From: Corynebacterium nuruki S6-4
GTDB lineage: Bacteria > Actinomycetota > Actinomycetes > Mycobacteriales > Mycobacteriaceae
Length of the DNA: 64,000 bases
Reading direction: 5' to 3'
NCBI RefSeq assembly: GCF_007970465.1
Contig: NZ_CP042429.1
Span: 2,108,001 to 2,172,000 of the forward strand
Shown here: in pieces, positions 1-64,000 of the stretch
Layout of the letters: every line of letters starts with the position of its first letter
Numbering within the stretch: position 1 is the first letter of the stretch
Position numbers and translations under genes: made by a program
The notes under the pieces: model-generated
Database searches by the model: none
Told to the model about the DNA's origin: nothing
Seen by the model: the letters and a program-made list of their open reading frames with translations, nothing else

Positions 1-249
1 CCGGGCCTTCATCGCGTGGATGACCAACGTGTACCCGTCGTCGAAGATCATCGCGACCAGCTCCAGGACCCGGCCGGCCGGGTCGATGCCGAGCATCAAC
101 CACCGGCGGGGATTGTCCTCATCATCGAGTGGCCGGGAGGACAGCACATGGGTCGCCGCATAGATGACCGCATCGTCGGTGAGGCGGTCTCTCCGGTAGT
201 GCTTCTGGGCCGAGCGATGCAGCGCCGGTCGATCAAACTCAGGCGGCAT
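1..249 (-). CDS. BrnT/DUF4258-like toxin, C-terminus outside window
   Basis: The first 83 residues of a small protein can be read from an ATG at 249; the gene continues past the left edge. The visible part contains LTDDAVIYAATHVL, a DNPRRWLMLGID stretch and an alternating hydrophobic core ending in VIHAMKAR, which is how small RNase-like toxins of the BrnT/DUF4258 kind look. The start overlaps the 3' end of the upstream ribbon-helix-helix gene by 11 bp, so the two are translationally coupled as in type II toxin-antitoxin operons. The toxin call is an inference from size, fold-like pattern and partner. No catalytic residues can be assigned without the missing C-terminus. Confidence 0.55.
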   Translation of the reverse strand, partial: MPPEFDRPALHRSAQKHYRRDRLTDDAVIYAATHVLSSRPLDDEDNPRRWLMLGIDPAGRVLELVAMIFDDGYTLVIHAMKAR

Positions 250-529
250 GGGGGTCGCGGGTCCCACCCCGGGTCCACTGGCGGATCGCCGTACGGATCG
301 CCTCGGAGCGGGTGGTGATCCCCTCAGCCTTCGCCTTCTCGGTCAATGCGTCGATCGTCGCGGCGTCGAGGCGGACCGGAACCACGGTCCCCGGGCCGTC
401 ACCGACAGTCGGCCGACCCCGGCGGGGCGCAGGAAGGGTCGACAGGTCGTAGCCGGCCTCGGCCTCGTCGGCCCACGCCTGGATCTGCTCGTCAGTGACG
501 GGCTTGCCGTGCAACAGGTGCTCACTCAT
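239..529 (-). CDS. ribbon-helix-helix antitoxin
   Basis: This encodes a 96-residue protein starting MSEHLLHGKP. The N-terminal half is acidic (QAWADEAEAG) and a linker PRRGRPTVG follows. The C-terminal half carries a ribbon-helix-helix DNA-binding pattern, VPVRLDAATIDAL followed by TRSEAIRTAI. Antitoxins of this type bind the toxin with one end and their own promoter with the other. The gene lies immediately upstream of, and overlaps, the putative toxin. The ATG at 529 was chosen because it begins the conserved-looking sequence; longer in-frame extensions upstream run through the promoter and the MFS gene and are not credible. Confidence 0.65.
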   Translation of the reverse strand: MSEHLLHGKPVTDEQIQAWADEAEAGYDLSTLPAPRRGRPTVGDGPGTVVPVRLDAATIDALTEKAKAEGITTRSEAIRTAIRQWTRGGTRDPHAA

Positions 530-537
530 AGCAATAT

Positions 538-545
538 CGTATACG
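538..545. promoter_or_regulatory. CGTATACG palindrome upstream of antitoxin
   Basis: A perfect 8-bp palindrome lies 9 bp upstream of the antitoxin ATG in a locally AT-rich stretch. Such a position fits an autoregulatory operator bound by the ribbon-helix-helix antitoxin. The site is short, so chance is a real alternative. Confidence 0.3.
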
Positions 546-652
546 TAAATACCGGAGAGTGGCAGGCCCCCGCACCAACCAGGCCTGACCACACACCCGG
601 TAGACCACCCCCGTGCCGCAGGAACATACTTTCCTGTGCGATAGTGTGAGCC

Positions 653-2005
653 ATGGCACAAGAATCGCCCAGAGTCTGCACAGAGGAGACCGCAGTCCCC
701 ACGGCGCCCCCCGCCGCGTCCACGCCCGCGGCAGCGTCCGGCCCCGCCCCCCGTGCGACCACCGGCCCCGCCGCGTGGTTCCGCGTCGCCCTCGGCATGT
801 TCCTCGTCGCCGTCGGCGCGAACCTCTTCGCCCCGCTGCTGCCCGTCATGCGGGAGGTCCACGATCTCAGCCAGGCCCAGGTGAACTTCACCCTCGCCAT
901 CTACGTCCTCGGCCTCGTCCCCGCCCTCATGGTCGGCGGACCGATGTCGGACCGGAAAGGGCGCCGCGCCGCGGTCCGCCCCGCCCTCCTGTTCTCCATG
1001 GCCGGCACCGCCGTCACCCTGCTGGCCCACCTCGGCACCGGTGGTGCGGCCGGCCCCGTCCTGCTCGTCATCGGACGCCTCATCACCGGCATCGCGGTGG
1101 GACTGGTGCTCGCGGCCGGGGCGTCCTGGCTCAAGGAGGTCACCCCGGCCTCCGCCGGCGCGGGCGTCGCCGCCCGGCGCGCCACCGTCGCCACCTCCGC
1201 CGGTTTCGGCATGGGCCCGCTGGTCGCCGGCCCCGTCGCGGAGTGGATCCCCGGCCCGGACGTCACCACCCTGGTGGTGCACCTGGTGCTCGTGCTGGTC
1301 TGCACCCCGCTGATCTGGACCACCCCGGCCCCGCCGCCGCCCGCGCACGCCGTCGCCGCCGGGTCAGGCGGGACGCCGCGGCGTCCGGCACTGATCCCCG
1401 CCACCGCGCGGCAACCGAGGTTCCTCGCCTCGGTCGCCTCCTGGGCGCCGTGGGCGTTCGGCTGCGCCACGACCTCCTTCGCCGCCCTCGCCCCCGTCGC
1501 CGCGCAGGCCGTCGGCCCGAACGTGGCCTACACCGGCGTCATCGCCGGGATCACCATGCTCACCGGCGCGTTCGTCCAACCCTGGGTCGGACGCCACGCC
1601 GATTCCGGACGCGGCCCCCACCCCGCCGTGCTCGGACTGGGGGCGGCGACCGTCGGGATGCTGCTCGCGGTCCTGCTGTGCAGCCTCGCCCCCGGTACCG
1701 CCGCAGCCTGGGTGATGGTGCCCGCCGCGGTCGTCCTCGGTACCGCCTACGGCATCATGATGGTCTCCGGACTCCGCGAGGTGCAGCGCATCGCCCCGGC
1801 CGAGCAGCTCGGCGCGCTGACCGCCGTGTTCTACGCGCTGACCTACGTCGGCTTCTTCGTGCCCTTCGTCATCGCCCTGCTGGAGCCGCACACCGCCTAT
1901 GTGCCGATCTTCGTCTTCGGCGCAGTGGTGACCGTCGCCTCGATCCCGCTGGTCATCGGCGCTACCCGCGGGACCCGTGGTCCGCAGGTCCGTCAGGACG
2001 GGTGA
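653..2005 (+). CDS. MFS efflux transporter
   Basis: This is a 450-residue major facilitator with about 12 hydrophobic segments. Residues 1-40 are a soluble Ala/Pro/Thr-rich leader. The cytoplasmic loop after TM2 carries the family's motif A as GGPMSDRKGRR, and TM5 is Gly/Ala-rich as in drug/proton antiporters. The substrate is unknown; multidrug or metabolite export is typical of the family. A TAGTGT box lies 5 nt before the ATG, which suggests a leaderless transcript. The 3' end overlaps the convergent DUF421 gene by 44 bp. Confidence 0.8.
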   Translation: MAQESPRVCTEETAVPTAPPAASTPAAASGPAPRATTGPAAWFRVALGMFLVAVGANLFAPLLPVMREVHDLSQAQVNFTLAIYVLGLVPALMVGGPMSDRKGRRAAVRPALLFSMAGTAVTLLAHLGTGGAAGPVLLVIGRLITGIAVGLVLAAGASWLKEVTPASAGAGVAARRATVATSAGFGMGPLVAGPVAEWIPGPDVTTLVVHLVLVLVCTPLIWTTPAPPPPAHAVAAGSGGTPRRPALIPATARQPRFLASVASWAPWAFGCATTSFAALAPVAAQAVGPNVAYTGVIAGITMLTGAFVQPWVGRHADSGRGPHPAVLGLGAATVGMLLAVLLCSLAPGTAAAWVMVPAAVVLGTAYGIMMVSGLREVQRIAPAEQLGALTAVFYALTYVGFFVPFVIALLEPHTAYVPIFVFGAVVTVASIPLVIGATRGTRGPQVRQDG

Positions 2006-2576
2006 CCAGGTGCGCCCCGATCACCCCGTGGAGCAGCTCCGGGGCGACCGGGGTGCCCTCCCGCAGCACCGACAGGGCGCCGGTGGGTTCCACGATCACG
2101 CACTGGACCTGGGCGGGGTCGGTCACCCCGGCGCGGCGCAGGGCGCTGGCGAGGTCGGTGCGGTGGACGTGCTGGCGGGCCATCGCGTCGGCGAGGACGC
2201 GGCCGTGGGCCATGATCACCACCGGCGGTGAGGTGACGGTGGTGTGCACCGCGCGCATCTTGCGCACCTGGCCGAAGATCACCTCCATGACCATGAGGGT
2301 GGTCAGGCCGATGACGCCGGCGGCCAGGGTGGGCGGGTGGCCGATGATCACACGGCCGGCGACGGCGCCGAACATGATGATGACCACCGCGTCGAACGTG
2401 GACCAGGCGGTGAGGATCCGGGTGCCGAACAGTCTGACGAGCACGAGGAAGGCCAGGTAGACACCCACCGCGCAGAGGATGACGACGGGGATGCGCCAGG
2501 CGGCGATGCCGAGGGAGTTCGCCAGGGCGCTGCCCCAGCCGCCGGGCGGGGATGCGGCCTGCCACGTGAGAGTCAT
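1962..2576 (-). CDS. DUF421 (YetF-like) membrane protein
   Basis: This is a 204-residue protein with three N-terminal membrane helices (about residues 28-50, 60-80 and 85-105) and a soluble C-terminal domain. The join LVRLFGTRILTAWSTFDAVV and the later VVIMAHGRVLADAMARQHV and CVIVEPTGALSVLREG segments are typical of DUF421/YetF proteins. Their cytosolic domains are known to oligomerise, but the cellular role is poorly defined. It stands alone, convergent with the MFS gene. The ATG at 2576 begins the first amphipathic stretch. Confidence 0.85.
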   Translation of the reverse strand: MTLTWQAASPPGGWGSALANSLGIAAWRIPVVILCAVGVYLAFLVLVRLFGTRILTAWSTFDAVVIIMFGAVAGRVIIGHPPTLAAGVIGLTTLMVMEVIFGQVRKMRAVHTTVTSPPVVIMAHGRVLADAMARQHVHRTDLASALRRAGVTDPAQVQCVIVEPTGALSVLREGTPVAPELLHGVIGAHLVTRPDGPADHGSRG

Positions 2577-2646
2577 GCTGTCCGTTCTACCGCGTGCGGT
2601 GCGCGGGGGCGGTGGGCGGTGGGCGGCGGCGCACAGTCACCGCAGT

Positions 2647-2759
2647 CAGCCACTGCACGCATCGCGCGACGTGGGGATGGTGGCACCGGCCCCGGACCAA
2701 CCTCCCGTCGCGCGATGCGCACACGCCGGGGTCGTTCACCGGACGCCGGTCAGGTCGAG
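2647..2759. repeat. 113-bp direct repeat, copy A, with long hairpin
   Basis: This matches 3483-3595 with only three differences seen by eye. It contains inverted arms CGCATCGCGCGACG (2658-2671) and CGTCGCGCGATGCG (2706-2719), with further partial pairing inside the loop. The right 24 bp encode the last seven codons and stop of the adjacent lipoprotein gene. The hairpin lies just downstream of that gene and could act as a transcription terminator or mRNA 3'-end stabiliser, though no T-tract follows. Confidence 0.85.
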
Positions 2760-3455
2760 CGTCGCCGCCCGCTGGTTCTGCTCGATCGGGAGCGTGTTGT
2801 CGGTGACGATGATCCGGGAACCGTCCCAGTGGAAGGTCGCGGACCCGGGTTCCGACTCATTCACCACGGCCGGGGCGTCGGTGTAGAAGGCGTAGTTCAC
2901 CCGAACAGTGCTGTCGTCGATGCGGTCGACCGAGTCGATGCGCCGGGCGAGGATCGGGGCGGGGTCGGTGACCAGCTGCCCGTCGGCGAACAGGGCGACG
3001 GTCTCACTCATGCTGCCGGTCGTGGCACCGTCTTCACTTGTGCCACGGTGCCCCTTCAACGTCACCCAGCTCAGTGGCATGCAGGGGTCGATGTCCTCTC
3101 CGCCGGCGGTGTAGTAGAAGTTGATGTCCGTGCTCTCCGGGCGGTCGGCGAACCGCACCGGGATGGGCTGGTCGCCGGTCAACGGGTTGCTGACAGGCGT
3201 GTTCCGGCAGGAAGTGTCTCCTCCTACCTCGCCCCCACCCTCGTCGGGAGCCGGGGACCGGCCGGTGTTCTGCGCCGGGGCGGTCGGATCGCCGGCCGGT
3301 TGCGTGACAGTCTGCGTCGCGGTCACCGTGGCGCCGGCACTGTCCCCGTCCGCCGGACTGTCGTCCTGTGAACAGCCCGCCAGCAGTGCGGTGGTGCAAC
3401 CGAGGGCGACCAGTCCGGTGAGAGCGGGGCGCGGACCTGGCATGGAGCGGCTCAT
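2736..3455 (-). CDS. secreted lipoprotein, LppP/LprE-like
   Basis: This encodes a 239-residue protein starting MSRSMPGPRP with a hydrophobic helix and the lipobox LLAGC at about residues 25-29, so the mature protein would be membrane-anchored by its cysteine. A low-complexity linker rich in Thr/Pro/Gly (to about residue 85) leads to a globular domain with two cysteines (TSCRNTP and DPCMPLSW) and FYYTAGGEDIDPC, resembling actinobacterial LppP/LprE lipoproteins of unknown role. Longer reading upstream of 3455 runs through the duplicated repeat and is unlikely. The last seven codons are part of the 113-bp repeat. Confidence 0.7.
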   Translation of the reverse strand: MSRSMPGPRPALTGLVALGCTTALLAGCSQDDSPADGDSAGATVTATQTVTQPAGDPTAPAQNTGRSPAPDEGGGEVGGDTSCRNTPVSNPLTGDQPIPVRFADRPESTDINFYYTAGGEDIDPCMPLSWVTLKGHRGTSEDGATTGSMSETVALFADGQLVTDPAPILARRIDSVDRIDDSTVRVNYAFYTDAPAVVNESEPGSATFHWDGSRIIVTDNTLPIEQNQRAATLDLTGVR

Positions 3456-3482
3456 GCTCCCACCGCATCCGCGCGGGACAGC

Positions 3483-3595
3483 CAGCCGCTGCACGCATCG
3501 CGCGACGTGGGGATGGTGGCACCGGCCCCGGACCATCCTCCCGTCGCGCGATGCGCACACGCCGGGGTCGGTCACCGGACGCCGGTCAGGTCGAG
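3483..3595. repeat. 113-bp direct repeat, copy B, with long hairpin
   Basis: This is the second copy of the element at 2647-2759. Here the hairpin is more perfect: arms 3494-3507 and 3542-3555 plus GGATGGT/ACCATCC inside the loop. It lies downstream of the response-regulator gene and upstream of the lipoprotein start. It still carries the codons LDLTGVR-stop of the lipoprotein 3' end although no such gene precedes it, which points to a past duplication. Confidence 0.85.
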
Positions 3596-3627
3596 GCCGG
3601 CACCCGCTGAGAGAAAGGACGGTCCCC

Positions 3628-4245
3628 TCACAACCACCCGTTGTCGCGGGCGGCCTGCACCGCCGCGTACCGGTTCGTGGTCCCCGTCTTGCCGATCACC
3701 GACGACAGATGGTTCCGCACCGTCCCGGGCGACAGGTGCAGCCGCGCGGCGACCGCCCGCACCGGCCCGCCGGGCTCCGCCGCCCGGCACACCTCCACCT
3801 CCCGGGCGGTCAGCGGGGAGGCCGGGGTGAACAGGGACTCCTCCGCCAGCGCCGGGTCCACGACCCGGAGCCCGGCGTGCACCCGTCGCACGGCCTCCGC
3901 GAGCTGGTCCGGTGGGGTGTCCTTGACGACGAACCCGCTCACCCCGGCGTCCAGCGCCCGTCGGAGGTAGCCGGGACGTCCGAAGGTGGTGACGATGACG
4001 GTCCGGCAGGTGGTCTCCCCCGCCGCCACCGCGTCGCTGACCTGTGCGGCGGCGTCGATACCGGTCATCCCGGGCATCTCGATGTCGAGCAGGGCGACGT
4101 CCACCCGGTGTTCCAGGACGGCATCACGTACCCCGTCACCCGACCCCTCCTGGGCGACGACGGTGATGTCCGGCTCCGTCCCCAGCAGGGCGGCCAGGGC
4201 ACCGCGGACCAGGTCCTGGTCATCGGCGATGAGCACGCGGATCAT
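3628..4245 (-). CDS. NarL/FixJ-family response regulator
   Basis: This is a 205-residue response regulator. The receiver domain has the acidic pair in IADDQ (residues 6-10), the phosphoacceptor Asp54 in LLDIEMPG, and the later conserved Thr and Lys (VTTF, VVKD). The C-terminal LuxR-type helix-turn-helix reads LTAREVEVCR ... AARLHLSPGTVRNHLS. The ATG at 4245 overlaps the kinase stop codon as ATGA, so the pair is co-translated. It probably controls the ABC exporter genes at the head of the same operon, the usual arrangement for DesKR/LiaRS-like systems. Confidence 0.9.
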   Translation of the reverse strand: MIRVLIADDQDLVRGALAALLGTEPDITVVAQEGSGDGVRDAVLEHRVDVALLDIEMPGMTGIDAAAQVSDAVAAGETTCRTVIVTTFGRPGYLRRALDAGVSGFVVKDTPPDQLAEAVRRVHAGLRVVDPALAEESLFTPASPLTAREVEVCRAAEPGGPVRAVAARLHLSPGTVRNHLSSVIGKTGTTNRYAAVQAARDNGWL

Positions 4246-5354
4246 GAGGGCTCTCCTGTCATGGTGACGGCCACGGTGGTGCCCGTGGCATCCGAGGTGA
4301 CGGTGAGCGTACCTCCGGCGTCGGTGACCCGGGTACGCAGTTTCTGCAGCCCGTTGCCCGCCACACCGTCGAACCCGTGCCCGTCGTCGTGGACGCACAC
4401 ACTGTGCCCGGTGAGCTCGACGGTGCATCCAGTCGCGCCCGAGTGCCGCACCACGTTGGTCACCGCCTCACGCACCACCCAGGAGAACAGCCGGTCGTTC
4501 GGGCCCGCGCCGGCCGGGGACGCCTCCGGGACGGACGCCGCGATGCCCGCGGTCTCGAGCGCCCGGCGCGCGCCGGCCAGCTCCCCGGCCAGATCGGGCT
4601 GCCGTATCCGGGTGACGGTGGCGCGGACCTCGGCCAGTGCGGTCCGCGACAGGCCGGCGATCTGGGCGAGCTCCGCCTTCGCCGCCGCGGAGTCGGTGTC
4701 GACGAGCCGGGCGGCGAGTTCGGCTTTCAGGGTGACGACAGTGAGCGAGTGCCCCAGCAGGTCGTGGACGTCGACGGCCATGGCCTCGCGCTGGCGGGTC
4801 TGGTCGAGGTCATGGGCGAGCTGCTGTTCCCGTTCGGCACGGTGGGACGCCATGGCGATGAGGTACACGAGTACCGGGGAGACCAGCGTGGCGCCGAGGA
4901 ATCCCGGCCAGTACGGTTCGCCGGCGATGAACACCGCCCAACTGGAGGCCACGGTGATCGCCGCCACCGGGGCGATACTGCGCGCCGGCGGCAGGGGCAA
5001 GGCCAGGTACGCGACGAGGAACGGCACCAGGTAGGCGGAGCCGATGCCGGTGGTCACCGCAGCGACGAGTGTGAGGGCGGCCAGCAGCGCCAGCCAGAAC
5101 AGGTACCTGCCGCGGGTGGAGAACCGGGCCGGGGTGTGGGCCAGCACGCCGAACGCCACGGCGTAGACGGCCCCGAAGGCGATGAACGGCACCGTGCCGG
5201 CCACCTTCTGCCACCAGGGGTCGTCGCCGGTGAGCACGGTGGCCACCGGGACGACGAGGATGACGAACCACACCGAGGCCAGGAGGCTGGCGGTGGTGTC
5301 GAACCGGCGCACCGGCCCCGCCGACCCTGCCGTCACTGCCGACCCTGCCGTCAC
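4242..5354 (-). CDS. sensor histidine kinase (HisKA_3 type)
   Basis: This is a kinase of about 370 residues. It has around five or six membrane helices between residues 22 and 170, then a coiled region, the phosphorylation box DVHDLLGHSL with His197, and an ATP-binding domain with the N-box VREAVTNVVRHS and G-box DDGHGF. The GTG at 5354 overlaps the stop of the ABC permease as GTGA, which decides the start; a second GTG at 5336 lies in an 18-bp repeat and is an alternative. It is likely to sense a membrane-active compound handled by the adjacent ABC exporter (inference). Confidence 0.88.
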   Translation of the reverse strand: MTAGSAVTAGSAGPVRRFDTTASLLASVWFVILVVPVATVLTGDDPWWQKVAGTVPFIAFGAVYAVAFGVLAHTPARFSTRGRYLFWLALLAALTLVAAVTTGIGSAYLVPFLVAYLALPLPPARSIAPVAAITVASSWAVFIAGEPYWPGFLGATLVSPVLVYLIAMASHRAEREQQLAHDLDQTRQREAMAVDVHDLLGHSLTVVTLKAELAARLVDTDSAAAKAELAQIAGLSRTALAEVRATVTRIRQPDLAGELAGARRALETAGIAASVPEASPAGAGPNDRLFSWVVREAVTNVVRHSGATGCTVELTGHSVCVHDDGHGFDGVAGNGLQKLRTRVTDAGGTLTVTSDATGTTVAVTMTGEPS

Positions 5355-5358
5355 TGCC
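5323..5358. repeat. 18-bp tandem duplication at kinase N-terminus
   Basis: Two perfect copies of gaccctgccgtcactgcc adjoin each other. They encode the repeated VTAGSA at the kinase N-terminus and give two possible in-frame GTG starts, so gain or loss of a unit would keep the frame. Confidence 0.9.
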
Positions 5359-6139
5359 GCCCCCGTTCCCGGTGCTGCAGGGCGATCGCCGCGGTCACGA
5401 AGACCACGGTCCAGCCCGCGATGTTGAGCAGTGCCCACCACAGCGGGTCGGTGGTCGAGCCCTCGCCGAAGCTCACGGTCTGTTCACCGTGTCCCAGCGG
5501 CCAGTGCGCCAGCGCGCTGACGCCGTACAGCGGGGTGAACCGTCCGACGGTGAGCAGTCCCTCGGGCAGCGGCATGAACACGTTGCCGAGGAAGGCGAGG
5601 ATGACGACGGAGGTGCTGGCGATGCTCACCGAGGTGTCGGTGGCGACGAGCAGTGACCAGATCATCCCGTAGAACCCGAACGGGACCGCACCAGCCACGC
5701 ACAGCAGCGGGCACGCCAGCCACGCCCCGCCGGGCATGACCGCACCGGTGAGCGCCCCGACGGTGAAGACGGCGAGGACGGGCAGCACGGCGCGGACAAG
5801 GATCCCCGCGACGGTGGCGGCGGTCCGCTGGCCGGTGGTCAGCGGGGTGAGGGCGAGTTGTCTGCCCCAGCCGGTCTTGGTCTCGACGACGACGTTACCG
5901 GACGCCGCGACGGCCCCGGTGATTCCGGCGTACAGGGCCATGCCGATCATCACGGAGGCTTTCACGTTGCCGGAGCCGAAGGGTTCGGAGCCGTAGCCCA
6001 TGGCGGCGCCGAAGACGAGGTAGAAGATGACCGGGAGGGCCATGGAGAAGAACAGCATCGCCCAGTCGCTGATGAGGCGCCGCAGGTCGAATCCGGTGAA
6101 GCGCAGGGTGCGCAGGACGGGGCCGGTGGCGGTGGTCAT
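5351..6139 (-). CDS. ABC-2 type exporter permease
   Basis: This is a 262-residue integral membrane protein with six predicted helices. The first follows the soluble start TLRFTGFDLRRLISDWAM; SMALPVIFYLVFG and the region around NVFMPLPEGLLTVGRFTPLYG match ABC-2 permeases of the drug/antibiotic exporter kind. It overlaps the ATPase gene upstream (ATGA at 6136-6139) and the kinase downstream by 4 bp, so four genes form one tight operon: ATPase, permease, kinase, regulator. Confidence 0.88.
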   Translation of the reverse strand: MTTATGPVLRTLRFTGFDLRRLISDWAMLFFSMALPVIFYLVFGAAMGYGSEPFGSGNVKASVMIGMALYAGITGAVAASGNVVVETKTGWGRQLALTPLTTGQRTAATVAGILVRAVLPVLAVFTVGALTGAVMPGGAWLACPLLCVAGAVPFGFYGMIWSLLVATDTSVSIASTSVVILAFLGNVFMPLPEGLLTVGRFTPLYGVSALAHWPLGHGEQTVSFGEGSTTDPLWWALLNIAGWTVVFVTAAIALQHRERGRQ

Positions 6140-7008
6140 GACGGGTCCTTCCGGGTCAGCCGGAGGAACGTGTCCTCCAGGGTGTGCGCGGCGATGCGCA
6201 GGTCGCTGACCGCCGGGTCGGCGAGCAGGGTGCGGGCGCGGGCGTCGGACGCCGCGGCGTCCGGTACGTCCTCGGTGCGGGTGGCGCCGTCGCGGGTCCA
6301 GGTGAGGACGCGGCCGGCGTCGTACTCCCGCAGTTCGTCGGGGCTGGCGTCGGCGGTGATGCGGCCGTCGTCGACGAGGACGATGCGGCGGGCGAAGTTC
6401 TGCGCCTCTTCGAGGTAGTGGGTGGCGAAGACGACGGTGGTGCCGTCGGCGGCGCGGTCGGCCATCGTGTCCCAGAAGCGGTGGCGGGCGGTGGCGTCCA
6501 TGCCGGCGGTCGGTTCGTCGAGGATGAGGAGTTCGGGGTCGCCGACCAGGGCGAGGGCGAAGCGGAGCCGCTGCTGCTCACCGCCGGAGCACTTCCCCAC
6601 CCGGCGGTGGGCGATGGCGGTGAGGTCGGCGAGGCCCAGCAGGTCGTCGACCGGGCGCGGATGCGGGTAGGTCGAGGCGATCATGCGGACGGTGGTGGCG
6701 ACGGTGAGGTCGGGCAGCAGGCCGCCGGACTGCATGACCGCGCCGATGCGCTGGTCGGCGACGGCGGCTGCCGGGGTGGTGCCGACGACGTCGACGGTGC
6801 CGGCCGTGGGTGTGGTGAGGCCGAGGATGAGGTCGATGAGGGTGGATTTTCCGGCGCCGTTGGGTCCGAGCAGGCCGACGATCTCGCCGCGGTGGACGGT
6901 GAGGTCGATGCCGTCGACGGCGCGCACGGTGCGGTCGCCGGCGCCGAAGTGCCTGTGCAGACCCGTGGCGCGGATGACGGTGGTGGGTGGGGCTGCTGTG
7001 GTGGACAT
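6136..7008 (-). CDS. ABC exporter ATP-binding protein
   Basis: This is a 290-residue ATPase of the DrrA/CcmA type. Walker A is GPNGAGKS (residues 48-55), the Q-loop is MQSGG, the signature is a variant CSGGEQQR, Walker B is LLILDEP and the switch His is in FATHYLEEA. The C-terminal 60 residues resemble the extension of drug-exporter ATPases. The ATG at 7008 has a GGAGG only one base upstream, which is too close; a TTG at 7020 in the same frame would add MTGG and may be the true start. It is the first gene of the exporter/two-component operon. Confidence 0.9.
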   Translation of the reverse strand: MSTTAAPPTTVIRATGLHRHFGAGDRTVRAVDGIDLTVHRGEIVGLLGPNGAGKSTLIDLILGLTTPTAGTVDVVGTTPAAAVADQRIGAVMQSGGLLPDLTVATTVRMIASTYPHPRPVDDLLGLADLTAIAHRRVGKCSGGEQQRLRFALALVGDPELLILDEPTAGMDATARHRFWDTMADRAADGTTVVFATHYLEEAQNFARRIVLVDDGRITADASPDELREYDAGRVLTWTRDGATRTEDVPDAAASDARARTLLADPAVSDLRIAAHTLEDTFLRLTRKDPS

Positions 7009-7076
7009 ACCTCCAGTCAACCGCTTTCACCGGCCCACCGAATCCCCCGCGCGTCACGGTTCACCCGTGACCTGTG

Positions 7077-8396
7077 TCAGGGGTGGGCGCGGAACCCCTC
7101 CTCGATCTGTTCGAGTGTGCGGTCCTTGGTCTCGGGCACGGTGCGGTGGAACCACACCACGGCGATGAGCTGCAGCACCACGAAGATGAGCAGTGTCGGC
7201 CCGAAGGACAGCACCGAGTCCGCGTACGGGAAGCCGAGGGCGACGATGAAGTTCACGGTCCACTGCACCCCGGCGGCCAGGCCCATCGCTTCACCGCGGA
7301 CCCGCATCGGGAAGATCTCGGACATGAGCAGCCAGGTCATGGCGTTCACCGAGCCCTGCACGATGCCGACGAAGGCGACGATGGCGACGAGGATGACCCA
7401 CTTCTTCGCGGGGTTGCCGTCGTCGGCGAGGATCGAGGTCAGCGACATGACCAGCAGCACCCCGGTGGTGCAGCAGAGTCCGACCGTCATCATCACGCGG
7501 CGCCGCACGTGCTGGTTGAGCACCAGTGACACGGCCATGCCGGCCACCCCGGCGACCCCGATGAGCAGGTTGACCATGAAGGCCGTGTCCCCCTCGAAGC
7601 CGGCGTCGGTGAGGATCGACACCCCGTAGTACTGGACGACGTTGATTCCGGAGATCTGGTTGATGACCGCCAGGCCGATGCCGATGACCATGATGCGGCG
7701 CAGCCACGGTTCGGCGAACAGGTCGCGGGCCGCGAGGCGGCGTCCGGTCGTCCCGGTCCGCCGGGCCTCCCGCCAGCGCGGCGACTCGGGCACGAACCGC
7801 ATGCCGACCAGCAGACCGACGGCGGGGATGACGCAGGCGGCGAGCATCCAGCGCCACGTGCCGGGTTCCTCCCCGCCGCCCCCGCCGACGTTGGTGGCGA
7901 TGACCGCGTTGACGGTGAACGCCATGAGCTGGCCGAAGACGACCATGAACTCGTTCTGGTTCACCACCCGGCCGCGCAGTCGGGTGGGCGCGAGTTCGGC
8001 GAGATAGATGGGGATGATGCCGGACGCCGCCCCGACCGCCAGCCCGAGCACCACCCGGAACAGGGCGAGCACCGGCCACGCCGGGGAGAGGACGGAGCCC
8101 AGGGAGCCGACGAGGAACACCGCGGCCACTCCGGTGACCGCGGTGCGGCGTCCGGTCCGGTCGGAGATCCGGCCGCCGTAGAGTGCGCCGAAGATCGCGC
8201 CGAACTGCACGGCGGAGGTGACGATCCCCTCCATGGCGGACGAGAGTCCGAGGTCCTTCGTCAGCGACGGCAGGGCACCGTTGATCACGCCGGTGTCGTA
8301 GCCGAAGAGCAGTCCGCCGAGGGTGAGGACGCTGATGACCGCCCAGAATTTCGCGGTCGGGTGGGCGGGCTGCGGGTCAGTGAGGGGGTGGGTCAT
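7077..8396 (-). CDS. sugar porter family MFS transporter
   Basis: This is a 439-residue transporter with 12 membrane helices. Signature motifs are GYDTGVINGAL in TM1, GRISDRTGRR after TM2, the sugar-porter block RVVLGLAVGAASGIIPIYLAE followed by APTRLRGR, PESPRW after TM6, and PETKDRTLEQIEE at the C-terminus. These define the sugar porter family (XylE, GalP, IolT). Substrate could be a hexose, pentose or inositol; no catabolic genes sit nearby. An in-frame GTG at 8423 would add nine residues. Confidence 0.9.
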   Translation of the reverse strand: MTHPLTDPQPAHPTAKFWAVISVLTLGGLLFGYDTGVINGALPSLTKDLGLSSAMEGIVTSAVQFGAIFGALYGGRISDRTGRRTAVTGVAAVFLVGSLGSVLSPAWPVLALFRVVLGLAVGAASGIIPIYLAELAPTRLRGRVVNQNEFMVVFGQLMAFTVNAVIATNVGGGGGEEPGTWRWMLAACVIPAVGLLVGMRFVPESPRWREARRTGTTGRRLAARDLFAEPWLRRIMVIGIGLAVINQISGINVVQYYGVSILTDAGFEGDTAFMVNLLIGVAGVAGMAVSLVLNQHVRRRVMMTVGLCCTTGVLLVMSLTSILADDGNPAKKWVILVAIVAFVGIVQGSVNAMTWLLMSEIFPMRVRGEAMGLAAGVQWTVNFIVALGFPYADSVLSFGPTLLIFVVLQLIAVVWFHRTVPETKDRTLEQIEEGFRAHP

Positions 8397-8683
8397 TGCC
8401 CCCAGTTTACCGGCCCCGGACACCGGCCCCGGACACCGGCGACCGGCGGCATTTCCGGGGGCGGGCGCAAGAAATCTGCGGGGCGGTGTCGCCGCACATC
8501 AGCACCGGTATCCACCGTGGTGAACGACGGTCACTGTTTTGCGTCGGCCACGTGGCGTCCGGTAACCGTGGAAGAGTTCCCCGCACGACCGCGGACCCCG
8601 GCAGGTGACGCTGCCGACCGCGCGGCTGCGGGCTCGCCGCCGGGTATCCTCCCGCGGCGGGACGACAACACGGGAGGCAGACC

Positions 8684-10417
8684 ATGCCCCGCACAACCAG
8701 ACAGGTGCACGAGAAGGTCAGGGACGCCAAACTCCGCCGCTACCGGCGCCACGCGTCCAGCCTGCAGAAGCCGTACACCCCCGATGACGTCACCGTCGTC
8801 GACAAGCCCACCCTCAAGCGCGCCGCCGGCGGCGCCTCGCTGGGCAACATGATGGAGTGGTTCGACTACGGCGTGTACGGCTACCTGGCCGTCACCATGT
8901 CCACCGTCTTCTTCGACAATCTCCCCGAATCCCTCGCCCTCGTGGCGACGTTCGGCACGTTCGCGATCAGCTTCATCATCCGCCCGCTCGGCGGCATCGT
9001 CTTCGGCCCGCTCGGCGACAGGATCGGCCGGCAGTCCGTACTGGCCACCACGATGATCATGATGGCGATCGGCACGGTGTGCATCGGGCTGATCCCGGTG
9101 AGCCTCGTCCCCGGCTGGGCGGCGGTGCTGATGCTGATCGGCGCCCGGCTCATCCAGGGCTTCGCCGCCGGCGGTGAGTACGCCGGGGCGATGACCTTCA
9201 CCGCCGAGTACGCCCCCGACAACCGGCGCGGCTACTGGGGATCCTTCCTGGATTCCGGCACCTACCTGGGCTTCGCGCTCGGTGCGGGCCTCGTCGCCCT
9301 GCTCAACGCGACCCTCGGCCAGGAGACCATGGAGGCCTGGGGCTGGCGGCTGCCGTTCTGGTGCGCCGGCATCCTCGGCGTGGTCGGCCTGTACCTGCGC
9401 CTGAAGCTCGAGGACTCGCCCGCTTTCCAGGAGGCCGTCGCCGAAGCGGAGGAGAAGGAGGACGCCGCCACCGCGGAGACCGGTGTGCAGAAGACCGGCC
9501 TGGTCTACCTGCTGAAGAACCACAAGCGCGAGATGCTGGTCCTGCTGGGCATCGTGGCGGTGTACAACGTGCTCAGTTACACGCTGACCTCGTTCATGAA
9601 CACCTACCTCACCGAGTTCGCCGAGCACAAGACCACCGTCTTCGAGTCCGACATGCTGGTGCTCATCGCCATCGTGATCACCGTGGTCACCGCCCACCCG
9701 GTGGGACGCCTCTCCGACCGGATCGGACGCCGCCCGGTGCTCATCACCGCCGCGGTGGGCCTGGTGGTCATCGCGTTCCCCGTCTTCGCCATGCTGCAGT
9801 CCGGCAACATGGTGCTGATCTTCCTGGGCTGTGCGCTGCTGGCCCTGGACCTCGGCATCTTCGCCGGGCCGGTCGCCGCCACCCTGCCGGCGATCTTCCC
9901 GACCCGGACGCGGATGGCCGCGCTCGGCATCGGCTACAACCTGTCGGTCGCGGTGTTCGCCGGCACCACCCCGATGATCAACTCCGCGCTGATCCCGGTG
10001 TTCGGCACCTGGTGGCCGGCCGTGTGGCTGATCATCTTCGGCGTCGTCGGCCTGGTCTCGGTCCGGTTCCTGCCCGAGTCGGCCCGCCAGCCGATGATGG
10101 GCAACAGCCCGCAGGTGGAGAACCGGACGCAGGCCCTGCGCCTGTCCCGGACGGTGGAGGTGCTGCGCACCTCGATGCGCCGCCGCCGCAAGGACCGTGC
10201 GGACTACGACGAGTGGAATGAGCCGTGGGACCGTGGCCGGATGCCGGTGGGCAGCTACGACCCGCCGCAGCCGACCGCCCCGGCGTCCCCGTCGCCGATC
10301 GTGGTGCGCGACGGGAAGGCCGTGGACCGCGACCAGCTGTGGGCCGAGGAGGCCGCGCGGGTCGAGCGGGCAGAGAAGGCAGCCGAGAGGGCGGCCGAGA
10401 AGGCCGGAGCGCGGTAG
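8684..10417 (+). CDS. proP: ProP-like osmolyte/proton symporter (MHS family)
   Basis: This is a 577-residue MFS protein of the metabolite:H+ symporter family. GNMMEWFDYGVYGYLA in TM1, GPLGDRIGRQ after TM2 and the RLIQGFAAGGEY block are typical of ProP and KgtP. Import of proline, betaine or ectoine under osmotic stress is the likely role. Unusually long ends are seen: about 45 basic residues before TM1 and about 110 after TM12, ending in a charged helical repeat (ERAEKAAERAAEKAGAR) that could form a coiled coil as in E. coli ProP. GGGAGG ten bases before the ATG supports the start. Confidence 0.8.
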   Translation: MPRTTRQVHEKVRDAKLRRYRRHASSLQKPYTPDDVTVVDKPTLKRAAGGASLGNMMEWFDYGVYGYLAVTMSTVFFDNLPESLALVATFGTFAISFIIRPLGGIVFGPLGDRIGRQSVLATTMIMMAIGTVCIGLIPVSLVPGWAAVLMLIGARLIQGFAAGGEYAGAMTFTAEYAPDNRRGYWGSFLDSGTYLGFALGAGLVALLNATLGQETMEAWGWRLPFWCAGILGVVGLYLRLKLEDSPAFQEAVAEAEEKEDAATAETGVQKTGLVYLLKNHKREMLVLLGIVAVYNVLSYTLTSFMNTYLTEFAEHKTTVFESDMLVLIAIVITVVTAHPVGRLSDRIGRRPVLITAAVGLVVIAFPVFAMLQSGNMVLIFLGCALLALDLGIFAGPVAATLPAIFPTRTRMAALGIGYNLSVAVFAGTTPMINSALIPVFGTWWPAVWLIIFGVVGLVSVRFLPESARQPMMGNSPQVENRTQALRLSRTVEVLRTSMRRRRKDRADYDEWNEPWDRGRMPVGSYDPPQPTAPASPSPIVVRDGKAVDRDQLWAEEAARVERAEKAAERAAEKAGAR

Positions 10418-10440
10418 CGGCGGCCACGTAGAGTCGGGGG

Positions 10441-11637
10441 ATGCCCACCGACTCACCGCAGACGGCGTCCCGCGCCGACGACCTCCTCGCCGGTCCCCGC
10501 GGACGCCGCGTCCTGCTCGAATTCCTCACCGGGGTGGAACAGCCGACCGGCCCGGACGGTGGATTCCCGGTCTCCCGGGCTGTCCATACCGTCGCCGACG
10601 CCCTCGATCCGCAGCGGGACCGGCGCGCACGGTATGTCCGGTTCGTCCACGACGACGCTGCCGGTGACGACGGCGACGACAGTGACGGCTCCGGCGACAC
10701 ATCCGCTGCGCCGGAGACGTCAGAGACGCCCGGCACCCCCGAGGCCGTCGCCCGGCTCATCGGGGAGGTCCTCGCGGCCGGGCCACCGCTGCCCGACCCC
10801 GCCGCGGAGTCCCTCGACAGTGCTCTCGATCTGTCGGTCAGTGCGGCGATGTACTGGCAGGAACCCGACGGCTACGACGCACTCGCCGCACATCCCGCCG
10901 TCCGCGAGGCGCTCCGCCCCGTGGCGGAACACCTCGCCGCGTCACCGGTGACCGACTGGTGGTGGTCCACCCCGGACCTCACCGACCAGTGGTCGGTGAG
11001 CTGGGGTCGCAGCGACACCGACGCCGACCCGGTCCCCGACATCCCGCCGGAGAAGCGGGCGGCGAACCTGCGCGACTGGAGTGCGGAGACCCGGACGACC
11101 GAGCAGCGGCACGACACCGGCCCGGAGCGGCGTCGGGCACCGGAGGACGTCCCCGGTGGCAACTGGTGGTCGCTGCCGCTGTGGTGCGTCCCGACGTCGA
11201 GCCGTCGGTGGCCGGGTACGACCGGGCCGACGGATCCGGTGCAGGCACTGTTCATCGAGGACCGGTGGGAGGATGATTTCTCCGCCGGCCGGTTCACACC
11301 GCCGACAGGGTCCCGGATCCGGGAGATCACCGGTGCCGACGACTGGGCCGCACTGTGCCGGGAGTTCCCGCTGGAGGTGACCTGGTCCTACCGTGGCGTG
11401 TGGTACGAGGTGACCGGCCGGGATTCCCGGGAGGCGGGCCCCTGGCTCGTCCCGGACTGGTCGCAGGTCGCGCAGGAATGGGACGCCGTGCACCTCACCG
11501 TCGCCGGCTACCTGGCCGCGGCCACCCGGTGCATCCCGGTCCCCGGCGCCGCCGGCGCGGCCGGCTCAACCGGTCGAGTGGAGGCGGCGTCCGTCATCGG
11601 CGGGTGGGGGCCGGACGTGACCTACTGGCTGGTGTGA
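10441..11637 (+). CDS. hypothetical protein, Trp-rich, 398 residues
   Basis: I do not recognise this family. The protein is soluble, acidic and rich in tryptophan (TDWWWSTPDLTDQWSVSW, NWWSLPLWCVPTSS, PWLVPDW). An acidic, low-complexity segment lies near residues 75-100 (DDAAGDDGDDSDGSGDT). No signal peptide, membrane helix or cofactor motif is evident. A TAGAGT box six bases before the ATG suggests a leaderless mRNA. It lies 23 bp after proP and ends 16 bp before the convergent lipase. Confidence 0.7.
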   Translation: MPTDSPQTASRADDLLAGPRGRRVLLEFLTGVEQPTGPDGGFPVSRAVHTVADALDPQRDRRARYVRFVHDDAAGDDGDDSDGSGDTSAAPETSETPGTPEAVARLIGEVLAAGPPLPDPAAESLDSALDLSVSAAMYWQEPDGYDALAAHPAVREALRPVAEHLAASPVTDWWWSTPDLTDQWSVSWGRSDTDADPVPDIPPEKRAANLRDWSAETRTTEQRHDTGPERRRAPEDVPGGNWWSLPLWCVPTSSRRWPGTTGPTDPVQALFIEDRWEDDFSAGRFTPPTGSRIREITGADDWAALCREFPLEVTWSYRGVWYEVTGRDSREAGPWLVPDWSQVAQEWDAVHLTVAGYLAAATRCIPVPGAAGAAGSTGRVEAASVIGGWGPDVTYWLV

Positions 11638-11653
11638 GAGTCCGGTCTCCCCT

Positions 11654-12670
11654 CTACTCCTCCCCCACCGCCACGCACCGCGGCTCGGGGACCGAGCCGG
11701 GGGTCAGGGCGTTGCGGACGAGGTCGATGACCCGCGGCGATGCGGTCATCCCGTGCGGCGACCGGTCGATCTCGCAGCCGTCCTGCAGGGTGATGTTGTC
11801 GACGGTCGCCCCCGGGCCCGCCGTGAGGAACGTGGCCTCGTAGGGCGTGCTGGTCGTGTCGTACCGGGTGCCGATGACCGTGTAGTCGATGCCGGGCACC
11901 GTGTCCCCGTCGGCGTTGAGGTCCTCAAGCAGCGGCGACCCGTAGATCTGCTGGACGCCCGCCTCCCCGACGATGTAGTCGAGCGTCGGGTCGAGGTCCA
12001 CGCCGTACCCGCCGATCTGCCGGTCGAGGGTGCCGAGGCCGTTCATCGTGGTGCCGTGATTGGTGGCCCCCAGGGTGACGACGTTCTGTGCCTTCTCCGC
12101 CCCGGCGTGGTACTTCAGCCAGTGCCGGATGAGCAGTCCACCCTGTGAGTGGCCGACGAGGTCGACGGTGTCTGCACCCGTGGCACCGAGGACGGCGTCC
12201 ACGTAGTCGTCGAGTTCGACCGACGATGCGGCGATGTCCTTCGTCGCGTAGGTGCCGGGGTCGGTCGACCGGTACCCGCCCTTGGTCGCGAGGTCCGCTT
12301 CCCCGTAGTTCAGGGCGAAGACACAGTAGCCGTCGGCGGCGAGCTCCGGCGCCATGTCCTTCCAGATGTCGTAGGCGTTCCCCCAGGTACCGTGCACGAG
12401 GACGACGGGGCGCGGGTGCTCCGCGGTGGGCCGGCAGTCCCAGTCGTTGGCGCCGGGCGGTGTGGCCCGCGGGTCAGCAGCCGCATCAGTGGCCGGGTCC
12501 CCTGGCACGGTGCTGTCCTGCGGCGCCGGCACCGCAGGGTAGTCCGGGCCGGGGACACCGACGGCGGCGAGCGGGGCATCCGGCGCGGCGACCGCCTGCG
12601 GCGCCGCGAGCGCCGCCCCGAGAGCCAGCGCGGACGCCGTGAGCAGGACATTCGTTTTCCTCATGAACAT
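11654..12670 (-). CDS. secreted lipase/esterase (class 2 lipase fold)
   Basis: This is a 338-residue secreted alpha/beta hydrolase. Residues 1-29 form a signal peptide (MFMRKTNVLLTAS, cleavage likely after AVAA). The oxyanion region is VLVHGTWGNAYDIW and the nucleophile elbow is GHSQGG; a His in DRSPHGMTAS is a candidate catalytic histidine. The similarity to the second lipase at 13641-14801 is strong throughout (for example TLGATNHGTTMNGLGTLDRQ), so these are paralogues. Likely a cell-surface or extracellular triacylglycerol lipase or esterase. Confidence 0.85.
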   Translation of the reverse strand: MFMRKTNVLLTASALALGAALAAPQAVAAPDAPLAAVGVPGPDYPAVPAPQDSTVPGDPATDAAADPRATPPGANDWDCRPTAEHPRPVVLVHGTWGNAYDIWKDMAPELAADGYCVFALNYGEADLATKGGYRSTDPGTYATKDIAASSVELDDYVDAVLGATGADTVDLVGHSQGGLLIRHWLKYHAGAEKAQNVVTLGATNHGTTMNGLGTLDRQIGGYGVDLDPTLDYIVGEAGVQQIYGSPLLEDLNADGDTVPGIDYTVIGTRYDTTSTPYEATFLTAGPGATVDNITLQDGCEIDRSPHGMTASPRVIDLVRNALTPGSVPEPRCVAVGEE

Positions 12671-12736
12671 GCTCAGATGCTAGCAGTCCCCCGGACAGCG
12701 ACGGCGGGCAACCCGCGATGAGCCGCCGGCGGTCGG

Positions 12737-13513
12737 TTACCCCGCGATGAGCTGGTTGACCAGGTGGACGACCGGGGCCGGGGCGAACCGGGCGGACAGC
12801 CGCAGGGCCAGGTCCGGGAAGGACACGGAGTAGTCCTGGCGCTGCCGCTCGAACCAGTTCCTCGGGTGGACGGCCTTCCACACCGCGTCGGCGACATCCT
12901 CGGTCCTGATCCGCACACCGAGGCGCTTGGTGGACTTCGCCTCCACGTCGGCGAGTTTGGTCTTCACCCACAGCGGCATGAGGTTGACCACCCGGATGTC
13001 GTCCTTGCGCCACTCCAGGCTCATGGCCTGGGTGAAGCCGTGGACGTAGAACTTCGAGGCGGAGTACGGGGTGATGTGCGGCTGGCCGTAGATGCCGGAC
13101 GCCGAGCCCATGGACAGCATGTGCGCGCCCCGGGTGGCCTTGAGGTAGGGGTAGGCGGCCTTCGCGCCGAAGGTCACACCGGTGCAGTTGATCTCGATCT
13201 GCTTGGCGATCAGCCCCTCGGCCTGCTCGGCGATGTCGAGGTCACCGATGATGCCGGCGTTGTTGTCCAGCACGTCGAGCGTGCCGCCGGTGTGGGAGGT
13301 GAAGTCGGCGAGTGCCTCGACCCAGTTGCCGTAGTCGGTGACATCGAGCGTACCGGTGACGATGCCGGGGGCGTCCGCGGCGAGCCTGGTCAGCCCGGCC
13401 TCGTCGATGTCGTAGGCGCCGACGAGCCAGCCGGCGTTGTAGAACTTGAGGGCGACTTCGCGGCCGATGCCCGCGGCGCCGCCGGAGATGAAGATGCTCT
13501 TCTGTGTGGTCAT
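12737..13513 (-). CDS. short-chain dehydrogenase/reductase
   Basis: This is a classical SDR of about 258 residues. The NAD(P)-binding motif is SGGAAGIGRE near the N-terminus, followed by DNNAG, and the active site shows YSASKFYVHG (Tyr-x3-Lys) with a Ser upstream in MLSMGSASG. Asp in AYDIDEAG after beta-2 suggests NAD preference. The substrate is unknown. The ATG at 13513 is chosen, but a TTG nine bases upstream is better spaced from GAGG and could be used. It sits between two lipase paralogues on the same strand. Confidence 0.85.
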   Translation of the reverse strand: MTTQKSIFISGGAAGIGREVALKFYNAGWLVGAYDIDEAGLTRLAADAPGIVTGTLDVTDYGNWVEALADFTSHTGGTLDVLDNNAGIIGDLDIAEQAEGLIAKQIEINCTGVTFGAKAAYPYLKATRGAHMLSMGSASGIYGQPHITPYSASKFYVHGFTQAMSLEWRKDDIRVVNLMPLWVKTKLADVEAKSTKRLGVRIRTEDVADAVWKAVHPRNWFERQRQDYSVSFPDLALRLSARFAPAPVVHLVNQLIAG

Positions 13514-13571
13514 GGGGGCCAAGCTACCTCGCGCCGGCCGATCGCGTCTACATTTATCGGTTTTTTCTAAA

Positions 13572-13590
13572 AAAAGTTAGCCTTCGCTGA
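13572..13590. promoter_or_regulatory. possible DtxR/IdeR-like box
   Basis: A 19-bp stretch keeps the core GTTAGCCT and matches 12 of 19 positions of the known DtxR consensus. It lies in an AT-rich segment 58 bp upstream of the SDR start. The match is partial, so iron control is only a suggestion. Confidence 0.25.
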
Positions 13591-13640
13591 TATCACGTCC
13601 CTGAACTGCTAATTTCCCTGAGCGCCGCCGGCGGCGGACG

Positions 13641-14801
13641 CTACAGCGAGGAACCCGGGATGAGCTGGTCGGGCAGCGGCTGCGCGTTCTCCGAGATCCA
13701 GCCGAACGGACCGCTGAGCCCCTCGGTGGGCTCCTCCGTGCCTGCGCCCATGACCGGCGAGTTCGGGGTGCAGCGCGGCGACTCGACCGACCCGGGCGTC
13801 AGCGCGTTCTTCACCAGGTCGATGACCCGCGGCGAGTAGACCATCGAGATGTGGTCGGAATGGTCGATGTCGCAGCCGTCCTGGACGGTGATGTTGTCGA
13901 CGGTGGCGTCCGGCCCGGCGGTGAGGAAGGTCGAGGAGTACGGGGTGGTGACCTCGTCATACTTTGTGCCGATCACGGTGTACTTCCCGCCCGGGACCGT
14001 GTCGCCACCGGCGTTGAGCCCGTTGAGCAGCGGCGATCCGTAGACCTGCTGCATCCCGGATTCGCCGACGACGTAGTCGAGCACCGGATCGAGGTTCAGG
14101 CCCAGCCGCGCGATGAATCGGTCGAGGTTGCCGATGCCGGACAGCGTGGTGCCGTGGTTCGTCGCCCCCAGCGTGACGGTCGTGTCGACCTTGTCCGCAC
14201 CGCCGTTGAAGGCGAGGTACTGGCGGGCGAGCAGACCACCCTGCGAGTGACCGACGAGATCGACCTTGGCCGCGCCGGTGGCACCGAGCACCGCATCGAC
14301 GTAGTCGGAGATCTCACCGGCCGATTCGGCGATGTCCTTCGTCGCGAAGGCGTTCGGCAGCAGTGACCCGGCACCGCCCTTGGTCGGCGGGTCCGCCACC
14401 CCGAAGTTCGGGGTGAACACGCAGTACCCCTCGTCCTTGAGCGCCGGGGCCAGTCCGGACCAGTTGTCGTAGGCGTTCTCCCAGGTGCCGTGCACGAGGA
14501 CCACCGGCTCCGGGTGCTCCGCCGACGGGACGCAGCCCCAGTCGTCGGCGCCGACCGGGGCCAGGCGCGGGTTGCTGAAGGACTGGACGAAGGCGTCGAC
14601 GAAGTCGGACGCCCCGGGGCCGTTGCCGGTGGTGCTGTCCTGCGGGACGGGGACGCCCGGATAGGCGGGGCCGGGGATTCCCACGGACCCGAGCGGGGCG
14701 TCCGGTGCGGCGGCGGCCTGCGGGAGTTGGGCGACACCGGCCGCCAGTCCGGCGGCGGCGGTGAGTGCCAGGGTGGCTGATGTCATTTTCCTCGTGAACA
14801 T
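13641..14801 (-). CDS. secreted lipase/esterase, paralogue of 11654-12670
   Basis: This 386-residue secreted lipase has a signal peptide in residues 1-32 ending AAAA-APDAP. VLVHGTWENAYDNW, the elbow GHSQGG, TLGATNHGTTLSGIGNLDR and a candidate catalytic His in DHSDHISMVYSPR mirror its neighbour. It is longer at the C-terminus (NSPVMGAGTEEPTEGLSGPFGW). An in-frame GTG two codons upstream (14807) is an alternative start. A relic at 16568-16834 is a third, decayed family member with the same C-terminal ending. Confidence 0.85.
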   Translation of the reverse strand: MFTRKMTSATLALTAAAGLAAGVAQLPQAAAAPDAPLGSVGIPGPAYPGVPVPQDSTTGNGPGASDFVDAFVQSFSNPRLAPVGADDWGCVPSAEHPEPVVLVHGTWENAYDNWSGLAPALKDEGYCVFTPNFGVADPPTKGGAGSLLPNAFATKDIAESAGEISDYVDAVLGATGAAKVDLVGHSQGGLLARQYLAFNGGADKVDTTVTLGATNHGTTLSGIGNLDRFIARLGLNLDPVLDYVVGESGMQQVYGSPLLNGLNAGGDTVPGGKYTVIGTKYDEVTTPYSSTFLTAGPDATVDNITVQDGCDIDHSDHISMVYSPRVIDLVKNALTPGSVESPRCTPNSPVMGAGTEEPTEGLSGPFGWISENAQPLPDQLIPGSSL

Positions 14802-14871
14802 GGTCACCGACTGTAGCAGTGATGCAGCTCACACCACCGCGTTTTCGACGATGACCCGGATTTTCCGACGG

Positions 14872-15984
14872 TCAGCCGCGGAAGACGGTCCCCCGCGCCT
14901 CGAGCAGGTCCTTCAGCCGGGTCGGATAGTCGGTGATGATGCCGTCCGCGCCGGCATCGAGGTAGCGGGTCATCTCGTCGACGTCGTTGACCGTCCACGG
15001 CAGCACCCGGAATCCTGCGGCGTGTGCCCGGTCCACGAAGCCGGCGACATCACCGCCGTCGCCGTTGCCGTCCAGCCACGGATTGTCGGTCCCGGACTCG
15101 GGACTGAGGATCTCCACACCGAGCTGCTCCGCGGCGGCGATGACGTCGCCGCCGACCCCGTCGTAGTCCACCGGGCCGAGGAACGGCGAGCCGGAGGCCC
15201 AGGTCGAATCATCGAACAGGGCGGACAGCGGGACCTGCGGGGCCCGCTCGCGCACCAGCGGGAGCGTCGCCCAGTCGAAGGACTGCACGGTGATGCGGTC
15301 GGTGGTGCCGGCGGCGTCCGCGGCGTCCAGGATCGTGTCGACGAACTGCTGCGGGTCGGCGGAACGCTCCGGGTGATCGGCCTCGACCTTCGTCTCGATG
15401 TCGAACCGGACCTGCGGATCCCGCGCGGCCAGGTCGAAGACGTCGGAGAGCTGCAGGATGCGGTTGCCGCCGGCGGGTTCGGCGTCCGGGAAGTCCGCGA
15501 GCTTCCTGTCGCAGGTCAGGGTCTGGATCTGGTCCCAGGTGAGGTCATGGACGTCCTTGCCGACATAGGGGAACTGCGGGTCGTCCGGGGTCGCCGGCGC
15601 GGTGTCCGTGCACTTGTCCGCCTGGATCGAAGGATCGTGCCAGACCAGCGGCACACCGTCGCGGGTGATGTGGATGTCGAGCTCCAGGGTGGTGACCCCG
15701 AGGTCCAGGGCGTGCTCGAAGGCGGTGCGGGATTCCTCGGTGTGCTCACCGCGTCCACCACGGTGGGCCTGCAGGTCGAAGGTGGTGGGGAGGTTGTCGG
15801 CGGCGGTGGAGGAGCCGGGCAGGCCGGGCAGCGAACCGGTGATGCTGCCTACGGAACCTGCAGAACCGGTGGAGGAGCCGGGCACGTCGGTGGCGGTGGC
15901 GGCGGGGGCCGAGGCGAGGAGAGCGGACGCAGCCAACGCGGCGGAGAGGACGGCGGTGGAGAGGTGACGGGTGAGGGTTGTCAT
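14872..15984 (-). CDS. secreted glycerophosphodiester phosphodiesterase
   Basis: This is a 370-residue exported GDPD-family enzyme that would hydrolyse glycerophosphodiesters to glycerol-3-phosphate and an alcohol. A signal peptide covers residues 1-33, followed by a Ser/Gly linker. The catalytic block is AHRGGRGEHTEES ... TTLELDIHITRDGVPLVWHDP, containing the paired His residues and the Glu/Asp metal ligands, and the barrel closes with DAGADGIITDYP. The usual PEN(S/T) is replaced by HTEES. It stands alone between a lipase gene and relic sequences. Confidence 0.85.
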   Translation of the reverse strand: MTTLTRHLSTAVLSAALAASALLASAPAATATDVPGSSTGSAGSVGSITGSLPGLPGSSTAADNLPTTFDLQAHRGGRGEHTEESRTAFEHALDLGVTTLELDIHITRDGVPLVWHDPSIQADKCTDTAPATPDDPQFPYVGKDVHDLTWDQIQTLTCDRKLADFPDAEPAGGNRILQLSDVFDLAARDPQVRFDIETKVEADHPERSADPQQFVDTILDAADAAGTTDRITVQSFDWATLPLVRERAPQVPLSALFDDSTWASGSPFLGPVDYDGVGGDVIAAAEQLGVEILSPESGTDNPWLDGNGDGGDVAGFVDRAHAAGFRVLPWTVNDVDEMTRYLDAGADGIITDYPTRLKDLLEARGTVFRG

Positions 15985-15986
15985 GC

Positions 15987-16007
15987 CGGGGACGTTAACG
16001 GTCCCCG
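15987..16007. promoter_or_regulatory. inverted repeat just upstream of GDPD start
   Basis: Arms CGGGGAC and GTCCCCG flank a 7-bp spacer containing GTTAAC and lie two bases before the GDPD ATG. It could be an operator or a 5' hairpin that masks the start. No clear ribosome-binding site is seen between it and the ATG. Confidence 0.35.
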
Positions 16008-16247
16008 CACCGGCTGTCTGTGCATGTCAGCGCTTGTCAGTGTCTGTGCACCGGATGTTCACCGGGGACCCGGGAGGATTCATCTGCGGGTCAACTACGG
16101 TCCATGCCGCGCGACCATAGTTTCCGGCATTCAGCAACGTTGCAGTGGCCTCGCCGGACGCCTGTATTCGACCGTCCGCCACCGAGAGAAGAGGTCATGA
16201 GCAGCACCACCGACAGGGCCTCCCAGGCCTCCAGATCCTGGAGATAG

Positions 16248-16451
16248 CCCGGTGAGAATGACCAGTTTGTCGTCCACCGGATCATGGGCGACGTCCTCAA
16301 GCACCGGTGAGCGGTAGCCGAGATCGTAACGGTCCCTGTCCCGGAGCATCCTGTGGGACGCCGTCCACCCCGTCGATGGCGTCTTCATGACCGGTACCAG
16401 CCACCAGGGATTGGATTCGCGGAGCACCGCACCTATCTGATCATCGCGCAT
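16248..16451 (-). pseudogene. N-terminal relic of an AAA-type (DUF4143-like) ATPase
   Basis: Sixty-eight codons from an ATG at 16451 read MRDDQIGAVLRESNPWW, later DRDRYDLGYRSPVLEDV and DDKLVILTG. In family members this start is followed directly by a Walker A of the PRRVGKS type; here the similarity stops exactly at LTG and continues as unrelated LSPGSGG. I infer a truncated remnant with no ATPase function. Confidence 0.5.
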
Positions 16452-16475
16452 ACCTGCGACAATGCCTTTCGGACG

Positions 16476-16515
16476 CTGTACAGAAGGGGGGTCTGGAGAG
16501 TTCGACACTGTACAG
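16476..16515. promoter_or_regulatory. two CTGTACAG palindromes 32 bp apart
   Basis: Perfect 8-bp palindromes at 16476-16483 and 16508-16515 are separated by about three helical turns, upstream of the ATPase relic on the minus strand. Such paired sites resemble a dimeric repressor operator, perhaps left from the original gene's promoter. Confidence 0.35.
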
Positions 16516-16567
16516 ACCCGGGGGTACGACCCACCACGGCTGGTCAGCATCCGACGCAGCGTGCGGC

Positions 16568-16834
16568 TCAGGACCCCGACACCAGACCGAAGGCGGGGGC
16601 GCTGCCCTCGGTGCTCCCGGCGGTACCTGCCCCGACGAGCGGTGAGTTCGGGGTGCAGCGCGGCGCCCCCACCGACCCCGGCGTCAGCGCGTTGCGGACC
16701 AGGCCGGTGACCCAGCTCAGTGCCGGATCAAGGTCCGGACCGGAGGTGCTGATCTCCCGGCCCAGGGTGCCGATACCGCCCATCGTCGTGCCGCGGCTCG
16801 TCGCACCGAGGGTGACGACCTCGGCGGGCACCGG
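16568..16834 (-). pseudogene. relic of a third lipase paralogue
   Basis: The frame reads VVTLGATSRGTTMGGIGTLG, then DLDPALSWVTG joins directly to LVRNALTPGSV and ends NSPLVGAGTAGSTEG, matching the two upstream lipases. The start, the catalytic GHSQGG region and about 70 residues between LDP and LVRNAL are missing. This is a decayed gene with an internal deletion. It lies directly after the monooxygenase stop. Confidence 0.8.
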
Positions 16835-16841
16835 AGCGTCG

Positions 16842-18173
16842 TCAGTCACCGAGGTCTTCCCGCAGGTTCTCGCGGAAGGTCGCGCCGGAGTAGTCCCGGC
16901 GCAACCGACCACGCTCCTGCAGGACCGGCACCACACCGTCGACGAAGGAGTCGAGCCCGGCGGGCAGGGTCGGCGGCATGAGGTTGAAGCCGTCGGCCGC
17001 CCCCTCGTCGATCCAGCGCTCCATCTCGTCGGCGATCTGCGCCGGGGTGCCGAGGAAGGTCGCGTGGCCCCCGCCGGCGGCGAGGTAGCCGAGCAGTTCA
17101 CGGAGGGTGGGCCGGCAGTCCGCACCGCAGCCGGAACCGCGCGTTCCGGCGGTGGCGATGATGTGCAGCACGGTGGCGTAGATCCCGCGGGAACCCTGGA
17201 CCTCGTCGATGCCCGGCAGGTCGGGCACCGGCGCGTCGAGCTCCCAGTCCGAGACGTCCCGGCCGATGAGCTGCGACAGGCCGCGCAGGGCGTCCTGTTC
17301 GGGCAGCAGGGCAGTCAGCTCGCGCTGCCGGGCGTGCGCCTCCTCCTCGGTCGCACCGACATAGGTGACGAGGCCCGGCAGGACGAGGATGTCGTCGGGA
17401 TTGCGGCCGTAGGCCTCGGCGCGGGCGCGGACGTCGGCGCGGAAGGCCTTGGCCGTGTCGATGTCCCAGGCGACGGTGAAAATGGCGTCCGCGCACCGGG
17501 CCGCGAGATCCCGGCCGGGTTCGGAGGCGCCGGCCTGGAACAGGACCGGACGCCCCTGCGGCGACTGCGGGATGTTGAGGGGGCCGTCCACGTCGAACCA
17601 GCGGTCATGGTGGCCGATGCGGTGCAGCTTGCCGGGGTCGGCGTAGAGACCGGCACGGTCGGCGACGGTGGCGTCCGCCGGCCAGGAATCCCACAGGTCG
17701 TTGAGGGTGCCGATGAACTCCCCGGCGCGGGCGTAGCGGGCGGCGTGGTTCGGCAGCTTGTCCATGCCGTGGTTGCGCGCCTCTTCGTCGGTCTGCGAGG
17801 TGACGATGTTGAGGCCGGCGCGGCCACCGGAGATGTGGTCGATGCTGGCGGCGATGCGCGCGGCGTGGAACGGGTCCCAGAAGGTCGAGGAGACGGTGGA
17901 GACCAGGCCGAGGTCGGTGGTGGCCCCGGCGAGCGCCGCGAGGGTGGTCAGCGGTTCGAGATACCAGGTGGGGCCGTCGGCGACGCGGCCGAGACCGGCG
18001 GACTGGCCGTCGCCGAGGAAGATCGCGTCGAGGCGTCCCCGCTCGGCGGTGCGGGCCAGGTCGCTCCAGTAGCTGATGTCACCCAGCCTGTCGACGGCGG
18101 AGTCCGCTGCCCGCCAGGCGGCGGCGTGGTGTCCGCATGCGTAGGCGAAGAGGTTGAGGTGCATGGTGCGCAT
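16842..18173 (-). CDS. FMN-dependent monooxygenase, NtaA/SnaA/DszA type
   Basis: This is a 443-residue luciferase-like monooxygenase. DAIFLGDGQSAG near the N-terminus, STFWDPFHAARIAASIDHISGGRAGLNIVTS and PVLFQAGASEPGRDLAARCADAIF are hallmarks of the NtaA/SnaA/SoxA subfamily, which uses reduced flavin from a partner reductase to oxidise xenobiotics, aminopolycarboxylates or organosulfur compounds. An insertion with GSGCGADCRP is seen around residue 355. The substrate is unknown. It is divergent from the UbiB gene with a 51-bp gap. Confidence 0.88.
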   Translation of the reverse strand: MRTMHLNLFAYACGHHAAAWRAADSAVDRLGDISYWSDLARTAERGRLDAIFLGDGQSAGLGRVADGPTWYLEPLTTLAALAGATTDLGLVSTVSSTFWDPFHAARIAASIDHISGGRAGLNIVTSQTDEEARNHGMDKLPNHAARYARAGEFIGTLNDLWDSWPADATVADRAGLYADPGKLHRIGHHDRWFDVDGPLNIPQSPQGRPVLFQAGASEPGRDLAARCADAIFTVAWDIDTAKAFRADVRARAEAYGRNPDDILVLPGLVTYVGATEEEAHARQRELTALLPEQDALRGLSQLIGRDVSDWELDAPVPDLPGIDEVQGSRGIYATVLHIIATAGTRGSGCGADCRPTLRELLGYLAAGGGHATFLGTPAQIADEMERWIDEGAADGFNLMPPTLPAGLDSFVDGVVPVLQERGRLRRDYSGATFRENLREDLGD

Positions 18174-18224
18174 GCGTCTCAGCCTATATGTTGCCCTGTC
18201 CCCACGCCCCGTAGCCTGGGTGCC

Positions 18225-20363
18225 ATGGAGAGTTCCGTGTTGTGGATCGCCGTCCCGGTGGGCGTCATCGTCGGTGCCGTGGCCCTTGTCGTGGTGACAT
18301 GGCTGCTGGCCAACGTCATGCGCCGGGTGCTGGGTGTGCCGGTGGGCTGGCCCCGGTCGATCATCGTCGCCCTGCTCGTCTCACTCGCCACCGGTGGGCT
18401 GGTGTACCTGGCGGTGGACCAGTTCTTCACCGACGAATCCGGACGCCACGTCTCCCCCGGCCCGGCGATCATCCTCGGCGGCATCGCCCTGCTGTGGATG
18501 CTGGGCCTCGGCGCCGGGGTACTGACCGTCCTGGAGCTCATCATCCCGACCGGGGCGCTGCCGAACCCGGCGTCCTGGGCGATGGGGCTGCGGGACCGGC
18601 GGGCACGCAACCGGCGGTACCGCCAGGTCGTCGCGATCTTCTTCCGGCACGGGCTGACCTCCTCGATCCCCGGGCTCAGCCGGCGTCCCGGCCACCGGCA
18701 CGGCAGGTCGGGCGACGGGGCCGGCACCTCCGCGGCGTCCGGTGACGACCGTGCCGCGGTGCGGCGGGCGGCGCGGCACTTCCGCGAGGCGCTGGAGGAA
18801 TCCGGCACGACCTTCGTGAAACTCGGCCAGAACCTGTCGACGCGCGACACGCTGCTGCCGAAGGAGTTCACCGCGGAACTCGGCCGGCTGACGACGAGCG
18901 CCTCCCCGGAACCGTGGGAGGACATCCGCGCGGCGATGACCGAATCCCTCGGCGCGGACCCCGAGGACGTCTTCGCCCGGGTCGACCATGAGCCGATGGC
19001 CGCGGCCTCGGTCGCGCAGGTCCACCGCGCCCGGCTCGACGACGGGACGCAGGTCGTCCTCAAGGTCCAGCGGCCCGGCACCCGGGAGAAAGTCACCCGG
19101 GACACCGACATCCTCATGCGGCTGTGCACCTGGCTGGACCGCAGCACCGACTGGGGCCGTGACATGGGGATCCGCAACATCGCCGCCGCCTTCACCGAGT
19201 CGCTCACCGAGGAGCTGGACTACACGGTGGAGGCCGCGAACATGCGGGAGATCAGCGCGGCGGTGCACGCCACGAAGCTGGTGATGCCGCAGGTCTACGA
19301 CGAGTACTCCTCCGCCCGGCTGCTCGTCATGGACGAACTGGACGGGACGCCGCTGGGGGACGCCGCCGGGGAGCTCGCCGACCTGTCCGCGGAGGACCGC
19401 AGGTCCCTCGGCGATGCGCTGATGGTCTCCGTGATGCGCCAGATGATGCAGTACGGGGTGTTCCAGGCCGACCCGCACCAGGGCAACATCCTGCTCATGC
19501 GGGACCAGACGTGGCGGGAACAGTGGTCCCGCTCCGTCGGGTCCCTCGAGATCTCCGGCGGTTCCGAGGAGCGGCGTCCGGTCGGACTGGGCATGCTCGA
19601 CTTCGGCGCGGTCGGCCACCTGGACGCCGCGGACCGGCAGCAGCTCGCCGCGGTCTTCGCCGCCATCGAGCACGGGGACGCCCGCATCCTCACCGATGCC
19701 CTGCTGGGCCTCATGGACCGCCCCGAGGATCTCGACGAACGGTCCCTGCAGCGCGCGGTGGGGGCGATGCTCTCCCGCTACCGCGGCGGCTTCGCCAAGG
19801 GCGAGGGGACGGCCCTGTTCAGTGGCCTGATGTCGATGATGAACGACTACCGGCTGGGGGTGCCGGAAGCTGTCGCCGCCGCGCTGCGCTGCCTCGGCGA
19901 ACTCGAGGGGACGCTGCGGCTCATCCAACCCGACTACCCGGTCGTCGAGACCGCGCGGAAGGAGGGGTCCGCACTGGTCAAGGAGCAGTTCCACCCCTCG
20001 AGCCTGCGGGACGCCGCGGAAGGTGTGCTCATGGAGTCCCTCCCCATGGTCCGGGACCTGCCGCGGCAGCTCTCCGGCATCGTCGGCGACCTCAAGGACG
20101 GTCGGCTGTCGGTGAGTATGCGGATGTTCCGCAACCCCTCGGACCGGTCGTTCCTCACCAACCTGCTGCAGCAGTTCACCGTGGCGATCGTCGCGGGATT
20201 CTGCGTGCTCGGCGGCGTGGTGCTCATCGCCTTCGGCACCGCCGGACCGGTGCTCACCGGGGACCTGACGTGGCACGCGGCGATGGGCTACGTGGTGCTG
20301 TTCGCCGGCTTCCTCATGTCACTGCGCACCGTGGCGATGGTGCTGTTCCAGCGGCGGAGGTGA
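18225..20363 (+). CDS. ABC1/UbiB-type atypical kinase, membrane protein
   Basis: This is a 712-residue protein. Three or four helices occupy residues 1-110 and two more lie at the C-terminus (TVAIVAGFCVLGGVVLIAFG and later). The kinase core has the family's KxGQ motif as FVKLGQNLSTR, the Ala-rich loop AAASVAQVHRA in place of a Gly loop, the Lys in VVLKVQRPG, the catalytic FQADPHQGNIL and the metal-binding LDFGAVGH. UbiB-like ATPases support isoprenoid quinone or lipid homeostasis. A TAGCCT box 7 bp before the ATG suggests leaderless transcription. Confidence 0.88.
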   Translation: MESSVLWIAVPVGVIVGAVALVVVTWLLANVMRRVLGVPVGWPRSIIVALLVSLATGGLVYLAVDQFFTDESGRHVSPGPAIILGGIALLWMLGLGAGVLTVLELIIPTGALPNPASWAMGLRDRRARNRRYRQVVAIFFRHGLTSSIPGLSRRPGHRHGRSGDGAGTSAASGDDRAAVRRAARHFREALEESGTTFVKLGQNLSTRDTLLPKEFTAELGRLTTSASPEPWEDIRAAMTESLGADPEDVFARVDHEPMAAASVAQVHRARLDDGTQVVLKVQRPGTREKVTRDTDILMRLCTWLDRSTDWGRDMGIRNIAAAFTESLTEELDYTVEAANMREISAAVHATKLVMPQVYDEYSSARLLVMDELDGTPLGDAAGELADLSAEDRRSLGDALMVSVMRQMMQYGVFQADPHQGNILLMRDQTWREQWSRSVGSLEISGGSEERRPVGLGMLDFGAVGHLDAADRQQLAAVFAAIEHGDARILTDALLGLMDRPEDLDERSLQRAVGAMLSRYRGGFAKGEGTALFSGLMSMMNDYRLGVPEAVAAALRCLGELEGTLRLIQPDYPVVETARKEGSALVKEQFHPSSLRDAAEGVLMESLPMVRDLPRQLSGIVGDLKDGRLSVSMRMFRNPSDRSFLTNLLQQFTVAIVAGFCVLGGVVLIAFGTAGPVLTGDLTWHAAMGYVVLFAGFLMSLRTVAMVLFQRRR

Positions 20364-21751
20364 CTACCTCGCGTCTCCGGCGTCCCGGCTGCCCTCAGTC
20401 CCCGCGATGCAGAGGCTCTGCAGGGTGTGGTCGTAGACGTCCAGGCTCTCGGTGGTCAGGTAGGACGCCGCCGCGGTGACGTCGGGGACGGTGGAGTACG
20501 CCTTCACCGTCGGCGTCCCGCCGAGGAGGTTGCCGACCGGATAGCTGACGTTCGTCGGCGCGGTGACCGTCCCCCAGATCTCGCCGGCGATCAGCGAGGT
20601 CAGTGCCTCGGCGACCGTGGCGTAGTCGATGCCGTTGCCGACAGTGAGGTCGGCGACGGCGGTCGACTGCCCGGCGGTGCCGTCGAACGCACCCTGCACC
20701 GCACCCCAGGCGAAGGTGACCATCGGGTTGTCGACCATCGCGAGAACCGGGTTGAGGTCCTCCGGCTCCTTCATGATGAAGTTATTCGTCACCTGCGCAG
20801 TCCGGGCGTTGCTCTTGAGCCGTACGACCTCCGCGTCGAAGGCACCTTCCTGGCCGGCGGGCACCTGGCCACGCATTCCCTCGGCCACGCGGTCGAGTGC
20901 TGCGCCGAAGGTCTCGGCGTCCCCGGTGGTACAGGTCGCCGTGTCGCCGAGGGCGAGATAGGCGGCGTTGCCCTGCTCGGCGGGCTGCACCGGGACCACG
21001 GGCGCCGCACCACCGTGGGTGAGCCGGTCCCCGTCGGCGGGGGCGGCGTCCCCGGTGTAGCAGCCGGCGGTGAGATTGCCCTGGAGGTTGTCAGCGAGCT
21101 GCTTGATGCCCTGCGAGCCGTACTGCAGCGGCAGCTTCGCGAGGTAGCCGATGGTGAGGTAGCCGCCGATGAGCGGGGTGCCGCCGGCCGCGGTGCCGAT
21201 GCCGGGGATCGGGCCGATCGAGGGCATGGAGCGGGCGGCGATGTCCAGGGGGACGGTGAAGGAGTACATGCCGAGGACCAGGGTCTCGACGACCTCGGAG
21301 AGGCTCAGGTCCCTGAAGGCGACGGTGGCGTCCGCATCACCGTTGCGGATCTTGTCGAGCCGGGCGACCGCGAAATTGGCGTAGTGGTCGTCGTTCTCCA
21401 CGGCCGTGTCGTTGAGCTCCGAGGCGTCCCGGGAGACGTCGACGTAGGCGACCTGCGAGGTCTGCAGCGCGGAGCGGAGATTGTCGACGTTGGTGGTGAA
21501 CAGGGGCTGCAGCTGGGCCGGGATACCGACGCGGGTCTCGGCGACGATCTGGTCGTAGGCGGAGAGCACCGAGATGGTGTTGGCGTCCTGACAGACGGGG
21601 CGTCGGGCGCGGTGGTGTCGGGGGCGGGGGCATCGGGGTCGGCAGCGGCCGTCGGTGCGACAAGCACGGTGGTGCCCGCGGTCGCGGAGGCGAGCATGAG
21701 GGTCGTGGCGGTGCGCGACAGGCGCCCCGGAATGCGGAAAGTGAACGTCAT
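20364..21751 (-). pseudogene. secreted protein of unknown function, frameshifted
   Basis: From the ATG at 21751 a clear signal peptide is read (FRIPGRLSRTATTLMLASAT ... PTAAADPDAP). The frame then has to change at a run of four G on the plus strand (21597-21600) to continue as VCQDANTISVLSAYDQIV and a further 410 residues to the stop at 20364. One more base in that run would restore a protein of about 462 residues. The mature part has no recognised domain; it contains hydrophobic segments (ETLVLGMYSFTVPLDIAARS, GTPLIGGYLTIGYLAKL) and four Cys. It is either a one-base pseudogene or a homopolymer sequencing error. Confidence 0.75.
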
Positions 21752-21755
21752 GAGA

Positions 21756-21774
21756 TAAACGTACCCTTACCTTT
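21756..21774. promoter_or_regulatory. weak DtxR-like box upstream of secreted protein
   Basis: On the minus strand the sequence AAAGGTAAGGGTACG plus four bases matches 11 of 19 positions of the DtxR consensus, directly before the start codon at 21751. This is suggestive only. Confidence 0.22.
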
Positions 21775-21872
21775 TCCGAAAGGCACGGCGAGAACCACCG
21801 GATGTTCCCTCCACTCACCCCGGCCCGGTCGGCCGGGATGACCGTCGGTCATTCCCGGTCAGCAGTTCCCCC

Positions 21873-22055
21873 TCAGTAGTTCTCCGGCGGATCACTGGCG
21901 GGGAAGGACTCCTTCTCCCACTCGTCGATCTCCTCGTTCTCCTCCTTCAGTTCCTCGACGGACACGCCGGAGTTCCCGGTCTCCGTGCCGTCACCGGAGC
22001 CGTCGGCCGGCTGCCCGCGGTGCCGGCCCTGGTACGCAGAATCTGTCTCGGACAT
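21873..22055 (-). CDS. small acidic protein with FPASDPP motif
   Basis: A 60-residue hydrophilic protein starting MSETDSAYQG. The C-terminus reads EWEKESFPASDPPENY, a motif found at the end of many short actinobacterial and proteobacterial proteins of unknown role. GGAGG ten bases upstream supports the ATG at 22055; an in-frame GTG at 22073 is a weaker alternative. It is monocistronic. Confidence 0.65.
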   Translation of the reverse strand: MSETDSAYQGRHRGQPADGSGDGTETGNSGVSVEELKEENEEIDEWEKESFPASDPPENY

Positions 22056-22073
22056 CCTGGATGCCACCTCCAC

Positions 22074-23197
22074 TCATCGTGTGTGTGCAGTTGTGTCACC
22101 ACCGTACGCGCCCGTACCTGACCCGTCCACCGGCTCACTGCGACGGTCGTAGAAGTCCGTCATGAAGGTGATGCGGACCCCTCCGGATGCTCTCTCTGTG
22201 GTGGGCAGGTGGGAGGCCGGGACCGAGTTTGCGCAACCTCACACCCGCAGCACCGGACCAGAAGGACGTGACGCTCAACAACACCACTGCACGAACACCA
22301 TCCCACCGCTGGCACCCCCTTCCTCACGGCAGGAAGACACGGCCCCACAGCCCTCCGCCACCACCTCGTGCGCAGAACCAGCCCCACAGGAACCCGCGGG
22401 ACCGAACCTGCGCAACCGGACACTCCGATCCTGCACACCGGGCCCCGGAAAGTCCCGGTGGCATCGGTACCCGGCCGTTACAGCCGACATCCGTTGACCC
22501 CGTAAAGACTGTGACAGGCCTGTCCGACGGAACGGCCGGACTCCCTCAATCCGGCCAGTTACGCCGTTACAGCTCCCGTGACAGAACTGCAGACGCACCG
22601 GCTATCATCACCCGTTCCGCCCTTCGCCGTATGGGACGGTGACAGTACGGAACTGGAGGGACCACTCACATGCCGGAGTCTCGACGCCGGGTGTTACAAG
22701 CACTGTTACAGGCTCCGTTACAGCGAAATTCACCGCGGCACCAGCGACTGTTCCAGGACGTGTTACAGACAGCGCTACAGAAGCTGTTACAACACCCGGT
22801 GGCATCAGCCGCACTGCACAGGTCACACGTCGTCTTGATATCCGGACTCCGACCGCGTCGACCGTTCCCGCCGCCACCGGTTGACCGGGCCGGAGCCGTG
22901 CTTTCCATGGACTCCCGACATCATGATCATGACGACGTCGCCACGAGCCGAAGACACACCCGGACACGCTGCTCCCATAGGCAGAACTACGTCACGTCCC
23001 CGACAGCAAATCCCCGTGTTGGGGCGTCCACGCGTCCCAGTCCTACTTCTGCGCAGCGGTCCTGATCCGGTGAATCACCCGTGCCTGTGAAACCCGATCC
23101 GGCAATCGCTCCCGCGAGTGCTACGACTCTGCACCTGCGCAGAACCGGACACACGAAACTAGTCCGCAGCCCATCACGTCCCCTACCCTCAACCCCC
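22074..23197. other. 1.1 kb without a convincing gene
   Basis: No frame here has the third-position GC bias of the neighbours. The stretch holds the 12-bp-pitch GTTACAG array and several copies of a CTGCGCA-centred motif (near 22229, 22368, 22408, 23047 and 23135). One short open frame at 22670-23065 has a GGAGG before its ATG but uses the rare TTA codon repeatedly, so I do not call it. Confidence 0.6.
22566..22792. repeat. GTTACAG heptamer array, 12-bp pitch
   Basis: Heptamers GTTACAG or one-base variants start at 22566, 22578, 22639, 22693, 22705, 22717, 22750, 22762, 22774 and 22786, plus GTGACAG at 22511. Successive spacings inside the two clusters are exactly 12 bp. Regular pitch outside any credible gene suggests multiple binding sites for one protein; a decayed repetitive coding sequence is the alternative. 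Confidence 0.7.
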
Positions 23198-23434
23198 GTG
23201 AACACCACCCCGGACCCCGACCGCATCGTCTTCGTCGGCGACCTCCACGACAACATCCACGCGTTCATCCACACCACCGACCTCGCCGTGTCCACCGGCG
23301 CGGCCACCATCATCCAGACCGGCGACTTCGGCTTCCACCACCCCGCCGACCTCGACCTCCTGCAACTCCTCCTCGACGAACGCGCCCCCGGCGTCGACTA
23401 CCGGACCATCGACGGCAACCACGAGGACTTCACC
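23198..23434 (+). pseudogene. metallophosphoesterase, 5' fragment
   Basis: From a GTG at 23198 (TACCCT box 8 bp upstream, leaderless style) 79 codons encode the N-terminal half of a calcineurin-like phosphoesterase: VFVGDLHDN (residues 12-18), TGDFG (41-45) and DGNHED (72-77) are metal-ligand motifs. The gene is interrupted at 23434 by the composite transposon. It continues in frame at 33780 after removal of the insert and one copy of the 8-bp duplication, giving a 420-residue protein. Confidence 0.88.
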
Positions 23435-24929
23435 GGCTCTTCCGGTTTCAGAGTGCGTTGATTGCGCCCCGGAGTCCACCCGAGTGGATCAGTGACCTCA
23501 AGATGTAGTTGGCCTTGTTCCGGAATCCCAGGGCGATACCGCGCAGGTGTCCCAGCTTGCCGTTGATGTTCTCGACCGGACCGTTGGACGCACCGGTGTC
23601 GAAGTACGCGAGGATGTCAGCCTGCCGCCGCCACAGGGTCTGACCCAGCACCCGCAGTTCCCGCAAGTCATTGGGGATCTTCACGTGCAGAGCCTTGATC
23701 ACCTTGAACATCCGCAGCTTCCCGTCGCGTGGCCGGTCAGCCTGATAGGCGGCAAGAATCTCCTGGTAGAAATACCACGTCACCTGCACCGGCAGGTGCG
23801 CCTCGGCGGTGAGCACGTCATCAAGTTTCACCGCGTTGGCCGGGGTCACCAGTGACTTACGGGTCAGCAGAATGCGCCGGATCCCGTACAACGGATCCCC
23901 CGACCGCCCGCGGTGTCCTGTCGTCTCATTCTGGACCCGCTGCCGACATGCGGTGAGCTTGTCGATGGCCAGATGGACGACATGGAACGGGTCCATGACC
24001 TGCCGGGCCTGGCTCAGATGCTGGGTCGCGGCTTTCGCGTAGCCGGTGAATCCGTCCATGGTCACCACCCGGATCCTGTGGCGGAACGTGCTGCCGCGGG
24101 CGTCGAGCCAGTCGCCGAACGCGTCGGCACTGCGGCCGGGCACCATATCGAGCAGTCGGGCCGAGCCCACCCCGTCGACCAGCGGGGTCAGGTCGACGAT
24201 CACGGTGACGAAGCCCGGGGGACCCGTCACCACGGACGTGCTTCCACTTGTGCTCGTCGACGCCGAGGACCCGGACCCGGTCCAACCGGGACGGATCCTG
24301 ATAGGACAACTGCCGGCAGGCCGACAGGGCCAGTTGGTTGACCTTGTCCCAGCCGATACCCAACGCCCGGGCACAGGCTGTCACGCTCATCCCGTCGGTC
24401 GCCATGCGCTGGAGGATCCAGCGGGTCACTCGGCAGGTTACGGACTGTCGATCGTCGGCCGCCTGAGGGATAGGGGCCTGGAAGACGGTGACAGGACAAT
24501 CGTCGTTGCCGCAGACCAGCCGGGGTACACGCACGTGCAGGACACTGGGGTGCCCGGCGATGGGCAGGTCTGTTAGTCGTCGTTCGACGTGGTCACGGAC
24601 CTGGCAGTCCCGCCCGCAGCCCGGGCAGGTGGTGGACACCGACACGGGGTGGCAATACAGGTGGGTGACGTCCCCGGCGTCGGCGGCGTTGTCGATCGAC
24701 AGGCCCAGCTCGGCAGTCCGGCAGATCGTGTCGGCGACGAGGTTCGGGGCGGGACCAGGGGTAACGGTAGGGTGAGACATGGATCCTGGAGCGGTTGGAT
24801 GGATGCTTAAGACACCTTCATCCTGTCACTGCAGGGTCCTTCTACGTTCCCGGCCCCGGCCCCCTACATGTTGTGGTGGCCCATCCGGCCTGCTGCACAC
24901 CTGCTACGCACTCTTCATTCGGAAGAGCC
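23435..24929 (-). mobile_element. ISL3-family insertion sequence, left copy
   Basis: This 1,495-bp element starts GGCTCTTCCG and ends with its complement CGGAAGAGCC; the imperfect inverted repeats extend about 25 bp (AGAGTGCGT shared). These ends are typical of corynebacterial ISL3 elements of the IS1207/IS31831 kind. It is nearly identical to the right copy, with ten differences seen, nine of them in 24285-24310. Confidence 0.92.
23448..24780 (-). pseudogene. ISL3 transposase, frameshifted (left copy)
   Basis: The N-terminal part (from ATG 24780) has the zinc finger STTCPGCGRDCQ and CGNDDC, a helix-turn-helix (MSVTACARALGIGWDKV) and VLGVDEHKWKHV with the first catalytic Asp. The C-terminal part in another frame has VTMDGFTGYAKA, VMDPFHVVHLA and NGPVENINGKLG. 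The frames join at a run of five G (24217-24221); one base fewer gives SPGFVTVIVDL and a 443-residue transposase, the usual size. The same shift is in the right copy, so it may be a programmed +1 event rather than damage. Confidence 0.85.
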
Positions 24930-25042
24930 TGGAAACAGGGACAGTGCACCGCAAGTGTCTTCCATTGAGGCTAGGTATTGAAAAACTTTAGAGGTAGACG
25001 GCCATTCTTTATGGGGTTAGTCGCACCGGTTATACCGCAGAC

Positions 25043-25887
25043 CTACTCACAGGACGCCGCGAGCTTACGCGACAGAGCCTCCAGATAGACCGCGTCCTGC
25101 GAACCCGGATCCCAGATCATCTCATTGAACATCTCCGCGTAGGTGCCGTCCTCCCGGAGGATCCTGCGGTAGGCCAGCCCCGGGGTGACGTTGCGCTCCG
25201 GCAGCAGGATCGAACCCATCCCCTTGCCCACCCAGCTGAGCAGGGTGGAACAGTTGGCGACCTCGACCTCCGACCGCCCCAGGGACAGCCCCTCCTCGTC
25301 CAGCAGACTGTGGACGGTACGGGTGATCCCGCACCCGTTCCTCGCGAGAATGAGCTCTTGTTCCGCCAGTTCCCGGACAGTCACCGGTTCACGTTCCCCG
25401 GACGTGTCCGACGAGCCCTCGGTCTCGACGAGGACGAGGTAGTCCGAATTGATCAGGCGGTGACTGTAAGCCGGCAGCAGTCCGTGCGCCGGAACCATGA
25501 TCACGTCCAGCATCCCACCCCGGAGGTACTCCTCCAGTTGGTCGAGCTCGGACTCGAAGAGAGTGGCGTCCCTGCCCGGCGTCTCCGGCGAGTAGGTCTC
25601 CGGCCCGTAGACCAGTTCGCGCAGCCTGGTGACCAGGACCTTCTCGATCTGCGGTGACGTCCCGACCCGGATCTTCCCGTGCCCCCGTTCCGTGAAGGCC
25701 CGGGCCTCCGTCTCGACCCGTTCCAGGTCGACGACGACCTGGTTGACGCGGGGAAGGATGACGTCCCCGAAAGCTGTGGGCAGCGTCCCCCGCGGGTTAC
25801 GGAGAAAGAGACGTCCACCGAGGTATTCCTCGAGCTTGGCGATACTGGAGGACAACGCGGGCTGGGTGACGTTGAAACGTCGCGCAG
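25043..25887 (-). pseudogene. LysR-type regulator, 3' part (split by IS3 element)
   Basis: This part reads ARRFNVTQPALSSSIAKLEE, the recognition helix of a LysR DNA-binding domain, and then the full substrate-binding domain (GKIRVGTSPQIEKVL, AHGLLPAYSHRL, ELILARNGCGITRTV, GKGMGSILLPE) to the stop at 25043. The first 25 codons lie at 27230-27305 beyond the IS3 element. Rejoined after removing one CAG duplication the protein would have 305 residues, normal for the family. A truncated product from an internal start would lack the recognition helix. Confidence 0.85.
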
Positions 25888-25914
25888 TGAACCGTCACAC
25901 TTTTGTTGCCGCCG

Positions 25915-26847
25915 TTAGATTGGCTGAGTGGCCTTCTCAGACACCTGTCTCAGTGTAGCGTGTTCGGCCCAGAACGTGTCCTCGAACTCCGCCGGCGGGA
26001 CCATCCCCAACGACGAGTGAAGTCGGGACGTGTTGTACCAGTGCACCCACGACGACGTCGCAATCTCCACATCCACCACCGACTCCAGCACCTCGGGGCT
26101 GAAGACCCGGTTGCGGATGCACTCGGCCTTGTACAACCCGTTGATCGTCTCCATCAACGCATTGTCGTACGCGTCTCCGACAGTGCCGACTGACGGGCTG
26201 ATGCCCTCATCGGCCAGCGCACCGGTGAACCTCACCGCCGTGTACTGGCTTCCGGCATCCGAATGATGGATCAACCGGTCACGGTCTACCGGATGATCAC
26301 CGCGTCTGCGCTCCCACAACGCCAGGCGCAGCGGGATCCGCACCAGTTCCACACCCTTGGACGTCTGCGCGTGCCAGGCGACGAGCCGCTGGGAGAACAC
26401 GTCGACGATGAACGCGACGTACACCCAGCCTGACGTGGTCATCACGTAGGTGAAGTCCGCGACCCACACCAGGTTCGGTGCCGCTGCGGTGAAGTCCCGG
26501 TGCAGCAGATCCGACGCCCGGTCCTCAGGCTGGTTCTTCTTGCTTCGTGACGGTGACTTGCGCCTGCTCACCCCGGCCATTCCGGCGACACCCATCAGCC
26601 GGTCGACGGTCCAGTGCGCCACCTCGTGGCCGAGGCGCCGCAGGTGGGCAACCATTTTCCGCCGTCCGTACAACGATTCCGGGGTACCTTTCAGCCCGTG
26701 GAGGGTGTCCAGCAGTTGCGCATCGGACACCGTCCTGGGCGACGGGCCGGTGGCCCTGGCGTGACGGTAGGTCCGCGCCGCGATCGCCACACCCTGCCCC
26801 CGCAGGACCCGGCAGATCGACTCGACGGCGTGGCCTTGGCTTCTCAT
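25915..26847 (-). CDS. IS3-family transposase OrfB (DDE integrase core)
   Basis: This 310-residue product has the retroviral-type integrase domain. The catalytic triad is visible as VADFTYV (Asp), HHSDAGSQYTA (Asp) and DNALMETINGLYKAE (Glu). An HTH_21-like region precedes it (SLYGRRKMVAHLRRLGHEV). It follows orfA with a 20-bp gap in another frame, so the active transposase is probably an OrfAB fusion made by frameshifting, as known for the family. No stop or indel interrupts it. Confidence 0.92.
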   Translation of the reverse strand: MRSQGHAVESICRVLRGQGVAIAARTYRHARATGPSPRTVSDAQLLDTLHGLKGTPESLYGRRKMVAHLRRLGHEVAHWTVDRLMGVAGMAGVSRRKSPSRSKKNQPEDRASDLLHRDFTAAAPNLVWVADFTYVMTTSGWVYVAFIVDVFSQRLVAWHAQTSKGVELVRIPLRLALWERRRGDHPVDRDRLIHHSDAGSQYTAVRFTGALADEGISPSVGTVGDAYDNALMETINGLYKAECIRNRVFSPEVLESVVDVEIATSSWVHWYNTSRLHSSLGMVPPAEFEDTFWAEHATLRQVSEKATQPI

Positions 26848-26867
26848 CTGGTCGATGAACCCGATGA

Positions 26868-27179
26868 TCAGCGGTTTCGGGGGTCGAGTTCCCCGGCGAA
26901 GAAAACCGTCGCCGCCTTGAGGATCTCGTTGGATTCCCGCAGTCGCTTGATTTCCTTGCGCAGGCGCCGGATCTCCTCGTTGTCACCGGTGGTGACACCG
27001 GGGGCGTCTCCGGCGTCGATGTCGGCCTGGCGGGCCCAGTTACGCAGCGTCTCACGCGAGACTCCGAGCTCGTCACCGAGAGCGCGGCACACCGCAGTCA
27101 TTGACGGGTAGTCACTGCGTTGCTGCTGCACCAGGCGGATGGCCCGGGCCTTGAACTCCGGGTCGTAGTGCTTGTTCAT
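26868..27179 (-). CDS. IS3-family transposase OrfA
   Basis: This 103-residue protein starts MNKHYDPEFKARAIRLV and carries a helix-turn-helix (LGVSRETLRNWARQADID) followed by a leucine-zipper-like coiled coil (NEEIRRLRKEIKRLRESNEIL) used for dimerisation. It binds the element's ends. An AAGGA motif lies eight bases before the ATG. Confidence 0.92.
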   Translation of the reverse strand: MNKHYDPEFKARAIRLVQQQRSDYPSMTAVCRALGDELGVSRETLRNWARQADIDAGDAPGVTTGDNEEIRRLRKEIKRLRESNEILKAATVFFAGELDPRNR

Positions 27180-27229
27180 GTTGTTGATCCTTCCTCATTG
27201 GAAGGCGGCAAGATACCCGTGACGGTTCA

Positions 27230-27305
27230 CAGCAGCGCTGAAGGACCCCGCATCAGCCACGGCGTCAGCATAGCGCAGTGATTCCAGTGACAGTCGGCCA
27301 TTCAT
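27230..27305 (-). pseudogene. LysR-type regulator, 5' part
   Basis: From the ATG at 27305 the codons read MNGRLSLESLRYADAVADAG then SFSAA, the first helices of a LysR DNA-binding domain, ending at the IS3 insertion. It joins in frame to the part ending at 25043. The remaining cargo genes on the same strand lie upstream, so transcription from them could still enter this fragment. Confidence 0.85.
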
Positions 27306-27335
27306 AATGCTTCTAGTCTAGTGTTCTGACCTCTA

Positions 27336-27369
27336 ACATCAGCATCGCAGCCATAAGTGATGCTGATGT
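27336..27369. promoter_or_regulatory. perfect 11-bp inverted repeat between DUF302 gene and lysR
   Basis: Arms ACATCAGCATC and GATGCTGATGT flank a 12-base loop, 31 bp upstream of the lysR ATG. It may be a regulator operator (LysR regulators often bind near their own start) or a terminator for the upstream DUF302 gene; there is no T-run after it. Confidence 0.5.
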
Positions 27370-27421
27370 ATCGGCTCTTTCGTCTATGCCGTCCCGCCAA
27401 GAGCCGGGCCCCGACAGTCGG

Positions 27422-27847
27422 TCAGGCGTCCGCCAGCGACGCGATCGCCGCGGAAACCCGGGCCGCGGCGTCCTCCGCGACCTCCCTGACGCCGTCGGCA
27501 CCCTCGGAACCCTCAGCACCGACGAAGGACACCATCAGCGCCGGATTCACCGCCTCGACATGGATGATGCCGCCGTCTTCCCGGTCACGCCGAATGACCA
27601 CGTTGCAGGGCATCATCAACCCCACCGCCCGTGACGCCTCCAGTGCCCGGTAGGCGAAATCCGGCTTGCAGGCACCGAGGATGAGGAAATCCTCCAGCTC
27701 AGCGCCGATCTTCGTCCTCATCGTGGCGGTGACGTCGATCTCGGTGAGGACGCCGAACCCTTGTGCGGCCAGGGCCCCGCGGGTGCGGGTCACGGCCTCG
27801 TCGAAGGGACAGGTGACGGTGGTGGAGAAGGAAAGCTGGTCAGACAT
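27422..27847 (-). CDS. DUF302 protein
   Basis: This 141-residue cytosolic protein starts MSDQLSFSTTV. The DUF302 pattern is clear: CPFDEAVTRTRGALAAQGFGVLTEIDV near the N-terminus, ILGACKPDFAYRALEASRAVGLMMPCNVVIRRD in the middle, and an acidic helical tail. Members bind small ligands or cofactors but their role is not settled. AAAGG seven bases upstream supports the ATG. It is 35 bp after the MMPL gene on the same strand and very likely co-transcribed, under the CsoR/CstR-like repressor. Confidence 0.88.
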   Translation of the reverse strand: MSDQLSFSTTVTCPFDEAVTRTRGALAAQGFGVLTEIDVTATMRTKIGAELEDFLILGACKPDFAYRALEASRAVGLMMPCNVVIRRDREDGGIIHVEAVNPALMVSFVGAEGSEGADGVREVAEDAAARVSAAIASLADA

Positions 27848-27882
27848 GGTCGAACCTTTCGTGGTGAGTTCAGTGGGATCGG

Positions 27883-30042
27883 TCAGTGGGAGAAACTGAT
27901 GTCCGGCAGCATCCGGCGCAGCCAGGCCGGTGACCACCAGGCCGCGGGTCCGGTGAGGATCAGCACCGCCGGCAGGAGCACCAGACGGATGAGCAGTGCG
28001 TCGAGGAGGACCGCGGTACCGAGGATGATACCCATCTCCTTCGGCGGCAACGGCTCCGCCAGGGCGAAGGTGAAGAACACGGCGACCATGACCGCCGCCG
28101 CGGCGAAGATGATCCTGCCGGAATGCGCCATACCCTCGATCACCGCGGTCGGGGAGTCACCGGCGATCTCATGGTGCTCCTTCACGGTGGCGAGCAGGAA
28201 CACTGTGTAGTCCATCGCCACAGCGAAGATCATCGCGAAGAAGAACACCGGCCCCCAGCCGTCGAGGAATCCCTGCGGTTCGAAGCCGAGGAACCGGGAC
28301 AGATCCCCGTTCTGGAAGATCAGCCGGGCCACGCCGAAGGCAGCGCCGGTGGACAGCAGGCTGACCACCGTACCGATCACCGCGATCAACGGTGCCCGCA
28401 GTGCGATGAGCAGCAGCAGGAAGCCGAGCAGCAGGATCACGCCGACGATCAGCGGGAAGTAACTGTCGAGGGCGTCCTGCAGATCGATGTTCTCCGCCGG
28501 TGCACCGCCGACCAGGGCAGAACCGGGCAGATCATCGCGCAACTGTTCGAGGATCCCGTTCATCGCCTTGTCCGAGGGGTCAACCTCAGGAACGGCCTGG
28601 AACATGGACAGTCCTGAATCATCGGTGGCGGGCATGGTCGGCGTCACCGCACCGATGCCGTCGGTCGCGGCGGCGATCCGTGCAGCCTCTGCGGCGTCAC
28701 CGTCGTCGACGATGACCTGGAGCATGCCCGGCGCACCCTCTCCCATGGCATCCTGGACAAGGTGGTAGCCCTGGCGGACCGGTGCATCCTCGGGGACGAC
28801 CGCGATCGACGGCATCGCCACCTTGAGACCGATAACCGGGATACACAGCACGATGAGCAGTCCGGTGGACGCCCCGGCCGCAATCAGCGGATGTCTGCGC
28901 AGCAGCGTCGCCCACCGGGCGAACACCGGTGACCGGTGCGTCTGTCGCTTGGCGAAGGGTAGGGCGACCGCATTGACGCGGGGCCCCAGCGCCCCGAGGA
29001 CCGCAGGAAGGAGGGTGAAGGTCGCTGCGAGGACGAAGACCACGGCGAGCATGATGCCGACCGCCATGGTCTGCACCGCCGGTGCCGGCACGAGCAGGAC
29101 AGCGGAGAGGCTGATGAGCACGGTGAGCCCGGACAGCAGGACCGCCTTTCCTGCGGTGCCGTAGGTGACGACGACGGCGTCCTTCGGCGTGTCCGAGGTA
29201 CGCAACGCATCCCGGAAACGGGCGACGATGAACAGCGCGTAGTCGATCCCGAGGGCGAGGGCGAACATCAGGGCGAAGTTCATCGCCCACACCGAGATGG
29301 GGCTCACCGAGTTGAGCAGCACCAGGGCACCCGCGGAGGCGACGAGGCCGGCGATGGTGAGCATCAGTGGCAGTCCGGCGGCGACGAGACTACCGAAGGC
29401 GATGACGAGGATGATCAGAGTGACCGGCCACGACATCATCTCGGCCTTCATCATGGCGTCATGGTTGGCCTTGTTGAAGTCACTCCACAGCATCGACTGC
29501 CCGGTGGGGAAGACCTCGACGGTGTCGGTGGCCAGATCGGTGATGTCACCGGAGAGCTCATCGGCGAGCCGGACCATGTCGTCGGTGTCCGCGGCGGCCC
29601 CGGCGATGAGGATGCCGGTCCTCCCGTCCTGACTGACCGTGACGCCGGGGGTCGGGGGCATCACGTCGGCGATGCGGTCATCGGCCTCGAGCAGGTCGGT
29701 GGCCTTGTCGATGATGGCGGTGGTGGCGTCATCCCCGATTGTTCCGGCGTCGGTGTGGATGACGACCTGGATGGCGGAGGACGCGTTGCCTCCGAAGTGT
29801 TCCTGGGCGAGGTCCCGGACGGCGACGGATTCGGAACCGTCAGCCTGCCATCCCGCGCCGGCGAGGTCGTCGAAGACCGAGGGTGCGGCGGCACCGAGGC
29901 CGACGAGGACCATCAGCCAGACACCCAGGACCGGTTTCATGTGGTGTGCCATCCATCCGCCCCACCGTGCGAGGACGCCTGGCGGTCCCACCTGGTCGGA
30001 TGCAGTCGCCATGGACTGTACGGCGTCTGTCTGCGTGGTCAC
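27883..30042 (-). CDS. MMPL/RND-family exporter
   Basis: This 719-residue protein has two repeats, each a single helix, a large periplasmic-side loop and about five helices. Key Gly/Asp-Tyr motifs of MMPL proteins are present in both halves: ALGIDYALFIVARFR near residue 270 and AVAMDYTVFLLATVKE near residue 615. Such proteins use proton motive force to move lipids or hydrophobic compounds. The GTG at 30042 has AAGGAG five bases upstream. It is divergent from the CsoR/CstR-like gene, and the 98-bp gap holds two operators. Confidence 0.9.
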   Translation of the reverse strand: MTTQTDAVQSMATASDQVGPPGVLARWGGWMAHHMKPVLGVWLMVLVGLGAAAPSVFDDLAGAGWQADGSESVAVRDLAQEHFGGNASSAIQVVIHTDAGTIGDDATTAIIDKATDLLEADDRIADVMPPTPGVTVSQDGRTGILIAGAAADTDDMVRLADELSGDITDLATDTVEVFPTGQSMLWSDFNKANHDAMMKAEMMSWPVTLIILVIAFGSLVAAGLPLMLTIAGLVASAGALVLLNSVSPISVWAMNFALMFALALGIDYALFIVARFRDALRTSDTPKDAVVVTYGTAGKAVLLSGLTVLISLSAVLLVPAPAVQTMAVGIMLAVVFVLAATFTLLPAVLGALGPRVNAVALPFAKRQTHRSPVFARWATLLRRHPLIAAGASTGLLIVLCIPVIGLKVAMPSIAVVPEDAPVRQGYHLVQDAMGEGAPGMLQVIVDDGDAAEAARIAAATDGIGAVTPTMPATDDSGLSMFQAVPEVDPSDKAMNGILEQLRDDLPGSALVGGAPAENIDLQDALDSYFPLIVGVILLLGFLLLLIALRAPLIAVIGTVVSLLSTGAAFGVARLIFQNGDLSRFLGFEPQGFLDGWGPVFFFAMIFAVAMDYTVFLLATVKEHHEIAGDSPTAVIEGMAHSGRIIFAAAAVMVAVFFTFALAEPLPPKEMGIILGTAVLLDALLIRLVLLPAVLILTGPAAWWSPAWLRRMLPDISFSH

Positions 30043-30081
30043 ATTGTCTCCTTCTGTCGTCTACCGTCCCCTGCGCGGTAT

Positions 30082-30097
30082 ATACCCCGGGGGGTAT
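30082..30097. promoter_or_regulatory. CsoR/CstR-type operator 1
   Basis: Perfect inverted repeat ATACCCC-GG-GGGGTAT in the gap between the divergent MMPL and repressor genes. G/C-tract palindromes flanked by ATA/TAT are the known operator type of the CsoR family. It would control the MMPL-DUF302 transcript. Confidence 0.8.
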
Positions 30098-30112
30098 GTG
30101 CGAGAGTCCAAC

Positions 30113-30128
30113 ATACCTGTGGGGGTAT
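30113..30128. promoter_or_regulatory. CsoR/CstR-type operator 2
   Basis: ATACCTGTGGGGGTAT matches operator 1 at 13 of 16 positions and overlaps the TATAGG box that probably serves as the repressor gene's own -10 region, so autoregulation is likely. Confidence 0.75.
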
Positions 30129-30140
30129 AGGATCGCAACC

Positions 30141-30410
30141 ATGAGCCTCAACGACGAGACGACCGCCGCCGCCCTGAACCGCCTGAAGAGGGCGCGCGGT
30201 CAGCTCAACGGCGTCATCGACATGATCGAGCAAGGCCGCGACTGCCGCGACATCGTCACCCAGCTCGCGGCCGTGTCCCGCGCCCTCGACCGGGCGGGTG
30301 TGAAGGTCATCTCCGGGGGAATGCGCGAATGCATCCGCGCCGCGGAGAACGGGGAACAACCCGAATTGTCCGAGGATGAGCTGGAGAAGATGTTCCTGTC
30401 ACTGTCATGA
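30141..30410 (+). CDS. CsoR-family repressor, CstR-like residue pattern
   Basis: This 89-residue all-helical repressor has the family pattern NRLKRARGQLNGVIDMIEQGRDC ... QLAAVSRALDRAGVKVI ... MRECI. Cys35 and Cys64 sit at the family's conserved sensing positions 29 residues apart. The His that completes the Cu(I) site in CsoR is replaced (Gly60). That pattern fits persulfide-sensing CstR-like members better than copper CsoR, but this is inference. The ATG at 30141 follows a TATAGGAT box by 7 bp, leaderless style. Confidence 0.88.
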   Translation: MSLNDETTAAALNRLKRARGQLNGVIDMIEQGRDCRDIVTQLAAVSRALDRAGVKVISGGMRECIRAAENGEQPELSEDELEKMFLSLS

Positions 30411-30903
30411 CTGCCCCGAATGGCGCACGCAACACTGCAGGGTTGACGTCGGTAGATGTTCGCAGCACCGGACGGGTCTGGTCGACTGGCCTGCTTGTAT
30501 GCAGCCGGTAGGGAGACGGCGACCGCGCGGACGAACTCGGGTAGTGCGTCGTACTGGGCGTTCCGGTGGTGCCCCGGGGCCGGGGTTGCACCAATCCCGG
30601 GAAATCAACCCTCCCCGGGGATCTCAACGAGATCGAGGCAGCAACTCCCACCACGCTCAAGGTGGTGGGACACGGTCAAGGAAATACACGTCCACGTCGT
30701 GGCGGGTGCTGGGCGTTGACCTGCCTAGCCGTGATCATCGGCCGGCGGCCATGGGCCGATGTAGTCGGGGTTGCGCACCTGGCCCGGATAGTTCACCCGG
30801 CTGCTGATCCGACCCCCTGAAAACACGAGAATAGTGACCCTGAACTGCTACGATTCTAGGTGCTGAAGCCGAAATCTGAACAAGAACGTCGATCACCCTC
30901 ACA
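30411..30903. other. 490 bp without a recognised gene
   Basis: No supported coding frame is seen between the repressor and the IS1380-like ORF. A perfect hairpin TCCCACCAC/GTGGTGGGA at 30646-30670 (7-base loop) may terminate the repressor transcript. The left end of the IS1380-like element must lie here but I cannot place it. Confidence 0.5.
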
Positions 30904-32276
30904 GTGCAAGACCACCAACACTTGTCAATCGACATCACCACTGACCAGTCGATCTGCACAGGCGCCGGCACACTGCTCGTCGCCGACACCGCGAACACCC
31001 TCGGCATCGCAGAGGTTCTCGACGAACATCTCGCCGGCCTGACCCCGTCAGCAGTCACCCACACCGCCGGGACGGTGATGACGTCCCTGGCTGTCGCTTT
31101 GACTGCTGGCGCCACCTGCCTCGATGACCTGGACCTGCTGAAGCCTCTGGTGGCTACGGGTCTGACCAGGCCCATCGACTCAATGACCACCGCACACCGG
31201 CGGATCCACCAACTCCACGACCACGCCGATCTGGTTGACGACAAGATGACCCGGGCAATGCGACAGGCCCGCACCCTCGCCTGGAACGCACTCGGGGCAC
31301 TGAACCCGATCGCTTCGGCAACCAGGGATGACCCGCTGATCATCGACATCGACGCCTCCCTGATCCACATCCACTCCAACACACAGAACGGGCGCACCGA
31401 CCTACAAAGGCGGCTACGGGTTCCACCCCCTGTGCGCCTTCGTCGACCACGGACCGGGTCTGGGCGGTGAACCCCTGGCCCTGCTCATGCGGCCGGGAAA
31501 CGCCGGGGCGAACAACGCCGACGACCACATCACCCTGCTCCGCCGGGCCTACCGGGCCCTGCCCGGATCCCAGCGCGGCGGCAACATCGGACACAAGATC
31601 CTCGTACGCACCGACGGGGCCGGCGGAACGAGAAACGTTGCCGCCTACCTCCACTCCCGCGGCTTCGCCTACTCGTTGGGCATCCGGGTGACCGACAAGA
31701 TCGGCGCGCTGGTGTCCACCATGTCCGACGAGATCAAGCAGGGCGTTCTACGCCCCGGTGCCAACGGTGGGGTCACCGATGCCGACACCGCCTATGTCGC
31801 CGATATCACCGGGCTACTGTCCACCGGGAAGGCCGGGGAGTACGGCATCAACCTGGATAGCTTCCCCACCGGTACCCGGGTCATCGTCCGGGTGGAGTAC
31901 CCCGCGGCGGGCTGCCAGTTGCGCATCACCGATGTGGACGGTCGACGGGTCACGGCATTCATCACCGACTCGGCCGGCCAACCCCAGGTGCTGGACCTGC
32001 GACACCGGGGCCGGGGCCGGTGCGAGCAGCGCATCAAAGACGCCAAGGACCTCAGCTTCCTCGCCGTGCCCCACCACTCGTTCGCGGCGAAGAAGGCCCG
32101 CACCGCTGCCCGGTCATGGTGGTGGTTATGGGACCCCGGCTCACTACGAGCCCGGCTGCTGTCCACTGCGGCGACGGTGGCCCGTCACGCCAGACAGGTG
32201 CGGGTGCACTTGGATGGTCATGCCCCGCACACTGGCCTGCTGGCCGCGGCCTTGGCCCAGATACGGTCACTGAACC
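30904..32276 (+). pseudogene. IS1380-family transposase, frameshifted and 3'-truncated
   Basis: The N-terminal frame (LSIDITTDQSICTGAGTLL ... PLIIDIDASLIHIHSNTQNG) and a second frame (APTYKGGYGFHPLCAFVDHG ... VRTDGAGGTRNVAAYLHSRG) belong to one IS1380-type DDE transposase. They join at a GGG run (31390-31392); one G fewer restores the frame. At 32276 the right ISL3 copy cuts the gene after SLNRL, so the C-terminus and right end are lost. The element cannot move on its own. Confidence 0.85.
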
Positions 32277-33771
32277 GGCTCTTCCGGTTTCAGAGTGCGT
32301 TGATTGCGCCCCGGAGTCCACCCGAGTGGATCAGTGACCTCAAGATGTAGTTGGCCTTGTTCCGGAATCCCAGGGCGATACCGCGCAGGTGTCCCAGCTT
32401 GCCGTTGATGTTCTCGACCGGACCGTTGGACGCACCGGTGTCGAAGTACGCGAGGATGTCAGCCTGCCGCCGCCACAGGGTCTGACCCAGCACCCGCAGT
32501 TCCCGCAAGTCATTGGGGATCTTCACGTGCAGAGCCTTGATCACCTTGAACATCCGCAGCTTCCCGTCGCGTGGCCGGTCAGCCTGATAGGCGGCAAGAA
32601 TCTCCTGGTAGAAATACCACGTCACCTGCACCGGCAGGTGCGCCTCGGCGGTGAGCACGTCATCAAGTTTCACCGCGTTGGCCGGGGTCACCAGTGACTT
32701 ACGGGTCAGCAGAATGCGCCGGATCCCGTACAACGGATCCCCCGACCGCCCGCGGTGTCCTGTCGTCTCATTCTGGACCCGCTGCCGACATGCGGTGAGC
32801 TTGTCGATGGCCAGATGGACGACATGGAACGGGTCCATGACCTGCCGGGCCTGGCTCAGATGCTGGGTCGCGGCTTTCGCGTAGCCGGTGAATCCGTCCA
32901 TGGTCACCACCCGGATCCTGTGGCGGAACGTGCTGCCGCGGGCGTCGAGCCAGTCGCCGAACGCGTCGGCACTGCGGCCGGGCACCATATCGAGCAGTCG
33001 GGCCGAGCCCACCCCGTCGACCAGCGGGGTCAGGTCGACGATCACGGTGACGAAGCCCGGGGGACCCGTCACCACGGACGTGCTTCCACTTGTGCTCGTC
33101 GACGCCGAGGACCCGGACCCGGTCCAGTCGGGTGGGATCCCCGTAGGACAGGTGCCGGCAGGCCGACAGGGCCAGTTGGTTGACCTTGTCCCAGCCGATA
33201 CCCAACGCCCGGGCACAGGCTGTCACGCTCATCCCGTCGGTCGCCATGCGCTGGAGGATCCAGCGGGTCACTCGGCAGGTTACGGACTGTCGATCGTCGG
33301 CCGCCTGAGGGATAGGGGCCTGGAAGACGGTGACAGGACAATCGTCGTTGCCGCAGACCAGCCGGGGTACACGCACGTGCAGGACAATGGGGTGCCCGGC
33401 GATGGGCAGGTCTGTTAGTCGTCGTTCGACGTGGTCACGGACCTGGCAGTCCCGCCCGCAGCCCGGGCAGGTGGTGGACACCGACACGGGGTGGCAATAC
33501 AGGTGGGTGACGTCCCCGGCGTCGGCGGCGTTGTCGATCGACAGGCCCAGCTCGGCAGTCCGGCAGATCGTGTCGGCGACGAGGTTCGGGGCGGGACCAG
33601 GGGTAACGGTAGGGTGAGACATGGATCCTGGAGCGGTTGGATGGATGCTTAAGACACCTTCATCCTGTCACTGCAGGGTCCTTCTACGTTCCCGGCCCCG
33701 GCCCCCTACATGTTGTGGTGGCCCATCCGGCCTGCTGCACACCTGCTACGCACTCTTCATTCGGAAGAGCC
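32277..33771 (-). mobile_element. ISL3-family insertion sequence, right copy
   Basis: This 1,495-bp element has the same ends as the left copy. Its left flank is the IS1380 transposase gene and its right flank is acttcacc, the duplicate of the base string before the left copy. It differs from the left copy by a cluster of nine bases and one single change. Confidence 0.92.
32290..33622 (-). pseudogene. ISL3 transposase, frameshifted (right copy)
   Basis: Same structure as the left copy: zinc finger and helix-turn-helix with VLGVDEHKWKHV in one frame, VTMDGFTGYAKA and NGPVENINGKLG in the other, joined at five G (33059-33063). The clustered differences change SACRQLSYQDPSRLDR to SACRHLSYGDPTRLDR. 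Both copies keep every other codon open, which would be surprising if the shift had inactivated them long ago. Confidence 0.85.
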
Positions 33772-33779
33772 ACTTCACC

Positions 33780-34805
33780 CTCCTGCACCCCGACGCCACC
33801 ACCCCCACCCCACTGACCCGCAGCATCACCCACATGCCACGCGGCACCCGCGACCGGATCGCCGGAGCGGACCTCCTGTTCCTCGGCGGGGCGACCTCCA
33901 CCGACCGCAGCTGGCGCACCGAAGGCCTCGACTGGTTCCCCGCCGAGCACATCACCGACACCCAGGTCGACCGCGCCATCACCACAGCCCCCGACGCAGC
34001 CGGCGGCCCGGTCGACGTGCTCGTCACCCACGAGACCGGCACCACCGCGTTCGCCGCCCTGGCCGCCGACAGTGAACACGCCCGCGACAAAGTCGGCGAC
34101 CCGCTCGGGGACGCCGACCGGGCCCGCATCGACCGCGTTCTCACCGCCGTGCACCCAACAGTCCACATCCACGGTCACCACCACACCCGCTTCGCCGCAC
34201 CCCTGGACGGCGACCTGACCGGGGTGCTGGACATCGCCCTGGCCAAAGAGACCGACGACGGATCCGTCGTCGTCCTCGACACCCACGCCGGTGGTCCGGA
34301 TCAGTGGACCTGGTCGGTACCGGTGGCCCACCGGCAGGTGATCACCGACACCGGCTGGTACCCGGTCGACGAGTTCACCGTGACCGGGTCCGGTCCCCTG
34401 TGGCCCTGGGCCGACACCGAACTGCCCTGGCCCACACCCGCGTTCACCGCCGACACCCCGGCGGCAACGGTGGAGTCGGTGACCGCCCACCGCATGACCC
34501 TCCAGCGGTTCCTCGACCGCGGCGGCGGGACACACCGACTGCCGAGGACCCGGTGGATGCGCCTCGACGCCGACAAGGCCGTCGAGGCGCATCCTCAGTG
34601 GGCCGGCCCGGCCGAGCGGTTCACACACTGGCTGACCACCGAGGACCTCACCGCCCTGGCGACCCACCTGTTGGATCCGCGGCCGGAGTGCGACGTCTAC
34701 CGGGCACTGAGCACGATGCCACTGCGCTGGGGCACCGCGGAGATCCGACTGTGGGCCACCGACGCCGCGAACCAGCACCGACGGCGAGCAGGAAAAATAC
34801 TCTGA
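33780..34805 (+). pseudogene. metallophosphoesterase, 3' fragment
   Basis: This continues the gene begun at 23198. It reads LLHPDATTPTPLTRSITHMP, then LLFLGGATSTDRSW, the ligand motif VLVTHETG and the final metal motif HIHGHHHTRF, followed by about 200 residues of a C-terminal domain that is not part of the core fold (RFLDRGGGTHRLPRTRWMRL and others) and is unknown to me. Removing the transposon and one acttcacc gives an uninterrupted 420-codon gene. Without a start codon of its own the fragment is probably not made. Confidence 0.88.
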
Positions 34806-34868
34806 CCTGCGCAGAAGTGGGCACACAATACTGGACGGCACGTCTCCGATCGGCTTAGCCTTGTCCCC

Positions 34869-35168
34869 ATGAGCGTCCACCCCGACTACCCGGACCCCAG
34901 CCTGATTCCCGGTGACCTCCCCTTCGAGCACGTCTGCGAGGTCTGCGGGAAAACCGAGTCATTGTCCTCTGATGCGGCCTACGCCGCCGGCTGGGACTAC
35001 CCGCCGGAGATGGGAGAGTGGGGTGTTATCTCCGTGCGCACCTGTGACCGCTGCAGGATGACCGACACGGTGTGGTGGGCCATGATCCACTGGAAGAAGA
35101 CCCTCGACGATCTCACACCGGAGCAGCGGAAGACGGTGGCGAGGATCCTCAATGAGGTGCCGGACTAG
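34869..35168 (+). CDS. small zinc-ribbon-like protein, unknown function
   Basis: A 99-residue protein with two CxxC pairs, HVCEVCGK (Cys23/26) and RTCDRC (Cys59/62), which would bind one zinc ion. Between them is an aromatic stretch (YAAGWDYPPEMGEWG), and a helix DDLTPEQRKTVARILNE ends the protein. TAGCCT lies 7 bp before the ATG, suggesting leaderless expression. Function unknown. Confidence 0.7.
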   Translation: MSVHPDYPDPSLIPGDLPFEHVCEVCGKTESLSSDAAYAAGWDYPPEMGEWGVISVRTCDRCRMTDTVWWAMIHWKKTLDDLTPEQRKTVARILNEVPD

Positions 35169-35254
35169 GAGTAACAAGACAAGCCCTTCATCACGTCCCT
35201 GAGCTGCGATGACTGAGTATGTGGACTCCCCGGACGCCGGTATCGTTTCAACAC

Positions 35255-35760
35255 ATGACATACAAGTTCACCGCATTCACTGCTGCACTGACCGCCGCTC
35301 TCTCCCTGACCGCCTGCGGCTCCGACGGCGCCGCCACCGAGAGCGTTCCGCTCCCCACCGGCGAAGCCACCGGGTATCACGAGTACGACGACGGCACGTC
35401 CGTCTACGAGTTCCGTGGAGCCCCCACTCCTCTGGGCGGCGTCGACCCCTCGAAGCCAAAAGTGCGGGCACGACAACCGTAGAGCTGTCCTGCAGTGGCC
35501 CTGCAGAGGCCTGGACCGACGGTGATGCAGGAGCCACGGAACACATCGAGATGTCCACTGACTCGCGTCACCCCTACGTCTTCGCTTCCAACGATCCCGC
35601 CAGCGGCGGAAGGTACAGCGCGACCATCAAGCCCGAAAACCAGGAAACGGCGTGCGGAGCCACCGTCTACGACGGAGACCGGGTCGAGGCAGCCGCCAAT
35701 TACGTGAACCGCGGCACTGTGGTTGTCACGCTGGAGATTCCGGCCAACCCCAACGCCTGA
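35255..35760 (+). pseudogene. small lipoprotein, frameshifted
   Basis: From the ATG at 35255 the product begins MTYKFTAFTAALTAALSLTA with lipobox LTAC, so it would be lipid-anchored. The first frame stops at 35482, but a second frame continues as SAGTTTVELSC ... RYSATIKPENQETACGATV ... VNRGTVVVTLEIPANPNA to 35760. One more A in the AAAA run at 35458-35461 joins them into about 168 residues with two mature Cys, a beta-rich domain. Either a recent pseudogene or a homopolymer error. Confidence 0.7.
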
Positions 35761-35898
35761 CTGCACGGCCACCCGAACCTTCCGGCATTTCACCGGAATC
35801 CTATCCCCGGAACGCAGTGACTCAATGGTCCTCGTGGGCGCCTCGGACCACCACGACCAGCGGCCGTCGTGGAAAATGCCCTCAGCACCACGAAGGAA

Positions 35899-36507
35899 TC
35901 ATCCGAGAACAACGCCGGAACCATCCAACTCCCGCTTCGTCTCGGCATCCTCAGCCCCCGAGGCCAAAACTACTGGCGCCCCGTCCGACCGGTACTTCGG
36001 GGCGTCTCCAGTCAGCCACCGCACAGCACGGTGCAGGCTGGCGTAGCAGGGCTCGCCCGCCACGTGCGTCGCGTAGTCCGCTTTGTCCTTCTCCCAGTGC
36101 TTGGCGAACCTCGGGTCCGGTTTGGGCAGTTCGTCGGTGGGGATCCAGCACAGCTCCACCTCACCACCGAACTTGGTCTCCCCGAGGATGAGGTTCGTCC
36201 CCAGACGCATTTCCGCGTGTTCATGCGCCGCGACAATCGGAACCTTGTGCGTCACCGTGTTGCGCACAACCCGAAGCGCGGCGACCAGCTCCGCCTCGTC
36301 ACTCTCTGTGCCGTCACCGGTCAGTCGGTTGCCCGGGTAGGCGAGCTGCTCGGCCAGCAGACGCACCCACCACAGCGTCTCCACGGCCGCCAACCGCCCC
36401 TCGGAGGAATCGCCGTCCCCGGGTCGCCGGGCCAGCCGCAGCCTCTCCAGCGCCGCCCGCGCTCCGCGGCAGGCGAGGTTGATGTCTTCGGGTGTGGGAG
36501 CGGGCAC
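35899..36507 (-). CDS. hypothetical protein with HEPN-like motif
   Basis: A 202-residue soluble protein. The GTG at 36507 is preceded by AGGAGG at a spacing of six, which decides the start. Helices in residues 8-60 (INLACRGARAALERLRLARR, VETLWWVRLLAEQLAY) are followed by VRNTVTHKVP, where R82-x4-H87 matches the R-x4-6-H signature of HEPN ribonucleases. The C-terminal half (ELCWIPTDELPKPDPRFAKH, CYASLHRAVRWLTG) is unknown. A HEPN RNase role is a hypothesis; no nucleotidyltransferase partner gene is adjacent. Confidence 0.6.
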   Translation of the reverse strand: MPAPTPEDINLACRGARAALERLRLARRPGDGDSSEGRLAAVETLWWVRLLAEQLAYPGNRLTGDGTESDEAELVAALRVVRNTVTHKVPIVAAHEHAEMRLGTNLILGETKFGGEVELCWIPTDELPKPDPRFAKHWEKDKADYATHVAGEPCYASLHRAVRWLTGDAPKYRSDGAPVVLASGAEDAETKRELDGSGVVLG

Positions 36508-36691
36508 AGGCGGCCTCCTGGAGTTAGGCGCGGGGTGATCGGCGCCGAGGGTACGTGAGTTCGTGGACTCCTCGGGGGTGAACCCTCGGGAGTTTCCGGC
36601 CCGATGTACCCGGAGCCCCGTATTCGGGAGTTCCACCCGTGACTCACGAACCTTCGATTTCCCGGGGACGATTTTGCCGGACATCGAAAAA

Positions 36692-36729
36692 CCGGAGGTC
36701 ACCAACCCTTTCGAGTTAGTGGCCTCCGG
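36692..36729. terminator. hairpin downstream of tRNA-Ala(CGC)
   Basis: Arms CCGGAGGTCAC and GTGGCCTCCGG pair with one mismatch, 28 bp beyond the 3' end of the minus-strand tRNA gene. On that strand a GGTTTTTCGATG sequence with five T follows, so a rho-independent terminator is likely. Confidence 0.6.
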
Positions 36730-36756
36730 CCCGTGCAATCCGTGGACTGCACATTG

Positions 36757-36829
36757 TGGAGCTATGGGGAATCGAACCCCAGACCTTCGCATTGCGAACG
36801 CGACGCTCTACCAACTGAGCTATAGCCCC
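36757..36829 (-). tRNA. tRNA-Ala (anticodon CGC)
   Basis: A full cloverleaf is seen on the minus strand: acceptor GGGGCTA/TAGCTCC, D-arm GCTCAGTTGGTAGAGC, anticodon loop TTCGCAA giving CGC, and T-arm TGGGG-TTCGATT-CCCCA. The discriminator is A; CCA is not encoded (CAA follows). Confidence 0.93.
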
Positions 36830-36930
36830 GCTCGACCATCGGCACTGCCGTGGACAACATCGGACAGCCTACACCCGCCACCGGAGAACTCATAGTCGGC
36901 CCCGGCATCTCCTGCTTTAGGCTCACGACC

Positions 36931-38028
36931 ATGACACGCATCACCCTCATCGAAGCCCGTCTCGTCGCCCAGGGACTCACTGCTCCGACAGCATCCTCGG
37001 CCTCGGCGGTTCTGGCCGCGTCCGGTCCGATGCAGGGGCAGGAGCTCCCCGGGGTGACGAGTTCGTTGGCTCTGCGACTCGCCGGGGGCGCAGAATGGAG
37101 CGGAAGAGTAGTTCAGGCGTTCGACAACGGTGATATTGTCCGCGGGTACCCGATGCGGTCGACGGTGTTCGCCCTTGCCGCTTCGGACGCCGCGTGGGTG
37201 ACGGAACTCTGCTCGGTCACACAGCGTCGACAGTCCGCCCGCCAGCTCGCCCGCCATGACATATCCGGGGCCATGACGGCGACCGCCGAGGACGTGCTGC
37301 TCGCCCATCCGGGCGGTCTCACCCGGTCGGCACTCGCCGAACAATGGCGGAACCGGGGACTGCCCGGAGGCCGTTCCTTCCTGTATCTCATGGTGCGCGA
37401 CCTCATGCTGCGCGGCGTGGCGGTCTACGGCCCGACGGAGGGGAGGGAGCAACGTGTGGTGCCGGCGGCGGGGCGTCTGCCGTCCGGATCCGACCTCGCG
37501 GGACGCTTCAACGGGGACGCGGTCGCGGCGACAGCCGAGCTGCTACGTCGGTACCTCCGGAGCCACGGCCCCGCGGGCCTCCGCGACTTCGCCTGGTGGA
37601 CGAAACTGCCGCAGCGGCAGATCAATGCCGCGTTTTCGGAGGTCAGACATGACGTCGAGCCGGCGGCTCCGAGTTTCTCGACGGTTCTCCGGGAGGAGGC
37701 GTTCGTCCGGCCCGGGCTCATGGACGAGGTGACCGAGGCCCGGAAAGAAGCGCACGGGACATTCCTCCTGCCCGCGTTCGACGAGATCGTCCTGGGCTAC
37801 CGGGACCGGCTGGCGGTCATGGCGGACGATCATCACCGGCAGGTGGCGCCCGGCAACAACGGCGCGTTCCGGAAGACCGTGGTGCGCGGCGGGCGCTTCA
37901 TCGCCACCTGGTCGGCACCCGCGAACAGCTCAGGACGCCGCCTCGACCTCTCTCCTTTCCGCCCGCTCAGCGCGGCCGGTGTGCGTGATGTCGAGCGGGC
38001 TTTCCGGAACTATCCACACAGTCGGTGA
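36931..38028 (+). CDS. AlkZ/YcaQ-like DNA glycosylase (HTH_42 family)
   Basis: This 365-residue protein belongs to the winged-helix DNA glycosylases that unhook interstrand crosslinks or excise bulky alkylated bases. The catalytic Gln-x-Gln motif is seen as GPMQGQELPG (residues 33-41). Later motifs are LRDFAWWTKLPQRQINAAF and LLPAFDEIVLGYRDR, both family hallmarks. The ATG at 36931 follows a TAGGCT box by 7 bp; a frame extending to 36850 exists but would overlap this promoter. Confidence 0.85.
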   Translation: MTRITLIEARLVAQGLTAPTASSASAVLAASGPMQGQELPGVTSSLALRLAGGAEWSGRVVQAFDNGDIVRGYPMRSTVFALAASDAAWVTELCSVTQRRQSARQLARHDISGAMTATAEDVLLAHPGGLTRSALAEQWRNRGLPGGRSFLYLMVRDLMLRGVAVYGPTEGREQRVVPAAGRLPSGSDLAGRFNGDAVAATAELLRRYLRSHGPAGLRDFAWWTKLPQRQINAAFSEVRHDVEPAAPSFSTVLREEAFVRPGLMDEVTEARKEAHGTFLLPAFDEIVLGYRDRLAVMADDHHRQVAPGNNGAFRKTVVRGGRFIATWSAPANSSGRRLDLSPFRPLSAAGVRDVERAFRNYPHSR

Positions 38029-38071
38029 CCGGGTGCCGGTCACTCGACGCCGGGAACGTCATGCCGCGGAT

Positions 38072-38087
38072 GGTTTCACGTGAAACT
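38072..38087. other. parS-like ParB site 1
   Basis: GGTTTCACGTGAAACT matches the bacterial chromosomal parS consensus (TGTTTCACGTGAAACA) at 14 of 16 positions and is perfect over the central 14. It is intergenic, after the alkZ-like gene. Confidence 0.85.
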
Positions 38088-38216
38088 GCCCGCGGAGAAC
38101 TTTTACTTCCGAATGCTTGACATCGACCGGGGTCGTCATTACAATGAAACACAGGATCGAATCAGTCGGTCAGTGAATCCACCTGGACCAGGTGGGGGAA
38201 GCACAGGGGCGGGGAC

Positions 38217-39878
38217 ATGGACGGTACAGAACTCCTACCGGAGCCGGAACTGAATCCTCCCGTCGGCGTCACCAGTGTCCGGGATCTGGAAGACGCTGTC
38301 GCCGCTGTCGAACAGTCCGTCGCGGACCTACTCACCCATGACGACGGGACGTGGGCGCGTGCCGACTGTGTCACCCGCCTGGAGCTCTACCGGAGGCTCG
38401 AACGGGTGCGGAACCGCCTCGCGCTCGTGGACACCCGGTTCCTTGACGCTGTCGAAGCCACCGGCGACATCACTCCCCGACGGCGGCAACGACCGACCTG
38501 GTTCGCCCGCACCGTCGGCATTCCCCGACGGGAGGCGCGTGAACGGCTCGCCGCCGCCTCCCGCCTCTCCCCCGGCCGCGATCCGTGGGCGCCCGATCCC
38601 GGTGCACCCGGCCCCGACCACATGCCGGCGATCACGGAAGCCGTTGACGAGGGGGTCATCGGCACGGCGACAGTTGCGAAGCTGGACAAGCAGCTGCGCG
38701 AGATGCCCGAGAATGTCCATGCCGAACTGACGGCGTCCGCCGACGCCCCCGTCGCAGCACTCCTCCGGGAGACCGACCCCGACATCATCGGGAAGGTGCG
38801 GCCTTTCCTCCTCCAGCTCACCGGTACCGAGGACCCGTTCACTGATGCTGACCGCCGGCGACTCCGGGGAGTGACCATCGGCGCACAGGGCCCGGACGGG
38901 ATGAGCCGGCTGTCCGGCTACCTGACCCCGGAAGCCGCCACCGTCATGACCCGACTGTTCGCCGATCACGCCAATGCCGGCAGCCTCGACGGCGGTGCAC
39001 AGGATATCGCCGATCGACGTGGCGACGGGTCCACTGTCTCCGACGCAGCCGGCGACAGTGACAGTGCCGCTGGTACCGAACCCGACCCACGGACGCCGGC
39101 GCAGTGCCGCCATGACGCCCTTTTCGCGGCGGTCAACGCAGGATACGGCCCCTCCGGGGATCTGCGCCCACGCAGAGGTGCCACGACCATCGTCGCCGCG
39201 ATGACAGTCGACCAGCTCCTGGCCAGAACGGGAACGGTGACCACAGATGCCGGAACCTCGGTCAACGTCAGCACGCTGGTGGAACAGACCGACGTCCGGG
39301 ATGTGTTCCTGCAGGTCATGGACTTCCGCGGTCAGACTCTCTACCTCGGGCGGTCGGCGCGGAACGCCTCGTTGGCACAGTATCTGGCCCTGGTCGGTGA
39401 AGAGGGTGTCAGTTCAGCACCCGGGTCCTCTGTCGCTCCCGCATTCACCGACGTGCACCACATCGTGGCCTGGAGCCGGAACGGCCCCACGGACCTCGAC
39501 AACCTCACTCTCGTCGACCGGGCCCACCACCGGACCATCGATGACTCGAAGACAAACGACGAACGGTGGCAGACGTATCCGGCTCCGTCAGGTTCAGTGG
39601 AACGTCTGGACTGGGTCCCGCCGGTCATGGAGGATCCCGACCGCGAACCCAGAACGAACCCCCACCCGATGGTCTGGAACAACCCCGGCCAAACACTGCG
39701 CCGCCATGCCCACGACCGAGGCTGGCACCGACCCCAGGGCGCGGAAGGCACGGACCCGACCGGGGGACACCAACCGTGGTACCGGACAGTGCCCTCGGAC
39801 GCCGGGTCCGCACCACCGGCGGAGTCGCCACCGCCTGCCCCACCTTCCCCGCACCCGGAGCATGACCCACCTCCGTAG
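38217..39878 (+). CDS. DUF222/HNH endonuclease domain protein
   Basis: This 553-residue protein has the helical DUF222 region (LEDAVAAVEQSVADLL to about residue 330) and a C-terminal HNH block FTDVHHIVAWSRNGPTDLDN followed by LTLVDRAHHRTI, with the His/Asn residues of the nuclease intact. The Cys residues that usually precede and follow this block (as C-x-x-PGC and LC) are replaced by Ser and Asp (VSSAPGSS, LVDRAHH). The last 60 residues are Pro-rich. Such genes occur in multiple copies in actinobacteria, often as 13E12-type repeats; role unknown. Confidence 0.85.
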   Translation: MDGTELLPEPELNPPVGVTSVRDLEDAVAAVEQSVADLLTHDDGTWARADCVTRLELYRRLERVRNRLALVDTRFLDAVEATGDITPRRRQRPTWFARTVGIPRREARERLAAASRLSPGRDPWAPDPGAPGPDHMPAITEAVDEGVIGTATVAKLDKQLREMPENVHAELTASADAPVAALLRETDPDIIGKVRPFLLQLTGTEDPFTDADRRRLRGVTIGAQGPDGMSRLSGYLTPEAATVMTRLFADHANAGSLDGGAQDIADRRGDGSTVSDAAGDSDSAAGTEPDPRTPAQCRHDALFAAVNAGYGPSGDLRPRRGATTIVAAMTVDQLLARTGTVTTDAGTSVNVSTLVEQTDVRDVFLQVMDFRGQTLYLGRSARNASLAQYLALVGEEGVSSAPGSSVAPAFTDVHHIVAWSRNGPTDLDNLTLVDRAHHRTIDDSKTNDERWQTYPAPSGSVERLDWVPPVMEDPDREPRTNPHPMVWNNPGQTLRRHAHDRGWHRPQGAEGTDPTGGHQPWYRTVPSDAGSAPPAESPPPAPPSPHPEHDPPP

Positions 39879-40598
39879 TCCACACACGGTCTCGAGCGGT
39901 CGGACCGATTGTGGAGTCCCGATGACCTTCGCCCCGTCCAGGACCGGCATCTCCCGTCCGCCATGGTCGAAATGCGTCCAGCTTCCAATCGGCACCCGCA
40001 TCCGCATTGCCTGGTCATTTCGTCACAGTGATGCTATGAGATCATGTAGCGCACATCGCACCTATGGATGCGCGTACCGATGGCGGTTCAATGATCGACC
40101 GCATAGCACAACGTCCACCGCCCGGATACCTGACCGCAATCGCAGTACGTCCGTTCTCTCCGGCAGTCTCCTGGAGGAGTGCGGAATACCGTCGACGAAA
40201 ACCATGTCGCCTGTACCGGTGATTGTCTCCTCTATCGCCGTCCGTCCAGCAGGCATGCCTGGCCCGGACCCGCCCAACTGATATCGCGCTGCTATCGGGA
40301 TCCACACCCGCCCGCGCTTCCGGACACGTTCACCCAGTTTCTGACGGCCAAGGATTCAGCGCGATTCCGGGTCGGCGGACCCGTCGACGATGCACAAAAC
40401 CCGGTCGCTCCCTTGACGGCACTCTCCACACTACGGTGCAAGGATTCCTCGCGAGACCTTTCCATTCGCTCACGCCCGATTGTCCCGTCTCCGGTCCCGG
40501 AAACCTCGTCGGCCCATCCCCCTCCCCCGTAACCACTTTCCCCGGATCAGTCGTCGCCAGGACCCGGGACGAAGGAAGATCAGCCGATCACCCGTGGA

Positions 40599-40614
40599 GG
40601 TTTCACGTGAAACT
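40599..40614. other. parS-like ParB site 2
   Basis: GGTTTCACGTGAAACT, the same 16-mer as site 1, intergenic. Confidence 0.85.
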
Positions 40615-41285
40615 CGCACACCATCTCCCGACAGCAGACTGAAGAACCGACAACTCCGGAGCTTCCCGTGATCCTGGCGTACATCCCGAATTCGTTGCAG
40701 CAGTGCCTGGCGTCGGTGATGCTCCCGGATCCGCGGGGTTGATCCACCGGTCCCGAATCGCCGCTGCGTCCGACGACGCCACGGCGTGCGGTGCTCTGGT
40801 CCGCCGGCCAGTCCAAGCGAAGAAGGCCGCTGCCGTCCCGCGTGACAGAAGTGACCGGGCCCTACCCTGAGCCGCACCGTCTTCCGCCTCGGTGGCCCCA
40901 CTAGGGGACGGCATCTCTTTCCCGACCGTGGATCAGCATCCGAGGGCGATACGGACTCCGCTGACTGACAGGCTGTGTCGACCGAACGATCCCCTTGGTC
41001 GACTACGGTAACCATGCCTCGTGCCGACGACGACGGACACCAGAGCTACCAGGAACACGCCGGAGACGGGGTCAGTGTCTGTGGTACCGACGGCAACCGC
41101 TACCCCGCTGGCCGTCCGCCGCACCACCACCGACGGATCGGACACCAGCACCTTCACACCCGCGCGTCCGAGCACGCGCACACCAGCACACCCAGGCACC
41201 CACGCGCCCAAGCCCCCGCACGCCCAAGCGCCCACGCAACCAAGAAGCCGCCCGCCCACACGTCCGCCCACTCTTACTCATCCCA

Positions 41286-41301
41286 GGTTTCACGTGAAAC
41301 A
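41286..41301. other. parS-like ParB site 3
   Basis: GGTTTCACGTGAAACA matches the parS consensus at 15 of 16 positions; intergenic. Confidence 0.88.
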
Positions 41302-42066
41302 ACTGCGCTCCCCTTTCCGCCGACATCGCGCACGGCGTCGCTCGGCCGTAGTCATTCACTCAGTAGCGGCACACACGTCGAGAATCGCCGCGCACCTCCT
41401 CCCCGACGACGTGAGTCCCCGGTACGGACCAAGGTCGCAATCCCTTCTGAAAGACACCGACCATTCAGTACAGCGACATCAGCGCGATCGCCCGGAGCCC
41501 GAGACGGAACCGCCACGCCGCAACACCCTCAGCCACCGGACACCAGAACACCGGTCTCCCTCACAATTCCGTCCGTTTCTCCAGGCCCGGCCCTGGGCCG
41601 GCGCTCACTCCAACCTCCACCCCGGACCGGCGGTCACCCCAGCCGCGACCGCCCGCCCACCGTCGCCCGCCGGACTGCTCCGTCCTCCCGAATTGCAGCA
41701 GTCGTCTCCACAGTGCCGCACTCCGATACCTGGACCGCACGTCGCTGACGATGTCATGGGCGAGCACGGGCGACCTGCTCACCTCCCCCGCCGTACCACC
41801 ACCGGCCTCCGCCGCCATCCATCATCTTCCGCCCGAGCCCGCACTTCGGTCTCGACCTCTTCGACGCGAACCACCGGGAGACCTCACTCATTCTCACACC
41901 GGACATCGCCGGGACCCTGATGTTCGTATCCTGACTCGGGCCCCTCCCCGGATACCCGGGTCCGGGCACCGGACCGGCGGCCGACACCGTCCGTCATCCG
42001 ACGGACGGGGCCGGACAGGAAGTCCTTCCCCTCCCCCGTTCCCTCCCCCTCCCCCGCGAGCCTCCC

Positions 42067-43731
42067 CTACCCCACGAGGTCGCGCTTGACGACCTTACCG
42101 ATGACGTTGCGCGGCAGTGCCTCGGTCTGCAGCACGACGTCCCGCGGCACGGCGGGGATGATGAGGTTCTCCTCGATGTACGCCCGCACGTCGTCCTCGC
42201 TGACCTCCGTGGTGCCGTCGACGACGACGTAGGCCTTCACCCGCTGGAAGGTGTTGTCATCCTCCACGCCCACACAGTAAGCGTCCTCGACACCGTCCAT
42301 CCGGCAGATCAGGTCGGAGACCGAACTCGGCCAGATGTTCTCGCCGCCGACGATGATCATGTCGTTGTCCCGGCCGAGCACCTTGAGCCGGCCGCTCTCC
42401 GGGTCGATGACACCCTTGTCGCCGAGGTTCAGCATGCCGTCGGTCTCCTCCGCGGCATCCCGGTTGCCCAGGTAGCCCTCCATCGACATGATGTTGCGCG
42501 CGTGGATGATCCCCACCTCGCCCGGGGCGACAGGTTTGCCGTCCTCGCCGAGGACCTCCAGCCGACCGTTCCACACCGGGTAGCCGGCCGTGGTCGGGTC
42601 AACCCTGAGATCCTCCGGACCCGCGAACGCGACGAGCAGCCCCTCGGTGGAGCCGTAGCCCGAGCCGAGGATGTAGCCGTACTGCTTCTCGAGACCGACG
42701 ACGAGATCCTCGCTCATCGCGTTGCCCGCGTTGAGGATGAACTTCACCGACGAGTGGTCGTACTTGCCCGGGTTCGCCAGGTCCACCTCCAGCTGGTCCT
42801 TGAGGAACACCGCGGAGCTGATGATGCCCTCGCACTTGTACTCGTCCACCTGACGCATGACGTTCTCCGGGTCGAAGACGCGCTGGGTCACGATCTTGCA
42901 GCCGGCGAGCATCGCGATCACGGACACACCCCAGCCGAGGACGTGGAACATGCTTGCGGTCATCTGCAGGGTGCAGCCGGCCTTCACGCCGAGCGCCTCG
43001 ATGGGCGGGCCGATGACCCCCACCGGGAACGTCGGTTCACTGTGGTTGACCGCCTTCGGGGTGCCGCTCGTCCCCGACGACATGAGCACCACACCGCCCT
43101 GGTGCGGCTTCTTCGGGAGCGTGTCATCCTCCGGCCCGGGCGACGCCCACAGGTCCTGCATCGTGGGGAAATCGATGTCGGTGCGGTACCCCTCCCCCGC
43201 CCACGCGTGGCAGAGGGTGAGGCCGTCGACGTCGTCCGGCAGCTTCGCGTCGAACTCCGAGTCGGCGAAGATCATGTCGAGGCCATGGTCCTTGGCGATG
43301 CCACGCAGCTGCTGTCCGCTCGCACCGACGTTGAGGAGGAACACGGTGAAGCCGAGGTAGCCCTTCGCGGCGAGCGGGATCAGGAATCCGCGGCCGTTGC
43401 GGGCCATGATGCCGACCCGGCTGTTCTCGTCGATCCCCCGGCTGGCCAGCACGTGGGCGGTCAGGCGGGCCTGGGTCCGCAGTTCGCGGTAGGTGAGCTC
43501 CCCCTCGTCGTCGACGAGGGCGATGCGGTCCGGGTACCGGGCGGCGCCGGCTTCGAGCAGGCCAGCAAGCGTGGCACCGTAGCGGGCGACGTACTTCACG
43601 GCGTCCAGCTTCTCCGAGGCGGTCCCCCCCTTGAGCAACCCGGTGTTCAGGACGGCCCGCCCGCCCTTGACCATCCCCTTGATGTCGTAGGCCAACTGGT
43701 CGCGGGTCCTCTTGTCGAACAGGTCGATCAC
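42067..43731 (-). CDS. acyl-CoA synthetase (AMP-binding, FadD-like)
   Basis: This 554-residue adenylate-forming enzyme activates a carboxylic acid, probably a fatty acid, to its CoA thioester. The P-loop-like motif is MSSGTSGTPKAV, motif A4/A5 is YGSTEG, and the hinge and core show MLNLGDKGVIDPESGRLKVLGRDNDMIIVGGENIWP; the catalytic Lys is in PRNVIGKVVKRDL at the C-terminus. The GTG at 43731 has AAGGAG seven bases upstream. It is monocistronic. Confidence 0.9.
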   Translation of the reverse strand: MIDLFDKRTRDQLAYDIKGMVKGGRAVLNTGLLKGGTASEKLDAVKYVARYGATLAGLLEAGAARYPDRIALVDDEGELTYRELRTQARLTAHVLASRGIDENSRVGIMARNGRGFLIPLAAKGYLGFTVFLLNVGASGQQLRGIAKDHGLDMIFADSEFDAKLPDDVDGLTLCHAWAGEGYRTDIDFPTMQDLWASPGPEDDTLPKKPHQGGVVLMSSGTSGTPKAVNHSEPTFPVGVIGPPIEALGVKAGCTLQMTASMFHVLGWGVSVIAMLAGCKIVTQRVFDPENVMRQVDEYKCEGIISSAVFLKDQLEVDLANPGKYDHSSVKFILNAGNAMSEDLVVGLEKQYGYILGSGYGSTEGLLVAFAGPEDLRVDPTTAGYPVWNGRLEVLGEDGKPVAPGEVGIIHARNIMSMEGYLGNRDAAEETDGMLNLGDKGVIDPESGRLKVLGRDNDMIIVGGENIWPSSVSDLICRMDGVEDAYCVGVEDDNTFQRVKAYVVVDGTTEVSEDDVRAYIEENLIIPAVPRDVVLQTEALPRNVIGKVVKRDLVG

Positions 43732-44184
43732 GGTCTCTCCTTCTCGGTCGGTGCTGCGGATGTCCGTCGCTGGTGGCGCACACCGTACCCGTCATAGTTT
43801 CATGCGACATACCGAATGCCGCATCCGTCGTGTTACACCGGGACTGCTGCACGGGACGCCGCCCCGGTTCCCGCAGCACAGCACTGCGGGAACTCCGACC
43901 ACCGGAATCTACGGTGACTGCACTTCTGCTGCTACCCCCGTATGACAGGAGTTACAGAATAGCACTCGTGTTGTTCCGCTGGTCAACGGGTGACCCCGCC
44001 TCTCATCCAGGAAAAATCTGGTGTTCGAGCCGGTAGACGGTACTATTGTGCCAGAATGCTCCACAGAATGTAACGGTTTGGTATCGTTCCGTCGTTGGAA
44101 CGTGACAGATACCGACGGTCGCCGGTGAAGTCCCAGCCACCCGCCGACCATCACTGACGAAGTTTTTCGAGAGGACGCTCCCCG
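43732..44184. other. 450-bp divergent promoter region
   Basis: This lies between the synthetase and the first SGNH hydrolase gene. Lower GC near 44020-44100 (GGTACTATTGTG, TGGTATCGTTCC) suggests promoters. No coding frame is supported. Confidence 0.5.
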
Positions 44185-45060
44185 ATGAGTTCACGACACA
44201 CCAAGGCTTCCGGCCACCGCCTGCGCAACCGGATCGCCGCCGCATCCACCGCAGTTCTGGCCGCCGCCGGCATCGCCGCCGGCGCCGTCGCTGTCTCCGG
44301 GAACGGCGCACAGGACGCCCAGGCCGACGGCGGTCGCGCCGTCCTCGTCGGCGACTCGCTGCCGGCCAACCCGGACCTCTACAACTTCGCCGCCGGCAAG
44401 GGCCTCCCCCTCCCCGACGCGATCCTCTCCCGCACCGGCTGCGGCACCGACAACCGCTTCCGGGACGCCATCGCCGGGTCCAACGGGCAGGATGTCCAGA
44501 ACTACACCTGCGCCGGGGCGTCCTACCGCACGGGTGGCGCACATGTCATCGACCAGGTGAACCAGGCCGCCGCCAACGGTGACGTCGCCGGGGCCACCGT
44601 GTACATGCTCGCCGGCGCGAACGACACCTACCCCTACATCCTCAACGACCACATGCCGGTCCCGGAGATTCAGAACAACCTCAAGAACTCCATCGCCGAC
44701 GCGGTCCGCGCCGCGAAGAACGCCCACGCCGCCGACGTCAAGGTCGTCGGCATGCCGCGCATCACCAGCGGCGCCGGTGAGGTCTGCGCCATCAACCTCA
44801 TCCCGGGCGTCCAGGTGCCGACCTTCGGCATCGACATCTCCAACGTCGAATGGGCACTCGAGAACGCCGGCCGCGACGGCGCCGCCGAGGGCGGCGGACG
44901 CTTCGTCTCCCTCAAGGACGCCAGCAACGGCCACGACATGTGCTCCAACGACCGCTACATCGTGGGCCTCATCGACACGACCTCCCAGCGCCGCAACCTG
45001 CCGCTGCACATGACCGACGAGGGCCACGCCGTCCTCGGCGCCGTCACCGGCCGCGCCTAG
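44185..45060 (+). CDS. secreted SGNH/GDSL hydrolase 1
   Basis: This 291-residue exported esterase has an N-terminal signal sequence (LRNRIAAASTAVLAAAGIAA). SGNH blocks are seen: VLVGDSL (nucleophile Ser), a Gly in CAGASYRTGG, LAGANDTY (Asn) and LHMTDEGH (Asp and His). It likely hydrolyses an ester on an extracellular lipid or polysaccharide. It is followed after 19 bp by a paralogue and the two probably form an operon. Confidence 0.85.
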   Translation: MSSRHTKASGHRLRNRIAAASTAVLAAAGIAAGAVAVSGNGAQDAQADGGRAVLVGDSLPANPDLYNFAAGKGLPLPDAILSRTGCGTDNRFRDAIAGSNGQDVQNYTCAGASYRTGGAHVIDQVNQAAANGDVAGATVYMLAGANDTYPYILNDHMPVPEIQNNLKNSIADAVRAAKNAHAADVKVVGMPRITSGAGEVCAINLIPGVQVPTFGIDISNVEWALENAGRDGAAEGGGRFVSLKDASNGHDMCSNDRYIVGLIDTTSQRRNLPLHMTDEGHAVLGAVTGRA

Positions 45061-45079
45061 CAGGACAGGAGTTCTCGAC

Positions 45080-45961
45080 ATGTCCCGCCACAGCAGCAGG
45101 AAGTCCCTGCGCACCCGCATCGGCCTGGCCACCGGGTCCGTCGCCGCGGCCGCCGCGCTCGTCGGCGGCGTCCTCGCCGTCAACCAGGACGCCACCCCGA
45201 CCGCCGAGGCCGCACCCGGCCCGATGGTCGTCTTCGGCGATTCCTTCGTCTCCGCACCCGACCAGTACGTCACCTACGGTCTCGCGGACGACCCGAACTA
45301 CCCCAGCACCGACGGCTGCGTCCAGGACTACAGCAACTGGCCCCGCCGCATCGCCGACCAGACCGGACGCGAGGTCCACGACTGGTCCTGCAACGGCATG
45401 ACCAGCGGCGAGATGCTCGGCAAGATCGACCGGGCCCGCGACGCCGGTGCACTCAACGACGGAACCCGCGTGGTCGCCCTGTCCGTCGGCCTCAATGACT
45501 GGGGCCCCTACGGCTTCACCAAGGACGGCAACAACTTCCTCGACCCCGGTGTGGTCCACGGCGCTTACGTCGACCACCTGCGCCAGGCCGCCGAGAAGAT
45601 CCGCGCCGTCGCCCCGAACGCGCAGATCATCATGCCCGGCATGCTCTCGGTCACCGACCCGAACTCCCTGTTCTGCCCGCTCAACGTCATCCCGGAGTTC
45701 CCGCTGGGCGTCCCCGTGCCCGTCCTCCACGACGTGGAGAACTGGAACCGCGACGCCCAGCAGGACGCCGCCAACCAGATCGGCGCCACCTTCATCGACG
45801 TGAAGGGCGCCTCCTGGGACCGCTCCACCTGCTCGACCCCGGATTCCGAGCGCATGGTCGCGGGCTGGATCGACACGACCACCCCCGACTGGAAGATGGT
45901 CAACCACCCGTCCGCGAAGGGCAACCAGTTCGTCGCGGACCTGGTGAAGGGGCAGATCTAG
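45080..45961 (+). CDS. secreted SGNH/GDSL hydrolase 2
   Basis: This 293-residue paralogue of the preceding gene has a signal peptide (SLRTRIGLATGSVAAAAALV), VVFGDSF (Ser), SCNGMTSGE (Gly), LSVGLNDWG (Asn) and VNHPSAKGN (His). AGGAG eleven bases before the ATG supports the start. Four cysteines (GCVQDY, SCNG, FCPL, TCST) may form disulfides. The 3' end overlaps the convergent gamma-glutamyltranspeptidase gene by 4 bp. Confidence 0.85.
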   Translation: MSRHSSRKSLRTRIGLATGSVAAAAALVGGVLAVNQDATPTAEAAPGPMVVFGDSFVSAPDQYVTYGLADDPNYPSTDGCVQDYSNWPRRIADQTGREVHDWSCNGMTSGEMLGKIDRARDAGALNDGTRVVALSVGLNDWGPYGFTKDGNNFLDPGVVHGAYVDHLRQAAEKIRAVAPNAQIIMPGMLSVTDPNSLFCPLNVIPEFPLGVPVPVLHDVENWNRDAQQDAANQIGATFIDVKGASWDRSTCSTPDSERMVAGWIDTTTPDWKMVNHPSAKGNQFVADLVKGQI

Positions 45962-47673
45962 GCACCCTCCGGCGCCACCCCGGCGACCGCGCCGTCACGG
46001 CGTGCGTCCGCCGCGCCGGACACCTGCTCCCCCGCGACACGCAGCACACTCAGCCCCGAGTCGAACGACCCGGGGCGCAGCTCATGGCCCCAGCCCTCGA
46101 GCAGGCGCCGTGCCGTGTCCGCGTCACTGTCGCTGGCCCCGTCACCGTGCTCGGACACGGAGTAGACCGCGCCCCGGTTCTCGGCCCCGAAGTTCGGCAT
46201 CCGCACCGCCTGGGCCGGTGTGAGATCCCAGTCGACCATCGCGACAAGCGCCTTGACCACGTACGAGGGGATCTTCCGGCCACCGGGGGAACCCAGCGCC
46301 ATCACCGGCGCCCCGCCGGCAGAGCCGGCAGAGTCGGCACCGTCAGCACCGTCGGCCCCGTCGCTGAACACCAGCAGGGGCGACATCATCGTCCGCGGAT
46401 GCGCGCCCGGCTCCCGGCGGTTCGGCTGCCCCTCCTCCGCATCGGCGGTGAAGTTGTCCAGCGAATTGTTGAGGAAGTAGCCGTGCTCCTTCTCGCCGCT
46501 GCCGAAGCTGCGCTGCAGCGTGGTCGTCAGGCTGGCGGTGCTCCCGGCCGAGTCCCGTACCGTGATCTGCGAGGTCCCCTGGTCGTTGCTGTCGGAGTAG
46601 TCCGCGGACCGGCCGGCCAGTGACGAGGGCTGCGGATCGTGCAGCGTGCGGCGCTGTGTGATCCGGTCCGCGGCGTCCGCCAGATGGTCGGAGCCGGTCA
46701 CCAGGTCACGGACGTAGTCGCGGGCGCGGTCCGGGTCGACCGCGGCGTCCGCCATCCAGGTGTTCGCGTCGGCGAAGGCGAGGCGTTCGGCCTCCATCAC
46801 CAGGTGCTGGGCGGTCGCGCGGGCGACCGGGGCCGTCCCCGTCGAGTACGGGGTGAGCCGCGCGAGGTCGAGGTGGTCGAGGATCCCCAGTGTCTCGCCG
46901 ACGACCGCCATACCGGTCTCCGTGCCGTGCGAACCGCACACCCGGTACCCCTGGTAGGGCACGCAGAGCGGGTCCGCCGGTTCCAGCGGGTCCGACGTGC
47001 CCTGCAGGCCCGCCAGATAGTCGGCGTAGTCGGTGTTCGTCATCGTGTCCCCCGCCGCCGGCAGGTGGTCGAAGAGCTCACGGCGCGCCGACATGGCGTC
47101 CGCCAGCCGACGGCTGACCGGGAACCCGTCGGTCGCGAGCCGGCGGGCCGGCTCCGTCAGTGTGCCGAGGTCCATGGTGCCGAACCGGGCACGGAGCGTA
47201 TCCATCAGCCGGTCGGTCTGGGGCACACCCACCGACCCCCGCGCCGCGGCGTCCTCCGGTGCGTGGACCGTGCCGTCGAAGCTCTCGGTGATCCCGGAGG
47301 GGCCGTCGTGGTAGACCGCCAGACCGCCGCCGCCGGGCCCGGAGTACTGCGGTTCGGTCAGGCCCAGCACGTACTGGGACGCCACCAGGGCGTCCGCCGC
47401 CGTCCCACCGTCGGCGAGGACACGGCAGCCCGCCGCGGTCGCCTCCGGGTCCGGGGTGGAGACCATCCCGCCGGACGCCGGGCCGGTGGCGTCCAGCGCC
47501 CCCTCCCCGCAGGACGCCGCCTGCGCCGGGGACGCCGTGGGCAACGGGTGCGGATGCGGGGCCGGACGGCTGTCACCGCCGCAAGCGCAGCATGCCGCGA
47601 CAGCCGACGTCACCAGCACGGCGGCAGTGGTCCGGAGGAGGCGGGGCTGTCCCGCCGGTGAACTCAGACCCAC
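45958..47673 (-). CDS. gamma-glutamyltranspeptidase, CapD-position lipoprotein
   Basis: This 571-residue Ntn-hydrolase of the GGT family has GLTEPQYSGPGGGGLAVYHDG and a C-terminal subunit with ALGSPGGRKIPSYVVKALVA. The autoprocessing and nucleophile Thr is probably in DQGTSQITVRDSAGSTASLTT, where the usual TTH is GTS. The N-terminus has a lipobox-like VAAC, so it is probably anchored outside the membrane. Its GTG overlaps capC by 10 bp. In Bacillus anthracis the GGT relative CapD links poly-gamma-glutamate to the wall; that role is inferred here. Confidence 0.85.
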   Translation of the reverse strand: MGLSSPAGQPRLLRTTAAVLVTSAVAACCACGGDSRPAPHPHPLPTASPAQAASCGEGALDATGPASGGMVSTPDPEATAAGCRVLADGGTAADALVASQYVLGLTEPQYSGPGGGGLAVYHDGPSGITESFDGTVHAPEDAAARGSVGVPQTDRLMDTLRARFGTMDLGTLTEPARRLATDGFPVSRRLADAMSARRELFDHLPAAGDTMTNTDYADYLAGLQGTSDPLEPADPLCVPYQGYRVCGSHGTETGMAVVGETLGILDHLDLARLTPYSTGTAPVARATAQHLVMEAERLAFADANTWMADAAVDPDRARDYVRDLVTGSDHLADAADRITQRRTLHDPQPSSLAGRSADYSDSNDQGTSQITVRDSAGSTASLTTTLQRSFGSGEKEHGYFLNNSLDNFTADAEEGQPNRREPGAHPRTMMSPLLVFSDGADGADGADSAGSAGGAPVMALGSPGGRKIPSYVVKALVAMVDWDLTPAQAVRMPNFGAENRGAVYSVSEHGDGASDSDADTARRLLEGWGHELRPGSFDSGLSVLRVAGEQVSGAADARRDGAVAGVAPEGA

Positions 47674-48665
47674 GCCATCACCGGAACCGTCACCGCCGCA
47701 CAGCCGGCGAGCGACAGGCCCATGCCCGCCGACGTCCGCTTCACCCCGTACTGCACGAGGTCATTGGAGATGATCGCCGGCAAGACGCAGAACACCACGT
47801 TCTGCGGACCGCCGAACCGGACGCCCCACACCTGTGCCGCGATGATCTCGCAGGCGGTGACGAAGACGAACGACAGGCTGCACAGCAGGATGAACCGGTC
47901 CTTGCCGAACAACGGCACCCGGCGGGAGAACGGGACGTACACCGCCAGCACACCGAGGGTGGCCACGGCCAGGATCGCGATGTAGGACAGCTGCGTCAGT
48001 GCCGCGATGATCATGCCCGCGGTCACGTAGCCGCCGGTGCGCAGCTTCCAGCTGCGGACCGTCCCCTCCTGCACCAGGACGGCGAACAGGACCGACAGGG
48101 CGCTGACGAGGAACAGCAGCGGGAGCGGTTCCACGTCGGAACTGGTGAACGTGTCCGCCAGCGACAACGGCAGCACCGTGGAGGTCAGCAGGGTCAGACC
48201 GAGTCCGGCGACGGCCGTCACCGGCACCATCCAGCCCAGCGGTACGAGCGTGTGCACCACGCCCTGCTTGATCAGCGAGTTGCACAGCATCCCGGGGACG
48301 ATCACGCCGACGAGGGCGAGTCCCCGGTCCTGTGCCCCCGGCAGTGCCTCGGAGACGGCGAGCCACAGCCCGCCGCACACGACGCCGACCGCCAGGCCGA
48401 TGGCGAAGATCTGGCGGGGCCGGGGCAGGAAGATCTTCAGGATCACGAACCGGATCAGGAGATAGCCGAACATCGACACCAGCAGTGTGACCAGGACGTT
48501 CAGCGGCATGTACAGGGCAGCCGCGAGATAGCCGACCGCCAGGGACCCACCGACGGAGATCTGGCGGCGGCGGAAATAGAGGTAGCTGACGATCAGTCCC
48601 AGGAGGAACGTGAGGTGGACATAGTCGGTGATGAACCCGTAGGAGCCCATGGTCTGGCTGGTCAC
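47664..48665 (-). CDS. CapC/PgsC-like membrane protein, double length
   Basis: This 333-residue protein has about ten membrane helices. CapC/PgsC of Bacillus has about 150 residues; here two CapC-like halves occur in one chain: FLLGLIVSYLYFRRRQISVG ... VGVIVPGMLCNSLIKQGVV in the first and FLVSALSVLFAVLVQEGTVR ... VLPAIISNDLVQYGVKRTS in the second. CapC is the membrane partner of the CapB ligase in poly-gamma-glutamate synthesis. The gene overlaps capB by 4 bp and the GGT gene by 10 bp. Confidence 0.82.
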   Translation of the reverse strand: MTSQTMGSYGFITDYVHLTFLLGLIVSYLYFRRRQISVGGSLAVGYLAAALYMPLNVLVTLLVSMFGYLLIRFVILKIFLPRPRQIFAIGLAVGVVCGGLWLAVSEALPGAQDRGLALVGVIVPGMLCNSLIKQGVVHTLVPLGWMVPVTAVAGLGLTLLTSTVLPLSLADTFTSSDVEPLPLLFLVSALSVLFAVLVQEGTVRSWKLRTGGYVTAGMIIAALTQLSYIAILAVATLGVLAVYVPFSRRVPLFGKDRFILLCSLSFVFVTACEIIAAQVWGVRFGGPQNVVFCVLPAIISNDLVQYGVKRTSAGMGLSLAGCAAVTVPVMAWV

Positions 48666-49954
48666 CGGACCGTCACCTCCCGACCGGCCGGAGCGGGGGC
48701 GGCGTCCGGTGCAGCGGCGGGCAGCTGTTCCTCGGCGAGTGCACCGACGTACCGCTGCATGGCGAGAACGTGCTCGGTGTGGATGTTCACCATGCCGAAG
48801 ATGGCGACATCCTCACCCTCGAAGCCCTCGCGGGCCCGGGCAACCAGGTCACGGCCCGACGCGACATGGTCCCCGTCGAGGTCGTAGGTGGTCTTCACCT
48901 TGTCCTCCGGCACGCCTGCCGCGATGAGCCGCTGGCTCACGACCTCCTGGAGTTCGCCGTAGAGCACCACGGCATCGATCTCGTCGACGAGATCCTGGGC
49001 GAGGACGTCGACGAACATCGCCGCCCGGTCCGTCCGGTCGGCACGGTTGTTCATGGCCACCACCCTGCGGCAGTCGGCCGGCAGGTCCTCGGCCACGACG
49101 TCGCGGAACACCCGGGTCGTGGACTCCCAGTCGTTCACCGCGAACATCGGCACCCAGTAGAACGGTCCGTCCGCCACATCGCGGACCCGGGTGATCTTCG
49201 TCGTCCCCGGATCCGGCTCGGCGCGGAGCATGCCGCGGACCGCCGTCTCCTCCCCGATGCCGTGCACCTCGGCGACCGCCAGGACGACGGCGACGTTCTC
49301 CTCGAACTGCCGGTAGTCGAAATCGCCGCACAGCCGACGGGACAGCCCGGTCTCCGCCGCGACGATGAGGCGGGAACCGCGCCGGTCGCAGTGCTCCCGG
49401 AGCACCTCGACGATCTCGGGGTTCCGCTCGCCGGTGACGACCACGCCGTGGTCGGGGACGGTGTTGCACAGGGACGCCGCGATCTCGGGCAGGGTGTCCC
49501 CCATGTCCTCCTGGTGGTCCAGCCGGACATTCGTGATGACGGTCAGTGGGGATCGCAGGATCACGTTCTGGCACAGGTCCTGGTACTTCGGCTTCACGGC
49601 CATGCACTCCACCACGAGTGCCTTGACCGGGTCCTCGGCGCCGTCGAGCCAGTCGGCGAGGAAGCGGTACTGCTCGTTGATGTTGGCCGGGCCGGTGCGC
49701 CGGATCGGGTGTTCCCCGCCCTCGGGGTCGATGACGCAGGCGAAGGTGCCGGTGGTCTTGGCGATGCTGGTGTGCCCGGCCTCCCGCAGGACGCCGCCGA
49801 TCATGCGGGTGACGGTGGACTTTCCCCGGATACCGTTGACGTGGACGTTGATGTCCAGGTCACTCATGCGACGGCGGTGCCGCCGTTCCTTGCTGTGGAA
49901 TACGCTCATGCCGGCCGCCGCGGTCACCGCGGACAGGGCCAGGTAGGAAAGCAC
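48662..49954 (-). CDS. capB: CapB/PgsB-like poly-gamma-glutamate synthase ligase
   Basis: This 430-residue protein of the Mur-ligase fold has the ATP loop GIRGKST (residues 41-47) after a single N-terminal membrane helix, and the CapB-specific KTTGTFACVIDPEG, VVECMAVKPKYQ and TNVRLDHQEDMG blocks. CapB catalyses ATP-dependent gamma-linked glutamate polymerisation with CapC. The GTG at 49954 has AAGGAG at a spacing of eight. It is first in the capB-capC-GGT operon; no capA/pgsA gene is in the window. Confidence 0.9.
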   Translation of the reverse strand: MLSYLALSAVTAAAGMSVFHSKERRHRRRMSDLDINVHVNGIRGKSTVTRMIGGVLREAGHTSIAKTTGTFACVIDPEGGEHPIRRTGPANINEQYRFLADWLDGAEDPVKALVVECMAVKPKYQDLCQNVILRSPLTVITNVRLDHQEDMGDTLPEIAASLCNTVPDHGVVVTGERNPEIVEVLREHCDRRGSRLIVAAETGLSRRLCGDFDYRQFEENVAVVLAVAEVHGIGEETAVRGMLRAEPDPGTTKITRVRDVADGPFYWVPMFAVNDWESTTRVFRDVVAEDLPADCRRVVAMNNRADRTDRAAMFVDVLAQDLVDEIDAVVLYGELQEVVSQRLIAAGVPEDKVKTTYDLDGDHVASGRDLVARAREGFEGEDVAIFGMVNIHTEHVLAMQRYVGALAEEQLPAAAPDAAPAPAGREVTVR

Positions 49955-50277
49955 GGAGAGATCTCCTTCTGTGAGGGGTATGTGGAGAGATGCTGCAGGC
50001 CTTCCGACGACCACGGCTGGAGAGGTGCCGTGAGCGCCGTCAAATGTTATCGGCAGATGAAGTACCTGGTAGAAGGCCTGACGGCAGTTACCATAGCCTT
50101 ACGGAGGCGGGTCTGCCACTCGGCGGAACACCACGCATCAAAGGGGGTGGGGCCGGAGCCGCCGCGGCGCTGCCGGTCGGCGGTGAACGGAAGATACTGC
50201 ACTGCTCAGCACCGTTGTTCCGGGTCAGGCGGTGACAGGGGGCGCAGTATCGTGTACCCCCACCCGCGGACGCGGAA
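49955..50277. other. capB upstream region
   Basis: About 320 bp between the tRNA terminator and capB. On the minus strand GGCTATGGTAACTG near 50085-50100 could be an extended -10 region for the cap operon. Nothing else is recognised. Confidence 0.4.
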
Positions 50278-50308
50278 AGAGCGCCTCCCGGACACCGGAA
50301 GACGCTCT
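50278..50308 (-). terminator. terminator of tRNA-Ile/tRNA-Ala transcript
   Basis: Inverted arms AGAGCGTCTTCCGG and CCGGGAGGCGCTCT (minus strand), loop TGT, followed by TTTCC, 18 bp after the tRNA-Ala gene. Confidence 0.85.
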
Positions 50309-50325
50309 CTGTCCTGCAACTACGC

Positions 50326-50401
50326 TGGTGGAGCTGAGGGGAATCGAACCCCTGACCTCCTGCTTGCAAAGCAGGTGCTCTACCAATTGAGCTACAGCCC
50401 C
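50326..50401 (-). tRNA. tRNA-Ala (anticodon TGC)
   Basis: Acceptor GGGGCTG/CAGCTCC, D-arm GCTCAATTGGTAGAGC, anticodon loop TTTGCAA, T-arm AGGGG-TTCGATT-CCCCT, encoded CCA. Follows tRNA-Ile in the same transcript. Confidence 0.95.
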
Positions 50402-50411
50402 GTAGAAATGT

Positions 50412-50488
50412 TGGTGGGCCTAGGAGGACTTGAACCTCCGACCTCGTCATTATCAGTGACGCGCTCTAACCACCTGAGCTATAGGCCC
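50412..50488 (-). tRNA. tRNA-Ile (anticodon GAT)
   Basis: Acceptor GGGCCTA/TAGGCCC, D-arm GCTCAGGTGGTTAGAGC, anticodon loop CTGATAA, T-arm GGAGG-TTCAAGT-CCTCC, encoded CCA. Located after gyrA and DUF3566 as usual in this lineage. Confidence 0.95.
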
Positions 50489-50540
50489 GCGAACAGGACA
50501 GTACTCTACCGACCGCCCGGATAACCGGCAAATCGCCTGG

Positions 50541-51080
50541 TCATCGACGGTTTTCCAGACCCCATCCCGCGAGCCTGTCGGCAGGGGTGGGATCGGACAC
50601 CACAGAGACCGTCGGATCGTCGGATCCCGTCCGGCCGGCGTCCCCGGCAGTGGTGGAGGTGTCCGTCCCGTAGCGCTCCCTGTCGGCGCCGTCAGCACTG
50701 TCGGCGATGTCGGCACTGTCGGTGATGTCGAACGCCACGTCCGCCGGGGCGTCCCCCACCGTCACCCGCAGACCGCCCACGAGCGTCGCCACGCTGTTGT
50801 AGAGGACGGCGACGACCGGGGCCAGCACGGTGACCACGACGGCCTCCAGGACCCCCACACCCGCGGCCACGCCGAAGTACGTGCCGGCCCCGACCGTGTC
50901 CGAGCCCGTGAGGTCGGCGAGGAGACTGTTCATCCTCCCCCACACCCCCGAGATGCCGAGCCCGATGAAGACCACCAGGGCGGCCACCATCCACACGAGG
51001 AACAGCACCGTGTTCATCGCCGCGGCGACGCGCAGGGCGCTGCGCGGCGAGATCCGGTTGAGGGTGCTGTCCCGTTCCAT
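50541..51080 (-). CDS. DUF3566 membrane protein
   Basis: This 179-residue protein has two membrane helices (AAMNTVLFLVWMVAALVVFI and GVLEAVVVTVLAPVVAVLYN) and a DUF3566 pattern (SPRSALRVAAAMN ... YNSVATLVGGLRV). A repetitive acidic tail DITDSADIADSADGAD follows. In mycobacteria the equivalent gene (Rv0007) also lies just after gyrA. It starts 10 bp after the gyrA stop and is probably co-transcribed. Function unknown, suspected in cell envelope or division. Confidence 0.9.
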   Translation of the reverse strand: MERDSTLNRISPRSALRVAAAMNTVLFLVWMVAALVVFIGLGISGVWGRMNSLLADLTGSDTVGAGTYFGVAAGVGVLEAVVVTVLAPVVAVLYNSVATLVGGLRVTVGDAPADVAFDITDSADIADSADGADRERYGTDTSTTAGDAGRTGSDDPTVSVVSDPTPADRLAGWGLENRR

Positions 51081-51090
51081 CTTCCCGACC

Positions 51091-53628
<2,538 letters not shown>

Positions 53629-53722
53629 TTCGGTGCGATCCCTTCTGGCAGACAAACAGATATTCGTATCCATTCTAGCATGTCAGGCGCAATTTTCCCG
53701 GTTACAGGTACGGTGGTGAGGC

Positions 53723-54604
53723 ATGACTACGCCACGGAAACGCCCTGACCGCCCCGCACACCTCGCCACCGTCACCGCGACGGAGCGCACCGCCCCTGAC
53801 ATGGTCCGCGTCCACCTCGACGTCCCTGCCGTGCGGGACGCCGCCACGTTCCCCCTCGACCAGACCGACCACTACGTCAAACTTCTCTTCCCGCCGGTCG
53901 GGGCGTCCTGGTCCTGGGACGACGACGATGCCGACGCTGACCTGCCGGGCCGCGTCCGCAACACTCTGCCCCGCGAGGGATGGCCCGTCATGCGCACGTA
54001 CACGCTGCGCTCCTGGGACCGGGACGAAGGCAGTGTCATCATCGACTTCGTCGTCCACGGGGACGCCGGTATCGCCGGCCCGTGGGCAGCTTCCGTGACC
54101 CCCGGTTCCCGGATCGGGTTCATGGGCCCGGGTGGCGCCTGGCACCCGGAAGCCGGCTACGACCGTGTCATCTTCGCCGGTGACGAGGCGGCCGCGCCGG
54201 CGATCTTCGCCGGGATCGAGGCGCTGCCGTACGGCACGCCCGCCACCGCCTACGTCGAGGTCGCGGACGCCGGGGAGCCGCTCCCCCTCCCGGTCCGCGC
54301 CGACGACGACGGGGTCGATGTCGTCTGGGTCGGACGCGACGGCGCGACGCACGGGACCGAACTGGTCCGGGCGGTCACCGCCGCCGGGATTCCCGCGGGC
54401 CGGACGCAGTGGTTCGTCCACGGTGTCGCGGAGATGATCCGGGACCTGCGCCGTTTCCTGTTCGTCGAGGGCGGGGTGCCGAAGGAGGACGTCTCCATCT
54501 CCGGCTACTGGCGGCTCGGCATGGTCGAGGACGAGTGGCAGGCGAGCAAGCGTGACTTCAACCGGGAGATCGAGGAGGCCGAGGCGGCGGCGGCCGGGTC
54601 CTGA
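53723..54604 (+). CDS. siderophore-interacting protein (FAD ferric reductase)
   Basis: This 293-residue protein has the SIP-type FAD-binding fold: MRTYTLRSW (RxYT/S-type FAD contact), FVVHGDAGIAGPWAASVTPG, GPGGAW, and the NAD(P)H domain FAGDEAAAPAIFAGIEALP, ending YWRLGMVEDEWQASK. Such enzymes reduce ferric siderophores in the cytosol to release iron. GGTGAGGC precedes the ATG. It is alone between gyrA and the ssu cluster. Confidence 0.92.
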   Translation: MTTPRKRPDRPAHLATVTATERTAPDMVRVHLDVPAVRDAATFPLDQTDHYVKLLFPPVGASWSWDDDDADADLPGRVRNTLPREGWPVMRTYTLRSWDRDEGSVIIDFVVHGDAGIAGPWAASVTPGSRIGFMGPGGAWHPEAGYDRVIFAGDEAAAPAIFAGIEALPYGTPATAYVEVADAGEPLPLPVRADDDGVDVVWVGRDGATHGTELVRAVTAAGIPAGRTQWFVHGVAEMIRDLRRFLFVEGGVPKEDVSISGYWRLGMVEDEWQASKRDFNREIEEAEAAAAGS

Positions 54605-54651
54605 GTCCCCGGCCCGGGGGCTCCGGGTCCTGAGTCCCTGCCCCGGGGGCT
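54594..54651. repeat. 29-bp tandem repeat over a stop codon
   Basis: Two near-perfect 29-bp units start ccgggtcctgagtccc, each containing CCCGGGGGCT. The first holds the stop codon of the siderophore-interacting protein gene. A third unit begins but decays. Confidence 0.85.
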
Positions 54652-54717
54652 CCGGTTCCTGTGCGGAACGAGCGGGGACGGGGACGGTCCCGGGGACAGG
54701 ACAGCGGACAGAAGAAA

Positions 54718-54738
54718 GCCCCGCCGGTGGGGCGGGGC
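54718..54738 (-). terminator. terminator of flavin-reductase-like gene
   Basis: Minus strand: GCCCCGCC, 5-base loop, GGCGGGGC, then TTTCTT. It lies 50 bp after the stop at 54788. Confidence 0.88.
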
Positions 54739-54787
54739 GGACGGTGAGGGGTGTGTCCGCGGACAGATGATCCGCGGTGGACCGGGG

Positions 54788-55303
54788 TCAGGCGGCGTGC
54801 CGGACGCCCGGGCCGTGGTGCGGTGCGGTGGTGGCCGTGTTCTGTGGTGCGGTCAGGGGGCCTGCCTCCCGGCCGGTGACGTGGAGCAGGGCGACGGTGT
54901 AGTCGCCCGAATCGAACTCCTGGTAGAGGCGGGTTGTCAGATATTCCTCGGCGTTGGTCAGCCGACCACTTCCGTTGTCGTCCGCCCGGAGGCCGCGTGG
55001 TGTGCCGTGTCCGGCGGAAAAGTTGCCGGCGGCGAGGGTCTGCAGGGGGTTGAGGACCGAGATGCCGAGCACCGGGGCGGTGCGCAGCGTCGCCCAGTCG
55101 GGGTGGTCGGCGGGAATCCAAACGGAGACGAGGCCGGGAGCGAGGCTCTCATCGAAGAAGGAGTCGATGACCACACACATCATGCGGCCCGAGACCTCCG
55201 CGGCCAGGACGGCCAGCGGAAGTCGGTCAGTGGCGACGTCTCCGTGTGTCGTGACGGTCGGGGCAACTGTGTGCGCCGGAGCCGTCTTCAGTGCTGTGGT
55301 CAT
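54788..55303 (-). CDS. flavin-reductase-like protein of sulfonate cluster
   Basis: This 171-residue protein has a compact beta-rich pattern (ADHPDWATLRTAPVLGISVL, NPLQTLAAGNFSAG, YTVALLHVTGRE) similar to flavin reductase domains, which would supply reduced FMN to SsuD. The match is loose and the domain may be degenerate. The ATG at 55303 lies 7 bp after TCTACT, which overlaps an AGAC-N6-GTCT palindrome shared with ssuD, so both genes are probably under the same regulator. Confidence 0.55.
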   Translation of the reverse strand: MTTALKTAPAHTVAPTVTTHGDVATDRLPLAVLAAEVSGRMMCVVIDSFFDESLAPGLVSVWIPADHPDWATLRTAPVLGISVLNPLQTLAAGNFSAGHGTPRGLRADDNGSGRLTNAEEYLTTRLYQEFDSGDYTVALLHVTGREAGPLTAPQNTATTAPHHGPGVRHAA

Positions 55304-55312
55304 GGCAACCAG

Positions 55313-55328
55313 TAGACCACTCTGTCTG
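55313..55328. promoter_or_regulatory. AGAC-N6-GTCT site upstream of flavin-reductase-like gene
   Basis: TAGACCACTCTGTCTG, 10 bp before the ATG at 55303; the minus-strand TCTACT inside it may be the -10 box. One of four similar palindromes around the ssu genes. Confidence 0.65.
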
Positions 55329-55389
55329 CCGGAATGCAAGAGCAATGTCGGGAGAAATAGAGTTTCCGCAGGTCACGCCAGGAAAATTA

Positions 55390-56259
55390 CTAGACTGATC
55401 TGTCTGTTCCGCGTGCGGATACGACGTTTCGGACTCTCGACCCCACGGCGTGCGCCGCACTGATCGCTTCGGACACCTCATGCCGCAGTGCGACAAACCC
55501 GGGATCCGCGGTCAGGTCACGCAGCCGGCTCTGCAGTGTTTCACGTGGAACATCGGGCGAGAGGAGCGTCCTGTCGCGCCGTGTACCGGGCCCGAGTTCC
55601 GGTGGCACCACGACCTCCTCCAGAGTGCGCCCGGGACGGGAGGCCATCACCACTACCCGGTCACCGAGGAGGATGGCCTCCTCCACGCTGTGCGTCACGA
55701 ACAGGATCGCGGGGCGGTCCCGGGCCCAGACCCGTAAGAGTTCAGCCTGCAGCTGTTCGCGGGTAAAGGGATCCAGTGCTCCGAACGGTTCATCCATCAG
55801 GACATGCCGCGGGCCGGCAGCCAGAACCCGCGCAATCTGGGCGCGCTGCTGCATGCCGCCCGACAACTCGTGGGGCAGACGGTCAGCGGCCTCGGTCAGG
55901 CCGACCAGATCGAGCAGGGCATCGGCACGCTCCCGCTGGACTTTCTGCCCCGAGTACCGGGAAGCCAGCCGGATGTTCTCGCGCACCGGGAACCAGGGCA
56001 GCAACGTGGGTTGCTGGAAGACCACTCCCCTGTCGGTACCCGGACCGGTGAGCTCCCGACCGTCGACCCGTGCGACCCCGGATGTCGGGGCCAGAAAACC
56101 GGCGAGTATGCGCAGCAGTGTCGACTTGCCGCATCCCGACGGGCCGACCAGACAGACGATCTCCCCGTCGTCGACGGTGAGGCTCACATCCGTCAGCGCC
56201 GTCACCGTCCCCGCCGTCTCCGTCTCATAGATTTCCCCGACACTGTCCACTTCGATCAC
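55390..56259 (-). CDS. ssuB: aliphatic sulfonate ABC transporter ATPase
   Basis: This 289-residue ATPase has Walker A GPSGCGKS (39-46), Q-loop FQQP, signature LSGGMQQR, Walker B HVLMDEP and the switch in VTHSVEEA, the pattern of nitrate/sulfonate/taurine transporters. The GTG at 56259 overlaps the ssuA stop (GTGA) and has AAGGAGG upstream. Last gene of the ssuDCAB operon. A parS-like site lies inside the 3' part. Confidence 0.92.
   Translation of the reverse strand: MIEVDSVGEIYETETAGTVTALTDVSLTVDDGEIVCLVGPSGCGKSTLLRILAGFLAPTSGVARVDGRELTGPGTDRGVVFQQPTLLPWFPVRENIRLASRYSGQKVQRERADALLDLVGLTEAADRLPHELSGGMQQRAQIARVLAAGPRHVLMDEPFGALDPFTREQLQAELLRVWARDRPAILFVTHSVEEAILLGDRVVVMASRPGRTLEEVVVPPELGPGTRRDRTLLSPDVPRETLQSRLRDLTADPGFVALRHEVSEAISAAHAVGSRVRNVVSARGTDRSV
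55391..55408. promoter_or_regulatory. AGAC-N6-GTCT site at ssuB 3' end
   Basis: TAGACTGATCTGTCTGTT overlaps the ssuB stop codon and lies 88 bp upstream of the flavin-reductase-like start; it shares GTCTGTTC with the site upstream of ssuR. Confidence 0.6.
55537..55552. other. parS-like ParB site 4
   Basis: TGTTTCACGTGGAACA; its complement fits the known TGTTNCACGTGAAACA consensus exactly. Located inside ssuB. Confidence 0.85.
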
Positions 56260-57392
56260 GGCTTCTCCTCCTTCAGTACTGAGTCTGCCGCCGGCGTGGC
56301 GGCAGGAGTGTCCCACAACTCCGGCCGGGTGGCGGCCGCGTACTCCTCGACCGGACGTGCCGAGGGGATCTCCCCCTGGTCCGTCAGGAAGCCCGCCGTC
56401 TCATGGATCCCGTCAGCGACGGCCGCCAACTGCGCGCGTTCCTCGCCGCTGTGAATGAACCGGAGTCCACCGATCTGGCGACGTGCCGCCTCCTTGTCCA
56501 TCCCGGAGGCGGCAGCGTTCACGGCGGCAAATCCCCCGGGATCCTTGTCGGCATGATCCACCACCCACCCTTCGAGTGACAGGAAGGTCGACAGCAGCTC
56601 GGCATGGGAATCCGCCCACCGGTCGGCAGCGAGAGAGACGTTGTAGGTGGCGTGACCGGCCGCCGCCTGCTGTTCCGAGTCCGTCAGGACGTTCCCCGCC
56701 GGCGATCCACCCGTCCCGTCCTTCAGCTCCTGAAGGGTCGGATCCCAGACGTAGGCCGCGTCGATCTGGTCCGACTTCCAGGCTGCCGGGAGCTTGTCCG
56801 GAGAAATGTTGACGATCGTCACGTCCTTCGCCGGATCGAGTCCACTGTCGATCAGTGCATTGAGAAGACTGTAGTGGGACGTCGAGGAGGACGGCACGGC
56901 GATACGTTGTCCCTTCAACTCTCCGATGGAGTGCGCCTTCTTGGCCACGAGCGCCTCCGAGGTGCCGATGACGGAGTTCACCCCGACCACCGACACCGGA
57001 AGATTCAGTGGCGCACTGAGAGCCTTCGTGGTCGGTGTCGAACCGAGTCCGGCGATATCGACCGAGTCGGAGGCGAACCCCTGGACGATGTCCTGGCCGG
57101 TCGGGAACCGGGTCCAGCTCACCTCCGCATCGGGTAGACATGCTTCGGCGAGACCCTGGTCCTGTGTGTAGAGATCTGCACCGGGACTGCCCAGATAGCC
57201 GATCCTGATGCGGCCGGTGGCGTCGGAGGGGGTGACCGGACACTCGACCTCCGCCGAGGCGTCCGCCCACTCCGCGGCGGGCAGACCCACGCATCCGGTG
57301 ACCGAGAGAGCACAGGTGGCCAGCACTCCCCCGGTGACCGCCAGGTGCCACCGGCCCCGGCCGTGCCCCGTCGGCCGTTTCACGTGAAACAT
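56256..57392 (-). CDS. ssuA: sulfonate ABC transporter substrate-binding lipoprotein
   Basis: This 378-residue exported binding protein has a signal and lipobox LSVTGC near residue 34. IRIGYLGSPGADLY, SDSVDIAGLGSTPTTKAL, GQRIAVPSSSTSHYSLLNAL and AAYVWDPTLQELKDG are typical of SsuA/TauA-like periplasmic-type proteins. The ATG at 57392 has GAGG at spacing nine. The first codons (MFHVK) are encoded by a parS-like palindrome. Confidence 0.9.
   Translation of the reverse strand: MFHVKRPTGHGRGRWHLAVTGGVLATCALSVTGCVGLPAAEWADASAEVECPVTPSDATGRIRIGYLGSPGADLYTQDQGLAEACLPDAEVSWTRFPTGQDIVQGFASDSVDIAGLGSTPTTKALSAPLNLPVSVVGVNSVIGTSEALVAKKAHSIGELKGQRIAVPSSSTSHYSLLNALIDSGLDPAKDVTIVNISPDKLPAAWKSDQIDAAYVWDPTLQELKDGTGGSPAGNVLTDSEQQAAAGHATYNVSLAADRWADSHAELLSTFLSLEGWVVDHADKDPGGFAAVNAAASGMDKEAARRQIGGLRFIHSGEERAQLAAVADGIHETAGFLTDQGEIPSARPVEEYAAATRPELWDTPAATPAADSVLKEEKP
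57376..57391. other. parS-like ParB site 5
   Basis: CGTTTCACGTGAAACA, 15 of 16 to consensus, in the first codons of ssuA. Confidence 0.88.
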
Positions 57393-57403
57393 GCCGTGAA
57401 TCC

Positions 57404-58465
57404 TCACTGCCTCGTGCGCCATGGCGCATACCTCCGTTCACTCCACAGCAGCACCCGATCCAGCAGTAGTGCCGTCACACCGATGACGATGATGCAGGCG
57501 ATGGCCAGCGCGGTATCCAGTTGCGTCCCCGAGATATAGGCGAGACCGCCGATACCCGGGATACCGTCGTTCATTTCCGCCGCCACAATCGCCGCCCAGC
57601 ACAGGCCGGCGGCGAGCCGCACACCGTTGATGATCTCCGGCAGTGCGCCCGGCAACAGGACGGTCCGGAATACCTGGGTCGACGTCGCGCCGAGCGACTC
57701 GGACGCCAGAATCCAGTCCCGTCGTACCCCGGTCACACCGGCCAGAGTCGACACCGTCACGGTCGGGAACGCCGCCAGGAACAGCAGCACAACCTTCGAC
57801 TGGTCACCGATTCCGAACCACACGATGAGCAGCCCGATATACCCCAGCGGTGGCAGCGCACGGAGGAATGACAGGTACGGTTCCACGACCGCCCGGACCG
57901 TCGCAGAGCTGCCGAGCCACCAGCCCAACAGGATCCCGACCAGAGTACCGGCACCCAGTCCGACCGCGATCCGCTCGATCGTGGCCAGGAGATGCTGCCA
58001 CAGGAAATAGCCCTGCACACCGCATTCCGGTCGGGCACTGCCCTCCGCACCGGAACGGCAGATATTGGTGTCCACAAGGTCATGGAAGACGTCGCCCGGT
58101 CCGGGCAGGACCACCGGGTCCACTCCGGTGAACCGCGCGACCGCCCACCAGGCGGCGAGCAGTCCGATGAGCGTCGAGCCCTGGTTCAACCGGATCCGGC
58201 CCGTCGACCGGCGGCGAGTCGACCTATTACGTATCGACCGGCTGCGCGTTGACCGGCTCCGCGACCGCCGTGCCTGTCGTCGCTGCCGACCGTCCACCGA
58301 ACCCCTCCCCTCCCCCTCCGGGGCGGGGCCGCCAATTCCCGCACCGCCGACTCCCGGCACGACCACTCCTGGACCGCGGTGGTCGGTACCGGCACCGGTT
58401 CGTCCGCCCCGGACGGTGTGCGACGTGGCCGGCGAGCCGTCGGGATATGATGATCTGACCGTCAT
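57404..58465 (-). CDS. ssuC: sulfonate ABC transporter permease
   Basis: This 353-residue permease has six helices from about residue 100 on and the family EAA loop (ASESLGATSTQVFRTVLLPGAL). The first 95 residues are unusual: Gly-rich, then Arg/Ser repeats (RRSRSRSTRSRSIRNRSTRR) that other SsuC proteins lack, predicted cytosolic. The ATG overlaps the ssuD stop as ATGA. A start within the extension cannot be excluded. Confidence 0.9.
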   Translation of the reverse strand: MTVRSSYPDGSPATSHTVRGGRTGAGTDHRGPGVVVPGVGGAGIGGPAPEGEGRGSVDGRQRRQARRSRSRSTRSRSIRNRSTRRRSTGRIRLNQGSTLIGLLAAWWAVARFTGVDPVVLPGPGDVFHDLVDTNICRSGAEGSARPECGVQGYFLWQHLLATIERIAVGLGAGTLVGILLGWWLGSSATVRAVVEPYLSFLRALPPLGYIGLLIVWFGIGDQSKVVLLFLAAFPTVTVSTLAGVTGVRRDWILASESLGATSTQVFRTVLLPGALPEIINGVRLAAGLCWAAIVAAEMNDGIPGIGGLAYISGTQLDTALAIACIIVIGVTALLLDRVLLWSERRYAPWRTRQ

Positions 58466-59679
58466 GCTGACCGCCGCGGGTCCCCGGACCTCTGAGATCC
58501 GATGTCGGGACCGCCTGAAGAGGCACCATCGGTCGCTGTCCGATTCGTCACTGTGACACCACGCCGGTGCAGTGCGGGGATCACGCCCTCACCGACATGG
58601 AAGCTCTCCTCAAGATGCGGATAGCCCGAGAGAATGAAGTGGGACAGTCCCGCACGACGGAAGTCGTCGATGCGTTCAGCGACCTGGGCATAGGACCCGA
58701 CGATCGCGGTTCCCGCTCCCCCACGGACCAATCCGATACCGGACCACAGGCTCGGGGAGAACTCCAGGGCCCGGGCGTCCCCGCCGACGACAAAGTCTCC
58801 GCCGCGGCCGTGGATCTCCGACATCCGCCGCTGCCCATCCGACTGCGAGGTCCGCAGCCCCTGCTGCGCCCGGGCGACCGTGGCCGGATCAAGACTGTCA
58901 TAGAGCTTCTGGGCGGCGGCCCAGGCCTCGGCCTCGGTATCCCGGGCGATCACGTGCAGCCGGATGCCGTAGTCCAGGCTCCGGCCGAACTCCGCCGCCC
59001 GCGCGGCGACACGGCCCAGCTTCTCCGCCACACTGTCGGGGTGTTCGCCCCACGTCAGGTAGACATCCGCCCGGCGTGCCGCGACCTCGATCCCGGCCGG
59101 TGAGGAGCCGCCGAAGAACACCTCCGGAACGACGGCGGGGCGCCGTGCGAGTGCCGCCCCCTCGACATGCACATGCTCGCCATGGAAGTCGAGGGGTTCC
59201 GGCTCGGTGAGCAGGTGCCGGACGACTTCGAGCGCCTCATCCGCGGTGGCGTACCGCTCCTCCTTCGTGGAGAAGTCACCGTAGGCGCGCTGTTCGGCGT
59301 CCTCACCACCGACGACGACGTTGAGGTTGAGCCGGCCGCCGGACAGCTCCTGGTAGGTGTGGATCTGCTGGGCGAGCAGGGCCGCGGGAACCAGTGTCGG
59401 CCGGAAGGCCACAAGGAATTTCAGTCGTTCGGTCTCGGCGAGCAGCGCCGAGGTGGCCAGCCAGGAGTCCAGGCACCACCGTCCGGTCGGGGTGAGCACG
59501 GACTCGAACCCGTTGTACTCGGCCGCCTTCGCCGCCTGGATGAGGTAGCGGAGGTCGGGCGCCCGCTCCCCCACTTCCGCGCCGGCCCCGTGACCGCCTC
59601 CGATGATGCCCCGTGAGTCGCCACTGGTCGGAAGGAACCAGTGGAGGGTGACTGTCTCTGATGCTGCAATTCCACTCAT
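58462..59679 (-). CDS. ssuD: FMNH2-dependent alkanesulfonate monooxygenase
   Basis: This 405-residue flavin monooxygenase releases sulfite from alkanesulfonates. LHWFLPTSGD at the N-terminus, the conserved Cys69 in GRWCLDSW, LNLNVVVGGEDAEQRAYGDF, VPEVFFGGSSPAG and ADVYLTWGE are SsuD hallmarks. The ATG at 59679 follows TCTACT by 8 bp inside a perfect AGAC-N6-GTCT palindrome. First gene of ssuDCAB; divergent from ssuR. The C-terminal 25 residues are low-complexity. Confidence 0.93.
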   Translation of the reverse strand: MSGIAASETVTLHWFLPTSGDSRGIIGGGHGAGAEVGERAPDLRYLIQAAKAAEYNGFESVLTPTGRWCLDSWLATSALLAETERLKFLVAFRPTLVPAALLAQQIHTYQELSGGRLNLNVVVGGEDAEQRAYGDFSTKEERYATADEALEVVRHLLTEPEPLDFHGEHVHVEGAALARRPAVVPEVFFGGSSPAGIEVAARRADVYLTWGEHPDSVAEKLGRVAARAAEFGRSLDYGIRLHVIARDTEAEAWAAAQKLYDSLDPATVARAQQGLRTSQSDGQRRMSEIHGRGGDFVVGGDARALEFSPSLWSGIGLVRGGAGTAIVGSYAQVAERIDDFRRAGLSHFILSGYPHLEESFHVGEGVIPALHRRGVTVTNRTATDGASSGGPDIGSQRSGDPRRSA

Positions 59680-59689
59680 GGCGAAAAAG

Positions 59690-59705
59690 TAGACCATGCT
59701 GTCTA
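59690..59705. promoter_or_regulatory. AGAC-N6-GTCT site upstream of ssuD
   Basis: TAGACCATGCTGTCTA, perfect 5-6-5 palindrome 10 bp before the ssuD ATG; likely operator for the sulfonate operon. Confidence 0.7.
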
Positions 59706-59789
59706 CCAGAGGGCCAGGATTACAGTCCCCGTGAATGGAATCCGTTGACCCGGCCACTCCCGACCGCGTACTGAGTGGATGCGGAACGT

Positions 59790-59811
59790 GAACAGACAGA
59801 TCAGTCTGTTC
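59790..59811. promoter_or_regulatory. AGAC-N6-GTCT site upstream of ssuR
   Basis: GAACAGAC-N6-GTCTGTTC, the longest and most perfect of the four palindromes, 31 bp before the ssuR ATG. Suggests autoregulation. Confidence 0.7.
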
Positions 59812-59841
59812 TTTTCATCTCCGATCACCTAAGGTGGCATC

Positions 59842-61242
59842 ATGCCCGTCACGACATCCCCCACTGTCCGGCACCGCGGTCCGAGCCGTGCCGGGCGGGA
59901 CCGCGTCTCCGCCTACACGGGTCCGGCGGCGACGACAGCGACCCGAGCAACCCAGGCAGCCCGAGCAACCACACCGGCTCCGGCACCGCCGACCATCACC
60001 GACCAGGCCCCGGAGGTCACCACGGTCACCACCGCACGCTTCTCCGTCCCCACCTCCGGCCCCGCCCGGGTTCTGCACCAGATCCGCACCGTCCCCGGCA
60101 TCACCCGGGCCAGGCTGCACGACGATCTCGGACTCTCCCAGCCGACCGTCACCCGCCATGTCTCGGCCCTCATCGACGCCGGACTGGTCGAACAGGCCTC
60201 CCCTGATCCCGGTGCCGCGGCCATCGGACGCCCCGGCTCCACGCTGCTGCCCGACGGCCGCGACATCACCGCCCTCGGCGCCCACGTGGGTCTGCGCAGC
60301 ACCCAGCTCATCGCCGTCGACGGCGCCGGTCGGCCGCTGCGCTCCCGTACCCTCCGCCTCCCTCTGCCCGACCTCGACCCGGACGAGGCGCTGGAGGCCG
60401 TCCACCACGGTCTCGCCACCCTCGGCCGTGGCCTCCCCCGCCCGGTCGGGCTCGGCGTGGCCTTCTCCGCCCACGTCAATGCTCTCGGCCACATCTCGTC
60501 GGCCGCCTACGGATGGGAGGACGTCGACGTCGCGGAGAAGCTCGTCGCTGCGGGATCGCCGCTGCCCGACGTCCCGGTGGCCCTGTCCACCGGTGTCAGC
60601 GCGATGGCCGGTGCCGAACTCTCCAGCACCGTCCTCGCCTCCGGCACCACCGACGCCCCCGCCGGCCGCATCCCCGGAACGGCGACCGCCCGGTCGACCC
60701 TCTACGTCTACGCCCGCGAACTCGTCGCCCACGCCTGGATCGTCGGGGACGCCGTCCACCAGCCCTTCACGGGTGCCCCGCCCGCCGCGTTCACCGCGCT
60801 CGCCGAGTCCGGCAGCTTCGCGGCGTCCCGCAACGGGATCGGGCACCCGCTCGGTACGACGGCGGTGCTCAACGTCGCCCGCGAACGCGGACTCGAGGTC
60901 TCCGGGCTCCACGAGCTCGTCGCCCTGTCCGACCACGACAGCACCGCCCGGGACATCCTCGATGAGCGTGCGGAGCTGCTCGGTCAGATGATCTCGCTCG
61001 CCGTCGACGTCGTCGACCCGGCGTCGGTCGTCTTCGCCGGGGAGGCGTTCACCGCCGACCCCCGCGCCGTGAAGATCATCGCCGGCGCACTCAACGGCGG
61101 GGACCACCGCAGCGCAGGCGGGTCCGCCGTCCCCCGCCGGCGGCTCAGCATCCAGCGTGCCGGCGACGGCATTCTCGCCCGTGCCGCCTCCGTCACCGCC
61201 CTCCACCAGCTCTGGTCGGATCCGCTCGGGACCCTGGGCTGA
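59842..61242 (+). CDS. ssuR: ROK-family transcriptional regulator of sulfonate genes
   Basis: This 466-residue regulator has an Ala/Thr-rich start, a winged helix (RARLHDDLGLSQPTVTRHVSALIDAGLVEQ, about residues 92-121) and a ROK domain (ALGAHVGLRSTQLIAVDGAG, GLGVAFSAHVNALG and later). In C. glutamicum the ROK-type SsuR activates sulfonate genes when sulfate is scarce; the gene position next to ssuD supports the name. AAGGTGG lies seven bases before the ATG. The usual ROK zinc motif (GHxxxx-CxCGxxGC) is absent. Confidence 0.85.
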   Translation: MPVTTSPTVRHRGPSRAGRDRVSAYTGPAATTATRATQAARATTPAPAPPTITDQAPEVTTVTTARFSVPTSGPARVLHQIRTVPGITRARLHDDLGLSQPTVTRHVSALIDAGLVEQASPDPGAAAIGRPGSTLLPDGRDITALGAHVGLRSTQLIAVDGAGRPLRSRTLRLPLPDLDPDEALEAVHHGLATLGRGLPRPVGLGVAFSAHVNALGHISSAAYGWEDVDVAEKLVAAGSPLPDVPVALSTGVSAMAGAELSSTVLASGTTDAPAGRIPGTATARSTLYVYARELVAHAWIVGDAVHQPFTGAPPAAFTALAESGSFAASRNGIGHPLGTTAVLNVARERGLEVSGLHELVALSDHDSTARDILDERAELLGQMISLAVDVVDPASVVFAGEAFTADPRAVKIIAGALNGGDHRSAGGSAVPRRRLSIQRAGDGILARAASVTALHQLWSDPLGTLG

Positions 61243-61313
61243 CTCTGCCGGCCCTGCTGACTCTGCTCACCGGGTCCGGACGCCGCCCTCCCCGGCGCCC
61301 GGTCACCAGCCTG

Positions 61314-64000
<2,687 letters not shown>

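Follow-up and report, generated by a model that had tools for sequence, protein, structure and literature searches.

Structure of the unit and of its target site

The window, a 64,000-nt stretch of the Corynebacterium nuruki S6-4 genome (one contig, 3.17 Mb), contains two ISL3-family insertion sequences, copies A and B, located between the two parts of a phosphoesterase gene (Table 1). The question raised by this locus is whether both elements and the genes between them entered the gene as one composite transposon, or came to surround the same DNA in some other way. A single insertion of the composite, with duplication of 8 bp of the phosphoesterase gene, is highly likely.

Copies A and B are in direct orientation, each 1495 bp long with the ends GGCTCTTCCG...CGGAAGAGCC, and differ by 10 mismatches; the distance between their outer ends is 10,337 bp. 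The preliminary description, made from the sequence, had reported such a pair bounding 10.3 kb, with identical outer and differing inner flanks, and both observations hold. The outer flanks are ACTTCACC on either side, while the inner ones are unlike, TGGAAACA (24930-24937) and ACTGAACC (32269-32276); the span 23427-33779 is exact and takes in both target copies. The locus has the two hallmarks of a composite transposon, that is, two copies of one IS around unrelated genes and a target duplication that is confined to the outer ends. The probability that two 8-mers agree by chance, computed from the base composition of the window, is 4.2e-5.

Table 1. Features of the composite unit and of the interrupted gene (positions in the window).
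Feature	Position	Strand	Remarks
Calcineurin-like phosphoesterase, 5' part	23198..23434	+	Pfam; joined-frame check
Left 8-bp target copy ACTTCACC	23427..23434	.	Flank comparison
ISL3 copy A	23435..24929	-	Transposase frameshift giving two overlapping frames, 23929-24780 and 23451-24374
Left inner edge	24930..25042	.	Homologous to ctaD-LysR spacer of two same-genus genomes
LysR-type regulator gene	25043..27305	-	IS3 insertion about 25 codons in, close to the 5' end
IS3-family element	25888..27229	-	3-bp duplication CAG; sole copy found in genome
DUF302 protein (PF03625)	27422..27847	-	Pfam
MMPL-family exporter (PF03176)	27883..30042	-	Pfam
Operator-like palindromes ATACC-N6-GGTAT	30082-30097, 30113-30128	.	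Between divergent exporter and repressor genes
CsoR/CstR-type repressor (PF02583)	30141..30410	+	Cys35, Cys64, no histidine
IS1380-family fragment	30860..32276	+	Broken frame, truncated by copy B; sole copy found in genome
ISL3 copy B	32277..33771	-	99.3% identical to A; frameshift as in A
Right 8-bp target copy ACTTCACC	33772..33779	.	Flank comparison
Phosphoesterase, 3' part	33780..34805	+	Joined-frame check

When the unit and one ACTTCACC are removed, the flanks form a single open phosphoesterase frame. A search with the 3' part of the gene in 242 genomes of the genus, host included, gave matches at E <= 0.001 in 39 genomes, the host among them. Strong matches (E 3.1e-41 or better) are confined to the host and four other genomes (G233, G162, G066, G177); in the remaining 34 no match is better than E 1.5e-5. 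In all four relatives with a clear homologue, out of the 241 other genomes searched, the gene is uninterrupted, and the protein alignment crosses the insertion point with small gaps only (five homologous copies, four loci); outside this alignment, G233 (at a contig edge) and G162 each have a further strong match. Sites without the unit, which the preliminary description proposed to look for, are thus found as homologues at 68-81% DNA identity in other species, and not as a strict empty site, since each species is represented by one genome and the host species by this strain alone.

Other ISL3 copies in the host genome

Copy A has 11 matches in the host genome: A and B themselves, five other full-length copies (L003-L007) aligned at 73-94% identity to A, two copies with partial matches at 68% (L008, L009) and two fragments (L010, L011). 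Perfect 8-bp duplications of their own flank four of the five other full-length copies (GGTAATTC at L003, CTTTTAGT at L004, CAATATCC at L005, AACATACT at L006), and L007, flanked by CGTTTGAT and GCTTATGC, has none; this count covers L003-L007, the ends of L008 and L009 being left out. The ISL3 type to which A and B belong makes 8-bp target duplications.

Two of these copies, L006 and L004, share one orientation, are separated by 1.65 kb and have a duplication apiece; they are the picture of two independent insertions. Neighbours of that sort therefore occur in this genome, and A and B could in principle be another such pair, placed around native DNA and with outer flanks that match by chance. 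Still, A and B lack the individual duplications of L006 and L004, a chance match of the outer flanks has the low probability given above, the reading frame runs through the join without a stop, and the insert is absent from the four relatives with a homologue; independent insertion is extremely improbable. The earlier claim that the unit moved as a whole is supported by the outer-only duplication, the frame that is open without the unit and the uninterrupted homologues. Two arrangements named in the preliminary description as contrary to it were also looked for: a cargo native between the phosphoesterase halves was not found, relatives having the cargo genes between ctaD and cydAB, nor was a cargo flanked by single ISL3 insertions with duplications of their own.

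The end copies and their transposases

Copies A and B have the terminal inverted repeats and the 8-bp target duplication of the ISL3 family. In copy A, Pfam finds Zn_ribbon_ISL3 in one frame and DDE_Tnp_ISL3 (PF01610, the ISL3 transposase domain, at 9.9e-48) in the other. The zinc-ribbon frame matches PF14690 above and PF13542 under their own cutoffs, and the transpos_ISL3 profile scores 108.6 bits, under its cutoff of 180, with the N-terminal frame alone. The preliminary description treated the ends with no mention of a defect and has to be corrected here: A and B have one common frameshift near position 780 of the IS, and the uninterrupted transposase frame of an autonomous ISL3 element is absent from both. 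The frame is open, 452-480 codons from stop to stop, in all five other full-length host copies, and among three full-length copies examined in other genomes L133 and L135 are open and L134 is broken (a partial copy, L136 from G216, was left out of the ISL3 alignment).

A programmed frameshift is unlikely, as the transposase frame is open without one in each of the five further full-length copies of the host. The frameshift may stem from an assembly error shared by A and B, or may have been spread by later conversion; the simplest reading is that a single frameshifted ISL3 element was the parent of both ends. Because A and B share the same frameshift, the unit was likely moved by transposase from intact ISL3 relatives acting in trans.

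The differences between A and B are not scattered: nine of the ten fall within 26 bp (851-876 of the IS), where A has the state of L003 and B the state of L004/L005 at all nine sites. This clustering, together with the match to other ISL3 copies, suggests that a small tract underwent conversion. Each of the two seems to have traded sequence with further ISL3 elements, and recombination may have acted on both as well.

Recombination is also the basis of another explanation, in which a lone ISL3 element first entered the phosphoesterase gene with its own duplication, and a circle of cargo plus ISL3 then recombined into this resident copy. Such a route requires the direct orientation that is seen, and accords with two copies that are nearly identical and have a conversion-like tract. 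It fails to account simply for the inner flanks, as an ordinary circle with one ISL3 element leaves matching 8-bp inner flanks and those observed differ, so that the circle must itself stem from a composite or one of its flanks must have been lost; moreover, an identical frameshift has to be present in the resident as well as in the incoming element, unless conversion followed. We regard this route as decidedly unlikely.

Chromosomal origin of the cargo

According to Pfam, the cargo comprises LysR, IS3-type rve domains, DUF302, MMPL, a CsoR-type repressor and an IS1380-type DDE domain. Its earlier designation as repressor-exporter cargo is correct as far as it goes, with the amendment that it is a captured chromosomal block holding two further IS pieces. 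The left end of the IS1380 fragment may lie near 30783.

In C. variabile (G233, locus L013) the gene order is cydB, cydA, CsoR-type, MMPL, DUF302, LysR, ctaD, and in G216 and G120 it is ctaD, LysR, MMPL, CsoR-type, cydA, cydB, with no match to the DUF302 protein at E 1e-8 in the latter two loci. In three loci (L013, L164, L165) the interval from ctaD to cydAB is the native place of the LysR, MMPL and CsoR-type genes; the four-gene block as carried by the unit is seen in C. variabile only, and the contig of G203 begins within the block. The left edge of the cargo matches the ctaD-LysR spacer over 31 bp at 90% in G216 and over 46 bp at 85% in G120, both matches beginning at 24930, the first base of the cargo. 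Judged by the native gene order in relatives and by this edge, the cargo is a chromosomal block of LysR, DUF302, MMPL and CsoR-type genes, cut by copy A on its ctaD side, and with its cydA side replaced by unmatched sequence, the IS1380 piece and copy B. The unmatched sequence, 30411-30860, has no match among the fetched loci, four with or bordering the window's own copy being left out.

The host has a ctaD locus of its own at 1.95 Mb, where next to ctaD and a different LysR gene comes DNA whose C. variabile counterpart is situated on the far side of cydAB; the host cydAB genes are at 245 kb. Searches of the host genome with the cargo and with the C. variabile block yielded only short partial matches and no second exporter block, so the unit carries the sole detected host copy of the exporter-repressor set.

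Origin and movement of the unit

As a search of the host genome found no second copy of either the IS3 or the IS1380 piece, the whole unit probably arrived as one piece. Alternatively, it could have been assembled in the host through a series of IS insertions plus a deletion, and then moved within the host genome; the five other full-length ISL3 copies would supply material for this, and L003 agrees with the tract of A at all 9 sites. However, assembly in the host has to contend with the single-copy IS3 and IS1380 pieces and with a host ctaD-LysR locus that is present elsewhere and has a different LysR gene, and we consider it unlikely.

Under the preferred reading, arrival of the composite by a single insertion, one ISL3 element would have inserted into the ctaD-LysR spacer of another bacterium and a second one within an IS1380 element beyond the CsoR-type gene. 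A transposase supplied in trans by an intact related ISL3 element would then work on the two outermost ends, carrying all DNA between them, and the unit would enter the phosphoesterase gene once, leaving the 8-bp duplication outside. A further, tentative proposal, which we hold to be possible and somewhat less than even in probability, is that the frameshifted pair constitutes a non-autonomous composite, moved in trans, that re-supplies the exporter-repressor block missing from the host locus and makes a core module mobile.

The preliminary description suggested a search for the same 10.3-kb unit elsewhere or on plasmids, with its own 8-bp duplication, and none was found in 242 genomes and 72,556 plasmid records. 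Among the matches listed in the genus genomes there is no second locus of the unit, which is weak evidence of absence with each species represented by a single genome; the long cargo matches listed from genomes other than the host are at 69-80%. The best matches to the nested ISs in the same genomes, 92% for IS3 (G162) and 82% over 965 of 1409 bases for IS1380 (G120), point to no donor. A 10.9-kb query matched 52 plasmid records, with no place covering 80% of the query; among the matches listed (40 of the 52 records) the MMPL region matches at 72.6-78.7%, and three records at 80-90% identity are within the other 12. The query 30411-32276 matched 74 plasmid records, none covering 80%, and copy A matched 70 records at 60-80% only.

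Comparison with known ISL3 composites

In citing passages, IS31831 is described as part of Tn14751, a native composite with 17.4 kb of C. glutamicum chromosomal DNA (PMC1590026). Being an ISL3-type composite, Tn14751 resembles the present unit as a native Corynebacterium composite carrying chromosomal DNA, and, as far as those passages describe it, differs in cargo and length; the unit has IS3 and IS1380 pieces in its cargo and frameshifts in both end copies. In Brevibacterium aurantiacum, the ISL3-family elements ISAar39 and ISAar42 surround an 11,797-bp iron-uptake region, possibly a composite transposon in the view of the authors, and C. variabile has the operon of this region without the ISs (PMC6579920). 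This candidate, too, has ISL3-family ends around an actinobacterial region, but, as reported there, its ends are different ISs with 65% protein identity, compared with 99.3% DNA identity here, and its cargo is another one. Tn5531, an IS1207-based transposon used for C. glutamicum mutagenesis (PMC1590026), shares with the unit the IS31831-related basis; the passages on it mention no natural chromosomal cargo. C. glutamicum strain R is described in the same source as lacking IS31831-family elements.

Given the precedents of Tn14751 and the Brevibacterium candidate, ISL3 composites with chromosomal cargo are a kind already known, and the present unit is a well-preserved further example. As far as these sources go, the rarity attributed to such composites in the preliminary description was somewhat overstated; its statement that the full structure can be read is justified. 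The unit shows clearly how a pair of ISs can pick up a block of native chromosomal genes and move it as a whole, and the frameshifts in both end copies make it possible to test whether resident relatives complement them in trans. The spread of export modules among actinobacteria might be explained in part by similar ISL3 composites.

Repressor and predicted operators of the cargo

Cys35 and Cys64 of the cargo repressor are 29 residues apart, with no histidine, and Gly stands at the position of the InrS His. The CstR fingerprint is a Cys-Cys pair without the CsoR histidine, and this fingerprint is present in the cargo repressor. Its best solved relatives are 7mq1-7mq3, labelled CsoR in their records, which we take to be CstR proteins; both cysteines are aligned with them. 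The likeness to CstR-type members of the CsoR family consists in the Cys pair and the missing histidine, and control of MMPL and DUF302 is suggested here by gene position and by operator-like sites.

The divergent repressor and MMPL genes are separated by 98 bp that hold both palindromes, with starts 31 bp apart, and the window has no further ATACC-N6-GGTAT. In 80 loci there are 124 such sites, 67 of them within 340 bp around the start of the MMPL match; at least one site is found near this start in 46 loci and none in 34, though the N6 spacing was picked after viewing the sequence and the count is thus not an independent test. Patterns with spacing 3-5 were rejected, as they occur next to MMPL in none of the 80 loci. 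The protein is likely a thiol-responsive repressor of the exporter, and, being of the CsoR/CstR thiol type, would control the divergent MMPL exporter and the DUF302 protein via the two predicted operators. Two palindromes with equal spacing are present in all four relatives checked (L013, L164, L165, L167).

ISL3 copies of the host

Over IS positions 1-1031 the host ISL3 copy L003 is near-identical to the two transposon end copies, A and B (15 differences from A), while over positions 1032-1495 it is clearly diverged from them, with 75 differences. Judged from this mosaic structure, the sequences point to recombination of the ISL3 copies with each other. L007, identical in sequence to L006, is a full ISL3 copy that has no target duplication, and an oppositely oriented 205-bp ISL3 end piece (L011) lies 60 bp from it; this layout suggests that the DNA was rearranged locally. 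L005, an ISL3 with an open transposase frame, and L010, an inverted partial ISL3 relative (443 bp, 80%) about 200 bp away, are a remnant cluster.

Cargo and respiratory loci

The stretch that separates the repressor gene from the IS1380 piece had no match in any locus fetched from elsewhere. The cyd and exporter genes of the C. variabile ctaD-LysR locus are absent from the host ctaD-LysR locus, and host cydAB is placed away from it, at 245 kb; thus, the respiratory locus is arranged differently in the host and in C. variabile.

Coordinates of the compared features
Feature	Location	Length
L007/L011 ISL3 pair	G000:C1:1232459-1234217	
L005/L010 ISL3 cluster	G000:C1:1146618-1148768	
Repressor gene to IS1380 piece	window 30411-30780	~370 bp
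Host ctaD-LysR locus (L166)	G000:C1 near 1.954 Mb	
Host cydAB	G000:C1:245394-248001
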